From contig JAFRXL010000038.1 in assembly GCA_017441505.1 (NCBI GenBank), positions 1-43,408 of the forward strand: a stretch of 43,408 nt of DNA. The letters are read 5' to 3'. Positions 1 through 43,408 of the stretch are shown here, one piece after another (position 1 is the first letter of the stretch; each line of letters starts with the position of its first letter). The position numbers were made by a program, and so were the translations under genes. The stretch is from Ruminococcus sp. Lineage in GTDB: Bacteria; Bacillota; Clostridia; Oscillospirales; Ruminococcaceae. A model generated the notes under the pieces. It was not told where the DNA came from and searched no databases. It worked only from the letters and a program-made list of their open reading frames with translations.

Positions 1-1734
1 CATTGCCCAGTACTCGTTAGAAGCATCGCTTGTGGAAGTACCGAAAGCACCCTGCCACTTACCGAGAGAACCGTTGTTGGAAGAGATGCTTACCTCTACC
101 TTAGTTACCTTCTCTGTTGCAGGAATACCGAATTCAGCCCATTCCCAGCCTACCATCTTATCGTCTGAGTTCTGGTTGTACTTGATACGCTGATTTGGTG
201 AATATGTGTACACACCTTCGCCCTGAGGATTAGGTGTCTTTGAAGTTGTAGTTGTTGTTGGCTGAGGACCAGGAGTATACTTTGTAGTAGTTGTTGGTTC
301 TGGACCAGGAGTTGAAGAACCGGAATAGATCTTTGTAACGCCTGTAATGTTTTTGTCAGTAGAGCCTGACTTATGGATGCTGTAAAGACCAGCAGCTGCA
401 CCAACAAGACCTGCATTGTAGTCTATAGCTACTTCATTTGCAACATAGTCCTGGATACTGTCGGTATATGAACCGTTTGAATCAACAGGACCGCCTACGA
501 GAGCACCGATAAGTGTAGGGCTTCCGTTCTTAGCCTGTGTTGAATTACCCATTTCACCATAGCTTGAATAACCAGAAGCTGCTCTATGGTGAGGATTCTG
601 TGGGTATTTGTTTCCGATGCCTATAACGAAGCTATAGCCTGATGGGTTATTGCCTGTGATATAGTTCATCTGACCTTGTGCCCAATTGGTATAATCAGCA
701 TTTGAATGCTTGGAAGCAACCAGTGCTGTAAACTGCATTGAGCAGTTCAGACGTGCACTACCCCATTTATCAAGGAAGTAATAGCCGTTCTGAGTTTTCT
801 GCTGTGTAGTTGTGCTGATCCAGTTATTTACCTTTGTCCAATCGTTAGTAGCTTCTGCTATAAGACAAGCAGCACCAAGATCGGAGTTTTCCCAACCGTG
901 TACCCAGCCGAGGTACTGAGTTACCTTGCTCTTTGCATCGTTAAGGTAGCTCTGATTACCTGTAGCAATATAAAGTGCAGCAGCAGCCCATGCCTGTTCA
1001 TCCTTGCAAGAGCTGTTCTTATAGAACCAGTTTCCGTCTTTGGACTGAAGACCTTCTGTAGCTACCTGATTGTACTGTGTTGAGAACTTGTAGAGAGCTT
1101 CAGCGTATGTAAGATCCTCTCGGTTGCCGAAGTTCTTATAGTTGAATGCGAGTGCAGCAGCATACTGAGCGGCAATATCACTTGCACCGTTGTTTGACCA
1201 GTACATTCTTCTGCTGCCTGTTTGATTTTCAGGTGTTCCCCAGTAAGCATGGTCATCGTCGCCGTTGCCTTTCTGATAGAGGACACTTGTAACGTTTCCG
1301 CCGCTCATTTTTGTTGCTCTCTTGAAGAAATCACAAAAATGATCAGTTATCATTTTAAGGTGGTCACCCTGTCCGGTAGCATTGTAAGCATCCTTGAACT
1401 CATAGTAGCTCCAGCCGAGGGTAGAAGCTGAAAATCCTTGAGGGAGACCGAACATTGCGTGGTCGCCAGCATCGTGGAAGCCGCCAGGGACTTCGTCATT
1501 TGTATGGCAGTTGCCTCTCCAGCTCAAACCGCAGCCGGAAATGTCACCGCACATATTTGCGTCGTAAAAATAAAGTGAGTACTGAAGGAGCTTAGCGTAG
1601 TTATCGTATCCAGCTGCAGTTGCTGAGAGAGAGGGAGCCTCTGATGCTACCGGAGCAGCAAGAGGAGAGACAACTGCGGAAAAAGCGATAACACCACTAA
1701 GAACCATGTTTTTGATCCTTGAAAATGTCTTCAT
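1..1734 (-). CDS. GH9 cellulase, secreted, C-terminus cut by the window
   Basis: This encodes a secreted endoglucanase-type GH9 enzyme that hydrolyses beta-1,4-glucan. The frame is open from the ATG at 1734 to base 1 (578 codons), so the C-terminus lies outside the window. Residues 1 to about 35 form a signal peptide. The GH9 domain follows, with GGFHDAGDHAMF near residue 84, PHHRAASG, and the C-terminal NEVAIDYNAG block that contains the acid/base Glu. A Pro/Thr linker (about residues 480-505) leads into a beta-rich module with VEVSISSNNGSLGKWQGAFG. This resembles carbohydrate-binding modules of ruminococcal GH9 enzymes (CBM79-like is my guess). A dockerin may lie beyond the edge. The ATG is preceded by a weak GAAAGAAG ribosome site. 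It lies beside a second GH9 gene in the same orientation. Confidence 0.93.
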   Translation of the reverse strand, partial: MKTFSRIKNMVLSGVIAFSAVVSPLAAPVASEAPSLSATAAGYDNYAKLLQYSLYFYDANMCGDISGCGLSWRGNCHTNDEVPGGFHDAGDHAMFGLPQGFSASTLGWSYYEFKDAYNATGQGDHLKMITDHFCDFFKRATKMSGGNVTSVLYQKGNGDDDHAYWGTPENQTGSRRMYWSNNGASDIAAQYAAALAFNYKNFGNREDLTYAEALYKFSTQYNQVATEGLQSKDGNWFYKNSSCKDEQAWAAAALYIATGNQSYLNDAKSKVTQYLGWVHGWENSDLGAACLIAEATNDWTKVNNWISTTTQQKTQNGYYFLDKWGSARLNCSMQFTALVASKHSNADYTNWAQGQMNYITGNNPSGYSFVIGIGNKYPQNPHHRAASGYSSYGEMGNSTQAKNGSPTLIGALVGGPVDSNGSYTDSIQDYVANEVAIDYNAGLVGAAAGLYSIHKSGSTDKNITGVTKIYSGSSTPGPEPTTTTKYTPGPQPTTTTTSKTPNPQGEGVYTYSPNQRIKYNQNSDDKMVGWEWAEFGIPATEKVTKVEVSISSNNGSLGKWQGAFGTSTSDASNEYWAM

Positions 1735-1973
1735 GAATATCACGCTTCTTTCTCAATATTTGCCTATAATATGTATAATTTCATTATACAGTTTTTTGCA
1801 GTGATTTTAGTTACATTTAAGTTACTAAAATATTACAATATGGTAAAAATCACATAATTTTCACAATTTCAGAATATTGCACAAAAGTGATATAAACATT
1901 ATGTGCATAATAACATTTGCACTGTGGAAATATGTCGGCTAAAGCAGTTGGCTGTATACATATTGGGAAGAAA

Positions 1974-1999
1974 ATAGGAGACACCGAAGTGTCTCCTAT
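1974..1999 (-). terminator. Terminator of the dockerin GH9 gene
   Basis: A perfect 11-bp stem, ATAGGAGACAC/GTGTCTCCTAT, closes on a TTCG tetraloop in the minus-strand direction and is followed by TTTTCTT. It begins 7 bases past the stop codon of the upstream GH9 gene. Confidence 0.85.
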
Positions 2000-2005
2000 G
2001 GTCTG

Positions 2006-4234
2006 TTAATTTGATACAGCGTCAAGGATAGGGTTAAGGGTCGGGATAGCATGAATGAGATATTTTTGTATCCATACAGCATCCATATTTGTGACACCGC
2101 TTGTGCCGTGTTCATAAACGTCGGCATTGCGGTAACCCTTTTCGGTGATGTGGTTTTCGTCAGTACCGTCAAGACCGAAAGCGTCCTCATTAGCTAACAT
2201 CTGCATAATGAGTACGGCGTCATTCATTTTTACCTCGCCGCTGTCGTTGGAATCGCCCCAGATTATATTTTCCGGAGGTGTAGTGGTGGTAGTTGTAGTG
2301 GTCTGAATCGGAGTATCTACAGTCTTGTAGTAAACTCTGTAGACCTCAGAGATAGTGCTTGAACCCTTGTTTGACCACCAGAGGTGGAGTGTAACAGTGT
2401 CATTCTGAGCTTCGATTCCGGCAACAGGTGTATTGATGACAGTTTTTCCGCTGCCGTCGTCAGTGAAGTTGAACTGACCGGTCTGGCTGTACTGACCGCT
2501 GTTGGAAGTATAGGATATTGCACCGTTTCCGTTGTCGCCCGCATCGGATTTGATTACAAATTCAAGCTCGTCAGCACCTTTAAGCTCTATGTTGAGCTCT
2601 TTGCCTGCTGCGACATTGACTTTTTCTGTGACCTTAGTAGTAACTACAGTAGTTGTAGAAGCTCTTGTAGTTGTTATTCTTGTGGTAGTAGTCTTTGATA
2701 CAGTCGGGTCATCCGGCTCGCTGTTTCCGAATACGAAATCGTCATTTATCTCAGAAGCACTTGACTCTATCGACTTGATAGCAGAAGTGTCGCCGCCGTA
2801 GAGTTCTGCAAGACCTGCACAAGCAAGAGCGAAGCAGCCGTTGTAATCGAGAGCACCTTCTGTATACTGGTATTTATCTGTCTGATCCTGATAACCGCTG
2901 TTATCGTCGCCGCCTACGAGCATACCGTAGTTAGTATACTTAGCGGACGGGTTAGTTGAAGCTGTATCGTTGCCATTGCCCGGGTTAGCGGCACGGTGGT
3001 GGATGTGGACTGGCCACTTGTTGCCGTAACCGATAAGAAAGCTGTATCCGAGAGAGTTGTTTCCGAGGATATGGTCCATCTGGAATTTAGCTGCCTTTGC
3101 GTAGCTTGAATTAGCGTCGCCTTCAGCGAGGATGAGACCTCTCAGCTGTTTAGCACAGTTATAACGTGAAGCTCCCCAGCCGCTTGCACAGTAAGTAGTC
3201 TCGCTTATACCGCCTTGGTTAGGATATTCGTAAATAAGCTCCTGCTTAAAGACATTTTCGCCTGTAGCTTTGTACATCATAGAACAATAGCCCTGCCATA
3301 CCTTATCCCATGTATAAACGTATCCGTCGTACTGATTTCCGCCGTAGTCGCCGCTCTTAGGAGTACGAGACGGTTTATCGCCTTCGTTGAGTATCCAGAG
3401 CCAAGCCTGAGCAAGAGCTTCTTCGTCCTGATACTGAGCATCAGTGTCGTAGAATCCGCCGATACCGCCAGAGTTGTTTCCGACGTGCTTCTGACCGAAT
3501 GAAAGAAGTGCTTTTGCGTATCTTATACATTCGTCCGCATAAGCCGGGTCTGCGTCACGCCATACATAGGCTGTTCCTGCAAGACCGGCAGCCATTTCGC
3601 AGCATACAGCCGAGTTGTTTGAAGATGATGTCAGCCAGTAAATTGGTCTTGCATAGGTCTGAGTTTCAGGAGCTGACCAGTAGCTGTGGTCAGTACCGCC
3701 CTCGGCAACAACGTGAGCAACAGCAACAACGTTATCAGAGCCGTCGAGGAAAGTTGTCTTCATGAGGTAATCAGCACCCCATTTGAGCTCATACATGAGG
3801 TGGTCTTTACATCCAGCCTTTTCGTAAACTCCAGGGAAGAGGTAGTCTGACATAGCAAGGCTTGATATTCCGAAGCCTATAGTGAGATTGAATTTGATAT
3901 GGTCGCCGGCATCGTGGAAGCCGCCGGAAACGTCTACTTTTCCGTCACCGTCCGGATCGACGATAGCCTTAGCTGAACCGCTTAGCGTACCAACGGAAGC
4001 AGTTGCGTCATAGGTGTGGCAGTCGCCTCTCCATGTGAGCGGACCGCCTGTTATACCTGTTCCACAGGCATTACTGTCGTAGAAATACAGTGACATAGCA
4101 AGAGCTTCGTAGTAGTTGTTATCTGTTGCGGCATTTACAGACGGTGAGTAGCTCATAGTGGTCACAGAGCTTGCCACCATAGCTGTACTTATGATGCCGG
4201 TAACAGCCTTTTTGATTTTTGATCTTATTGACAT
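2006..4234 (-). CDS. GH9 cellulase with C-terminal dockerin (cellulosomal)
   Basis: A 742-residue secreted cellulase. Order: signal peptide (about 1-35, ending near VNAATDN), GH9 catalytic domain (about 40-495) with GGFHDAGDHIKF near residue 101, HIHHRAANPG and the C-terminal TEGALDYNG acid/base block, a Thr-rich linker, a beta-sandwich CBM-like module (about 538-635), a second Thr run, and a dockerin (about 659-742) with calcium loops DSNDSGEVKMND and NADVYEHGTSGVTNMD. The dockerin should tether it to a scaffoldin cohesin. I chose the ATG at 4234 because AAAGGAGTG lies 8 bases upstream; an in-frame codon 11 codons earlier lacks a ribosome site. Together with the neighbouring GH9 it suggests a cellulose-degradation locus. 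Confidence 0.95.
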   Translation of the reverse strand: MSIRSKIKKAVTGIISTAMVASSVTTMSYSPSVNAATDNNYYEALAMSLYFYDSNACGTGITGGPLTWRGDCHTYDATASVGTLSGSAKAIVDPDGDGKVDVSGGFHDAGDHIKFNLTIGFGISSLAMSDYLFPGVYEKAGCKDHLMYELKWGADYLMKTTFLDGSDNVVAVAHVVAEGGTDHSYWSAPETQTYARPIYWLTSSSNNSAVCCEMAAGLAGTAYVWRDADPAYADECIRYAKALLSFGQKHVGNNSGGIGGFYDTDAQYQDEEALAQAWLWILNEGDKPSRTPKSGDYGGNQYDGYVYTWDKVWQGYCSMMYKATGENVFKQELIYEYPNQGGISETTYCASGWGASRYNCAKQLRGLILAEGDANSSYAKAAKFQMDHILGNNSLGYSFLIGYGNKWPVHIHHRAANPGNGNDTASTNPSAKYTNYGMLVGGDDNSGYQDQTDKYQYTEGALDYNGCFALACAGLAELYGGDTSAIKSIESSASEINDDFVFGNSEPDDPTVSKTTTTRITTTRASTTTVVTTKVTEKVNVAAGKELNIELKGADELEFVIKSDAGDNGNGAISYTSNSGQYSQTGQFNFTDDGSGKTVINTPVAGIEAQNDTVTLHLWWSNKGSSTISEVYRVYYKTVDTPIQTTTTTTTTPPENIIWGDSNDSGEVKMNDAVLIMQMLANEDAFGLDGTDENHITEKGYRNADVYEHGTSGVTNMDAVWIQKYLIHAIPTLNPILDAVSN

Positions 4235-4335
4235 GATAAATGCACTCCTTTCATTTTGTAAGGGCAATTTGGGATATTTTGGTCAGATGAAGTCCTCCCG
4301 TATCATCTGCACAAAAACATCCACTATACACCTAC

Positions 4336-4341
4336 ATTATA
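4336..4341 (-). promoter_or_regulatory. Extended -10 promoter of the dockerin GH9 gene
   Basis: On the minus strand the sequence reads TTTATGGTATAATGT, an extended -10 (TGGTATAAT) about 100 bases upstream of the GH9 start. There is no good -35. The same TTTATGGTATAATGT occurs in front of the sulfatase-fold gene at 39.8 kb. Confidence 0.6.
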
Positions 4342-4455
4342 CCATAAATAAAGGGCATTTTGTTACTAAACTATGTACAAATACTGATTTATGCATAAAT
4401 TCAGCATTTAGTTTAAATATATCGGACTGATATTGTGCAAATTAGATACAAAAAT

Positions 4456-4485
4456 ACCGGTGAACTTTAATGTTAGTTCACCGGT
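4456..4485 (-). terminator. Terminator of the GGDEF gene
   Basis: An 11-bp perfect stem, ACCGGTGAACT/AGTTCACCGGT, with an 8-base loop. On the minus strand it is followed by ATTTTTG. It sits directly after the stop codon of the sugar-binding/GGDEF gene. Confidence 0.85.
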
Positions 4486-4489
4486 GGTA

Positions 4490-6361
4490 TTATTTTTTTG
4501 CAGAATCTTTTTTTCTGCGTTTTTCTGAGTACATAAGCTCATCTGAGTGCTTTATAAGGCTTTCAATCCGCATTTCTTCCGGTTTATCGGTGGAGTATAC
4601 CCCGATACTTGAAGATACATTATAATCGAATCCGAAGCTGTTCTTTTCGAGGAAGAAGCTGATGCTGTTCTTGATGCTCTCTTCCTGCGGAGCTCCGCCC
4701 ATTACAGCCATCATCTCATCGCCGCCGAGCCTTACGAAAAGCGAATCCTCCGGACAAGCATACTGCAAAGCGTCTGCGACCATGCGGATAGCTTTATCAC
4801 CAGCCATATGTCCGAATTTATCGTTTATATATTTCAGATTATCGAGGTCTGCAAGTACTACCGTTATTGATGAAGTGTTCGGGTTGCCGAACCTTCTCTC
4901 GAATTCATTTGAGAAACCGATGCGGTTGAATAGTCCGGTAAGAGGGTCGGTGCGGTACATCTCCTCGACACGGAACAACAGATAACGCTGGCTCTGGTTA
5001 TTGATGTATCCTCCGAGAGCGTTGTTAAGAGCTGTTATTATAATAGGTATACGGCAATATAAATTGAGGTCGTCAACAGGATAGTGGAATATGACGTATC
5101 CGAGCGGAGTGCTGAGGTAGTCTATCATTGAAAATACAAGAGGACATTTCTTTTCGAGCAGCCTGTCTATCTCCGGTATTATATTGTTCTTATGGAAGTT
5201 GAAAGGCTTGTAGTCCTGAAGTGAGCCGAAATTATGCAGTACACACATCTCGTCCTCAAAAATATCCTCTTCAGTATGAACGAAAGGCTTTGCGGTCGGG
5301 ACAGTGAACCTCTTATTCAGAAGGCAGGTCGTATCAGAGAAAACATAGTTGTCGAAGAGAGCTGAAACTTCCTCGATACTGCGGCAGTTCTGCATTTTCT
5401 CCGAACATTTTGAAAGTGCGTGGTTGTCATCCTGAATGCGGTTGAATCGTGAACTTAGAAGAGACATTATGGAGGGCACGTTTATGGTCTTATCATCACA
5501 GCATCCGCATGAATTAGAGGGCATAAGCTCCGGCATTACTTGGGTAGAACCGGTGAATTTTCCGGTGCGGAACAGTTCGTCAGCTGTTTCAGCGACCTTT
5601 TTGCCCATAAGCGTGAGACTACAGCTTGCGGAGGTTATCCTCGGCAAAGAGAATAAAATGTCCTCTATACCGTCAAATCCCGTTACTATAACATCATCCG
5701 GAACGTTTATCCCGTTTTCCATAAGTACCGTACAGACATTTATCGCCATTATATCGTTTGCACATATTATGGCTCTTGGCAGTTTTCCGCTTTCTATGAG
5801 CCGGAGAGTTGCCTGTTTTGCGGGAACTCCCCAGAAGTCCCCATAGCTGACATTATCCTCGGTGAATTCTATCCCCTTTTCAGCAAGCACATCCTCGATC
5901 ACCTTGCGTCTTTCTTCCGAGAAGGAGTTTCCTTTGAATCCAGCCATGTAATGGATGTCAGTAATACCGTGGAAATCGGTGATATGTCTTACGATCTTTT
6001 CAAATCCCTCTTTAAATGCGAAACCGAGGTTGATACAGCCCTCAAAATAGCCGTCGATAGTTATAACGGGTACTCCGTGCTCCTGAGCGTTGAGTACAAG
6101 GGCAGCAATAGTAGGTTTGTGCTTTATACCTTCTGCAGATATGACCAGTACGTCAACGATGCTGAAGTCGATAAGGTCAAATATACGTGCTTCGGTCTGG
6201 CTTCTTGTATCAGCATAAAAAAGATCTTCGCATAGATTGTATACAAAAACACTGTGTCCGAGTTTCTGAGCTTCTGCGTTCAGTGATGTGGTCAGCTGAA
6301 AGCTCGGAACTTCACCTAATTTTGAAAGGCATAGTGCAATGATCCTTCGTCCGTTTATCAT
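4490..6361 (-). CDS. LacI-type ligand-binding domain fused to a GGDEF diguanylate cyclase
   Basis: A 623-residue cytosolic protein. Residues 1 to about 290 match the periplasmic-binding-protein-like effector domain of LacI/GalR regulators (AIICANDIMAINVC, DVIVTGFDGIED) but no DNA-binding helix-turn-helix precedes it. A middle region of about 160 residues is unassigned. Residues about 460-623 are a GGDEF domain with DPLTGLFNR near 472 and the active-site loop RLGGDEMM near 547, so the usual GGDEF Phe is Met. There is no signal peptide or membrane helix. The inference is that an intracellular sugar or nucleoside controls cyclic-di-GMP synthesis. AGGAG lies 6 bases before the ATG. It is the upstream neighbour of two cellulase genes but has its own promoter and terminator. 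Confidence 0.88.
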   Translation of the reverse strand: MINGRRIIALCLSKLGEVPSFQLTTSLNAEAQKLGHSVFVYNLCEDLFYADTRSQTEARIFDLIDFSIVDVLVISAEGIKHKPTIAALVLNAQEHGVPVITIDGYFEGCINLGFAFKEGFEKIVRHITDFHGITDIHYMAGFKGNSFSEERRKVIEDVLAEKGIEFTEDNVSYGDFWGVPAKQATLRLIESGKLPRAIICANDIMAINVCTVLMENGINVPDDVIVTGFDGIEDILFSLPRITSASCSLTLMGKKVAETADELFRTGKFTGSTQVMPELMPSNSCGCCDDKTINVPSIMSLLSSRFNRIQDDNHALSKCSEKMQNCRSIEEVSALFDNYVFSDTTCLLNKRFTVPTAKPFVHTEEDIFEDEMCVLHNFGSLQDYKPFNFHKNNIIPEIDRLLEKKCPLVFSMIDYLSTPLGYVIFHYPVDDLNLYCRIPIIITALNNALGGYINNQSQRYLLFRVEEMYRTDPLTGLFNRIGFSNEFERRFGNPNTSSITVVLADLDNLKYINDKFGHMAGDKAIRMVADALQYACPEDSLFVRLGGDEMMAVMGGAPQEESIKNSISFFLEKNSFGFDYNVSSSIGVYSTDKPEEMRIESLIKHSDELMYSEKRRKKDSAKK

Positions 6362-6402
6362 AAATTACTCCTATTTGGCAAAACACATAAAAAATCATTT
6401 AT

Positions 6403-6431
6403 ATGATAACATGGATATGTTGATTTGTCAA
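6403..6431 (-). promoter_or_regulatory. Promoter of the sugar-binding/GGDEF gene
   Basis: On the minus strand, TTGACA (6426-6431), a 17-bp spacer and TATCAT (6403-6408), about 40 bases upstream of the ATG at 6361. Confidence 0.7.
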
Positions 6432-6486
6432 GTTTATATAGAATGGGTGATGTTATAAAATACTTTCTCTTACGTAAAAAGCTGCC

Positions 6487-6824
6487 TTGCTCGTATTAGT
6501 TATATTGAGAGCCATACTTCTATTGAGGGAAACCCTTTTGAAAAAGGGTTCTCCCTTAATCTTTTCTAAAGCCTTCGGCTTCACTTTGCCCCGGACAGGG
6601 TTCTTCTAAAATTAAAAATCCCGTAGTCGATCAACTACGGGAGAACCCTGTCCGGGGAAAAATCATACTGAAAGTCTTTGGAAAGGGGGGCGGGGTGACT
6701 CCCCGCAGTGTGGGGAGATGTCACATAGTGACAGAGGAGACCGCCTCAGTTAGAGGAAACCTTTCTTCAGAAAGGTTTGCCCCGATAAATAGTATATACT
6801 TCTAACATAACTCATACGAGCAAA
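6487..6824. repeat. Long palindromic intergenic repeat, copy 1 (family A)
   Basis: This fills most of the 467-base gap between yabR and the GGDEF gene. From outside in: outer arms TTGCTCGTATTAGTTAT (about 6488-6504) pair with the complement near 6800-6822 with two mismatches. A hairpin GGGAAACCCTTTT/AAAAAGGGTTCTCCC lies at 6527-6554. A central stem pairs CCCCGGACAGGGTTCT (6589-6604) with AGAACCCTGTCCGGGG (6642-6657). A third hairpin AAACCTTTC/GAAAGGTTT lies near 6758-6779. It shares the core from ATTGAGGGAAACCC to GTTTGCCCCGATA with the copy at 37.5 kb. I see no ORF in it. Confidence 0.85.
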
Positions 6825-6828
6825 GTAC

Positions 6829-7287
6829 TTATTTTCTTCTTGTGCCGTTTTTTCTGTCTGTACTTCTTTTAAGATCGCACATACGCTCTTCGCTTGACTG
6901 TTTAAAGCGGCTCATCATGTCCTCGAAAGTCATTTCAGACGGCGGAGTCTGTTTTTTAGGCTCCCACACATTTGGCTTAGGGCGATTATTATTCTGACCG
7001 CCCTCACGAGGTCTTCTTGGCTTCTGCTGAGGCTGAGCCTCGTTATTATCTTCTGCTACTTTCTTGATAGAAAGGCTGACCTTTCCTGCCTCATTGATAC
7101 CTATGACCTTGACCTTGACCTCCTGATTTTCAGTAAGGTGATCTCTTATATCACTTACATAGGTATTAGCGATCTCGGAAATATGCACCATACCAGAGCC
7201 TCCGCCCTCAATATCGACGAAAGCACCGTACTGTGTTATACCCTTGACCTTTCCGTTGTAGATCTTACCAATTTCCAGCTGCTGCAT
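6829..7287 (-). CDS. yabR: S1 RNA-binding domain protein (YabR-like)
   Basis: A 152-residue protein with an S1 OB-fold at residues about 5-74 (GKIYNGKVKGITQYGAFVDIEGG...GMVHISEI). A basic, Gln/Pro/Asn-rich tail follows (PQQKPRRPREGGQNNN) and a short C-terminal helix (SEMTFEDMMSRFKQ). It is expected to bind RNA or ribosomes in the cytoplasm; its exact role is not established from sequence. The position directly after divIC matches the Bacillus order yabP-yabQ-divIC-yabR. AAGGAG lies 13 bases before the ATG, a rather long spacing. Confidence 0.85.
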   Translation of the reverse strand: MQQLEIGKIYNGKVKGITQYGAFVDIEGGGSGMVHISEIANTYVSDIRDHLTENQEVKVKVIGINEAGKVSLSIKKVAEDNNEAQPQQKPRRPREGGQNNNRPKPNVWEPKKQTPPSEMTFEDMMSRFKQSSEERMCDLKRSTDRKNGTRRK

Positions 7288-7311
7288 AATATATAAATAA
7301 CTCCTTTATAA

Positions 7312-7617
7312 TTAATCCCTTGATGTATCATAGAACCTTCGCTCATCGGGATATGCATAACCTCTTTCTTCAAGAGCGATTCTTGCGATATAATCGGCTA
7401 TATCGTCACTGTCAAGGATTCGCTGCAGATCAGCATTTTCGACTTCATAGGCATCGATCTTGACCTGTATAGATTCCATTTCCCGTTCCTTTTCAGCACA
7501 GTCCCTTTCGGTAGCATAGATAAGAACAACACACCCTACCACAACAGCGACTGCAGCAATTCTGATGAGGAATTTATTGAACAGTCCCTTATTATTCTGT
7601 TTTGACTTTCTTGCCAC
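7312..7617 (-). CDS. divIC: Septum formation initiator DivIC/FtsB family
   Basis: A 101-residue bitopic membrane protein. Residues 1-14 are basic and cytoplasmic, one membrane helix spans about 15-33 (IRIAAVAVVVGCVVLIY), and an extracellular coiled coil spans about 35-75 (EKEREMESIQVKIDAYEVENADLQRIL). The C-terminal EERGYAYPDERRFYD matches the DivIC family. It acts in the division septum complex with FtsL and DivIB. The start is a GTG at 7617, lying inside the end of yabQ (26-base overlap), so translation is probably coupled. I found no strong separate ribosome site. Confidence 0.88.
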   Translation of the reverse strand: MARKSKQNNKGLFNKFLIRIAAVAVVVGCVVLIYATERDCAEKEREMESIQVKIDAYEVENADLQRILDSDDIADYIARIALEERGYAYPDERRFYDTSRD

Positions 7618-8140
7618 CTTTGTTCACGTTCTTTCTCATTTTATTTACTTTTTTATTATACATCATTCTGCCTCTTTTTAGCAATAGTATTTTTATTTTT
7701 TTAAATGAGTTATCTATATTTTTGGAATATCCCACAAATTTGACCTTAGTTTTTACACTTAAAAATACACCCAAACGCCTGAAAGGGGATAATACCGTCA
7801 TAACGACCTTTTTTATGATACCTGCTGCACTTCTTATACAGCCTATCAGGCGGTTTCCTATCAGCAATATATACATAGTAAAACCGATAATATTTCCGAT
7901 AGCAAAATAAGCTCTCAGCTCACCTCTTGCTGCTCCGACAGCAAATGCAGACAGTGCGACACAGTATAAGGCGAAGAATATAATATCCTCAATTATGACC
8001 GCCGCCATATTATGTCTCAGCACAGCTCTTATGGTGCGGAACACATCGTATACCACGCCAAAGCCTGCTCCCATGATGCAGGAAGCCGCAAAGAGCACAA
8101 GCTCCTCACGGACTGAAAAGAAAGTTTCCGGCACATTCAT
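7592..8140 (-). CDS. yabQ: Spore cortex biosynthesis protein YabQ
   Basis: A 182-residue membrane protein. The N-terminal third has several hydrophobic helices (about 10-30, 45-68, 78-98) with FFSVREELVLFAASCIMGAGFGVVYDVFRTIR, typical of YabQ. The C-terminal half is basic and cytoplasmic. In Bacillus YabQ acts in the forespore outer membrane and is needed for cortex formation. The ATG overlaps the yabP stop (ATGA, 8137-8140) and its end overlaps divIC. Confidence 0.87.
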   Translation of the reverse strand: MNVPETFFSVREELVLFAASCIMGAGFGVVYDVFRTIRAVLRHNMAAVIIEDIIFFALYCVALSAFAVGAARGELRAYFAIGNIIGFTMYILLIGNRLIGCIRSAAGIIKKVVMTVLSPFRRLGVFLSVKTKVKFVGYSKNIDNSFKKIKILLLKRGRMMYNKKVNKMRKNVNKGGKKVKTE

Positions 8141-8415
8141 CTGAAAAGTCTCCCAAGAGCTGAAAGTGGACCTTTCCTGTCCTTATCGCCGTATATCATC
8201 GACCATATCTCCCCTGTTATGGACATATCTCCGGTCTCCACGCTCATTGAGTCTATATGCAGGTCCTTTCCGTGGATAGTAAGCTCGCCGAGCTCGGTAT
8301 ACAGAGCAATAGTTCTTTCGTCGAAGCTGTCGACATCTGTAACACCGGAAATGCACAGCTTTTTGCGGTTTTCGAGTATTAAATTCTGATCTTTTCTTAT
8401 AGACTTATCCTGCAT
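8137..8415 (-). CDS. yabP: Sporulation protein YabP
   Basis: A 92-residue soluble protein with the YabP-family beta-rich repeat pattern (ENRKKLCISGVTDVDSFDERTIALYTELGELTIHGKDLHI). In Bacillus it is a SigmaE-controlled mother-cell protein that works with YabQ. GGAGG lies 8 bases before the ATG. It is the first gene of yabP-yabQ-divIC-yabR. On the minus strand upstream, TATTT and CATATATAA lie about 12 bp apart and faintly resemble a SigmaE promoter; I do not regard this as established. Confidence 0.87.
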   Translation of the reverse strand: MQDKSIRKDQNLILENRKKLCISGVTDVDSFDERTIALYTELGELTIHGKDLHIDSMSVETGDMSITGEIWSMIYGDKDRKGPLSALGRLFR

Positions 8416-8497
8416 GATGATACCTCCGTAATTTTATGATCTGTCTTCACAGTTTCTTATATATGAGTATATTCTGAAATACCGGAGGATATGCAAA

Positions 8498-8524
8498 AAG
8501 CTGCCGTAGCGGTCACGGCAGCTT
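8498..8524 (-). terminator. Terminator of the Wzz-like gene
   Basis: Perfect 10-bp stem AAGCTGCCGT/ACGGCAGCTT with a 7-base loop. On the minus strand it is followed by TTTTTGC, just after the Wzz-like stop codon and before the yabP promoter region. Confidence 0.85.
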
Positions 8525-8534
8525 CTTTAAGAAA

Positions 8535-10115
8535 TTATCTTCTCTTCTTTTTGTTTTTATTTGAGGACTTATTTACCGGCTTAGACTCAGGTTTCTTCTC
8601 AGTCTGCTTGTTTTTCTCCTCTTCTTTATCGTCGTCGTCATCATCGTCATCGCCCATAACTAATACAGGCTTTGCATTTTCTGCTTTGATAGCCTTAACA
8701 AAAGCAACTATCATATATACGAGGAAGATAAGTGCTTCAATTGCGATAAGCGGAAGAATTGCGAATGAAATTATAGACTTGACTGTTCCGGCTGCTGAAT
8801 CAACAGGCGGTACGAGAATGTTATAAGCATGAGCAAACTCAACTATTCTGTAGTACTCATCAGCAGTTGTCTCTGTATCCTGAACGAGCTTTTCAAGCTT
8901 CTGGCTTACCTTAGCAAGCTCCTCTTCAACTTCCTTCTGCATCTGTTCTGTACCGGTAACAGCCTTTTCAAGCTTTTCTTTTCTCTGGATATAGTAATTG
9001 ATGCTCTGTTTTGTCTCTGCAAGGTCAGCAGCTATTGATTCTTTTCTTTCAACGAGCTTATCATACTCGCCGGAGTTCTTTGAAAGCTCTGCATTTGTAC
9101 CCTCTGTAGTTGACATGATGAGGAGAGAGTCTTTCTGATATTCCTTGATAGAATTTGTAACATTGGCAAGTCTTTCTGTATAAGCATCTTTTTCACGGGT
9201 TAGCTCATCTATTCTGAACTCATAGTAAGCTATAGTATCAGCCTTATTCTTTGTGATATTATTTATAGCGATCTTAGAAGAGATCCTGTCGAGGTCGATA
9301 GAAGAGATAGTCTTTGCAGTCTGTGCAAGGTCGTTGAATGTACGGCCTGTCTGGCTTGAACGGAACTGTTTCGTATCAGCATCAGCAAGTCCTCTTACAT
9401 ATTTTGTAAGAGTTGAAAGGTTAGACTTAAAGACATCAACTGCCTCTGAATAATCATAGTCGCTGTAATCGATAGAAGTTATTGAAACGCCGAGATTCTT
9501 ATTGTATCCGTAATGCTCGTAAAAATAATCACCGAAGCCTTCGAGAATGCTGTCGAACAGCTGAACAGCCTCCTTACGGCTGAGAGAAGCGTCATTGTAA
9601 TCAAAGAACACCTTGAACTGTGTAGGGTGGAATGTTACATCGAGCATTGCCTGAGCAGCTGAAAGGTTTCCGGAAGAAGCGTTTTCATAAACGCTCTTGT
9701 AAGCGGTTATCTTATCTATGGCATCTGACGGGATGATACCTTCAAAAGTTATATTCTCCTGTATCACAGCGGCTTTTTCCATATCGAGGTCCTGCTTATA
9801 CATTGCATCTGCAATTACCTGAGAGTTCTTAACGATATTTATATCAAAATTTCTTCCTGAAGGGTCTTTTCCCTTTTCGATACCGTCAAAATTAAAGCTT
9901 ATGAGTGCTGATAATGCAGGTTTTTTCTTTACCGCTCTGAAAGTAGACACTCCGCCTATTGCTACAAAAGCCATAGCAGATACTATCAGCCAGGGCAGGA
10001 AATACTTTTTAAGCATTTTAAAGATACCTGATATAGAAATTACAATATCTCTGTCATCATCATTAGCTTTGTTGTTTATTGTAACATTAAGGTTACGTGA
10101 ATCTTTTTTAGCCAT
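8535..10115 (-). CDS. Wzz-like membrane protein with long extracellular coiled coil
   Basis: A 526-residue protein built like a polysaccharide chain-length determinant. It has a cytoplasmic N-terminus, membrane helix 1 (about 38-58, YFLPWLIVSAMAFVAIGGVS), a large extracellular part including a coiled coil (about 300-410), membrane helix 2 (about 453-480, ISFAILPLIAIEALIFLVYMIVAF), and a charged cytoplasmic tail with eight Asp in a row and a Lys-rich end. No kinase domain is fused and no other capsule genes lie next to it, so the partner pathway is unknown. GGAGG lies 5 bases before the ATG at 10115; an upstream GTG overlaps that ribosome site and was rejected. Confidence 0.75.
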   Translation of the reverse strand: MAKKDSRNLNVTINNKANDDDRDIVISISGIFKMLKKYFLPWLIVSAMAFVAIGGVSTFRAVKKKPALSALISFNFDGIEKGKDPSGRNFDINIVKNSQVIADAMYKQDLDMEKAAVIQENITFEGIIPSDAIDKITAYKSVYENASSGNLSAAQAMLDVTFHPTQFKVFFDYNDASLSRKEAVQLFDSILEGFGDYFYEHYGYNKNLGVSITSIDYSDYDYSEAVDVFKSNLSTLTKYVRGLADADTKQFRSSQTGRTFNDLAQTAKTISSIDLDRISSKIAINNITKNKADTIAYYEFRIDELTREKDAYTERLANVTNSIKEYQKDSLLIMSTTEGTNAELSKNSGEYDKLVERKESIAADLAETKQSINYYIQRKEKLEKAVTGTEQMQKEVEEELAKVSQKLEKLVQDTETTADEYYRIVEFAHAYNILVPPVDSAAGTVKSIISFAILPLIAIEALIFLVYMIVAFVKAIKAENAKPVLVMGDDDDDDDDKEEEKNKQTEKKPESKPVNKSSNKNKKKRR

Positions 10116-10164
10116 TTTTACCTCCACAATTTTATACTAAAATGACATTTCGTCTCAAATATAG

Positions 10165-10193
10165 ATTATATCACAGAAAAGCCCGAACGTCAA
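10165..10193 (-). promoter_or_regulatory. Promoter of the Wzz-like gene, embedded in a terminator
   Basis: On the minus strand, TTGACG (10188-10193), a 17-bp spacer and TATAAT (10165-10170). The -35 lies in the loop of the terminator that ends the upstream GH43 gene. Confidence 0.75.
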
Positions 10194-10210
10194 CTGTTTC
10201 GGGCTTTTTT
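10177..10210. terminator. Terminator after the intracellular GH43 gene
   Basis: Stem AAAAGCCCGAA/TTCGGGCTTTT with a loop of about 11 bases. T-runs flank both sides, so it may work in both directions. On the minus strand it follows the GH43 stop by about 65 bases. Confidence 0.8.
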
Positions 10211-10273
10211 ACTTAATTTTCAATTTTTGTCCAAATTTTTCCGATAACGTCTGTGCATATTTTCCGGAAATGT

Positions 10274-11761
10274 CTATTCAAAGCTTATTTCCTTAATATC
10301 TATCGTATCTCTTCCGCAGTATTTAAGGTATATCGGATATACTCCGTCGGGGATGTTTACCTCTGCTGTGATATTCCTCCAGATATTGTACGGATGAACT
10401 TCTATTTCAGCCACAGGAGCACTGTCGATAGCGGTGCAGATGCATATTTTACCGTCACCGCCGCCTCTGACATTTACGCTTATACGCTTTAGTCCCTCAA
10501 AGCGGAAATACTTAAAGCCTATCAGGGTGCCGCTGCTTATCTCACCGATATATCTGTCTGTACTGCCGTCGTCATTGCATTTATGTGTAACGTTCGGGAA
10601 GCTGTGATCAAATATCTTATTCGAGCCATGCGGCATACGTCCGTTAGTGATATTGCAGGCGATAACTGCCGGATAAGTTCCCTTGCCTTCAAGAGGACCT
10701 CCGTTTAGTCCGCAGGATGTCATTTCGACCTGCTTTATGCTTCCGTCCGGAGCTATCTCTATACGCTCCGCACAAGCCTGACGGCTGTAATCGGATTTAT
10801 GAGTCAGTCTGTGATAAAATACATACCACTGACCGTTTATCTCTATGATGCTTCCGTGAGTAGTACCGGTCATATTCATGCGGTTTTCATCAGTAACACC
10901 GTTCAAGCCTATATCGCCGTTAGAAACGATAGTGCCGCCGAACTTGAAATCACGGTCGGGATAGTCGCTTACAGCATAGCAAAGCTCGTGATTCTTCTGA
11001 GAGGAGTAAACGAAGTAATATTTATCTCCGACCTTTCTCATAGAGCTTGCTTCAAAGAACTCATGTCCGCCGAAATCGGCTTCATACGGGATTATATGTT
11101 TAGGCTCTTCCTTTACGGTGAGCATATCGTCTTCGAGCACGACCATACATGGTCCGCTGACATTATCGGCTGTAGAGAGTATTTCTTCTCTTGACTTGTC
11201 AAAACGCTCCATGACCTCAGCCATAGCCTCGTTATCCTTTTCGAGTATGCTGTTTGCTTCATCCTGATACTGAGTACCGTAATATATGCGGATAGTGCCG
11301 TTATCGTTGAAAGCACAGGGGTCAAAGCATACATATTTTTTCATCGGAGTACCGTCTTTCCAGCGGACATAGCCGAGGTACTCATATTTTCCGGCAGGAG
11401 TATCGCATACGGCAACCTGTATAGGACCGTAATAGCCTCCGAAGCCGTACTTTCCTGACATACAGTAATAAAGGTAGTAACGTCCGTCATTACCCTTTAC
11501 AACGTCCGGAGCATACATATAACAGCGGTCAGAGCCGTAATCGGGGTCTTGTTCAGCCTTGTATATCACACCCTCACAACGCCAATCTGTAAGGTCGTCA
11601 ACAGGAGCTGAATATACTGTATAATCGCCCATACAGAAAGTCCAGCCGCCCTCGTTGTCGTGTGAACCATAAAGGTATACTCTGTCTCCGAAGATATGAG
11701 GCTCACCGTCAGGAATATGCTCGCCTAAAGGCAAAAATGGGTTAAAAGCCTGTTTTTTCAT
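10274..11761 (-). CDS. Intracellular GH43 glycosidase (arabinosidase/xylosidase type)
   Basis: A 495-residue protein without a signal peptide, so it should act in the cytoplasm on imported arabino- or xylo-oligosaccharides. Residues 1 to about 330 form a five-bladed GH43 propeller: PDGEPHIFGDRVYLYGSHD at the N-terminus, YMYAPDVVKGNDGRYYLYYC, CFDPCAFNDNG (the DP pair expected to tune the acid) and HEFFEASSMRK (candidate acid Glu). Residues about 385-495 form a beta-rich module like the CBM6-type tail of related enzymes. The first-blade acid is Glu (GEP) where many GH43 enzymes have Asp; this appears to be a subfamily trait. GAGGAA lies before the ATG. It lies 72 bases after glmM on the same strand. 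Confidence 0.85.
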   Translation of the reverse strand: MKKQAFNPFLPLGEHIPDGEPHIFGDRVYLYGSHDNEGGWTFCMGDYTVYSAPVDDLTDWRCEGVIYKAEQDPDYGSDRCYMYAPDVVKGNDGRYYLYYCMSGKYGFGGYYGPIQVAVCDTPAGKYEYLGYVRWKDGTPMKKYVCFDPCAFNDNGTIRIYYGTQYQDEANSILEKDNEAMAEVMERFDKSREEILSTADNVSGPCMVVLEDDMLTVKEEPKHIIPYEADFGGHEFFEASSMRKVGDKYYFVYSSQKNHELCYAVSDYPDRDFKFGGTIVSNGDIGLNGVTDENRMNMTGTTHGSIIEINGQWYVFYHRLTHKSDYSRQACAERIEIAPDGSIKQVEMTSCGLNGGPLEGKGTYPAVIACNITNGRMPHGSNKIFDHSFPNVTHKCNDDGSTDRYIGEISSGTLIGFKYFRFEGLKRISVNVRGGGDGKICICTAIDSAPVAEIEVHPYNIWRNITAEVNIPDGVYPIYLKYCGRDTIDIKEISFE

Positions 11762-11833
11762 GTTCCATTCCTCGTTAATATCATTATTCCGCCGGAGCGA
11801 CCATGTGCCTCATCGTCCGCCGGTATGCAAAAA

Positions 11834-13219
11834 TCAGACTGTATGTCCGTTTGCCTTTATGACATCCACAACCTGATCCACGTACTTCTGGCAGATGTCT
11901 TTATTCTCCGCCTCTACCATAACACGTACGAGCGGTTCTGTACCGCTTGGTCTTACGAGTATTCTTCCTGTAGAGCCAAGTTCTTCTGCGGCTTTTTCAA
12001 CAGCAGCCTTTACAGCAGCATCAGCCTGTGCAGCGTCCTTGTCCTTGACCTTAACGTTTACAAGCACCTGTGGATATACAGTGAATGGTGCAGCGAGTTC
12101 GCTAAGAGTCTTTTCTCTTGCCATTATAACCTGCATCATTTTAAGGCTTGTAAGGATACCGTCGCCTGTAGAAGCGTACTTGGAGAATATTATATGTCCG
12201 GACTGTTCACCGCCGATACAGCAGTCGTGTTCCTTCATATATTCGTATACATATTTGTCACCAACAGCAGTTTTAGCGTAGCCTACATCTATCTCATCGA
12301 AAGCCTTATAGAGTCCGAAGTTTGACATTACAGTTGTTACGACAGTATTATTGACAAGTTTTCCACGTTCTTTCATGTATCTGCCGTAGATATAGAGTAT
12401 CTGGTCACCGTCGATAACATTACCCTTTTCGTCTACGCAGAGGCAGCGGTCAGCATCGCCGTCATAAGCGAATCCGACATCAAGACCGTTCTCGACCACA
12501 AATTTCTGAAGTCCCTCGATATGGGTAGAACCTGCATTATTGTTGATATTAGTGCCGTCAGGGGCAGCATTGATAACGTGTGTTTCAGCTCCGAGAGCGT
12601 CAAACACAGCCTTTGCGATGTTCCAGGATGCACCGTTGGCACAGTCGAGACCTATCTTCTTTCCACGGAAAGAGTACATTCCGAGTGAGATAAGATAGCC
12701 GATATAGCGGTTTCTTCCTGAAACATAGTCAATAGTTCTTCCTATAGCAGCATCATGAGCAAACGGAAGCTCTTTCCACTCTTTGCCGAAGACATTGAGT
12801 TTGCCGTCAAGATAATCCTCAACTAAATCTATGACGGTATCTTCCATTTTCTCCCCATTTTTATTGATGAGCTTCAAGCCGTTATCATAATACGGATTGT
12901 GACTTGCGGAAATCATTATGCCGCAGTCGAAACTATCCACTCTTGCTATATAAGCAACAGAAGGGGTAGTTGTTACGTGGAGCAGATATGCGTCCGCACC
13001 GGAAGCGGTAAGTCCGCCGACGAGAGAATACTCAAACATATAGCTTGATCTGCGGGTATCCTTGCCGATAAGTATGCGTGGTGCAGAGCTGTCACCATTC
13101 TGTCTTTTAAGTTCGCCGTAATACCATCCAAGAAAACGTCCTACCTTAAAAGCGTGATCTGCTGTTAAATTTTCATTAGCGGTTCCTCTGAAACCGTCTG
13201 TTCCAAAATATCTTCCCAA
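11834..13219 (-). CDS. glmM: Phosphoglucosamine mutase GlmM
   Basis: Converts glucosamine-6-phosphate to glucosamine-1-phosphate for UDP-GlcNAc and peptidoglycan synthesis in the cytoplasm. At 461 residues it has the family's normal length. All four signature loops are intact: the phosphoserine loop ISASHNPYYDNG, the Mg loop YDGDADRC, the sugar loop GGEQSGH and the phosphate loop RPSGTEP. The N-terminus GRYFGTDGFRGTAN fits a start at the TTG at 13217-13219, with AGGAG 10 bases upstream. No ATG or GTG lies at the right place, so a TTG start is probable and may limit expression. Confidence 0.96.
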   Translation of the reverse strand: MGRYFGTDGFRGTANENLTADHAFKVGRFLGWYYGELKRQNGDSSAPRILIGKDTRRSSYMFEYSLVGGLTASGADAYLLHVTTTPSVAYIARVDSFDCGIMISASHNPYYDNGLKLINKNGEKMEDTVIDLVEDYLDGKLNVFGKEWKELPFAHDAAIGRTIDYVSGRNRYIGYLISLGMYSFRGKKIGLDCANGASWNIAKAVFDALGAETHVINAAPDGTNINNNAGSTHIEGLQKFVVENGLDVGFAYDGDADRCLCVDEKGNVIDGDQILYIYGRYMKERGKLVNNTVVTTVMSNFGLYKAFDEIDVGYAKTAVGDKYVYEYMKEHDCCIGGEQSGHIIFSKYASTGDGILTSLKMMQVIMAREKTLSELAAPFTVYPQVLVNVKVKDKDAAQADAAVKAAVEKAAEELGSTGRILVRPSGTEPLVRVMVEAENKDICQKYVDQVVDVIKANGHTV

Positions 13220-13255
13220 TTTAGTAGATCTCCTATCAATTAAATTATTGATGTT

Positions 13256-13306
13256 CCGGTAAAAGCTTATATCTGATATAATTCAAAGATATAAGTTATA
13301 GACCGG
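13256..13306. promoter_or_regulatory. Stem-loop in the glmM leader
   Basis: Nested inverted repeats: outer CCGGT (13256-13260)/ACCGG (13302-13306) and inner perfect CTTATATCT (13266-13274)/AGATATAAG (13287-13295). It lies about 40 bases before the glmM start. It could be an operator or an RNA hairpin. There is no T-run, so it is not an obvious terminator, and I recognise no riboswitch. Confidence 0.5.
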
Positions 13307-13442
13307 ATGCATTATAAATACTAAAAATGTATGCAGCATATAGTCATTATATCATCCTGTAAAGAACACGTCAATATATATTTCCATGAAATCTGTTCAA
13401 AATTTGCGGATTTTCTGACGCTTGCTACATACAAAGCATACA

Positions 13443-13572
13443 AAAAAGGCTGTCGGAAATGATCTCCGGCAGCCGGTCTAAAGCTATACAACATCCTCCG
13501 GAAGCCGCAAAGACCTGCTGTAGGGACAGTGATCCCGAGCATTGATCTTGTATGTTCAGCAGCATAATTATA
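13443..13572 (-). ncRNA. Candidate small RNA with promoter and terminator
   Basis: In the 420-base gap between glmM and the nitroreductase, the minus strand has an extended -10 TGGTATAAT (-10 at 13567-13572). About 85 bases further is a strong terminator, GGCTGCCGGA/TCCGACAGCC (one G-T pair) followed by TTTTTT (13443-13475). The roughly 110-nt transcript would contain a stem TACAGCA/TGTTGTA and a hairpin GGGATCACTGTCCC. A 73-codon minus-strand ORF overlaps it but has no ribosome site and low-complexity composition. It does not match 6S, SRP or tmRNA as I know them. The -35 is poor. Confidence 0.4.
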
Positions 13573-13639
13573 CCATAAAGATGTTAATAAATTATGAATA
13601 TTACACTATATTCCTGATTATTTTATGATATTCCGGCTA

Positions 13640-14155
13640 TCAAAGCATGATAACTGTCTCACAAAGCTCCCTGCATCTGTCATGCAGCGGCAATGGCTGA
13701 GCATCCAGTGCAGGATAACCCATTGGCATTATAAGCACGACCTTTTCATTCGCCGGAAGTCCGAGTGCTTTTTCAAGCTTGGAATTGGCAAAATAGTTCA
13801 CCCAGCAGGAGCCTACTCCTATTTCCCACGCCTGTAACATTACGTGTGCAGCTACTATGCTCACGTCCTGCACGCCGGAATGAACTCCCTCTTCAAGAGG
13901 ATTTTTCCAGTCTTCGTCAGTATTATAGGCAAATACGAGCACTGTTTTTGCTCCGAATACGCATCTGCTCTGCTCGTTGAGCTTTGCAAGAGCCTCTTCG
14001 CTCTGAGCAACATATATCCTCTGCGGCTGGAAATTGTTGCCGGTAGGTGCAGCGTTAGCCGCTCTTAATATCACTGCCATGTCTTCCTCTGACACAGGTC
14101 TGTCCTGAAAATTTCTTACTGAGAACCTCGATACCGCAAGATCCTTGAAATCCAT
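13640..14155 (-). CDS. Nitroreductase-family FMN oxidoreductase
   Basis: A 171-residue short nitroreductase (NAD(P)H-dependent FMN enzyme, cytoplasmic, usually a dimer). The N-terminal SRFSVRNFQDRPV is the flavin-phosphate-binding motif. AANAAPTGNNFQPQRIYV, the long central helix DVSIVAAHVMLQAWEIGVGSCWVNYF and VVLIMPMGYP are family blocks. The substrate cannot be read from sequence. I chose the ATG at 14155 because AAGGAG lies about 10 bases upstream; a GTG four codons earlier overlaps that ribosome site. Confidence 0.88.
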   Translation of the reverse strand: MDFKDLAVSRFSVRNFQDRPVSEEDMAVILRAANAAPTGNNFQPQRIYVAQSEEALAKLNEQSRCVFGAKTVLVFAYNTDEDWKNPLEEGVHSGVQDVSIVAAHVMLQAWEIGVGSCWVNYFANSKLEKALGLPANEKVVLIMPMGYPALDAQPLPLHDRCRELCETVIML

Positions 14156-14189
14156 TGTATTTCCCACTCCTTAATTTTGTTCAATATCT

Positions 14190-14233
14190 ATTTCGGTAAT
14201 ATATAGTATATATCAAAATTTCGGTAATGTCAA
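14190..14233 (-). promoter_or_regulatory. Nitroreductase promoter with paired 11-bp repeats
   Basis: On the minus strand, TTGACA (14228-14233), a 17-bp spacer and TATACT (14205-14210). The direct repeat ATTTCGGTAAT occurs at 14190-14200 and again at 14218-14228, exactly 28 bp apart, one copy on each side of the -10. This is a plausible operator pair for an unknown regulator. Confidence 0.65.
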
Positions 14234-14248
14234 TTTGCTGCGGATTTT

Positions 14249-14449
14249 TTATTTATTTTTTCCATTTATCTGCTCCGGAACATCCTTTAAATTGTCAATT
14301 GCGTATTCACAACATTGTACTACAAGCTGATTGAACGATATATCGTGCTTCGCCGCAAGCTTCTCCAGTTTCTCTATCAGAACGTCCGGCATTCTTATGG
14401 TCTTGTTCGAGGCTGAGGGCTTATCTCTTATTATCTGCATTTTGCACAT
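14249..14449 (-). CDS. Small ribbon-helix-helix DNA-binding protein
   Basis: A 66-residue protein with a beta strand (SNKTIRMPDVLIEKLEKLAAKHDISFNQLVVQCCEYAID) followed by two helices, the Arc/MetJ/CopG layout. It is expected to dimerise and bind short direct repeats. The ATG at 14449 follows GCGGAAAT; a second ATG lies three codons in. Two TCCGCACT copies 11 bp apart sit directly upstream and are a likely autoregulatory site. No toxin partner is beside it. Confidence 0.6.
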   Translation of the reverse strand: MCKMQIIRDKPSASNKTIRMPDVLIEKLEKLAAKHDISFNQLVVQCCEYAIDNLKDVPEQINGKNK

Positions 14450-14452
14450 ATT

Positions 14453-14471
14453 TCCGCACTAAATCCGCACT
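14453..14471. promoter_or_regulatory. 11-bp-phased operator-like repeat before the RHH gene
   Basis: TCCGCACT at 14453-14460 and again at 14464-14471, one helical turn apart, right at the start of the ribbon-helix-helix gene. Such phased direct repeats are typical RHH protein sites. Further up, CAAGAGAGAA occurs twice, 20 bp apart (14509 and 14529). Confidence 0.45.
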
Positions 14472-14584
14472 TTTTTCTCCCTTCAAAAACTGAAATGAAA
14501 CACGAGAACAAGAGAGAAACAGAGAAATCAAGAGAGAATCAGTAAGAAAACAGGTTATATATTAAAAAAATCCTCAAAAACCTC

Positions 14585-14613
14585 TTGACAACTCCCAAAA
14601 GTTCGTGTATAAT
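14585..14613 (+). promoter_or_regulatory. Consensus promoter of rplM-rpsI
   Basis: TTGACA (14585-14590), exactly 17 bp of spacer, and TATAAT (14608-14613). Both boxes are perfect, as expected for a highly expressed ribosomal operon. Confidence 0.92.
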
Positions 14614-14625
14614 AATTCATGCACT

Positions 14626-14653
14626 GTCGGGAATTCGGATATTTTCCCCCGAC
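14626..14653 (+). promoter_or_regulatory. Leader hairpin before rplM (possible L13 leader)
   Basis: GTCGGG (14626-14631) pairs with CCCGAC (14648-14653) in the roughly 60-nt rplM leader. Autoregulatory L13 leader structures are known in Firmicutes. Whether this one belongs to that family needs a covariance-model search. Confidence 0.5.
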
Positions 14654-14680
14654 GAAAATATATTTACGGAGGAATAAATT

Positions 14681-15109
14681 ATGTCAACTACACTGGCAAA
14701 ACCTGCTGAAGTAACACGTACATGGTACATCCTCGACGCTGAGGGCAAGCCGCTCGGTCGTGTTGCAGCTAAGGCAGCTCATATTCTCAGAGGCAAACAT
14801 AAGCCAACTTATACTCCAAACGTTGACTGCGGAGATCACGTTATCGTTATCAACTGTGCTAAGGCTATCCTTACTGGTAAGAAGCTTGAGCAGAAGAAGT
14901 ATTACTGGCACACAGGCTGGATCGGCGGTCTCAAGTCCATCTCCTACAAGGACATGATGGCTGAACAGGCTGACAGAGCTATGATGATCGCTGTAAATGG
15001 TATGCTCCCTAACAACAGCCTCGGCAGAGCTCAGCTCAAGAGACTCAGAACTTACAAGGATGCTAACCACAATCAGGCTGCTCAGAAGCCTGTTGCTTAC
15101 GAGCTTTAA
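14681..15109 (+). CDS. rplM: 50S ribosomal protein L13
   Basis: A 142-residue large-subunit protein. TWYILDAEGKPLGRVAAKAAHILRGKHKPTYTPNVDCGDHVIVINC and MLPNNSLGRAQLKRLRTYKDANHNQAAQKP are L13 signatures, and the length is normal. GGAGG (14668-14672) precedes the ATG. It is the first gene of rplM-rpsI, with 17 bases to rpsI. Codon use is strongly biased and GC-richer at third positions than the mobile element that follows. Confidence 0.98.
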   Translation: MSTTLAKPAEVTRTWYILDAEGKPLGRVAAKAAHILRGKHKPTYTPNVDCGDHVIVINCAKAILTGKKLEQKKYYWHTGWIGGLKSISYKDMMAEQADRAMMIAVNGMLPNNSLGRAQLKRLRTYKDANHNQAAQKPVAYEL

Positions 15110-15126
15110 TTCAGGAGGTGCTTTAA

Positions 15127-15528
15127 ATGTACGAATCAAAAGTTAAATACTACTACGGAACAGGTAGAAGAAAGCACTCCGTTGCAAGAGTTAGAATCTA
15201 CCCAGGTTCTGGAAATGTTACTATAAACGGCAGATCTATCGATGATTACTTCGGTCTTGAGACACTCAAGCTCATCGTTCGTCAGCCTCTCGCTGTTACT
15301 GAAACTGCTGAGAAGTTCGACATCATCTGCACTGTTACCGGCGGCGGTGTTACCGGTCAGGCTGGTGCTATCAGACACGGCGTTTCAAGAGCTCTTCTCG
15401 AATTCGACCCTGAGCTCCGTCCAGCTCTCAAGAAGGCTGGCTTCCTCACTCGTGACCCAAGAATGAAGGAAAGAAAGAAGTACGGTCTCAAGGCTGCTCG
15501 TCGTGCTCCTCAGTTCTCGAAGAGATAA
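15127..15528 (+). CDS. rpsI: 30S ribosomal protein S9
   Basis: A 133-residue small-subunit protein. [49 protein letters not shown] and the basic tail [17 protein letters not shown], which reaches the decoding centre, are intact. GGAGG lies before the ATG. The last codons (AAG AGA TAA) lie in the attachment core of a mobile element, which leaves the coding sequence unchanged. Confidence 0.98.
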
Positions 15529-15529
15529 T
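15520..15529. other. attL core (left end of the element)
   Basis: AAGAGATAAT, including the last two sense codons and stop of rpsI. Identical to the right copy at 28544-28553. Confidence 0.65.
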
Positions 15530-15616
15530 TTTATCCCTACTGGGAGTATTCAAAATCACGTATTTACGCTGTTTTGTTCGGTTTGGGTTTATCTGAAATA
15601 TGGTGAATTTCGGACG

Positions 15617-15647
15617 GTAACTAACACGTAACTAACGGGTAACTAAC
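15617..15647. repeat. Left arm-type repeats, three copies at 11-bp period
   Basis: GTAACTAAC begins at 15617, 15628 and 15639, exactly 11 bp apart (one helical turn). Two similar copies lie near the right end. These look like arm-type binding sites for the tyrosine integrase. Confidence 0.7.
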
Positions 15648-15655
15648 AAGAATTT

Positions 15656-15687
15656 AAGGCATTTGCCCTTGCGGTAAATGCCTTTTT
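15656..15687 (+). terminator. Terminator downstream of rpsI inside the element
   Basis: AAGGCATTT/AAATGCCTT stem with an 11-base loop and TTTTTGTT. It would end transcription from rplM-rpsI before it enters the cargo. Confidence 0.8.
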
Positions 15688-15719
15688 GTTACTTTAATCA
15701 AAGAAAGGTATCTTAGAAC

Positions 15720-16136
15720 ATGAACAATGATAATAAAATCAAACACCTTGAAATGATTCAAGCTGTAATAAATCGTATGGCAAGTAATTCATTTATGCTT
15801 AAGGGATGGGCTGTAACACTTGTTGCTGGAATCATTGCATTATCAGCCAAGGATACTGATAAAATGTATTTTTTAGTAGCATATATACCAATAATCATTT
15901 TCTGGGGATTAGATTCTTATTATCTTCTTCAGGAAAGGCTATATAGATCTCTCTATAAGAAAATTTGTTCAACTGATGATAATAAAATTAATTTTTCTTT
16001 AGTTGCATCTAAAGAAGAATTTGGCAGCAACAAAAATAGTTTCGGAGCTTGTTTGTTATCTGGTACAGAATTATGGTTTTATCTTCCTTTAGCATTAGTT
16101 TGTGCCGGAGTAATATATCTTACTATAAAAAAATAA
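15720..16136 (+). CDS. Small three-helix membrane protein of a TIR module (copy 1)
   Basis: A 138-residue protein with three predicted membrane helices: about 28-43 (GWAVTLVAGIIALSA), 49-67 (YFLVAYIPIIIFWGLDSYY) and 116-135 (LWFYLPLALVCAGVIYLTI). A basic amphipathic stretch (LLQERLYRSLYKK) follows helix 2. It is clearly homologous to the protein at 22.1-22.5 kb, sharing NSFMLKGWAVTL and LDSYYLLQERLYR exactly. Both are beside TIR genes, so the inferred role is a membrane effector or partner of TIR signalling. I do not know its biochemical function. GAAAGG lies 11 bases before the ATG; a possible TTGTTA-17-TATCTT promoter would make the mRNA nearly leaderless. AT-rich relative to rpsI. Confidence 0.75.
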   Translation: MNNDNKIKHLEMIQAVINRMASNSFMLKGWAVTLVAGIIALSAKDTDKMYFLVAYIPIIIFWGLDSYYLLQERLYRSLYKKICSTDDNKINFSLVASKEEFGSNKNSFGACLLSGTELWFYLPLALVCAGVIYLTIKK

Positions 16137-16166
16137 GGGCTATATAGATTACAAGAAGGTGATAGA

Positions 16167-16976
16167 ATGTTTGCAAAATTCAACTATAGTCCATCAGATT
16201 ATTTTTATAATAAAATTCTCAATCCATATTTAACAAAAGGAACTGACCTTTATATCAAACATGAAGAAGAGGTTAAAGATTGTTTATCTCAGTACATAAA
16301 TGAAAATGGCATTATAAACGGTTCAGATTTAAAAGAACATTGGTTTTCGATTTCTGATAAGGATATTTTTATATCACATTCGCACAAGGATATAAATAAA
16401 GTAAAGGCGTTTGCAGGCTGGTTATATGATACTTTTGGTTTAGAAGCCTTCATTGATTCTTGCTCATGGGGATACTGTGATAAATTACTAAAAAACATAG
16501 ACAACAAATATTGCTACAATCCCAAAAGCAAAACATATGATTATGATTTACGCAACTATACAACAAGTCACGTTCATATGATGTTATCTACCGCTTTAGC
16601 CGAAATGCTAAACAAAACTGAATGTGTTATTTTTTTTAATACTCCAAATTCAATAAGCATGAGCGATGAACTTACCAAAATCAAAAAAAGTGAAGCAACT
16701 CTATCACCTTGGATTTATTACGAATTGTCAATGATGACATTAATAAAATCGACACAACCCAGAAAAATTATTTTAGAACACTCTGCATATAGTGATATTA
16801 ATATAAAATATGATGTTTCCAAAATTCTTAAAGAGCTTACACAAATAAATGATTCTACTTTGTTGGAATGGAGAGACAAATGGAATAATCGCCCTATTAT
16901 GTGCAAGGAAGAAGCTTTAGACGTTTTATATGAAATCATCTATCCAAAATCTTCAAAACAAATGCAAAACCGCTGA
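16167..16976 (+). CDS. TIR-domain protein (copy 1)
   Basis: A 269-residue soluble protein. The TIR domain begins at about residue 64 (DKDIFISHSHKDINKVKAFAGWLYDTFGLEAFIDS), has an insert of about 35 residues, and continues to about 195. The putative catalytic Glu is E186 in SPWIYYELSMM, matching the position of the NADase Glu in other TIR enzymes. The first 60 residues and last 70 are unassigned. It lies 30 bases after the membrane protein, so they are probably co-transcribed. Bacterial TIR proteins of this type cleave NAD+ or make cyclic ADP-ribose-like signals in phage defence; activity here is inferred. Strongly AT-rich, suggesting recent transfer. Confidence 0.8.
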   Translation: MFAKFNYSPSDYFYNKILNPYLTKGTDLYIKHEEEVKDCLSQYINENGIINGSDLKEHWFSISDKDIFISHSHKDINKVKAFAGWLYDTFGLEAFIDSCSWGYCDKLLKNIDNKYCYNPKSKTYDYDLRNYTTSHVHMMLSTALAEMLNKTECVIFFNTPNSISMSDELTKIKKSEATLSPWIYYELSMMTLIKSTQPRKIILEHSAYSDINIKYDVSKILKELTQINDSTLLEWRDKWNNRPIMCKEEALDVLYEIIYPKSSKQMQNR

Positions 16977-16999
16977 GAGAATAAATCCCTCAGCGGTTT
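16967..16999. terminator. Bidirectional terminator between TIR and integrase genes
   Basis: Perfect 11-bp stem AAACCGCTGAG/CTCAGCGGTTT. It overlaps the end of the TIR gene and separates it from the convergent integrase gene; T-runs occur on both sides. Confidence 0.8.
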
Positions 17000-17007
17000 C
17001 TTTATGC

Positions 17008-18057
17008 CTATATTTTATTGATAGCGTCAAGCAACTCCTGCACATTAACGTGCGTATACACCTTTTCAGTTAGTGACATTGCACCTGAGTGACCAACGAT
17101 CTTCTTTATCAGCGTAGGTGATACCTCTTTCTCGGTCATCATTGAGATGCAGGTGTGACGGGTATCATGAGGCTTATGAGTGCTGCCGATCAGTTCCATA
17201 ACAGGTGTCCAGTAGGAATCGTAATAGTTGCGATAGATAAACTGCTTGCCGTCGGGAGTATGGAGCAGATACTCGTTGCCGTCCTCATACCATTTCTTGA
17301 AGAATGGATAAGTCCTGTCATGTATCGGAACAACACGGATACCGCTTTCGGTCTTGCTCTCCACAACTTTGAAGCAATGCTTCTCGATCTTGACGTTCTC
17401 TCGTTTCAGGTCGAGCAGCTCAGACACACGTACTCCGCTGTATATCAGCATAAGGACGATCTGAGCGTAGATGTTGCTTTCCTGCACCCACAGAGCATCT
17501 ATTTCTTCCTTGCTGAAAGGAGAACGATCTGTCTTGTTTGGGTTCTTGTCTTTGAATTTGAGTATATCCACATACTCAGAGTAGTCTTTCGTACATATCT
17601 CGTACTTCATAGCATACTCATACATCTGATTAAGCAATACTTTCAGCTTACGGAGCGTTGGATAGTTCTTTCCGCAGTTGTCCACAACACCCTGCAAATC
17701 CGTCAGCTTTAGCTCCTTGAATACCCTGTCGTGTAGGATTTCACAGGTGTTATAAGAAGCTTTATAGCCTTTGGCGTTGCTGTCGGAGATAGTCGGAAAC
17801 TTCTCAGCCGACCATTTCTCAAAGACTTCCGCAAAAGTGATCTTGGAGGCTTCAATGTCATACGGATTCTTATTATACTCCATGAGCATTTCAAGCCCTT
17901 TCGCCCTGGTTGGAGCATAGCCGATTGTGATATACTGCTGTTTCCGTTTGCCTGTCTCGGTGTCAATGTCCCAGCCGACAGTCTTACGGACGATGTAAGG
18001 ATTACGCCTGTTGCCTGACAGCTTATAAACCGTTCCGACGCCGTTAGCTAACTTCAT
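17008..18057 (-). CDS. int: Tyrosine site-specific integrase
   Basis: A 349-residue phage-type recombinase. It has an N-terminal arm-binding region with Arg/Lys (1 to about 65), a SAM-like core-binding domain (about 70-165) and a catalytic domain (about 180-349). The catalytic residues are visible: Arg in YSGVRVSELLDL, HDTRHT (His-x-x-Arg), GHSGAMSLTEKVYTH (second His and the nucleophile Tyr). It should recombine the rpsI attachment site. It starts 14 bases inside the end of the XRE gene, so regulator and integrase are translationally linked. Confidence 0.95.
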   Translation of the reverse strand: MKLANGVGTVYKLSGNRRNPYIVRKTVGWDIDTETGKRKQQYITIGYAPTRAKGLEMLMEYNKNPYDIEASKITFAEVFEKWSAEKFPTISDSNAKGYKASYNTCEILHDRVFKELKLTDLQGVVDNCGKNYPTLRKLKVLLNQMYEYAMKYEICTKDYSEYVDILKFKDKNPNKTDRSPFSKEEIDALWVQESNIYAQIVLMLIYSGVRVSELLDLKRENVKIEKHCFKVVESKTESGIRVVPIHDRTYPFFKKWYEDGNEYLLHTPDGKQFIYRNYYDSYWTPVMELIGSTHKPHDTRHTCISMMTEKEVSPTLIKKIVGHSGAMSLTEKVYTHVNVQELLDAINKI

Positions 18058-18817
18058 TCTGCTTCTCCTCCTTCAACCGTACCACCTCACGGCAGGTGTC
18101 AATGATCTCGGAAATGCGGTCAATCTGTGTTTTCAGTTCGTCAAGAGGCAGCGGAGCTTCTTCCTGTTCGTCCTTGTTGACGGTGAACTTCTTGAAATCG
18201 CTGATAATTGACGATGTAAAGCCTTTGACGGTCATGATAAGGTAGTTCTCGAATTGCAGATACTCGCTTATGGACATATAGCACATGGTCTTCCCTGCCT
18301 TTTTCAAAGCGATAACATATCCTTCAGAAAAGAGCTGCAACAGTTCAGGGGGCATATCGTACACAGGCTGACCCTCGTCTGTCTGAGAAAGAATGAAGTA
18401 ATCGCTCCATACGTCACGGGAAGCCTTGATCTCCAATGTGTAGCCGAGGTTAGCAAGCACCGTTGAAAGTACATTTTGGTTACGCTTACCTACAAATGTG
18501 GCAGTATCGAGCAGTACAGCCTGCGATTTCAGGCTGTCGAAGCTGTCACCCATAAGGTGATTGAACTTCTGTAAGGCTTCATAATACTCCTCGTCATAGC
18601 TGTCGGCATAGACAGCTATATCCTCAGCAGGCACATCATAGAACTCAGCGAGCATATTGATATAGCTGTTTGTGATAGTAGCCTTACCGTGTTCGATGCC
18701 ATTATAGTGTGTACGTGAAGCACCAAGGGCTTCTGCAAGCTGATTCTGCGATAATCCCCGTTCGGTACGCAGAGCAACGATCTTCTCTCTTGTTTTTTCC
18801 TGATCTATCGTTTTCAT
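18044..18817 (-). CDS. XRE-family regulator of the element
   Basis: A 257-residue protein. Residues about 8-66 form an XRE helix-turn-helix (KIVALRTERGLSQNQLAEALGASRTHYNGIEHGKATITNSYINMLAEFYDV). The middle is unassigned, and the last 35 residues are a likely coiled coil (DELKTQIDRISEIIDTCREVVRLKEEKQ). GGAGGG precedes the ATG. It is transcribed with the integrase from a consensus promoter that faces and overlaps the promoter of the excisionase/primase genes, so it is the likely switch protein keeping the element quiescent. Confidence 0.88.
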   Translation of the reverse strand: MKTIDQEKTREKIVALRTERGLSQNQLAEALGASRTHYNGIEHGKATITNSYINMLAEFYDVPAEDIAVYADSYDEEYYEALQKFNHLMGDSFDSLKSQAVLLDTATFVGKRNQNVLSTVLANLGYTLEIKASRDVWSDYFILSQTDEGQPVYDMPPELLQLFSEGYVIALKKAGKTMCYMSISEYLQFENYLIMTVKGFTSSIISDFKKFTVNKDEQEEAPLPLDELKTQIDRISEIIDTCREVVRLKEEKQNEVS

Positions 18818-18868
18818 TGTTGTCCCTCCACTAATTATGAATAAATTGTTACTGTACTATTTTTATCA

Positions 18869-18885
18869 AGACAATTGAAATGTCT
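18869..18885. promoter_or_regulatory. Dyad covering the -35 of the rightward promoter
   Basis: AGACA (18869-18873) and TGTCT (18881-18885) form an inverted repeat around ATTGAAA. It covers the rightward -35 (18875-18880) and is a candidate operator for the XRE protein. Confidence 0.5.
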
Positions 18886-18903
18886 GGAGATGTATGGTAC
18901 AAT
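18875..18903 (+). promoter_or_regulatory. Rightward promoter for excisionase-like and primase genes
   Basis: TTGAAA (18875-18880), a 17-bp spacer and TACAAT (18898-18903). Its -10 overlaps the -10 of the opposing promoter. Confidence 0.75.
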
Positions 18904-18930
18904 TATATCAGAATCGCAGAGAGATGTCAA
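18902..18930 (-). promoter_or_regulatory. Leftward promoter for XRE-integrase
   Basis: On the minus strand, TTGACA (18925-18930), 17 bp and TATAAT (18902-18907); both boxes are perfect. It faces the rightward promoter head-on with overlapping -10 boxes, so polymerase can occupy only one at a time. Confidence 0.82.
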
Positions 18931-18990
18931 GAGGCACCCTGAGATTTTTTCACACGATTAGAGATAGATATATAATCGGAAGGAGACAAA

Positions 18991-19245
18991 ATGAATAATA
19001 CTTCTAATTCTCTGCCGGCTTTTACAGGCAGAAACGTACCGATCAAGGAGATCGCACAGGCAACAGGCAAAGACCCTCAGTACATCAGAATCGGTTTACA
19101 GAAAGGCATTTTCCGTTTCGGATATGCTTTTAAGAAGGACGGTTCAAGCGAGTATAACTATTTATGCCCTGACAAGAAGGTGTGGGAGGACTTAGGCTAT
19201 TTCAGTTCAGAAGCGGAGGGCAGCGATGCAGGAAATGATGAATGA
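18991..19245 (+). CDS. Excisionase-like small DNA-binding protein
   Basis: An 84-residue protein with VPIKEIAQATGKDPQYIRIGLQKGIFRFGYAFKKDGSSEYNYLCP, a winged-helix MerR/Xis-like pattern common in small proteins near element integrases. AAGGAG precedes the ATG. It overlaps the primase gene start by 20 bases and is its upstream operon partner. It could be a recombination directionality factor or a replication accessory protein. Confidence 0.7.
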   Translation: MNNTSNSLPAFTGRNVPIKEIAQATGKDPQYIRIGLQKGIFRFGYAFKKDGSSEYNYLCPDKKVWEDLGYFSSEAEGSDAGNDE

Positions 19246-20902
19246 TACTGCGGAGCTGATTATAGAAGATAACAACGGGGAAACTCTCCCCGATGCACTT
19301 CCCGACAGTGAACTGCCCGAAGAAGAGGAAAAGTCGGAGTTTGAAAAGCTCAAAGAAGAACTATCGGCGGTAACGTATGATGATATACTTAACAGCACAG
19401 CTCCATATGAAAAGATACTCGCTCTGCCTGACGAATTTGCAATATCGCAGTATATCACGGCATTCAGGCAGATAGCCAAGAAGTTCAAGCTGACAGCAGA
19501 CTTTGACAACCTTGTTGCTCCATATAAGGACAAGGCGTTACGGCAGCTCAAAGAAGCAGAGCATCAGGAAAAGAAAGAGGATAAGAGTAAATATCCGAAG
19601 TGGTGGGACGGCTCACAGGTCAATGAGGACGTATTCTGTACAGAGCTTCTCTCTCAACACACGCTGTACTGCATCAACGGACTGTTTTACGATATTGACG
19701 GCGAGTACCTTACCACAGAGCTGAGCAAAGTCATATACGAACGTATCAAGCCCTATGTCACAAAGAATGTGGCTGACCGCACCAAGCGTCTTGTGGAGGC
19801 TATGAAGATAAAATGCTATCGTCCTGCACCTGTTCCCGATGAAAGAACTATACACCTGAAAAACGGCACACTCCATCTGGCGGAAGGACATTTTGTTTTC
19901 TCACAGGGAAAGCAATTCACGATGAACCGCCTGGGGATAGAATACCGTTCCGATGCCCCCAAGCCCGAACGCTGGCTCAGCTTTGTTCAGGAGCTTCTTA
20001 ATGAGCAGGATGTACTAACCTTGCAGGAGTATATGGGGTATCTTATGATACCGTCAACAAGGGCGCAGAAAATGCTGATGATCTCAGGTAACGGCGGTGA
20101 GGGAAAGTCACGCATCGGCAAGGTGCTTTTTGAGATCATGGGGTATAAGAATTCTGTAAGCGGAAGTGTGTCAGGTCTGGACAACGGAACTGCCGCCCGA
20201 TTCAACAAGGTCAAGCTCCTCGGAAAGCTCTGCATGATAGATGATGATATGGATATGTCGGCACTTGAAAAGACAGAGTTTCTCAAACAGCTTATCACAG
20301 CAGAAATACCGATGGAGATCGAGCCGAAAGGCAGTCCATCGTTTCAGGCATTACTGTACACAAGAGTTATCGCATTCGGGAACAATCCTATCTCTGCTCT
20401 TTATGACCGCAGTCAGGGCTTCTTCCGCAGGCAGATGATATTGATCGCAAAGCTCGTTCCGAAAGACCGAGTCAGCGATAAGCATCTGACAGAAAAACTT
20501 CTTGCTGAAAAAGAAGGAATATTCCTCTGGTGCCTTGAAGGATTGGAACGGCTTATCGCCAATGATTTTGAGTTTACGATCAGCGATCAGGCGAAAGAAA
20601 ATCTCAGGCGAAGCGAACGTGAATGCAACAATATCATTCCCTTTATGGAGAGCGAGCATGACTTCAAGTTTGACGCTTCGGGGCAGATACATTCTCAGGA
20701 ATTATACTGGGCATATCAGAGCTGGTGCAGGCTCAACAGCCTTGATGAATTATCCAGGAGAACATTCACAGGTTATTTGAAATCTCACGCCGAAGATTAT
20801 AACATCACTTACACGGAAAATGCCGTCAATGAGCAAGGCAGGAGAGCCAGAGGATTCCTCGGAATGAGATACACCTATCGTCCGCCGACGATCATGTACT
20901 GA
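19226..20902 (+). CDS. P4-type primase/SF3 helicase (D5-like)
   Basis: A 558-residue replication protein. The acidic first 45 residues are low complexity. A D5-N/P4-type region follows, then a superfamily-3 helicase core with Walker A SGNGGEGKSRIGK (about residue 290), Walker B LCMIDDDMD (about 335), sensor VIAFGNNP (about 385) and FRRQMILIAK, ending in a winged-helix-like C-terminus. It should unwind and initiate replication of the excised element. GGAGGG lies 5 bases before the ATG at 19226. A clustered TACAC repeat region lies directly downstream. Confidence 0.88.
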   Translation: MQEMMNDTAELIIEDNNGETLPDALPDSELPEEEEKSEFEKLKEELSAVTYDDILNSTAPYEKILALPDEFAISQYITAFRQIAKKFKLTADFDNLVAPYKDKALRQLKEAEHQEKKEDKSKYPKWWDGSQVNEDVFCTELLSQHTLYCINGLFYDIDGEYLTTELSKVIYERIKPYVTKNVADRTKRLVEAMKIKCYRPAPVPDERTIHLKNGTLHLAEGHFVFSQGKQFTMNRLGIEYRSDAPKPERWLSFVQELLNEQDVLTLQEYMGYLMIPSTRAQKMLMISGNGGEGKSRIGKVLFEIMGYKNSVSGSVSGLDNGTAARFNKVKLLGKLCMIDDDMDMSALEKTEFLKQLITAEIPMEIEPKGSPSFQALLYTRVIAFGNNPISALYDRSQGFFRRQMILIAKLVPKDRVSDKHLTEKLLAEKEGIFLWCLEGLERLIANDFEFTISDQAKENLRRSERECNNIIPFMESEHDFKFDASGQIHSQELYWAYQSWCRLNSLDELSRRTFTGYLKSHAEDYNITYTENAVNEQGRRARGFLGMRYTYRPPTIMY

Positions 20903-20911
20903 GCAACAGTT

Positions 20912-21088
20912 TTACACGGTTCGATACACACTTTTATACACACCTGAAAAGAAAGAATATCGGGGCTTACACACTTACACAGATATTCCGTTTCTTTGAT
21001 ATGGGAAAGCCACAGAAATATTTTTTCTTTTTTGATGATAAAACTTCGGTCAGTTCTGCCGTTGCGTGTGAAGTGTGTAACCGTGTAA
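20912..21088. repeat. Clustered TACAC repeats, candidate replication origin
   Basis: In the 411-base gap after the primase, TACAC occurs on the + strand at about 20914, 20925, 20937, 20969 and 20977. GTGTG, GTGTGTAA and GTGTAA lie on the other orientation at 21066, 21073 and 21083. The first and last are a 10-bp inverted pair, TTACACGGTT (20912-20921) and AACCGTGTAA (21079-21088). This is iteron-like and lies where a P4-type primase could act. No gene is seen in this gap. Confidence 0.45.
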
Positions 21089-21204
21089 ATTGAATAGCTG
21101 TCAGAAAAGAAAAATGACAAGTTTGACAGGCATAAATATGCCCGACATTCTCTTCTGAAAAAGAGAAAAATGAAACTACGTCCGCAGGGGCGTATGGAAG
21201 AGTA

Positions 21205-21276
21205 GCAAGCACGGTATGGTGTGGGTACAAAAACTGAAAACCACACCATACAAAGCTTGTGAGAGGGACACCCCTC
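21205..21276. other. Candidate oriT beside mobC
   Basis: Perfect 11-bp inverted repeat GTATGGTGTGG (21214-21224)/CCACACCATAC (21241-21251), extended by CAAGC (21206-21210)/GCTTG (21255-21259). A second hairpin GAGGG/CCCTC follows at 21263-21276. It lies 40 bases before mobC, the usual place for an origin of transfer. Confidence 0.6.
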
Positions 21277-21313
21277 AGACCCCGATTTTTAACATACGAA
21301 AGAGAGGATTTTT

Positions 21314-21676
21314 ATGAGAAAAAGTGAGAAGAAAAAGCAGGTAATAAAGCGTGACCGCTACCTGAAAATAAGAGTGACCGAGGAAGAGCTTGAAGCATTC
21401 AAACGCAAGTTCAAAAACAGCGGTATGCGAACATTTTCAGGCTTTGTCAGAGCAATGATATTTGAAGGCTACATCGTTCATTTCAACGAAGAGGAACTTC
21501 GTGAAATAAACCGTCTGGTAGCTAACATTTCCAACAACATCAATCAGATCATTCTTCACGTCAGCCGAGACGATGATTCTTTCGACAGTGACATTGCTGA
21601 GATCAAAGAAAAGATGAATCGGATATGGCAACCATTGAACTTCTTTCAGACTAAGGTTTTGCAGTTGAAGCACTGA
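21314..21676 (+). CDS. mobC: MobC-family mobilization protein
   Basis: A 120-residue protein. The N-terminal basic ribbon-helix-helix (RDRYLKIRVTEEELEAFKRKFKNSGMRTFSGFVRAMIFEGYIV) is followed by the MobC signature INRLVANISNNINQIILHV and a C-terminal helix. MobC proteins bind oriT and help a relaxase nick DNA. The relaxase gene that normally follows is absent, so transfer would need a relaxase in trans. AGAGAGG precedes the ATG. Confidence 0.87.
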   Translation: MRKSEKKKQVIKRDRYLKIRVTEEELEAFKRKFKNSGMRTFSGFVRAMIFEGYIVHFNEEELREINRLVANISNNINQIILHVSRDDDSFDSDIAEIKEKMNRIWQPLNFFQTKVLQLKH

Positions 21677-21821
21677 GAAAAAACAGAGCGCATTGCACTG
21701 GATTTTTCTCTCACTTTGCTGCGCATTTCACAAGAATTATTACAATCATTCCGCAGAGCTGGACTCCGGAATATTTATCCGCTATAATGGATTCACAACA
21801 ATAATTTATGGAGGCGATTTT

Positions 21822-22034
21822 ATGTTTAGAATACCCGAACTCGCAATGCCGAGAACTCGCACCGTCACAACAATCTGCAACGGTAAGAAAGAAGTCTGGG
21901 ACGATTACGAAGAAGCCAAGGATTTTTTTCTCAGGCAGATGATGACTACCGAGGGTGAGGAGCGTGACCGAGCAGAGTGCATTTACATTCAGCTCATTCA
22001 TGGGCTGGAGGAGTGTTCGGACGAGGATGAATAA
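21822..22034 (+). CDS. Small accessory protein common in Firmicute mobile elements
   Basis: A 70-residue acidic protein, MFRIPELAMPRTRTVTTICN at its start and ERDRAECIYIQLIHGLEECSDEDE-like at its end. I recognise the sequence type from conjugative and mobilizable elements of gut Firmicutes but know no function. GGAGG (21810-21814) lies 7 bases before the ATG, which I prefer over longer in-frame extensions. Confidence 0.75.
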   Translation: MFRIPELAMPRTRTVTTICNGKKEVWDDYEEAKDFFLRQMMTTEGEERDRAECIYIQLIHGLEECSDEDE

Positions 22035-22039
22035 TATAA

Positions 22040-22072
22040 AATGGAGCGTTGCCGCAGTGGCAGTGCTCCATT
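22040..22072. terminator. Bidirectional terminator between the mob genes and the defence operon
   Basis: AATGGAGC/GCTCCATT stem with inner TGCC/GGCA pairing, followed by TTGTTTTT on the + strand and TTTTAT on the minus strand. It ends both convergent operons. Confidence 0.8.
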
Positions 22073-22076
22073 GTTT

Positions 22077-22484
22077 TTAAATATGTGTTATTATGATTAT
22101 TGCTGTACAAGCAACCGTTAATGGAAAATAAAACCCAAATTCAGTTTTTGACTTTAAACATGACCAAAAACTATTTGTTTTACTTCCAAACACAGTTGTG
22201 GTTGCTTTCATGGAAAAATCAATGTCAGCTTCTGCAGTTTGTCTAACTTTATCATACAAAGCCCTGTATAATCGTTCTTGAAGAAGATAATAAGAGTCTA
22301 ATGCCCAAAAGGCAATAACTGGAATATATACAATTATAAAATAAAACTTATTTGTATCCTTACTCGCCAGTGCAAAAATACCTGCTATTAAGGTTACTGC
22401 CCATCCTTTCAGCATAAAGGAATTGTTAGCCATACGAGTTATAACGTCTTGTATCATTTGTAGATGTTGCATTTTCTTCTCCAT
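22077..22484 (-). CDS. Small three-helix membrane protein of a TIR module (copy 2)
   Basis: A 135-residue homologue of the protein at 15.7-16.1 kb, with helices at about 26-42 (GWAVTLIAGIFALAS), 47-65 (FYFIIVYIPVIAFWALDSYY) and 114-133 (FGFYFPLTVACTAIIIITHI). The block between helices 2 and 3 is also conserved (LLQERLYRALYDKV, then IDFSM and FGSKTNSFWSCL). It is the last gene of the restriction/TIR operon; GAGGT precedes the ATG, 14 bases after the ThsB-like stop. Two independent links to TIR genes on one element suggest it is a functional part of the system. The function is inferred. Confidence 0.75.
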   Translation of the reverse strand: MEKKMQHLQMIQDVITRMANNSFMLKGWAVTLIAGIFALASKDTNKFYFIIVYIPVIAFWALDSYYLLQERLYRALYDKVRQTAEADIDFSMKATTTVFGSKTNSFWSCLKSKTEFGFYFPLTVACTAIIIITHI

Positions 22485-22498
22485 AGCTATACCTCTTT

Positions 22499-22990
22499 TT
22501 ATTTATTATGCGCTTTTGCAGCATTTTCTATCCAAGTTCCAAGATTTGCGTATCCATCATCGTATGTATAATCGTATAAACCATCACACACATTATCAAA
22601 GTATGCAGGAGAGCCATCTGGATAATGTCCTATAACAGTATGTGGATTTCCCTTTATGGAGCACTTTTGCGTAATCATATCTTTGATGTTATGAATATAT
22701 ACGCCTATAACACCATTTCCTCTTTTCAGACTTTCACAGATTTCGTACTGAACAAAAGGTCGATTTAAAGTCTCACTGCCGATTAATACAACTGTTACGG
22801 AGGTACCATTTAATTGCTTATCAATCCAATTATGAACTGCAGTTGTTCCTGTTCTCTTTATTTGTTCAAAATCAGCTTTATCAACAAATCCTGCAGCTTC
22901 TTTTCCTTGTGTGACCCAACTATTTCTAACCGTCATAGATCTATTGATGTCATTATCATAATGAAAACTGAAAAAGACTCTACGTGCCAT
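22499..22990 (-). CDS. ThsB-like TIR protein (DUF1863/MTH538 type)
   Basis: A 163-residue single-domain protein. RRVFFSFHYDNDINRSMTVRNSWV at the N-terminus, IDKQLNGTSVTVVLIGSETLNRPFVQYEICESLKRGNGVIGVYIHN in the middle and the length match the TIR-like family that includes Thoeris ThsB. The putative catalytic Glu is E83 in RPFVQYEI. ThsB proteins sense phage and make a cyclic ADP-ribose-type signal for ThsA; no ThsA (SIR2-SLOG or membrane-macro) gene is present here. AAGGAGG lies before the ATG. Confidence 0.85.
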   Translation of the reverse strand: MARRVFFSFHYDNDINRSMTVRNSWVTQGKEAAGFVDKADFEQIKRTGTTAVHNWIDKQLNGTSVTVVLIGSETLNRPFVQYEICESLKRGNGVIGVYIHNIKDMITQKCSIKGNPHTVIGHYPDGSPAYFDNVCDGLYDYTYDDGYANLGTWIENAAKAHNK

Positions 22991-23002
22991 ATCAAAACCT
23001 CC

Positions 23003-23593
23003 TTAATAAATGCTGCCTTTAGACAGCCACTGTTTTAAAGAACAATATATACTTTTTCCATCTTTAGGTGTAACCACATAGTATCCTCTTTCAATTTGTT
23101 GCCCGCTGCTATATTTCTCAGTCCCGTCAGAATATTTAATGTATGGGTATATCTGCATATATTCATTTCCTTTGTACTCATAATCGTATGTCCCTTTGGG
23201 CTTCAATGGAAAAATTGCAATCCTATCTGGGAATTTATTTGCATCTCCAAAACCTAATTCCCAATTACACCATTTTGATTCAATTGCGCCATTTGTGGCA
23301 AGAAGAATAAATCTATCACAGCCTCGAATCCTATCCTTAAGATTTATCGCTGTTTCTGCTGATGTTGTTATTGGCATAGAGGAATCCTTGCTATCAATAT
23401 ATGCCTTTACCTGATACTCATCTTCCAAAAATCCCAATACTCCTTGCAGATCTTCGAGATCATCATGTTTATGTGAAATAAATACTGTCGTTTTTGCCGA
23501 ATACTGAGAAATTTCTGATATAGGGGCGGTAGCACTATTCAAAGATCTTTTAGAATATCTGCTAAAAGCACCTTGCTCAAATATTATGCTCAT
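23003..23593 (-). CDS. TIR-domain protein (copy 2)
   Basis: A 196-residue protein. The TIR domain spans about residues 34-140 (TTVFISHKHDDLEDLQGVLGFLEDEYQVKAYIDS at the start) with putative catalytic E112 in SKWCNWELGFGD. The C-terminal 55 residues are unassigned. Its ribosome site GGAGGG lies inside the last codons of the restriction endonuclease gene, so it is translationally coupled to the restriction operon. It is followed 12 bases later by the ThsB-like gene. Having a TIR and a ThsB-like protein together resembles multi-ThsB Thoeris loci. Confidence 0.82.
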   Translation of the reverse strand: MSIIFEQGAFSRYSKRSLNSATAPISEISQYSAKTTVFISHKHDDLEDLQGVLGFLEDEYQVKAYIDSKDSSMPITTSAETAINLKDRIRGCDRFILLATNGAIESKWCNWELGFGDANKFPDRIAIFPLKPKGTYDYEYKGNEYMQIYPYIKYSDGTEKYSSGQQIERGYYVVTPKDGKSIYCSLKQWLSKGSIY

Positions 23594-23600
23594 AAATCAA

Positions 23601-25307
23601 TCACCCTCCGCAAACTATATTTGATCGCTCATTTACTACATTTTCAATATACCTCATCCAAGCCGGAGCCTCCAGATTATCACGCTCAGTCTCGCACTGG
23701 AGTATCAGATCTCGCAGATGTTCGGGACGAGCCTGCTTGCCCTCAAACATTGAAACAAAGTGTCTGCGGAACTGCTCCAAAGATAGGGGAACAATATCAA
23801 GTCTCTGCTTTACATCGCCTTTGGCATACCAAATACCGTGACGGAATGTTTCAGCGGTGTTGGTATCAATCCTGATTGCAAGGAAAAGGCCGTACACGGG
23901 TTTATTATAGTTCAATACCGCATCAGAAACATGACGGCGGACAGGTTCGCCTTCCATTGCCTCCTGCCTTGATGATGTGGACATTGTAACCTCTGTCAGT
24001 ATCATGAAGTCCTCAAACTCACAGTACAGATCACCTTTTCCACCGCCTGCTGCGGTTACGGGTAAAAAGTCCGCATCAAGTCTGAAACCACGAACTTCAT
24101 ACGGCTTGTTCACCATATGATCTATAGCAAGTGCAGCTCTCCACAGTGTCCACTCAAAGTACGCTGGCGTCTCGTCTTTCGGAATTTCGATAGCGTTATC
24201 TTCATCATAAACGAGCTTTCCACCGCCCTTAATAAGCAGAGACATATAATCGGCAATTTCCTGCCACTGATTGCACTGATCGTTAGCATACTGTATCTCA
24301 TCTGTTTTAGCGAGAGTATCTTCCAGACGCTGCCTTGCAATATTGATCTCAGCAGGCGTATCAAGTGGAAGATCGGAAATATCATATACGATATGACGCT
24401 CTTTCATCTGCTTCTTCAGATCTTCAAGTAATGTTTTGGCTACGTCGATATTATCCGTTGGCAAAGGTGCGCCTGAGCATAACTGTTTATAAGCATCCAT
24501 AAGAGGTTCCGATGTTGCTGTTTCTTTTGCGAGCTTCTCAGCGAGTAAATGCTTTGCAGGCACGATCATAATACCTCTGCCCTTACGCTGAAACATTCCA
24601 GAAATACGGAGATAACGCATATTCATGTCACTATAATCAAGGAAGTTGTCAGCTTTTTTATCGTAATGCTTTCCACGCTCCTTGATCTCATTTTTATCAA
24701 AAGTACGCTTTGCCGGAGCCTTTGCTCTGCGCTGTCTGAGATCAAGAATATGGTCAACAACCTTTGAGAGGTCATAGCTTGGATTAGTTGTATGTCCCCA
24801 CAAAGCAAATTCTATACGGCTCATTTCCGTAGAGCCTGTCCGCTTCTCCAATTCCAGCATGATAGCAAGCATCCAGCGGAGCGGAGAGAAATAGGTTGTT
24901 TTATCCGGCATTTCAAACTGCTCAACACTCATTGCTCTGAGAAAACACTCCTGAACCGCAGGAAAAGTATCTGCTTTAAGGAATGTCCTACCGAACGGAG
25001 TTATATCGTCCATAGCTCCGAGGTCTTCCTGTTTACCATCCTTTTTGCTGACTTGCGGATAGATATATCCATTCTTTGCAAACATCAAACGCCACTTACG
25101 GGCATGACTGCCTGATGCATCTTTGCCACTTTCGTTTTGAATAATGCCCTCTTTATTCAGCAGATTCATAAAGCCGATTTCATTATCTCTGCCGTGAAGC
25201 TTGCCGACAAATGCAGATTTGGCATATACTGCAAGACCTTCCTGTATTCTGTTAGGATTTCTTAAACCTGTATTACCAACAAGCCAAATCTTTATGTTTT
25301 CTTCCAT
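23601..25307 (-). CDS. AlwI-family Type II restriction endonuclease
   Basis: A 568-residue protein resembling AlwI-type endonucleases (AlwI cuts outside GGATC). IWLVGNTGLRNPNRIQEGL at the start and the block GGGKGDLYCEFEDFMILTEVTMSTSSRQ (about residue 420) are family-like; Asp and Glu of the latter are the likely metal ligands of the nuclease. The specificity here is unknown. ATG at 25307 with GGAG 8 bases upstream; an in-frame TTG six codons earlier overlaps the methyltransferase stop and was rejected. It is preceded by its methyltransferase and followed by TIR genes. Confidence 0.83.
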   Translation of the reverse strand: MEENIKIWLVGNTGLRNPNRIQEGLAVYAKSAFVGKLHGRDNEIGFMNLLNKEGIIQNESGKDASGSHARKWRLMFAKNGYIYPQVSKKDGKQEDLGAMDDITPFGRTFLKADTFPAVQECFLRAMSVEQFEMPDKTTYFSPLRWMLAIMLELEKRTGSTEMSRIEFALWGHTTNPSYDLSKVVDHILDLRQRRAKAPAKRTFDKNEIKERGKHYDKKADNFLDYSDMNMRYLRISGMFQRKGRGIMIVPAKHLLAEKLAKETATSEPLMDAYKQLCSGAPLPTDNIDVAKTLLEDLKKQMKERHIVYDISDLPLDTPAEINIARQRLEDTLAKTDEIQYANDQCNQWQEIADYMSLLIKGGGKLVYDEDNAIEIPKDETPAYFEWTLWRAALAIDHMVNKPYEVRGFRLDADFLPVTAAGGGKGDLYCEFEDFMILTEVTMSTSSRQEAMEGEPVRRHVSDAVLNYNKPVYGLFLAIRIDTNTAETFRHGIWYAKGDVKQRLDIVPLSLEQFRRHFVSMFEGKQARPEHLRDLILQCETERDNLEAPAWMRYIENVVNERSNIVCGG

Positions 25308-25321
25308 AATGAATTCTCCTA

Positions 25322-27202
25322 TCAATACCCTACAAAGAGGTATTCCTGAACAGAGTTTCTATGTGTTTTGGCATCAGCCTGATTTCCGAACGCATATTTA
25401 TAGTCTACGGGAACCACTTCAACGTGTTCTTTATATTTTTTCATTAACGATACCATATCCTCTTGTGTCGGCAGACTGTTTGAGGAATATGATACTATAA
25501 GGATACTGTCAGCGAATTTGCTGAACAACTTATCAAACGCATTGTATGCACCGTCTTTTGTTGAGAATGGTGTAGGATATGATTTGAATTTTTTTGTTTT
25601 TGTATGCTCCTGTATCTCTACGCCTTTCCAGTCACGTGCAAGCCCTTCGATAAAATGGTATCTGCGAACATATTCATTATCCGACAGCGGTGAATAGTAT
25701 GGGGGATCTATATACACAAGATCGGGATTGATGCCTGTCAAAGCCATTGCATCACCGTTAACGGATTTGTTAGACTTATGATTATCAAAGACAGCATTAT
25801 TAACTGCTTCAACAGCTTCAAGAAACTGCTGAGAAAGCGATTTCTGCAAGTCTTTTCGACCGTCATCATACCTATGCCCCGTGTATGTGAATATTCCACG
25901 AGGTCTTTTCTTTGTGCAGGCACGAATAAGAGCTGTCATTGCAATAGCTTTCTTATACTGATTCTCTATCGCTGCTATGTTTGTGCGAAGTATATCAATC
26001 AGTTCGTTTTCCTCGTCTGTATAATACAAATCCTTAAATGTATCCGATACGAAATGATCTACATCACATTGCTGTATCAAGAGCTTTTCAGCTTCTTCAA
26101 TTGGAAGTGTTACAGTATTGTTTTCAACCATAGCTTTCGTAAACGTTGCCGACATAGCCATATAATCGTTGCTGATTACTGTTTTGCCGTGAGATTTGAA
26201 CATATATCCAACAATTCCAGAACCGGAAAATAGATCGACAGCCGTATCAAACTCAAAGCGTGAAGCTACATTCCATATCTCACCGAGCAGCTTTCTCTTA
26301 GAACCCATAAATCTTGTCGGAGGATATAACGATACCTGATCGGATAGAGGTTCACTTTTAGGAGCCTTTTTCTTTTCAGGCGGTATAGTAACAATAACAT
26401 CTTCGCCTTTTCTGGTATCACCATGACAGGAGATGTGGCGCTTTGTTTGAATTACCTCTATCTTATACTGCTCATAGAGCTGATGAACAAGGGGATGATT
26501 AGAATTAGTGAGGATAACATAGCAGCCACGTTCATGAAGCGTACCAATCATCTTAGCAAGCTCAACATGATCGTCCTCATAGAATTGTTCTTTAGTATAT
26601 CTCTTGAAATCCGAGTTTTCGGATATTGGGAGATACGGCGGATCCAAAAATACAAAATCGCCTGGCTGAGCGTAATGTTCAAGAACAAGAATATAATCAC
26701 CGCAAAGAATGTTAGCTTTTTTCAGAGCTTCGGAAGCAAGACGAAGTGCGTCTATATCGCAAATCTTAGGATTCTTGTACTTGCCGTACGGAGTATTGAA
26801 CTGCCCATTCCTGTTTACACGGTATAAGCCGTTGAAACAAGTTTTATTCAGATATATTGTTCTTGCGGCAGCTTCTGCTTTTGGAAGAGAATGCCAATCG
26901 AGAGAACGCACCTCATAGAACATCTCACTTGTGTTCTCATATTTCTGCAAGCACTCGATAACATCATCAACATTGTGTGCAACCTGGAGATACATATTGA
27001 TCAGCTCAGGATTGCTGTCTGCAATGATAGCATTTTCAGGCTTCAAAGAAAAGAATAAAGCTCCACCACCGAAAAACGGCTCTATATATCTGCCGTATGT
27101 TTTTGGAACTCTCGGCATAAGCTCACCAAGCATCTGCGTTTTACCGCCTGCCCACTTCAAGATAGGCTTTGCTACAGGAGCTTTAACTGTTTTAACGCTC
27201 AT
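25322..27202 (-). CDS. Fused double adenine-N6 DNA methyltransferase (M.FokI-like)
   Basis: A 626-residue protein with two complete methyltransferase halves. The first (about 12-270) is D12-class: PILKWAGGKTQMLGELMP, FFGGGALFF and the catalytic FLDPPYLP near residue 184. The second (about 300-626) has VDLFSGSGIVGYMFK near 320 and YIDPPYYSPL near 495. Two domains let one protein modify both strands of an asymmetric site, as in FokI-type systems, which fits the AlwI-like endonuclease downstream. It starts at TAATG, sharing a base with the stop of the small XRE gene. Confidence 0.9.
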   Translation of the reverse strand: MSVKTVKAPVAKPILKWAGGKTQMLGELMPRVPKTYGRYIEPFFGGGALFFSLKPENAIIADSNPELINMYLQVAHNVDDVIECLQKYENTSEMFYEVRSLDWHSLPKAEAAARTIYLNKTCFNGLYRVNRNGQFNTPYGKYKNPKICDIDALRLASEALKKANILCGDYILVLEHYAQPGDFVFLDPPYLPISENSDFKRYTKEQFYEDDHVELAKMIGTLHERGCYVILTNSNHPLVHQLYEQYKIEVIQTKRHISCHGDTRKGEDVIVTIPPEKKKAPKSEPLSDQVSLYPPTRFMGSKRKLLGEIWNVASRFEFDTAVDLFSGSGIVGYMFKSHGKTVISNDYMAMSATFTKAMVENNTVTLPIEEAEKLLIQQCDVDHFVSDTFKDLYYTDEENELIDILRTNIAAIENQYKKAIAMTALIRACTKKRPRGIFTYTGHRYDDGRKDLQKSLSQQFLEAVEAVNNAVFDNHKSNKSVNGDAMALTGINPDLVYIDPPYYSPLSDNEYVRRYHFIEGLARDWKGVEIQEHTKTKKFKSYPTPFSTKDGAYNAFDKLFSKFADSILIVSYSSNSLPTQEDMVSLMKKYKEHVEVVPVDYKYAFGNQADAKTHRNSVQEYLFVGY

Positions 27203-27429
27203 TACTCTGCATCCTTTCGATCAGCCGTTTCAGGCACCATTTCCATAATGTCTCCAATATCACATTGCAGAGCATTGCATATCTTTACAAGAACATCTGT
27301 TGTAACATTCTCGTTCTTTCCAAGTTTTGCCATTGAAGCATGACTGATTCCGGCTGCAACACAAAGGTCTTTTTTCTTCATGTCTTTATCTATCAGTATC
27401 TTCCATAGTTTTTTATAACTTATCGCCAT
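27202..27429 (-). CDS. Small XRE protein, likely controller of the restriction operon
   Basis: A 75-residue XRE/Cro-type helix-turn-helix protein (SYKKLWKILIDKDMKKKDLCVAAGISHASMAKLGKNENVTTDVLVKICNALQCDIGDIMEM). It is the first gene of the restriction-modification operon, coupled to the methyltransferase by TAATG, and so is a candidate C-protein. ATG at 27429 with GGAG 9 bases upstream; an ATG five codons earlier overlaps that ribosome site. Confidence 0.82.
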   Translation of the reverse strand: MAISYKKLWKILIDKDMKKKDLCVAAGISHASMAKLGKNENVTTDVLVKICNALQCDIGDIMEMVPETADRKDAE

Positions 27430-27469
27430 CAGGGTACACTCCATATTCTGAACTAAATGTCAATGATTG

Positions 27470-27494
27470 CAGTACTGAAATCAGCAATCGCTGA
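27470..27494. promoter_or_regulatory. Operator-like dyads before the controller gene
   Basis: CAGTACTG (27470-27477), a perfect palindrome, and TCAGC-AATC-GCTGA (27481-27494), an inverted repeat. Both lie between the operon promoter and the small XRE gene, where C-boxes are usually found. Confidence 0.45.
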
Positions 27495-27503
27495 ATTAAA
27501 TAT

Positions 27504-27532
27504 ATTATACCATACCTTTAGTGAGTTTTCAA
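27504..27532 (-). promoter_or_regulatory. Promoter of the restriction/TIR operon
   Basis: On the minus strand, TTGAAA (27527-27532), 17 bp, extended -10 TGGTATAAT (27504-27509 for the hexamer). One promoter appears to serve six genes down to 22077. Confidence 0.8.
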
Positions 27533-27590
27533 GTGTTTGCGTAGAAAACTTATTTATCTTTTTTATATTTTAACAAAGAGTACAGCTGGA

Positions 27591-27619
27591 TTGACTAAAC
27601 TGTATTAATGTGTTATAAT
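27591..27619 (+). promoter_or_regulatory. Promoter of the abortive-infection gene
   Basis: TTGACT (27591-27596), 17 bp and TATAAT (27614-27619), divergent from the restriction operon promoter about 60 bp away. Confidence 0.8.
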
Positions 27620-27681
27620 ACTTTATGAAATAATAGACATATGTTGGTGCAATTTAACGTATGCCAATGGAGGTGTGATAC

Positions 27682-28446
27682 TTGAATAACATTGAAAAAG
27701 GTGCATTTTTGAAGTTGTTTAACCGAAACGGATATGTGTTAAATTTTTCCACTAACGACTTTAATTGTTTTACAATGGAAAGTATCGGCGTTCCCTTGTG
27801 TCAAAAATACGGATTGTCTAAAGGTGGATCGCTAACTGCCTATTGTAGCGAAGCAACCGAAACAGATCTTATAAAACTCTTTTCAGATTTGCTTGAATAC
27901 TACGAATTACACTTATTATCATCGTCCTATAATGAGGGAGAATACAGCAATCTTTATGATAAATGTAAGATAATAATAGAAAGAGAATCAAAAAATAATG
28001 TTAAACTATCAACGCCTGCGATCACCTGCGTTAATAGAGACTATATAAAAGATATCTCAATAAGAGCAATGCAAGATGTTGATAATCAAAATTATGATAG
28101 TGCCTTAACAAAATCAAGAACGCTTTTGGAAGAAGTTTTTTGTTATGTTATTGAGCAAAAGGGCGATACTCCGTCTGATAAAGGCGATATAGGTAAGCTT
28201 TACAAGCAAGTTAAAGATCTTTATAATATGCACACCGATGGCAATATGGATAAGCGAATCAATACCTTGTTATCGGGTTTAGAGAAGATTGTTAGTTCAA
28301 TAGCTGAAATGAGAAATAAAGCAAGTGATTCTCATGGTGTTGGAGCCAATAGAATAACTATCAACGATCATCACGCTCGATTGTTTGTTAATTCATCAAT
28401 GACAATGGCAGATTTTATTTTGTCTGTAGCTGAAAAACAAAACTAA
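27682..28446 (+). CDS. Abortive infection protein with Abi_C domain
   Basis: A 254-residue soluble protein. The C-terminal half (about 110-250) matches the Abi_C type: ITCVNRDYIKDISIRAMQDVDNQNYDSALTKSRTLLEEVFCYVIEQKG and MRNKASDSHGVGANRITINDHHARLFVNSSMTMADFI. The N-terminal half is unassigned. The start is a TTG at 27682 with GGAGG (27669-27673) 8 bases upstream. It has its own promoter, divergent from the restriction operon. AT-rich like the TIR genes. The family is linked to phage exclusion; the mechanism here is unknown. Confidence 0.82.
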   Translation: MNNIEKGAFLKLFNRNGYVLNFSTNDFNCFTMESIGVPLCQKYGLSKGGSLTAYCSEATETDLIKLFSDLLEYYELHLLSSSYNEGEYSNLYDKCKIIIERESKNNVKLSTPAITCVNRDYIKDISIRAMQDVDNQNYDSALTKSRTLLEEVFCYVIEQKGDTPSDKGDIGKLYKQVKDLYNMHTDGNMDKRINTLLSGLEKIVSSIAEMRNKASDSHGVGANRITINDHHARLFVNSSMTMADFILSVAEKQN

Positions 28447-28453
28447 ATAATAG

Positions 28454-28480
28454 CCCTGCATTGTCACAAAACAAGCAGGG
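28454..28480 (+). terminator. Weak terminator-like hairpin after the abortive-infection gene
   Basis: CCCTGC/GCAGGG with a loop of about 15 bases, just after the stop codon; it lacks a T-run. The second arm abuts the right arm repeats. Confidence 0.4.
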
Positions 28481-28499
28481 TAACAAACACGTAACTAAC
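28480..28499. repeat. Right arm-type repeats
   Basis: GTAACAAAC at 28480-28488 and GTAACTAAC at 28491-28499, 11 bp apart. They match the left-end repeats in sequence, orientation and period. Confidence 0.7.
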
Positions 28500-28543
28500 A
28501 AAATAGCATAAAAACGGCTATATTACGGAGATGCACTTTATCA

Positions 28544-28553
28544 AAGAGATAAT
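28544..28553. other. attR core (right end of the element)
   Basis: AAGAGATAAT, identical to the last codons and stop of rpsI. The preceding TTATCA resembles rpsI TTCTCG. Between here and 28640 I see no gene. Confidence 0.6.
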
Positions 28554-28640
28554 CACACACCTCAAAATCTGCGTTATTACGCACTTTGCGAGTGTTCCAA
28601 AACTCTTTGCGAAACTTCCGGTCGATTAAATATGACTATA

Positions 28641-28679
28641 AACCTCTCTGTTTCCGATGCAATGTCGTGTACAGAGAGG
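28641..28679 (+). terminator. Displaced terminator of rplM-rpsI (probable)
   Basis: AACCTCTCTGT/ACAGAGAGG stem with a 19-base loop and T-rich tail, about 90 bases right of the element. It is on the strand and at the distance expected for the original end of rplM-rpsI before insertion. Confidence 0.6.
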
Positions 28680-28714
28680 CTTTATTTGTTAATTTTTTTA
28701 TCAGGAGGCTTAAT

Positions 28715-29329
28715 ATGAAAATCAAGAAAATATCCAAAAGAATAATATCAATATTTTTAACAATGGTAACCGTTGTAACTATGCTTGCTGCTGTTACAAT
28801 TACTGCAAATGCAGAATATATAAGTTGGCATAACACCAATGTCATGCTTAAGGGCAGAGGTCATGTTCAATCAATTGGTTGGGATTCAAACTTAAAAGCC
28901 AGTGAACAGTTCCGTGATAGCGGAAAGAATAATGTTCCATTAAAATTAGGTGTTAAGGGTAAATCCCTTAGACTTGAAAGTATTGAATTGGGAATAGAAG
29001 CCGTTGGAAAAGGACTTCCAACCGATACAAGCATGATTCACGTTGCAGCATATTCTAATGGTGCATGGGATGAAAAAACTGGTCCTTATGTTAGAGTCGG
29101 AACAGAAGGAAAGAGCAAAGCTATAGAAGCCGTTAAAATCGGACTCGAAGGACCTATTTCAAACTACTATTATGTTCAGTACAGAGTATGCTTACAAGGT
29201 ACAGGTTGGGATAGATGGCATACTGACTGGGACGATACAGCAGGTTCAATTTCCCATCCTATACTTATAGAAGCTATAGAAGTAAAACTTGTACCGACAT
29301 CATCTTTACAGGAACGATTCACTAAGTGA
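28715..29329 (+). CDS. Secreted protein with two ChW repeats
   Basis: A 204-residue exported protein. Signal peptide about 1-33 ending ITANA. Two ChW (clostridial hydrophobic, conserved Trp) repeats follow: GHVQSIGWDSNL...GKSLRLESIELGIE (about 47-96) and YYVQYRVCLQGTGWDRWHTDW...PILIEAIEVKL (about 150-196). ChW proteins are cell-surface or secreted proteins of clostridia, often with carbohydrate-active partners; no catalytic domain is fused here. AGGAGG (28703-28708) fixes the start. It lies just outside the right end of the mobile element. Confidence 0.75.
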   Translation: MKIKKISKRIISIFLTMVTVVTMLAAVTITANAEYISWHNTNVMLKGRGHVQSIGWDSNLKASEQFRDSGKNNVPLKLGVKGKSLRLESIELGIEAVGKGLPTDTSMIHVAAYSNGAWDEKTGPYVRVGTEGKSKAIEAVKIGLEGPISNYYYVQYRVCLQGTGWDRWHTDWDDTAGSISHPILIEAIEVKLVPTSSLQERFTK

Positions 29330-29378
29330 ACTAATTTAGAAAGAATTAATTTATGATTTTATCGACCGGAAGCAAAAA

Positions 29379-29405
29379 TCCCTCGCAGGGACAACCTGCG
29401 AGGGA
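29379..29405. terminator. Bidirectional terminator between the ChW gene and panD
   Basis: Perfect 11-bp stem TCCCTCGCAGG/CCTGCGAGGGA with a 5-base loop. The minus-strand side has TTTTTG and serves panBCD; the + side has TCTTTAT. Confidence 0.88.
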
Positions 29406-29425
29406 ATCTTTATATATTCAAAATC

Positions 29426-29809
29426 TCACCCCAGCTCGCCGTGTTTCTCATAATCAGCGACTCTGACGATCTCATTTTCGCCGCCTACGAAAACCACCTT
29501 TGGACGGCAGCTTTTAGCTTCTTCTGGAGTCATATCTGCGTAAGCCATAATAATGACCAGATCGCCCTTCTGACCGGAGCGAGCAGCTGCACCGTTAAGG
29601 CAGATAACGCCGCTTCCACGCTCGCCGGCAATGACATAAGTCTCTATACGGCTTCCGCTGTTGACATTGACTATATGAACGTGCTCGTACTCGATAAGAC
29701 CGGCAGCATCCATGAGGTCCTCATCGATAGTTACGCTGCCCACGTAATTGAGCTCAGCCTGAGTGATAACGGCACGGTGTATTTTGCTTTTGAGCATTGA
29801 TAAATGCAT
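29426..29809 (-). CDS. panD: Aspartate 1-decarboxylase PanD
   Basis: A 127-residue proenzyme that makes beta-alanine for pantothenate. [34 protein letters not shown] holds the self-cleavage Gly-Ser that becomes the pyruvoyl group (GSVTID). [25 protein letters not shown] is also intact, and the length is normal. I chose the ATG at 29809 because GGAGG lies 5 bases upstream. It is the last gene of panB-panC-panD. Confidence 0.96.
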
Positions 29810-29819
29810 TGCTACCTCC

Positions 29820-30668
29820 TTAAACGTCTTCGGTGAAGAAATTGTCAATAAGGCGAGTTTTGCCTATATAGACAGCCATAGCACAAAGTGCGGGACGGTC
29901 AAGTTCTTTGATCTGCTGCATAGTAGCACAGTCAACTATCTTTACGTAGTCTATTTTAGCAAGTGGTTCAGCATTTATATGTTTAGTCATAGCATCTATG
30001 ATAGTTCCGCAGTTTTTCTCGCCGTTGCTGACCATATCTTTTCCGAGGAAAATAGCCTGTGAAAGCACAAGAGCAGCTTTTCTCTCAGCTTCGTTGAGAT
30101 AGGTATTGCGTGAACTTTTAGCGAGACCGTCCTCTTCACGGATGATAGGGCAGCCGATTATCTCTATATCCATATTGAGGTCGTCGACCATATGGCGGAT
30201 AACTGCGAGCTGCTGTGCATCTTTTTTACCGAAATACGCACGGTCTGGCTTTACGATATTGAAGAGCTTTGATACTACTGTACAAACTCCCCTGAAATGA
30301 ACGGGACGGCTCAGACCGCATAATTCCTGAGTAAGAACGGTCATATCGACGAAGGAAGAGAATCCCTCGTGGTACATTTCGCTTGGCTCAGGGTTAAAAA
30401 TAAGGTCGCCGCCGTGAGCCTCTACGAGAGCGGCATCGTGCTCAATATCACGGGGATAGCTTTCGAGGTCTTCTGTAGGACCGAACTGCATAGGATTCAC
30501 GAAATCTGAAACAACAGTTCTGTCGTTATCTCTGTGGGATGCATCTATAAGGCTTGCGTGACCCTCGTGAAGATAGCCCATTGTAGGAACAAGACCTACT
30601 GTAAGTCCCTGAGCTCTCCATTCTTTTACCTGAGCACGCACTTCATCTATAGTTTTAACGATTTTCAT
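29820..30668 (-). CDS. panC: Pantothenate synthetase PanC
   Basis: A 282-residue ATP-dependent ligase joining pantoate and beta-alanine. [18 protein letters not shown] is the HIGH-type nucleotide site; [21 protein letters not shown] and [20 protein letters not shown] (KMSKS-like loop) are intact. It overlaps panB by ATGA and is followed by panD after 10 bases. Confidence 0.97.
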
Positions 30669-31510
30669 TTAACATCTGCCTCCTTCATAAGTTCGCTGAT
30701 GACCTCGTCATCGACTGCATAAGTATGTTCTTCTGCCGGGAAAGAGCCGGCTTTAGTCTCGCTGATGTAGTCAGCAATACCCTGACGCATAACAGCTCCG
30801 GCTTCTGCAAAACGTTTAACGAACTTAGGAGTGTGACCGGTAGTAAGTCCAAGCATATCCTGATATACGAGTACCTGACCGTCACAGCCGTTTCCGGCAC
30901 CTATGCCAATTGTAGGGATGAACAGTTTCTTAGTTATTATATCAGCGAGCTTTGCAGGTATACCTTCAAGCACTACAGCACAAGCTCCTGCTTCCTGAAT
31001 TTTTACAGCATCAGAAATGAGCTTTTTAGCGTTGTCTATATTCTTGCCCTGAACCTTGAAGCCGCCGAACACATTTACAGACTGCGGTGTAAGACCGAGG
31101 TGAGCGACTACAGGGATAGAAGCGTTGACAATTGCACGTATCTGCTCGCAGACTTCAGCTCCACCTTCAAGCTTAACAGCGTTAGCTCCGCCCTCTTTGA
31201 TAAGTCTTCCGGCGTTGATAACAGCCTCCTGAACGCTTACCTGATAGGACATAAACGGCATATCAGCAACAACAAAAGCATTTTCAGCTCCTCTTGCGAC
31301 TGCTTTTGTATGGTGGATCATATCCTCCATAGTTACCGGCAGGGTATTTTCATATCCGAGCATGACCATACCGAGCGAATCTCCGATAAGAATAGAATTT
31401 ACGCCGCATTCATCCATGATCTTAGCTGTTGTGTAGTCATAGGCAGTAAGCATCGTGATCTTATCACCTGATTGCTTCTGCTTAAGCAGTGTGGAAACAG
31501 TGTTCTTCAT
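30665..31510 (-). CDS. panB: 3-methyl-2-oxobutanoate hydroxymethyltransferase PanB
   Basis: A 281-residue TIM-barrel enzyme that makes ketopantoate. [42 protein letters not shown] (catalytic Lys region), [17 protein letters not shown] and [22 protein letters not shown] are intact. AAGGAG precedes the ATG. It is the first gene of panBCD. No panE is present in the window; IlvC could supply that step elsewhere. Confidence 0.97.
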
Positions 31511-31558
31511 AATTTTACTCCTTAATACTCCGACAATAAATATTTATAAAACGACGAA

Positions 31559-31680
31559 GTCGGCAAAAAAAGGGATTCCAAAGGGTTCACAACCCTTTGG
31601 CGGGAAGGTGTGCGAGGAAGGGCAGAGCCCTTCCTAAGAAGCAGTAAAACCAGCGTAGCGAGATTTTACGAACCGTCCGC
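31559..31680. repeat. GC-rich hairpin cluster, copy 1 (family B)
   Basis: In the 435-base gap before the GH16 gene: CCAAAGGGTT/AACCCTTTGG (31578-31600), GGAAGGG/CCCTTCC (31616-31634) and GTAAAA/TTTTAC (31643-31669). The first 32 bases match the copy at 41.74 kb almost exactly. If the panB promoter call is right, this lies in the panB leader. Confidence 0.7.
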
Positions 31681-31784
31681 ATTACTCCCCTCGGCTTGAC
31701 CGACGTAAATTTTATCAATATTTTATTGCCATATTAATAATTATTAATGTTACCTTTCCGAACTCTCGGATAAGATACAAAGGT

Positions 31785-31813
31785 ATTATACCACGCAATT
31801 GTGACAAAATCAA
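31785..31813 (-). promoter_or_regulatory. Promoter of panBCD (distal)
   Basis: On the minus strand, TTGATT (31808-31813), 17 bp and extended -10 TGGTATAAT (hexamer 31785-31790). It gives a leader of about 270 nt carrying the hairpin cluster. A nearer promoter cannot be excluded. Confidence 0.6.
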
Positions 31814-31889
31814 GAACTTTCTTGACATGAATTGAAAAATTTTCCTTATGACGAGTATTGGTTGGCAAGGTTTAGTTGGGGGAGCAATA

Positions 31890-31918
31890 TTTACTTTCCG
31901 CCTTTCTCATGGTATAAT
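31890..31918 (+). promoter_or_regulatory. Promoter of the GH16 gene
   Basis: TTTACT (31890-31895), 17 bp, extended -10 TGGTATAAT with hexamer 31913-31918, about 28 bases before the ATG. Confidence 0.65.
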
Positions 31919-31945
31919 AATGTAAAATACCTTAGGAGGCAGTTT

Positions 31946-33361
31946 ATGAAACCTTTAAAAATAATTTCAGCAATAGTAACAGGTACTCTGATGATGACCT
32001 CATACTGTTCTGTTTCCGCCGCTCCGGAAAGAAATATGGACTATAACGGTGACGGCTCCGTTGACGGCTTTGATATGATACTCGCACGAAGAAGCGGCTC
32101 TGTTGAGAATGTCCGTGAACTCAGCGATTATCTCCTGCTCAGAAACTCCGATGACGGCTACACTTTGAAGTGGGCGGACGAGTTTGACGGCGATTCCCTT
32201 GATATGACCAAATGGTCCTACGAGCTGGGCAACTGGAAGCTCGACCAGAACGGAAATTATATCACAAACGGCTGGGGCAATAACGAACAAGAGTTCTATA
32301 CAGATAAAAATACCTCTCTGAACAACGGTGTGCTTACTATCGCTGCAAGGCAAGAGGACTATACCGACCCTGTACAGGGCAGCTACAAATACACATCTTC
32401 CCGAATTTCAAGCCAGTATAAGTTCTCGACCTGCGGCGGACGCATTGAAGTCCGTGCCAGATGCGACTCCGGCAAATCGCTCTGGCCTGCAATATGGATG
32501 CTGCCGGAAGACAGCGTTTACGGCGGCTGGGCAGCTTCCGGCGAGATAGATATTATGGAGGGCTGGGGCAGTACTCCGGAAAAAATATGCGGTACTATCC
32601 ATTTCGGTGACGTATGGCCGAACAATACCTACCTCACCAATGACTATCTGTTCCCAAACGGCGATTCTACCGAAAAATGGCACACCTACGCTATTGAATG
32701 GGACAAAAATGAAATGCGTTGGTATGTCGATGATGAACTGTACAGCACTCAGTCCGACTGGTACTCTGTGAACCGCAAGTACCCTGCTCCGTTTGACCAG
32801 AATTTCTATGTCATACTGAATTTAGCCGTAGGCGGTCATTTTGACGGCATTGACGGCATCTATGCTGACCCTGCGACCTTTGCAAACGGCGAAAAACATT
32901 TCGATGTCGACTATGTGAGAGTCTACGACAAAAAAGGCTCTGATTTCGTACCTACTCCGCAGTCCTCTCTCGCTCTTGACTCCTATATAGAGGGAGCTTC
33001 TGCCGGTCTTACCAACAAGGACGGATGCTCAGTTTTCGATATACAGACTGTAGGCGGGCTCGAATACGGCGTAATGGCTCTTATAAAAGCTAAACAGGTA
33101 AAAGCCGGTGAAACTCACACACTTTCATTCGATGTAAGCTCTACTGCAAGCCGTGATATGATAGTGACCGCTGAGGACTCCGCCTATAACCGCTATCTTA
33201 ATGAAACTGTGCATATAACTCCGGAACAGACCCACTACAGCTTCGATGTGCCTTTCAGCTCGGATATGACCGTTGACCTGAAATTCCAGCTCGGCAATAT
33301 CGGGGATGCCGCTTCTGTCGGAGCTCATCAGGTCACTCTCGCTAACGTAAAATGGGATTAA
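31946..33361 (+). CDS. Secreted GH16 beta-glucanase with N-terminal degenerate dockerin
   Basis: A 471-residue enzyme. Signal peptide 1-25. One dockerin-type calcium loop (DYNGDGSVDGFDMILARR, about 32-49) followed by a degenerate second half without acidic loop residues. The GH16 domain spans about 70-315 with the catalytic GEIDIME (nucleophile E200, acid/base E205). It probably acts on beta-1,3- or mixed-linked glucan. A C-terminal beta-sandwich (about 345-471) resembles CBM4/9-type modules. AGGAGG lies before the ATG at 31946; a longer in-frame extension lacks a ribosome site and signal peptide. The FliB-like gene follows after 4 bases. Confidence 0.92.
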   Translation: MKPLKIISAIVTGTLMMTSYCSVSAAPERNMDYNGDGSVDGFDMILARRSGSVENVRELSDYLLLRNSDDGYTLKWADEFDGDSLDMTKWSYELGNWKLDQNGNYITNGWGNNEQEFYTDKNTSLNNGVLTIAARQEDYTDPVQGSYKYTSSRISSQYKFSTCGGRIEVRARCDSGKSLWPAIWMLPEDSVYGGWAASGEIDIMEGWGSTPEKICGTIHFGDVWPNNTYLTNDYLFPNGDSTEKWHTYAIEWDKNEMRWYVDDELYSTQSDWYSVNRKYPAPFDQNFYVILNLAVGGHFDGIDGIYADPATFANGEKHFDVDYVRVYDKKGSDFVPTPQSSLALDSYIEGASAGLTNKDGCSVFDIQTVGGLEYGVMALIKAKQVKAGETHTLSFDVSSTASRDMIVTAEDSAYNRYLNETVHITPEQTHYSFDVPFSSDMTVDLKFQLGNIGDAASVGAHQVTLANVKWD

Positions 33362-33365
33362 TGCC

Positions 33366-34391
33366 ATGATATACAGAACACCCGATTATTACAGCAAATT
33401 CAGATGTATAGCCGATAAATGCCGTGACAGCTGCTGCATCGGCTGGGAGATAGACATAGATGCAGAAACCGCTGACTACTATAATAGTATCGGCGGAGCG
33501 TTCGGCAAACGTCTGAAAGAGAATATCGCAGACCAGTCTTTCATTCTCTCCGCTGACGACAGGTGTCCGTTTCTGAATGGAAGAAATCTCTGCGATATTT
33601 ATACCGAGCTCGGCGAGGAGCATCTGTGTCAGATATGCTCAGATCATCCGAGATACTACGAATGGTTCGGGAGCGTCAAAGAGGGCGGCATCGGTCTTTC
33701 CTGCGAGGAGGCTGCAAGGATAATACTATCCTCAGACTTTAACCTGACAGAGACCGAAATTCAGGAAGATGAAGATGAGCTTTGCGATACTGAACTCTAT
33801 GACCTGCTTTTAAATGTCAGGGATAAGATATTCAGCGATATAAAGACTCTCAGTCTCAGCGATGCCATGTGCTCGATGCTGGATATGGCATCTGAGATGC
33901 AGTCGGGGTTAGATAACGGTGAGCTCGATATACCGGAGCATCCCCGTAACATTCCGGCAGAGTCACCGGATAAGACTGCTATTTTCCATTTTTACGGAGA
34001 GCTCGAACCCATAGACGAAAACTGGATGCCTTATTTAGCCGATAGCAAAAATTATATCGGACAAACAGTCGGCTCGCCTGAGAAATACGAGGAATATCTC
34101 AAAAAAATAGGTCTCTACTTCATATACCGCTACTTTATGAAAGGCGTTTTTGACGGCGAGATACTTTCAAGAGTGAAACTTGCCGCAGTAAGCGTCTGGA
34201 TGATAGGTCACCTATGGCAGTGCGAGGAAATAAAGACCGGCTGCTGCGATATGAATAAATGTGCGTGGATAGCGAAAAATTACTCCAAGGAAGTGGAGTA
34301 CTGCGAGGAAAATATCGAAGCTATCCTTGACGCTTCCTATGAATTGGAGTGTTTTTCAGTACAGAGGATGAAAGGGTTGTTTGAGAAATGA
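33366..34391 (+). CDS. FliB-like (flagellin lysine-N-methylase family) protein
   Basis: A 341-residue cytoplasmic protein. Cys-rich N-terminus CIADKCRDSCCIGWEIDID, then CPFLNGRNLCDIYTELGEEHLCQICSDHPRYYEWFG, the cluster-binding pattern of the FliB family. It has the family's usual length. FliB methylates flagellin Lys in Salmonella, but no flagellar gene is present here and the family is widespread in clostridia, so the substrate is unknown. Its start lies 4 bases after the GH16 stop, so the two are probably co-transcribed. Confidence 0.8.
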   Translation: MIYRTPDYYSKFRCIADKCRDSCCIGWEIDIDAETADYYNSIGGAFGKRLKENIADQSFILSADDRCPFLNGRNLCDIYTELGEEHLCQICSDHPRYYEWFGSVKEGGIGLSCEEAARIILSSDFNLTETEIQEDEDELCDTELYDLLLNVRDKIFSDIKTLSLSDAMCSMLDMASEMQSGLDNGELDIPEHPRNIPAESPDKTAIFHFYGELEPIDENWMPYLADSKNYIGQTVGSPEKYEEYLKKIGLYFIYRYFMKGVFDGEILSRVKLAAVSVWMIGHLWQCEEIKTGCCDMNKCAWIAKNYSKEVEYCEENIEAILDASYELECFSVQRMKGLFEK

Positions 34392-34397
34392 CATTTA

Positions 34398-34440
34398 ATA
34401 CCGTACAAACACAACATCGTGTATTTGTACGGTATTTTTA
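34398..34440 (+). terminator. Terminator after the FliB-like gene
   Basis: 12-bp stem ATACCGTACAAA/TTTGTACGGTAT, extended by ACAC/GTGT, followed by TTTTTATT. Confidence 0.9.
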
Positions 34441-34450
34441 TTGTAACATA

Positions 34451-34480
34451 TTGACAAAATTAATAGAGATATGTTAAAAT
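34451..34480 (+). promoter_or_regulatory. Promoter of the double GH43 gene
   Basis: TTGACA (34451-34456), 18 bp and TAAAAT (34475-34480), about 30 bases before the ATG at 34513. Confidence 0.7.
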
Positions 34481-34512
34481 ACAGGTGAATATCTATTTAA
34501 GGAGGTCAGCAG

Positions 34513-37440
34513 ATGAGTAAAAAAACAAAAACAGCAGCCGCTGCGATATGTGCATTAGTCCTCGGACAGAGCGTATCCTCCGGACACTATGCAGACAACG
34601 CAGGTGCAAGTGATTTTCACCTCACGCCTACAACGGTCAGCTCTGTAACATCAGATACAGCAGATGATGTGATCTGCGGCTGCGACTACACAATAATGGT
34701 CAGACTTAGCGGTAAGTACATTACAGCCGCTGCGGACGGAAATGTTCACCAATGGGAAAAGCTCGGCAACACTTCTCAGCAGTGGAAGATAATAGACGCA
34801 GGTGACGGAAAATGTGCGATATTATCAGCTAATGACAATTCTCTCGCACTTACGGTCGAGAACGGCAACTCAACAAACGGCAATAACATCTATATTTCGG
34901 AGTACAAGGATACTGCCGCACAGCATTTCATACTCCACAGAACTGATGATGCTTACTACATAACAGCAGAATGCTCCGGCAATACTGCTCTGGACGTTTA
35001 TGATATAAGTCACGAGAACGGAGCTAATATAGACCAGTGGGACTACTGGGCTGGTGAGGGTCAGAAATTCTATATCCGTCCGGTAAATAACGAGTACAAG
35101 TTCCTGCGTGGCGACCTCGACCGAAACGGTCAGCTCGACGGATTCGACAGAGCTATCATGCAGAGAGGTTTCAAAGGCGACCTTGACGATGTGAGCTCCG
35201 CTATTGCCGATATGAACAGCGACGGCGTTATCACTGCTGATGACCTGAAAATGCTCTCAGACACTATCCTCGGCAGAAAAACCAATTTCGAGACCTACTG
35301 CACTATCCCTTACGAAAAGCCCGATGTCGCTTACCTTTTTGCGTATTTTCTCGGAAATGCTCCGGAGCAAGAGCGGCTTTCATACGCTGTAAGCCTTGAC
35401 GGATATAACTTCAAGGCTCTGAACGGCGGCAATGCGGTGTGGAAATCAAATGCAGGTACTGAGTGCATCCGTGACCCATATATCTTCAAGGGCGAGGACG
35501 GCTATTATTATATGCTCGCAACAGATATGAAGTCCTCTCTCGGCTGGAACAGCAACAGAAATATCATAACTGCTAAATCGACCGACCTCGTACACTGGTT
35601 TGACGATACTGTTATTGAAATAGCAAATAAATATCCGCTTATGATGAATGCCGACCGTGCGTGGGCTCCTCAGGCAATATACGATCCGGAAAAAGATGCG
35701 TATATGATCTACTTTGCCGCAAGAGTCCCCGGACGTGACGACCGCACTATCATGTACTATGCATACAGCAAGGATATGAAGACTTTCGATACTCAGCCTG
35801 CTATACTGTTTGCTCCTTCAAACGGAAATGACGCTATAGACTCGGATATAATCTATCAGAACGGCAAGTACTATATGTACTACAAGAATGAGACAAACAA
35901 GCGTATCTACCTTGCCGAAGCTGACCACGCAAACGGTCCTTACAGGGAGATAAAACAGGTTTCAGAGGGCAATATAGGTGTTGAAGGTCCTAACATATAT
36001 AATCTCATCGGCACTGACAAGTGGCTGATGATGTCTGATGCCTACGGAAACGGCTACTATGTTATGCAGGAGACTACTGACCTCGAAAACTTCAAGACAG
36101 TCAGCCGAAACTCATATAGTTTTGACTTTACTCCAAGACACGGTTACGTCATACCGATAAGCGGAGATCAGTACAACGCACTGGTAAATGCCTACCCTTC
36201 AAGCGGACTTTCTCAGATAAATACCGGTGTCAAGCCTGTTAATGTCCACGCTAAAATCGGAGCTAAGTCCTTCATGCCGTCAACTGTTGAAGCTGAGTAC
36301 AGCGACGGCAGTGTAAATGAACTGAGCGTAAAATGGGATCAGTCGGAAGTAAGTCAGGTGGACACTTCAAGACCCGGAGTATATAAAGTTCACGGCAAAC
36401 TATGGTCTTCCGCAGACATCTACTCCGACCCGTTTATAAAGGAAAGAGCTGACCCATATATCGTTAACGGCGGCTCGTACTACTACTTCACCGCTTCTTA
36501 TCCGGCATACGGCAGTGTGGACAAGGGCTATGACCGCATCGTGCTTCGCAGAAGCGAAACAGTCGGCGGACTTGCCTCTGCTGAGGAAAAAACTATATGG
36601 AAAGCTCACTCCAGCGGAATAATGGCAAAACATATCTGGGCTCCGGAAATGCACTATATAAACGGATACTGGTATATCTTCTTTGCTGCCGGAGCAAGTA
36701 ACAATATCTGGGCAATACGTCCGTATGTCCTTAAATGCGACGGCGACCCATATACAGGAAACTGGACAGAATGCGGTCAGATGCAGGCTTCATACGGTGA
36801 TACAGAGTCCTTTGCTAACTTCTCGCTCGATATGACCTACTTCGAGAATAACGGTCATCACTACGTAATATGGGCAGAGATAAAGGGCGATTCATCCCTG
36901 TTTATGGCTGAGATAGACCCGAAAGAGCCTTGGAAGCTCATTTCAAAGCCTATTCTGCTCACCAAACCGGAATATAACTGGGAGAAAGTAAATAACCGTG
37001 TAAACGAGGGTGCTGCGGTACTTAAAACCGACAAAAAGGTATATGTTTTCTTCTCGGCATCCGGTACAGGCTCGGAGTACTGCGTGGGACGGCTTGAAGC
37101 TGATATAAATGCCGACCTTATGAACGAAAAAAGCTGGAAAAAACTGAATTATCCCGTATTCTCTACAGCCGACCTTAACGGTCCTACAGGTCCGGGACAT
37201 AACAGCTTCGTGCGTGACGAAAACGGTGACCTGCTCATAGTCTACCATGCACGTCCGGCTGAGCACGACTCTCAGACCTGCGGTACTTATAATAAAGACC
37301 CTCTTTATGACCCTTGCAGACATACAAGATTAAAGAGAGTTCTTTTCGATATTAACGGCGACCCCGTGATAAATATGCGTCCGGAAGCTGAGCTTTCGTC
37401 AAAGTATAAAAGCATAACCGCAACTGTCGTGGTAAGATAA
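34513..37440 (+). CDS. Secreted CBM13-dockerin-GH43-Ig-GH43 enzyme
   Basis: A 975-residue multi-domain protein. Order: signal peptide (about 1-30), ricin-type CBM13 (about 57-193, with repeated QW motifs such as SQQWKI and NIDQWDYW), an internal full dockerin (about 198-255, DLDRNGQLDGFD and DMNSDGVITADD), a first GH43 propeller (about 270-560, CIRDPYIFK and WAPQAIYD), an Ig-like Big_4 module (about 575-640), and a second GH43 (about 645-960, RADPYIVNGG and WAPEMHYINGYWY). It probably attacks arabinan or arabinoxylan side chains as part of the cellulosome. AGGAGG precedes the ATG. Dockerin position between binding and catalytic modules is unusual; most are C-terminal. Confidence 0.9.
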   Translation: MSKKTKTAAAAICALVLGQSVSSGHYADNAGASDFHLTPTTVSSVTSDTADDVICGCDYTIMVRLSGKYITAAADGNVHQWEKLGNTSQQWKIIDAGDGKCAILSANDNSLALTVENGNSTNGNNIYISEYKDTAAQHFILHRTDDAYYITAECSGNTALDVYDISHENGANIDQWDYWAGEGQKFYIRPVNNEYKFLRGDLDRNGQLDGFDRAIMQRGFKGDLDDVSSAIADMNSDGVITADDLKMLSDTILGRKTNFETYCTIPYEKPDVAYLFAYFLGNAPEQERLSYAVSLDGYNFKALNGGNAVWKSNAGTECIRDPYIFKGEDGYYYMLATDMKSSLGWNSNRNIITAKSTDLVHWFDDTVIEIANKYPLMMNADRAWAPQAIYDPEKDAYMIYFAARVPGRDDRTIMYYAYSKDMKTFDTQPAILFAPSNGNDAIDSDIIYQNGKYYMYYKNETNKRIYLAEADHANGPYREIKQVSEGNIGVEGPNIYNLIGTDKWLMMSDAYGNGYYVMQETTDLENFKTVSRNSYSFDFTPRHGYVIPISGDQYNALVNAYPSSGLSQINTGVKPVNVHAKIGAKSFMPSTVEAEYSDGSVNELSVKWDQSEVSQVDTSRPGVYKVHGKLWSSADIYSDPFIKERADPYIVNGGSYYYFTASYPAYGSVDKGYDRIVLRRSETVGGLASAEEKTIWKAHSSGIMAKHIWAPEMHYINGYWYIFFAAGASNNIWAIRPYVLKCDGDPYTGNWTECGQMQASYGDTESFANFSLDMTYFENNGHHYVIWAEIKGDSSLFMAEIDPKEPWKLISKPILLTKPEYNWEKVNNRVNEGAAVLKTDKKVYVFFSASGTGSEYCVGRLEADINADLMNEKSWKKLNYPVFSTADLNGPTGPGHNSFVRDENGDLLIVYHARPAEHDSQTCGTYNKDPLYDPCRHTRLKRVLFDINGDPVINMRPEAELSSKYKSITATVVVR

Positions 37441-37447
37441 TCAAAAA

Positions 37448-37736
37448 CCCGCAGTGTTTTTGTTTTCCCTGTTCCTTACGTATATTATTGAGGGAAACCC
37501 TTTTGAAAAAGGGTTCTCCCTCAAACTCCCTTCCTAAAACTTTCGGCTTCATTTTTCCCCATATAGGGTACTCCAAGAGAGTAAAAAACTCCCACGGTAA
37601 ATATACTATGGGAGTACCCTATATGGGGAAAAATCATTCTGAAAGTCTTTGGAAAGGGGTTCGGGGAAGAACCTTTCCTCAGAAAGGTTTGCCCCGATAG
37701 ACACACGTAAGATACAGGAACAGCGAAACGCTGTGG
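37448..37736. repeat. Long palindromic intergenic repeat, copy 2 (family A)
   Basis: It fills the gap between the convergent double-GH43 and sulfatase-fold genes. Outer arms CCCGCAG-GTTT (from 37448) pair with AAAC-CTG-GGG (to 37736); CTGTTCC and TTACGT each pair with complements near 37706-37724. Inside are GGGAAACCCTTTT/AAAAAGGGTTCTCCC, a central stem CCCCATATAGGGTACTCC (37558-37575)/GGAGTACCCTATATGGGG (37611-37627) and CCTTTC/GAAAGG. The core aligns with copy 1, but the stem sequences differ and still pair. Confidence 0.85.
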
Positions 37737-37739
37737 GTT

Positions 37740-39797
37740 TTATGGTATAAATTCGTTAATCGAGTGGATTGCTGTAGGAGTGCCGCTTTTCACCATTTCA
37801 TCGAGGTCATCAGCATCGCCCTCGTAGGCATACTCATAGAAAGTATTACACGACGAGCGGTAAGCCTGCTGACCATATATTTTCGCCTTTGGATAATCAC
37901 TGTCTACGCTTCTTTCGTACCATGAACGCTTGCGGACGCTGTTCTCGTCAAAGTCATAAATAGAGTTACCGAAATACTTTTCGGCAGACTCCTTATCAAA
38001 TCCGGCATTGACAGCTAAAGTTGAAAGCAGGTCTGTGAAATATATCGGAGCATTATTAGTCTCCATACTTTCATGAGTAGTATTCGCTTCTTTTATCATG
38101 AATATCGGAGTTGCTCCCTCTTCACCGTCGGAGTGCTCTCCGTGGTCAGAGGTAACTATTATAACAGAATCATCATATACTCCGAATTCTTTCAGCTGTT
38201 CGATATAAGAACGTGTAATGTCAAAGCAGGTATCAAGCTCCTCATAGGTATCGCAGGGGTAGTGAGTACCCTCTGTATGCTGGATAATGAAGTAATTACT
38301 GTCGTTGTCAGCTTTGGTAAGTTCAAGGTCACTGAGGAAGTCGCTATTTTCATAGTTCTTATAGCCGTATTCAAATATGACCGTATTTTCAAAGTTCATA
38401 TCCTCATCTGATACCTGACTTTTCAGTGCAAACGGAAGTGCACGGTAAAGCTCAAGACTGTGGACGCTCTTTTGGAATTTCTTCTTGTAGAATGTCTCAA
38501 CTACAGGTTTTACAGGTTTATCGCTTACTGTAGCATTATCGTATATATCTTCCCAGTATGAAGCAGTTCCGCCGCTCATGTTATAGGCATTCACACGGTA
38601 ATTCATATCGTGAAGTCCGCCGTAGAATTTCTGAGCTTTTTCACCCTTCCATGCTTCATCAAAGAACTCCTCACCGGTGCGGTCAGGGTTGAAATCGATG
38701 CCTGAGAACATCTGTGCAAATGACATTGTTGTGAAATCATAGACGCTGCAAGTATTAGTATAGACTGTAAAATCTTCAAGTCCCTGCATTTTATCCGGAT
38801 TCTCGTCCATGACCTTTTTTATGTACTTGTTATCGACAGCGTCATATACAAGTACGATAACATTCTTTTTGCCGGATACTGTGTACATCTCATCAGAATT
38901 CATATACGAGTGATTATGTCTGCCGAAAATATCATTTTTGGATGTGGCAAGCATTGTGCCGACTGTTATTACGTGCAGTGCAAGCATTACTGCCGGAACT
39001 ATAGTTTTCAGCTTCTTCCATAGTCCATTGTTGAATTTCATCATAAGAAATGGCACTGCGAGTATTGCAAGCCACACTATACCATTAAATATGGAATATC
39101 CTATCTGGTCTTTCCAGTTATATGCCTGCATACCAAGACGGTCGAGACGCTTGTTCATGAACATATACTGGATGTAGGTCGCAAGAGTACCTCCCATGAT
39201 AAAGCATATGCCGATATTGAAGTGCTTTGGCGACTGCGAGAGAAGTATTACTGTCAAGGCTGAGGTCACTGCCACAAAGTCAAAAAGCAAAGTAGGGTAT
39301 AACTGCTGATAGTAGAAATTGAAGTCTGAAAAATTGTTGACAAATGTATCGGTAACAAGATACACATTCACGATAAAACTCAAAGCTGCGGCTGAGAGCA
39401 GTGATATTTTTAACTTATCCTTGTTCTTTTTGATATTTGGTATGCATCTTCCTGCAAGAGCTGATAAGGTCAGATAAAGAGATATTATATTGATAGGTAT
39501 TGCCCATACTAAAGAATTGTTCCTGTAGAGTAATATCGATATGCCGACTGCTGCAAGCAATATGAGGATGTGGGTCAACAGATTATTGCGTGGGATGAAA
39601 CGATGCAGTCTGAACAGGTGTATGCCGAATGCTGCAACACCAACAATGACTGTCGGTATTATGCCTCTGTAAAGAAATATCATTGCTGAGGTCATTACGA
39701 TAAGCAGATCGGTGAATATTTCAAGAACTATGTGGAACTTGTCATAATATTTGTCAAATAGTTTTTTTATTATCGGAACGGGTTTCATCAGAAACAT
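37740..39797 (-). CDS. Membrane-anchored sulfatase-fold (alkaline phosphatase superfamily) protein
   Basis: A 685-residue protein. The first about 290 residues hold roughly eight membrane helices. The extracellular domain (about 320-625) has sulfatase-superfamily motifs: VIVLVYDAVD (metal Asp), SVYDFTTMSFAQMFSG (candidate Thr nucleophile) and VIIVTSDHGEHSD (metal Asp/His). This plan resembles LtaS-like or phosphoglycerol/phosphoethanolamine transferases that modify envelope glycans; the donor and target are not readable. GGAGG lies 9 bases before the ATG, and the last about 60 residues are unassigned. Confidence 0.8.
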   Translation of the reverse strand: MFLMKPVPIIKKLFDKYYDKFHIVLEIFTDLLIVMTSAMIFLYRGIIPTVIVGVAAFGIHLFRLHRFIPRNNLLTHILILLAAVGISILLYRNNSLVWAIPINIISLYLTLSALAGRCIPNIKKNKDKLKISLLSAAALSFIVNVYLVTDTFVNNFSDFNFYYQQLYPTLLFDFVAVTSALTVILLSQSPKHFNIGICFIMGGTLATYIQYMFMNKRLDRLGMQAYNWKDQIGYSIFNGIVWLAILAVPFLMMKFNNGLWKKLKTIVPAVMLALHVITVGTMLATSKNDIFGRHNHSYMNSDEMYTVSGKKNVIVLVYDAVDNKYIKKVMDENPDKMQGLEDFTVYTNTCSVYDFTTMSFAQMFSGIDFNPDRTGEEFFDEAWKGEKAQKFYGGLHDMNYRVNAYNMSGGTASYWEDIYDNATVSDKPVKPVVETFYKKKFQKSVHSLELYRALPFALKSQVSDEDMNFENTVIFEYGYKNYENSDFLSDLELTKADNDSNYFIIQHTEGTHYPCDTYEELDTCFDITRSYIEQLKEFGVYDDSVIIVTSDHGEHSDGEEGATPIFMIKEANTTHESMETNNAPIYFTDLLSTLAVNAGFDKESAEKYFGNSIYDFDENSVRKRSWYERSVDSDYPKAKIYGQQAYRSSCNTFYEYAYEGDADDLDEMVKSGTPTAIHSINEFIP

Positions 39798-39829
39798 AAA
39801 TCAGAGCCTCCAGTATATATTATAGTCAC

Positions 39830-39858
39830 ATTATACCATAAATTAAACTGTTTAGCAA
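39830..39858 (-). promoter_or_regulatory. Promoter of the sulfatase-fold gene
   Basis: On the minus strand, TTGCTA (39853-39858), 17 bp, extended -10 TGGTATAAT (hexamer 39830-39835). Confidence 0.75.
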
Positions 39859-39914
39859 GTGCAGATGCCCCAGTGATAATACTCACAAAACCGCATTTAC
39901 CGCCTTTGTTTCTA

Positions 39915-39942
39915 TTGACTTTTTATGGGAATGTGTTATAAT
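39915..39942 (+). promoter_or_regulatory. Promoter of the TIM-barrel/nrdR genes
   Basis: TTGACT (39915-39920), 16 bp and TATAAT (39937-39942), about 33 bases before the ATG. Confidence 0.75.
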
Positions 39943-39974
39943 ATTTATACAGAATGTAAGAAAGGAGTGCCCTT

Positions 39975-40772
39975 ATGCTCGCAGGTGTTTCTACCGCTTG
40001 TCTCTTCCCAAAACTTCTGGAAGAAAGTCTGTATGACCTCGCAGTAAATGGGGTCTCCTGTGTTGAAATCTTCATAAATACCCATTCTGAGCTGAAAAAA
40101 AGCTTCGCTCACGGTATGGCTAATCTGCTTAAACGCTTCGATGTTAACTGCGTCTCACTTCACCCTTTCACAAGTGAAATGGAACAGCTGTTTTTCTTCT
40201 CCGATTACGAAAGACGCATCGAAGACGCTCTGGAATACTATAAGTATTACTTCCGATTCATGAACATGACCGGTGCCGAGATATTCGTGCTCCACGGCGG
40301 TAAGTACGTCCGCTCGAACGAGCTTTTCTGCGAACGCTACAGCAGACTTTTCCGTGTGGGCAAGGAAAACGGTGTTACCGTTGCTCTTGAAAATGTTTCA
40401 AGATGTCAGAGCAAATCGTCCTCTTATATTAAAGAAGTAGCCGGTATGCTCGGAAATGAATTCGCCTTCGTGCTCGACACTAAACAGGCTATACGTGCCG
40501 GTGAAGACCCCTTCAGATTCCTTGAAGCAGCAGGAAAAAGTATCGCTCACGTTCATATAAGCGATTCAAGTGAACTCGGCGACTGCCTGCCTATCGGCAA
40601 GGGAAGATTCGATTTCAGACGCTTCTTCAAAAAGCTCGCAGAGCTGAACCCAGATTGCAATGTCATACTTGAACTCTACCGCAATAATTTCGGTCCGATA
40701 AGCGAGCTTATCACAAGCTATAATATTCTCAACAAAATGACTTCGCCTTACGGCAGGGAGATAAAAATATGA
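39975..40772 (+). CDS. Xylose-isomerase-like TIM-barrel protein
   Basis: A 265-residue protein of the sugar isomerase/epimerase and endonuclease IV superfamily. VNGVSCVEIFINT, CVSLHPF, EIFVLHGGKY, VTVALENVSR, FAFVLDTKQA, AHVHISDSS and VILELYR give the barrel strands and metal ligands (His, Glu, Asp, His, Glu). The substrate is unknown. AAAGGAG precedes the ATG, and its stop overlaps the nrdR start by ATGA. Confidence 0.82.
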   Translation: MLAGVSTACLFPKLLEESLYDLAVNGVSCVEIFINTHSELKKSFAHGMANLLKRFDVNCVSLHPFTSEMEQLFFFSDYERRIEDALEYYKYYFRFMNMTGAEIFVLHGGKYVRSNELFCERYSRLFRVGKENGVTVALENVSRCQSKSSSYIKEVAGMLGNEFAFVLDTKQAIRAGEDPFRFLEAAGKSIAHVHISDSSELGDCLPIGKGRFDFRRFFKKLAELNPDCNVILELYRNNFGPISELITSYNILNKMTSPYGREIKI

Positions 40773-41224
40773 AATGTCCTTACTGCGGTTTCGATGACTC
40801 AAAGGTCATAGATTCACGCCCAACAGATGATAAAATTCGCCGCCGCAGAGAATGTATTAAATGCAGCGGAAGATTCACTACTTATGAAGCTATAGAAAAG
40901 CCTTTGCTTATGGTCGAAAAACGCTCGGGCGGATTTGAACAGTTCGATAAGCAGAAGCTCATAAAAGGTATATTTACTGCGATAAAAAAGCGTCCGGTAA
41001 CTAAAGCTCAGGTCGACGATATTGCTGACTATGTAGAGAATTACTGTGCCGACAGACTTAAAACAGTCATCAAATCAGAAGAGATAGGAAATATTGTCCT
41101 CGACAGACTCCGTGAAATAGACCCTATCTCATATATCCGCTTCGCTTCCGTTTATAAGGATTTTACTGATATAGCAAGCTTTGTTGCGGTCATTAGCGAA
41201 TTTGACGAGAATAAAGCTAACTGA
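40769..41224 (+). CDS. nrdR: Transcriptional repressor NrdR
   Basis: A 151-residue repressor of ribonucleotide reductase genes. Zinc ribbon MKCPYCGFDDSKVIDSRPTDDKIRRRRECIKCSGRFTTYE with four Cys, then an ATP-cone (VEKRSGGFEQFDKQKLIKGIFTAIKKRPV...EIDPISYIRFASVYKDF). It senses ATP/dATP and binds NrdR boxes. Length is normal. It is translationally coupled to the TIM-barrel gene. Confidence 0.97.
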   Translation: MKCPYCGFDDSKVIDSRPTDDKIRRRRECIKCSGRFTTYEAIEKPLLMVEKRSGGFEQFDKQKLIKGIFTAIKKRPVTKAQVDDIADYVENYCADRLKTVIKSEEIGNIVLDRLREIDPISYIRFASVYKDFTDIASFVAVISEFDENKAN

Positions 41225-41226
41225 GG

Positions 41227-41655
41227 TCAGCTCACAGGCATCCTGAGACTGCCTCCGTCCTCGCTGTAGACCATAGATGCAACCGCAATATCATCGCAGA
41301 CAAGCAGCTCCGCAAGCATTTTCCGGCTATCGGGGCTGTAATTTTTTACATCATATACATACAGCTTCGCATTTCGTCCGGCGTACTTTCTTAGCTGAAG
41401 TCCCTGTTTATCCTGCATACGAACGTATTCTTCATATGCAGATGAAAACTCCTCCGGTATAACTATGTCCTTTGCCGCAACTTCCTCGACCTCCCAGCCG
41501 TGCAGAGCAAAATAGTCTATCCGCTCAGTAACGGTTGCCGCCGGCGGTTCGTCAGAGGGCTCTGAATCAGTCACGGACTTCTTATGCTCTGCTGTAATTA
41601 TCAATACTGCCGCCGCTGCTATAACAGCAGCTAATACAAATACTCGCTTTTTCAT
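41227..41655 (-). CDS. Membrane-anchored DUF4830-like protein
   Basis: A 142-residue protein with one N-terminal membrane helix or uncleaved signal (about 5-22, VFVLAAVIAAAAVLIITA), a linker, then an extracellular domain (about 45-142) with FALHGWEVEEVAAKDIVIPEEFSSAYEEYVRMQDKQGLQLRKYAGRNAKLYVYDVKNY, the pattern of DUF4830. Function unknown. AAGGAGGAG precedes the ATG. It ends 3 bases from the convergent nrdR stop. Confidence 0.7.
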   Translation of the reverse strand: MKKRVFVLAAVIAAAAVLIITAEHKKSVTDSEPSDEPPAATVTERIDYFALHGWEVEEVAAKDIVIPEEFSSAYEEYVRMQDKQGLQLRKYAGRNAKLYVYDVKNYSPDSRKMLAELLVCDDIAVASMVYSEDGGSLRMPVS

Positions 41656-41676
41656 ATGCTCCTCCTTGATTTCAAA

Positions 41677-41698
41677 TCTGAATAATTATATTCAGACA
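41677..41698. repeat. 22-bp palindromic direct repeat, left copy
   Basis: TCTGAATA-ATTA-TATTCAGA plus CA, identical to 41945-41966. The arms are a perfect 8-bp dyad. It lies about 22 bases before the DUF4830-like gene. Confidence 0.85.
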
Positions 41699-41740
41699 AA
41701 TTTATTGCAAAAATTTAAAATATTAATGATAACCAAAATT

Positions 41741-41927
41741 AAGGGATTCCAAAGGGTTTGCAACCCTTTGGTCAGGTCAAGGGCTGACAGCCCTTGTGGG
41801 GTGTGGGGCAAAGCCCCGCATATAACAGCAAAACGCTCCGCAAAGGGTGAATTCAAAAACAGTCCGGTGGACTGTTTTTGAAGAGGGGAAGCCCTGCACG
41901 AGAGGGCTTCCCCTAAAGGAATCAACA
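41741..41927. repeat. GC-rich hairpin cluster, copy 2 (family B)
   Basis: In the 341-base gap: CCAAAGGGTTTGCAACCCTTTGG (41749-41771), CAAGGGCTGACAGCCCTTG (41778-41796), GGGGCAAAGCCCC (41805-41818), CAAAAACAGTCCGGTGGACTGTTTTTG (41854-41880) and GGGGAAGCCCTGCACGAGAGGGCTTCCCC-type stem (41884-41913). Hairpins read in segments of 20 bases or less; the last pairs GGGGAAGCCCT with AGGGCTTCCCC. Its first 31 bases match family B copy 1. Confidence 0.75.
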
Positions 41928-41932
41928 CCTTT

Positions 41933-41966
41933 TTAACACATCGCTCTGAATAATTATATTCAGACA
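41933..41966 (+). promoter_or_regulatory. rsuA-type promoter overlapping the right 22-bp palindrome
   Basis: TTAACA (41933-41938), 16 bp, TATATT (41955-41960). The second palindrome copy (41945-41966) covers the -10, so a protein bound there would block transcription. Confidence 0.55.
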
Positions 41967-41996
41967 TACATTTAATTTATACCGAAAGGTGATACT

Positions 41997-42776
41997 ATGC
42001 CGATGATACGTCTTGATAAATTCATTTCCGAACGTACAGAATTTTCACGCAGCCAGATAAAACAGCTTACCGCTAAGGGTGCTGTTTCAGTTAACGGAAA
42101 TACTGTTAAAAAATCTGATTTAAAGATCGACCCCGATACAGATTCCGTTTCAGTTCAGGGCAGACTGCTCTCAGGTGATAAGCATAAATATATTTTGCTG
42201 AACAAGCCTCAGGGATATGTCAGCTCAACTGAAAGTACCGAAGGTCCGTCAGTGCTTGAACTGATACCGCCGGAAATACGCACAAAAGGAATGTTCCCTG
42301 CCGGAAGGCTCGATAAGGACTCTATAGGGGCACTCCTTATCACAGATGACGGTGAATTGGCACATCGGATGCTCTCGCCGAAAAGCCATATTCCCAAAAT
42401 TTATATTGTGAAACTTGCCAGACCATATGAAAGCAAATATGTTGACATATTCAAAAAAGGTATTAAATTGGCTGACGGCGAGACCTGTCTCCCCGCAGAA
42501 GTGAAAAGCTCAGAATACTGCGATAAACTGGCTTTTGTTCAGCTTTACGAGGGAAAATATCATCAAGTTAAAAGAATGTTCGCAGCTGTTGGCAATCATG
42601 TAGAAATTTTGATGAGATTTTCGCTCGGCAGCCTTGTTTTGCCCGAAAAACTGGCTTTAGGAGAGTGTATGGAATTATTGCACAAAGATGTTGAAAACTT
42701 ATTCGTCCAACCTGTTTTTGAGCGGATTTGTGCCGATTTTCCGGAAGTTTTTTCGGCAAATCTAATAAACATATAA
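41997..42776 (+). CDS. 16S rRNA pseudouridine synthase RsuA family
   Basis: A 259-residue enzyme. An N-terminal S4 RNA-binding domain (MIRLDKFISERTEFSRSQIKQLTAKGAVSVNGN) is followed by the RsuA/RluB catalytic domain: YILLNKPQGYVSS, the active-site GRLDKDSIGALLITDDG (catalytic Asp near residue 102) and EGKYHQVKRMFAAVGNHV. It probably modifies 16S rRNA; RluB-type alternatives act on 23S. GAAAGG precedes the ATG. Confidence 0.9.
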   Translation: MPMIRLDKFISERTEFSRSQIKQLTAKGAVSVNGNTVKKSDLKIDPDTDSVSVQGRLLSGDKHKYILLNKPQGYVSSTESTEGPSVLELIPPEIRTKGMFPAGRLDKDSIGALLITDDGELAHRMLSPKSHIPKIYIVKLARPYESKYVDIFKKGIKLADGETCLPAEVKSSEYCDKLAFVQLYEGKYHQVKRMFAAVGNHVEILMRFSLGSLVLPEKLALGECMELLHKDVENLFVQPVFERICADFPEVFSANLINI

Positions 42777-42800
42777 TTATAACTTTGTCAATTTAGCATC

Positions 42801-42829
42801 TTGAAATATTTATGAAAATTTGGTATTAT
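42801..42829 (+). promoter_or_regulatory. Promoter of the ABC ATPase gene
   Basis: TTGAAA (42801-42806), 17 bp and TATTAT (42824-42829), about 65 bases before the ATG at 42894. Confidence 0.75.
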
Positions 42830-42893
42830 ATTAATATAGCTGATACTGTTTAGAGATATCGGCAAGAAATATTGAACTGGAGGACTGGACTAA

Positions 42894-43408
42894 ATGGCAG
42901 GCTTAACACTTAAAGGCATTTATAAGAAATATCCGGGCGGCGTTGTTGCTGTTTCAGATGTTAATTTAGAGATAAGAGATAAGGAATTCATCGTTCTCGT
43001 TGGACCTTCCGGATGCGGAAAGTCAACAACTCTTCGTATGATCGCAGGTCTTGAAGAGATCTCAGAAGGTGAACTTTATATAGGCGATCGTCTCGTTAAC
43101 GACATCGCTCCTAAGGATAGAGATATTGCGATGGTTTTCCAGAACTACGCTCTTTATCCGCATATGACTGTTTTCGATAACATGGCTTTCGGACTCAAGC
43201 TCCGTAAAGTTCCTAAGGATGAAATAGAGAGAAAGGTTAACGAAGCTGCTAAGATACTCGACCTTTCACACCTCCTCGACAGAAAACCAAAGGCTATGTC
43301 CGGTGGTCAGAGACAGAGAGTTGCTCTCGGTCGTGCTATCGTTCGTTCACCTAAGGTATTCCTCCTCGACGAGCCTCTCTCAAACCTCGATGCTAAGCTC
43401 CGTGCTCA
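42894..43408 (+). CDS. ABC sugar transporter ATPase, MsmK/MsmX/UgpC type, cut by the window
   Basis: The first 171 codons of a CUT1-type ATPase. Walker [14 protein letters not shown]-loop [11 protein letters not shown], signature [15 protein letters not shown] and Walker [17 protein letters not shown] are all present; the C-terminal regulatory domain lies beyond the edge. Stand-alone MsmX-type ATPases power several oligosaccharide importers at once, which fits the many polysaccharide-degrading enzymes here. GGAGG (42879-42883) precedes the ATG. Confidence 0.95.

Follow-up and report, generated by a model that had tools for sequence, protein, structure and literature searches.

A small membrane protein of three predicted helices lies beside TIR genes at two places in this DNA, and the question is whether the two kinds of gene form an anti-phage unit, and what the membrane protein would do in it. 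The window is the whole stretch that was analysed, 43,408 nucleotides in length, from a bacterium that is uncultured. The sequence-only reading of it had described two loci on one mobile element in which TIR proteins are paired with the same type of membrane protein, referred to below as M50A, and all five ORFs are found at the coordinates and on the strands that it gave. The features are as follows.

15616..15636, + strand: left attachment-like repeat, 87 bp after rpsI
15720..16136, + strand: M50A-left membrane protein, 138 aa; PADLOC PDC-M50A, E 2.2e-47
16167..16976, + strand: left TIR, class beta, 269 aa, 30 bp after M50A-left; PADLOC ThsB PDLC00430, E 2.8e-71
17008..18057, - strand: tyrosine integrase of the element; PF00589, E 4.7e-19
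18044..18817, - strand: HTH regulator; HTH_3, E 4.3e-11
19226..20902, + strand: P4-family primase/helicase of the element; TIGR01613, E 9.9e-38, over cut-off
21314..21676, + strand: NikA-like mobilisation protein; PF21983, E 1.7e-14
22077..22484, - strand: M50A-right membrane protein, 135 aa, last gene of the right module; PADLOC PDC-M50A, E 1.9e-48
22499..22990, - strand: ThsB-like TIR, class alpha, 163 aa; PF08937, E 4.9e-23; PADLOC ThsB, E 1.9e-65, and PDC-M50B, E 1.2e-53
23003..23593, - strand: second right-hand TIR, 196 aa; TIR_2, E 3.8e-8, over cut-off; PADLOC ThsB PDLC00423, E 9.9e-84
23601..25325, - strand: AlwI-type restriction endonuclease, cargo adjoining the right module; PF09491, E 4.3e-103
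25322..27202, - strand: type II DNA methyltransferase, cargo; PF02086, E 6.2e-85; PADLOC MTase_II, 1115.8 bits
27682..28446, + strand: Abi_C protein of abortive-infection type, right-end cargo; PF14355, E 3.4e-22
28479..28499, + strand: right attachment-like repeat, matching the left repeat at 20 of 21 bases

Both modules probably belong to one integrative element of ~12.9 kb, whose borders are probably given by the terminal pair of 21-nt repeats, which differ by a single mismatch. The left repeat spans units 1 and 2 of three GTAACTAAC units spaced at 11 bp, a motif with 4 occurrences in the window against 0.29 expected. Pfam and NCBIfam scans place the tyrosine integrase and the P4-family primase of the element between the two modules.

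The two membrane proteins are paralogous, with 79 of 132 positions identical (60%, E 2e-62), and the exact stretches said to be common to both, NSFMLKGWAVTL and LDSYYLLQERLYR, are indeed there. An AlphaFold2 monomer model of M50A-right (mean pLDDT 89) has helices at residues 2-40, 46-82 and 113-134, and the hydropathy profile has three peaks, as for three predicted helices. Near-invariant polar residues (R17, N21, K26, D63, E70, R74 and Y77) are found on helices 1 and 2, at what would be the cytoplasmic base of M50A, and the invariant charged residues are inside or close to the membrane helices. No known ligand-binding domain was recognised in M50A, a PDB fold search with it returned nothing at E<=0.001, and the window copies reached no Pfam or NCBIfam model at its cut-off. 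The PDC-M50A model of PADLOC-DB was matched at E<=1e-5 by 98 of 98 aligned membrane proteins, drawn from a family with homologues in bacteria, archaea, viral contigs and plasmids, and for which no unrelated function was found.

The TIR proteins are far more divergent than their membrane partners, as had been claimed, in the two of three TIR pairings compared: a single significant stretch, of 32 aa at 41% identity, is common to the left and 196-aa TIRs, and the 196-aa and ThsB-like TIRs gave no significant alignment. When the ThsB-like TIR is aligned with the solved ThsB1 chain 9b7d (E 5.6e-27), its Glu is in register, and it is also a relative of 6lhy, with the Glu of YEI aligned. The assignment of the putative left TIR rests on its motifs and its PADLOC match. 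In Pfam it has only TIR_2 at E 0.0086, under cut-off; its structural model (pLDDT 78.2) found no PDB entry at E<=0.001, with scattered low-probability TIR matches, and the profile of its class, beta, found no solved sequence at E<=0.01. The Glu sites seen in the window TIRs, of which SPWIYYEL is that of the left TIR, proved to be retained among relatives: the catalytic Glu is kept in 28/29 proteins of class beta, 55/55 of alpha, 17/17 of gamma and 20/20 of delta, the class labels being taken from iterated profiles that drifted into each other.

How often M50A relatives lie beside TIR genes, a tally that the earlier reading had called for, can now be stated. Among close relatives, a TIR ORF lies within 400 bp of 91 of 116 M50A ORFs, far above chance, as compared with 4 of 493 control ORFs (mechanical ORFs of at least 100 aa, more than 2.5 kb from M50A). 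The pairs are on the same strand in 89 of 91 cases, with a median gap of 10 bp. The remaining 25 M50A ORFs comprise 11 with a nearby TIR or TIR-like gene (one recognised by eye), 4 at contig ends and 10 for which no TIR-fold neighbour was found, contig ends excluded; further plasmid loci had the TIR pairing in 8 of 8 cases. Pairs occur in Bacillota, Bacteroidota, Pseudomonadota, Campylobacterota, Actinomycetota, Cyanobacteriota, Thermodesulfobacteriota and Archaea, one of them (L003) in Priestia megaterium, and M50A may stand before or after the TIR gene. Several TIR classes, with little in common beyond the catalytic core, partner the one M50A family. At some loci the neighbour is replaced, by DUF4062 (L062 and L066), Nuc_deoxyri_tr2 (L068) or a CAP12-type TIR (L086), all of which are other TIR-fold, NAD- or nucleoside-processing families.

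An explanation by chance, in which mobile elements happen to carry TIR and membrane genes that have nothing to do with each other, could appeal to the window itself, where a probable integrative element holds the two beside restriction-modification and Abi_C genes. The control count, the shared strand, the short gaps and the recurrence across these bacterial phyla and Archaea make it exceedingly improbable, and a chance neighbourhood was rejected on the count of 91/116 against 4/493.

As had been claimed from the window, no ThsA was found in the searches made here, and within these searches none of the outcomes named beforehand as refuting the earlier reading turned up. The STALD family PF18185 had no match at E<=1 in the host genome (79.55% complete), and no SIR2 or SLOG family was matched at E<=1 in Pfam by the ten window proteins. 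The genome's sole trace of a type III ThcA is a 15.8-bit scrap with stop codons, against a cut-off of 110. For ThcB4, which like ThcA is an NCBIfam model of Thoeris type III, the best window TIR scored 22.4 bits against a cut-off of 220. Three TIR-fold proteins scanned singly (613, 621 and 627 aa) match both ThcB4 (the TIR) and ThcA below their cut-offs, and the LD_cluster2 and STALD SLOG models were each matched by 6 of 96 aligned TIR-fold proteins. Neither window M50A protein has a macro domain at E<=1 in Pfam, and no peptidase family, as in the caspase-like effector of Thoeris type IV, was found among the ten window proteins scanned.

The right module has a ThsB-kind TIR with its catalytic Glu, as judged from PF08937, the ThsB1 alignment and Glu conservation. 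In Thoeris type I, ThsB is coupled to a SIR2-SLOG ThsA, in which the cADPR signal is recognised by the SLOG domain (PMC9503650); the alpha TIR is a clear ThsB1 relative, but the gene adjoining the window TIRs encodes a membrane protein instead of such a ThsA. Type II, in which a TIR is coupled to a ThsA with transmembrane and macro domains, is alike in joining a TIR enzyme to a membrane effector clustered by a nucleotide (PMC11204291, PMC12847820), and differs in that M50A consists of three predicted helices with no recognised soluble ligand domain or macro match.

The pair is already catalogued, as PADLOC-DB 2.0.0 (2023) holds M50A with a ThsB-like TIR as the defence candidate PDC-M50A/B, an entry (PDC-M50) for which the library gives no description. 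In the window PDC-M50B is matched by the ThsB-like TIR only, whereas the left and 196-aa TIRs match ThsB models instead. A search by name found no paper using PDC-M50, and topic searches showed none on the M50A-TIR pair among the papers listed; a 2025 preprint, known by title and topic from a citation, may include it. Units of a TIR and a small membrane effector were predicted in print in 2022 (PMC9503650), and the TIR and 2TM SLATT units of Firmicute phages described there are alike in that a small membrane protein is predicted to answer an ADP-ribose derivative. They differ insofar as the window M50A proteins have no Pfam SLATT match at E<=1; SLATT searches of M50A relatives gave no match anywhere, the controls likewise giving none, and NCBIfam SLATT_1 was touched by 1 of 98 relatives (E 0.091). 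The 8xMP family (PF24838) was matched by 10 of 98 relatives, with a best E of 0.0074 among the matches listed (25 of 57 Pfam families), and M50A-right scored 12.1 bits against a cut-off of 30. Kinship with 8xMP is weak and unsupported, a comparison with one 8xMP sequence giving 4% probability. A cloned three-gene system of TIR and transmembrane proteins from the P2-like phage AC1 guards E. coli C against lambda, LF82_P8 and P2 (PMC9122126); as described, it resembles the window modules in having a TIR with transmembrane partners. Near two chromosomal E. coli loci no P2 genes are named within 11-13 kb, and insertion sequences lie around them.

Taken as a unit, TIR and M50A are likely to serve immunity, with M50A probably stopping or killing the infected cell, and on the sequence comparisons above we favour, with moderate confidence, a Thoeris-like anti-phage system in which M50A would be the effector, activated by a nucleotide made by the TIR. 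The TIR would sense infection and turn NAD+ into an ADP-ribose-type nucleotide, which would bind M50A at its cytoplasmic base, the site of the polar set of helices 1 and 2; M50A would then assemble or open in the inner membrane and dissipate the membrane potential, so that the infected cell is stopped. With several divergent TIR classes partnering one effector family, a small-molecule product common to them is a likelier link than a protein interface conserved in all. The replacement partners, the HIT fusions, the SLOG and type III matches of some TIR-fold proteins and the conserved charged residues of the three predicted helices also speak for this reading; the lack of a recognised ligand-binding domain or PDB fold match in M50A and the ten M50A ORFs with no TIR-fold neighbour found speak against it. 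The two modules of the element probably run in parallel with distinct TIR sensors.

A complex of TIR and M50A at the membrane would need no diffusible signal, either because a TIR oligomerised upon infection gates M50A by touch, or because M50A clusters an NAD+-destroying TIR at the membrane. The tight, operon-like pairing would suit such contact, for which M50A could offer its conserved cytoplasmic base as a docking surface, and some TIR-fold proteins deplete NAD+ after binding a phage protein (PMC13174449, PMC12847820). For DUF4062 itself, NAD+ hydrolysis by a complex with the phage portal has been reported (PMC13174449, in whose available text membranes are not mentioned), which counts against the favoured reading, since signal-making is then not required of a TIR-fold partner. 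However, one interface would have to be kept across TIR classes with differing termini, DUF4062 and deoxyribosyltransferase-like proteins, and the window modules pair divergent TIRs with M50A proteins that are 60% identical; we consider direct contact rather unlikely. More doubtful still is a restraining or immunity role for M50A, which would keep the TIR inactive or shield the host from it. Variable gene order might be expected of it, as in some two-gene toxin units, but the invariant charged residues would fit a working membrane effector better than a tether, and where known anti-phage systems contain transmembrane proteins, these are taken to be the effectors (PMC9122126).

If the nucleotide-activated effector is the right reading, a TIR immune pathway would have a protein of ~135 residues as its executioner and would convert a nucleotide alarm by very simple means into damage to the membrane, and the DUF4062 and deoxyribosyltransferase-like pairings, with fusions of M50A to a HIT domain, would be handles on the identity of the signal. 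Because the candidate is already in PADLOC, the value of the analysis is in mechanism and comparative evidence and not in first sight, and the evidence added here is those replacements and fusions. A broader proposal, which we put forward tentatively, is that M50A might serve the entire TIR superfold as a general membrane effector, reading its nucleotide without a separate sensor domain, with the HIT fusions as a timer. This would be a type of Thoeris whose effector is very small and whose signal may be one as yet undescribed. Classical TIRs, DUF4062 and deoxyribosyltransferase-like enzymes would be swapped before a conserved three-helix protein, and the HIT domain would bind or break down the nucleotide. 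The fusions themselves, one of them from Rhodococcus, come from two actinobacterial plasmids, where M50A is C-terminal to the HIT domain in one polypeptide, and in the one of the two that was scanned the HIT domain is matched at E 2.6e-23.

Both modules proposed in the sequence-only reading, each pairing TIR proteins with a small three-helix membrane protein (M50A, after the PADLOC candidate PDC-M50A), were recovered as a five-gene layout with every coordinate unchanged, in the following setting:

15127-15528, rpsI (S9-like gene), named by eye from sequence
15720-16136, plus strand, M50A-left, 138 aa
16167-16976, plus strand, left TIR, class beta, 269 aa
between the modules, a tyrosine integrase, an HTH regulator, a P4-family primase and a NikA-like mobilisation protein
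22077-22484, minus strand, M50A-right, 135 aa
22499-22990, minus strand, ThsB-like TIR, class alpha
23003-23593, minus strand, TIR, 196 aa

M50A-left and M50A-right are 60% identical over 132 aligned residues, the two motifs said to be common to both match letter for letter, and the TIR proteins of the window have indeed diverged far more than the M50A pair. The left TIR is matched weakly by Pfam (E 0.0086, below the cut-off) and strongly by a PADLOC ThsB model (E 2.8e-71), and residues 1-127 of the ThsB-like TIR align with the solved ThsB1 chain 9b7d, with the glutamate of the YEI motif in register.

The M50A-TIR pair is a real, widespread two-part unit, found here on a probable mobile element. 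A family profile of M50A found 27 viral contigs and 424 stretches in genome contigs, and the linkage sample comprised 107 genome or viral loci together with eight (L003-L010) from plasmids or phages, with 116 M50A ORFs in all. When homologues beside TIR genes were tallied, as had been suggested, with neighbours called by iterated TIR profiles (E<=1e-3) within 400 bp, 91 of the 116 ORFs had such a partner, a fraction that applies to close relatives, because the genome scan used a single peptide motif (NS[FQ]x[IL]KGW...), only the 80 closest of the 424 stretches were kept, and some sampled loci are near-duplicates. By source, the partner was present for 59/80 genome, 23/27 viral and 9/9 plasmid or phage ORFs. 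The two genes lie on the same strand in 89 of the 91 pairs, the exceptions (L035 and L044) having a TIR-SLOG type protein as partner, and are separated by a median of 10 bp (<=35 bp in 86 pairs). Among 493 control ORFs from the same loci (>=100 aa, >2.5 kb from M50A, called mechanically and including spurious ones), 4 had a TIR ORF within 400 bp. TIR genes also adjoin M50A at all eight of a further set of plasmid loci (L123-L130).

For seven of the 25 M50A ORFs lacking a TIR call within 400 bp, the TIR was missed by the profiles or lies slightly further away (L027, L041, L046, L075, L084, L086, L116), and four are at a contig end (L019, L032, L080, L115). Four more have a TIR-like neighbour: in place of a classical TIR, M50A adjoins a DUF4062 protein in L062:5416-6708 and L066:5444-6733 and a nucleoside deoxyribosyltransferase-like protein (Nuc_deoxyri_tr2) in L068:4469-4951, and the neighbour in L069 is a TIR look-alike by eye only. 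No TIR or TIR-like neighbour was found for the remaining ten (L015, L020, L026, L034, L042, L054, L081, L089, L096, L109); L026 has a 638-aa ORF 2.3 kb downstream that is TIR-like by eye, without a Pfam match, and L081 a TIR_2 match below the cut-off ~2.4 kb away.

By best profile, the nearest partners fall into classes alpha (45), beta (21), delta (16) and gamma (9), labels that are approximate, since iteration made the profiles drift towards each other. Aligned TIRs retain the catalytic Glu in 28/29 beta, 55/55 alpha, 17/17 gamma and 20/20 delta sequences. A family scan covered 96 aligned proteins (87 of 129 TIR profile hits, the three window TIRs and six other neighbours), of which 63 matched PF08937 and 44 TIR_2 at E<=0.001; SLOG models were represented by LD_cluster2 (6) and STALD (6), and the NCBIfam Thoeris type III models by ThcA (6) and ThcB4 (9) at E<=1e-5. 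TIR-SLOG proteins of 613-627 aa lie near M50A in L012:2774-4615, L035:2839-4704 and L063:2632-4515, and the 613-, 621- and 627-aa proteins, scanned singly, each gave ThcB4 and ThcA matches, all below the cut-off. On two actinobacterial plasmids, of Rhodococcus (L123:2545-3435) and Mycolicibacterium (L124:2599-3567), the gene directly after the TIR gene encodes an annotated HIT protein with a C-terminal M50A; Pfam confirmed the HIT domain in L123, the one fusion scanned. Another contig of the host genome (G000:C38:16359-18311) holds two more TIR_2 matches over the cut-off, close together, in ORFs 713 and 563 aa long.

AlphaFold2 places the M50A helices at residues 2-40, 46-82 and 113-134 (mean pLDDT 89), and hydropathy maxima fall around 22-41, 47-68 and 114-135. 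In 98 sequences K26, F59, D63 and E70 are invariant, and R17 (97/98), W28 (97/98), N21 (95/98), R74 (93/98) and Y77 (91/98) nearly so. We infer that the N-terminus faces the cytoplasm, which fits the HIT fusion on that side; the family-average charge difference is weak. No PDB fold matched at E<=0.001. It is possible that M50A is distantly related to DUF2270, because this family is both its top viral fold match (E 0.48) and the best Pfam E-value among its relatives (0.00062). The window M50A proteins matched no Pfam SLATT model at E<=1; among 98 relatives, one touched NCBIfam SLATT_1 (E 0.091) and ten matched the 8xMP family (best E 0.0074), while a comparison with a single 8xMP sequence yielded 4% probability. 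Elsewhere, a gap of 14 bp separates an 8xMP octameric membrane family protein (L131:1417-2312) from a small downstream protein with a TIR-like start by eye, for which an NCBIfam search returned nothing at E<=0.001.

The unit is already listed as a defence candidate: PDC-M50A of PADLOC-DB 2023 matched 98/98 aligned membrane proteins, and PDC-M50B matched the ThsB-like TIR of the window. According to an excerpt of PMC12988326, PDCs were identified by guilt-by-embedding, with experimental proof still pending for most, and a literature search by name returned no paper under PDC-M50. A preprint of December 2025 about TIR-based systems, cited in PMC13174449, may cover the M50A-TIR pair. Passages of PMC9503650 describe Firmicute phage TIR genes beside 2TM SLATT genes and predict a membrane effector regulated by an ADP-ribose derivative, and PMC9122126 reports protection of E. 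coli C by a cloned phage AC1 system whose three genes encode a TIR and associated transmembrane proteins. The unit differs from Thoeris type I in that no STALD was found in the host genome (79.55% complete), in keeping with the earlier statement that ThsA is lacking, and from type II in that the window M50A proteins were not found to have a macro domain; nor does it qualify as NCBIfam Thoeris type III. It appears to follow Thoeris-like logic and to use an effector of its own.

In the likeliest circuit, the TIR would sense infection and make a nucleotide from NAD+, and M50A would respond at the membrane and stop the cell. The signals of known Thoeris types given in PMC12847820 are 3'cADPR for type I, His-ADPR for type II and N7-cADPR for type IV. 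The best support comes from comparison: a single conserved effector accompanies several classes of TIR and even other folds that process NAD or nucleosides, which suggests a common chemistry rather than a common surface. DUF4062 proteins are NADases according to PMC13174449, where plain NAD+ hydrolysis together with the phage portal is described; this agrees equally with the rival model of direct contact between the TIR-fold partner and M50A.

Relatives of M50A-right occur in 142 of 72,556 plasmid records and in three of 50,697 phage records, each from Vibrio. One 14-kb Vibrio phage (Vinavirales; PQ189363.1, L007:1347-2635) carries TIR and M50A directly after a gene annotated integrase-like, and its own annotation labels the TIR as ThsB. 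In a separate sample, M50A was present in 5 of 199 host-related genomes, the host counted. Two of the four other carriers (L118, L119) adjoin a beta TIR, no TIR lies within the short stretch available for L120, and profile searches found none beside the degraded copy in L121. This last copy, from the host's genus (L121:1501-1716), has stop codons and follows by ~30 bp a 403-aa ORF with SEFIR/TIR-like sequence, by eye only.

Both modules probably sit on one mobile element. A 21-nt repeat with one mismatch begins 87 bp past the end of rpsI and recurs at 28479-28499, and the ~12.9 kb between the copies contains the two modules together with an Abi_C gene (27682-28446, just inside the right repeat) and a restriction-modification pair of AlwI type, which may give the element a total of four defence units. 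An uncultured Ruminococcus MAG (L018) has the same order of rpsI, repeats, M50A, TIR and integrase, with 80.1% DNA identity over 2407 bp. In L017:4894-6505, M50A and TIR come after rpsI, the contig stretch ending before any integrase is reached, and the sequence following the left repeat is present a second time, at about 6459-6505, just past the TIR. Such a locus could be a minimal cassette mobilised by an integrase located elsewhere.
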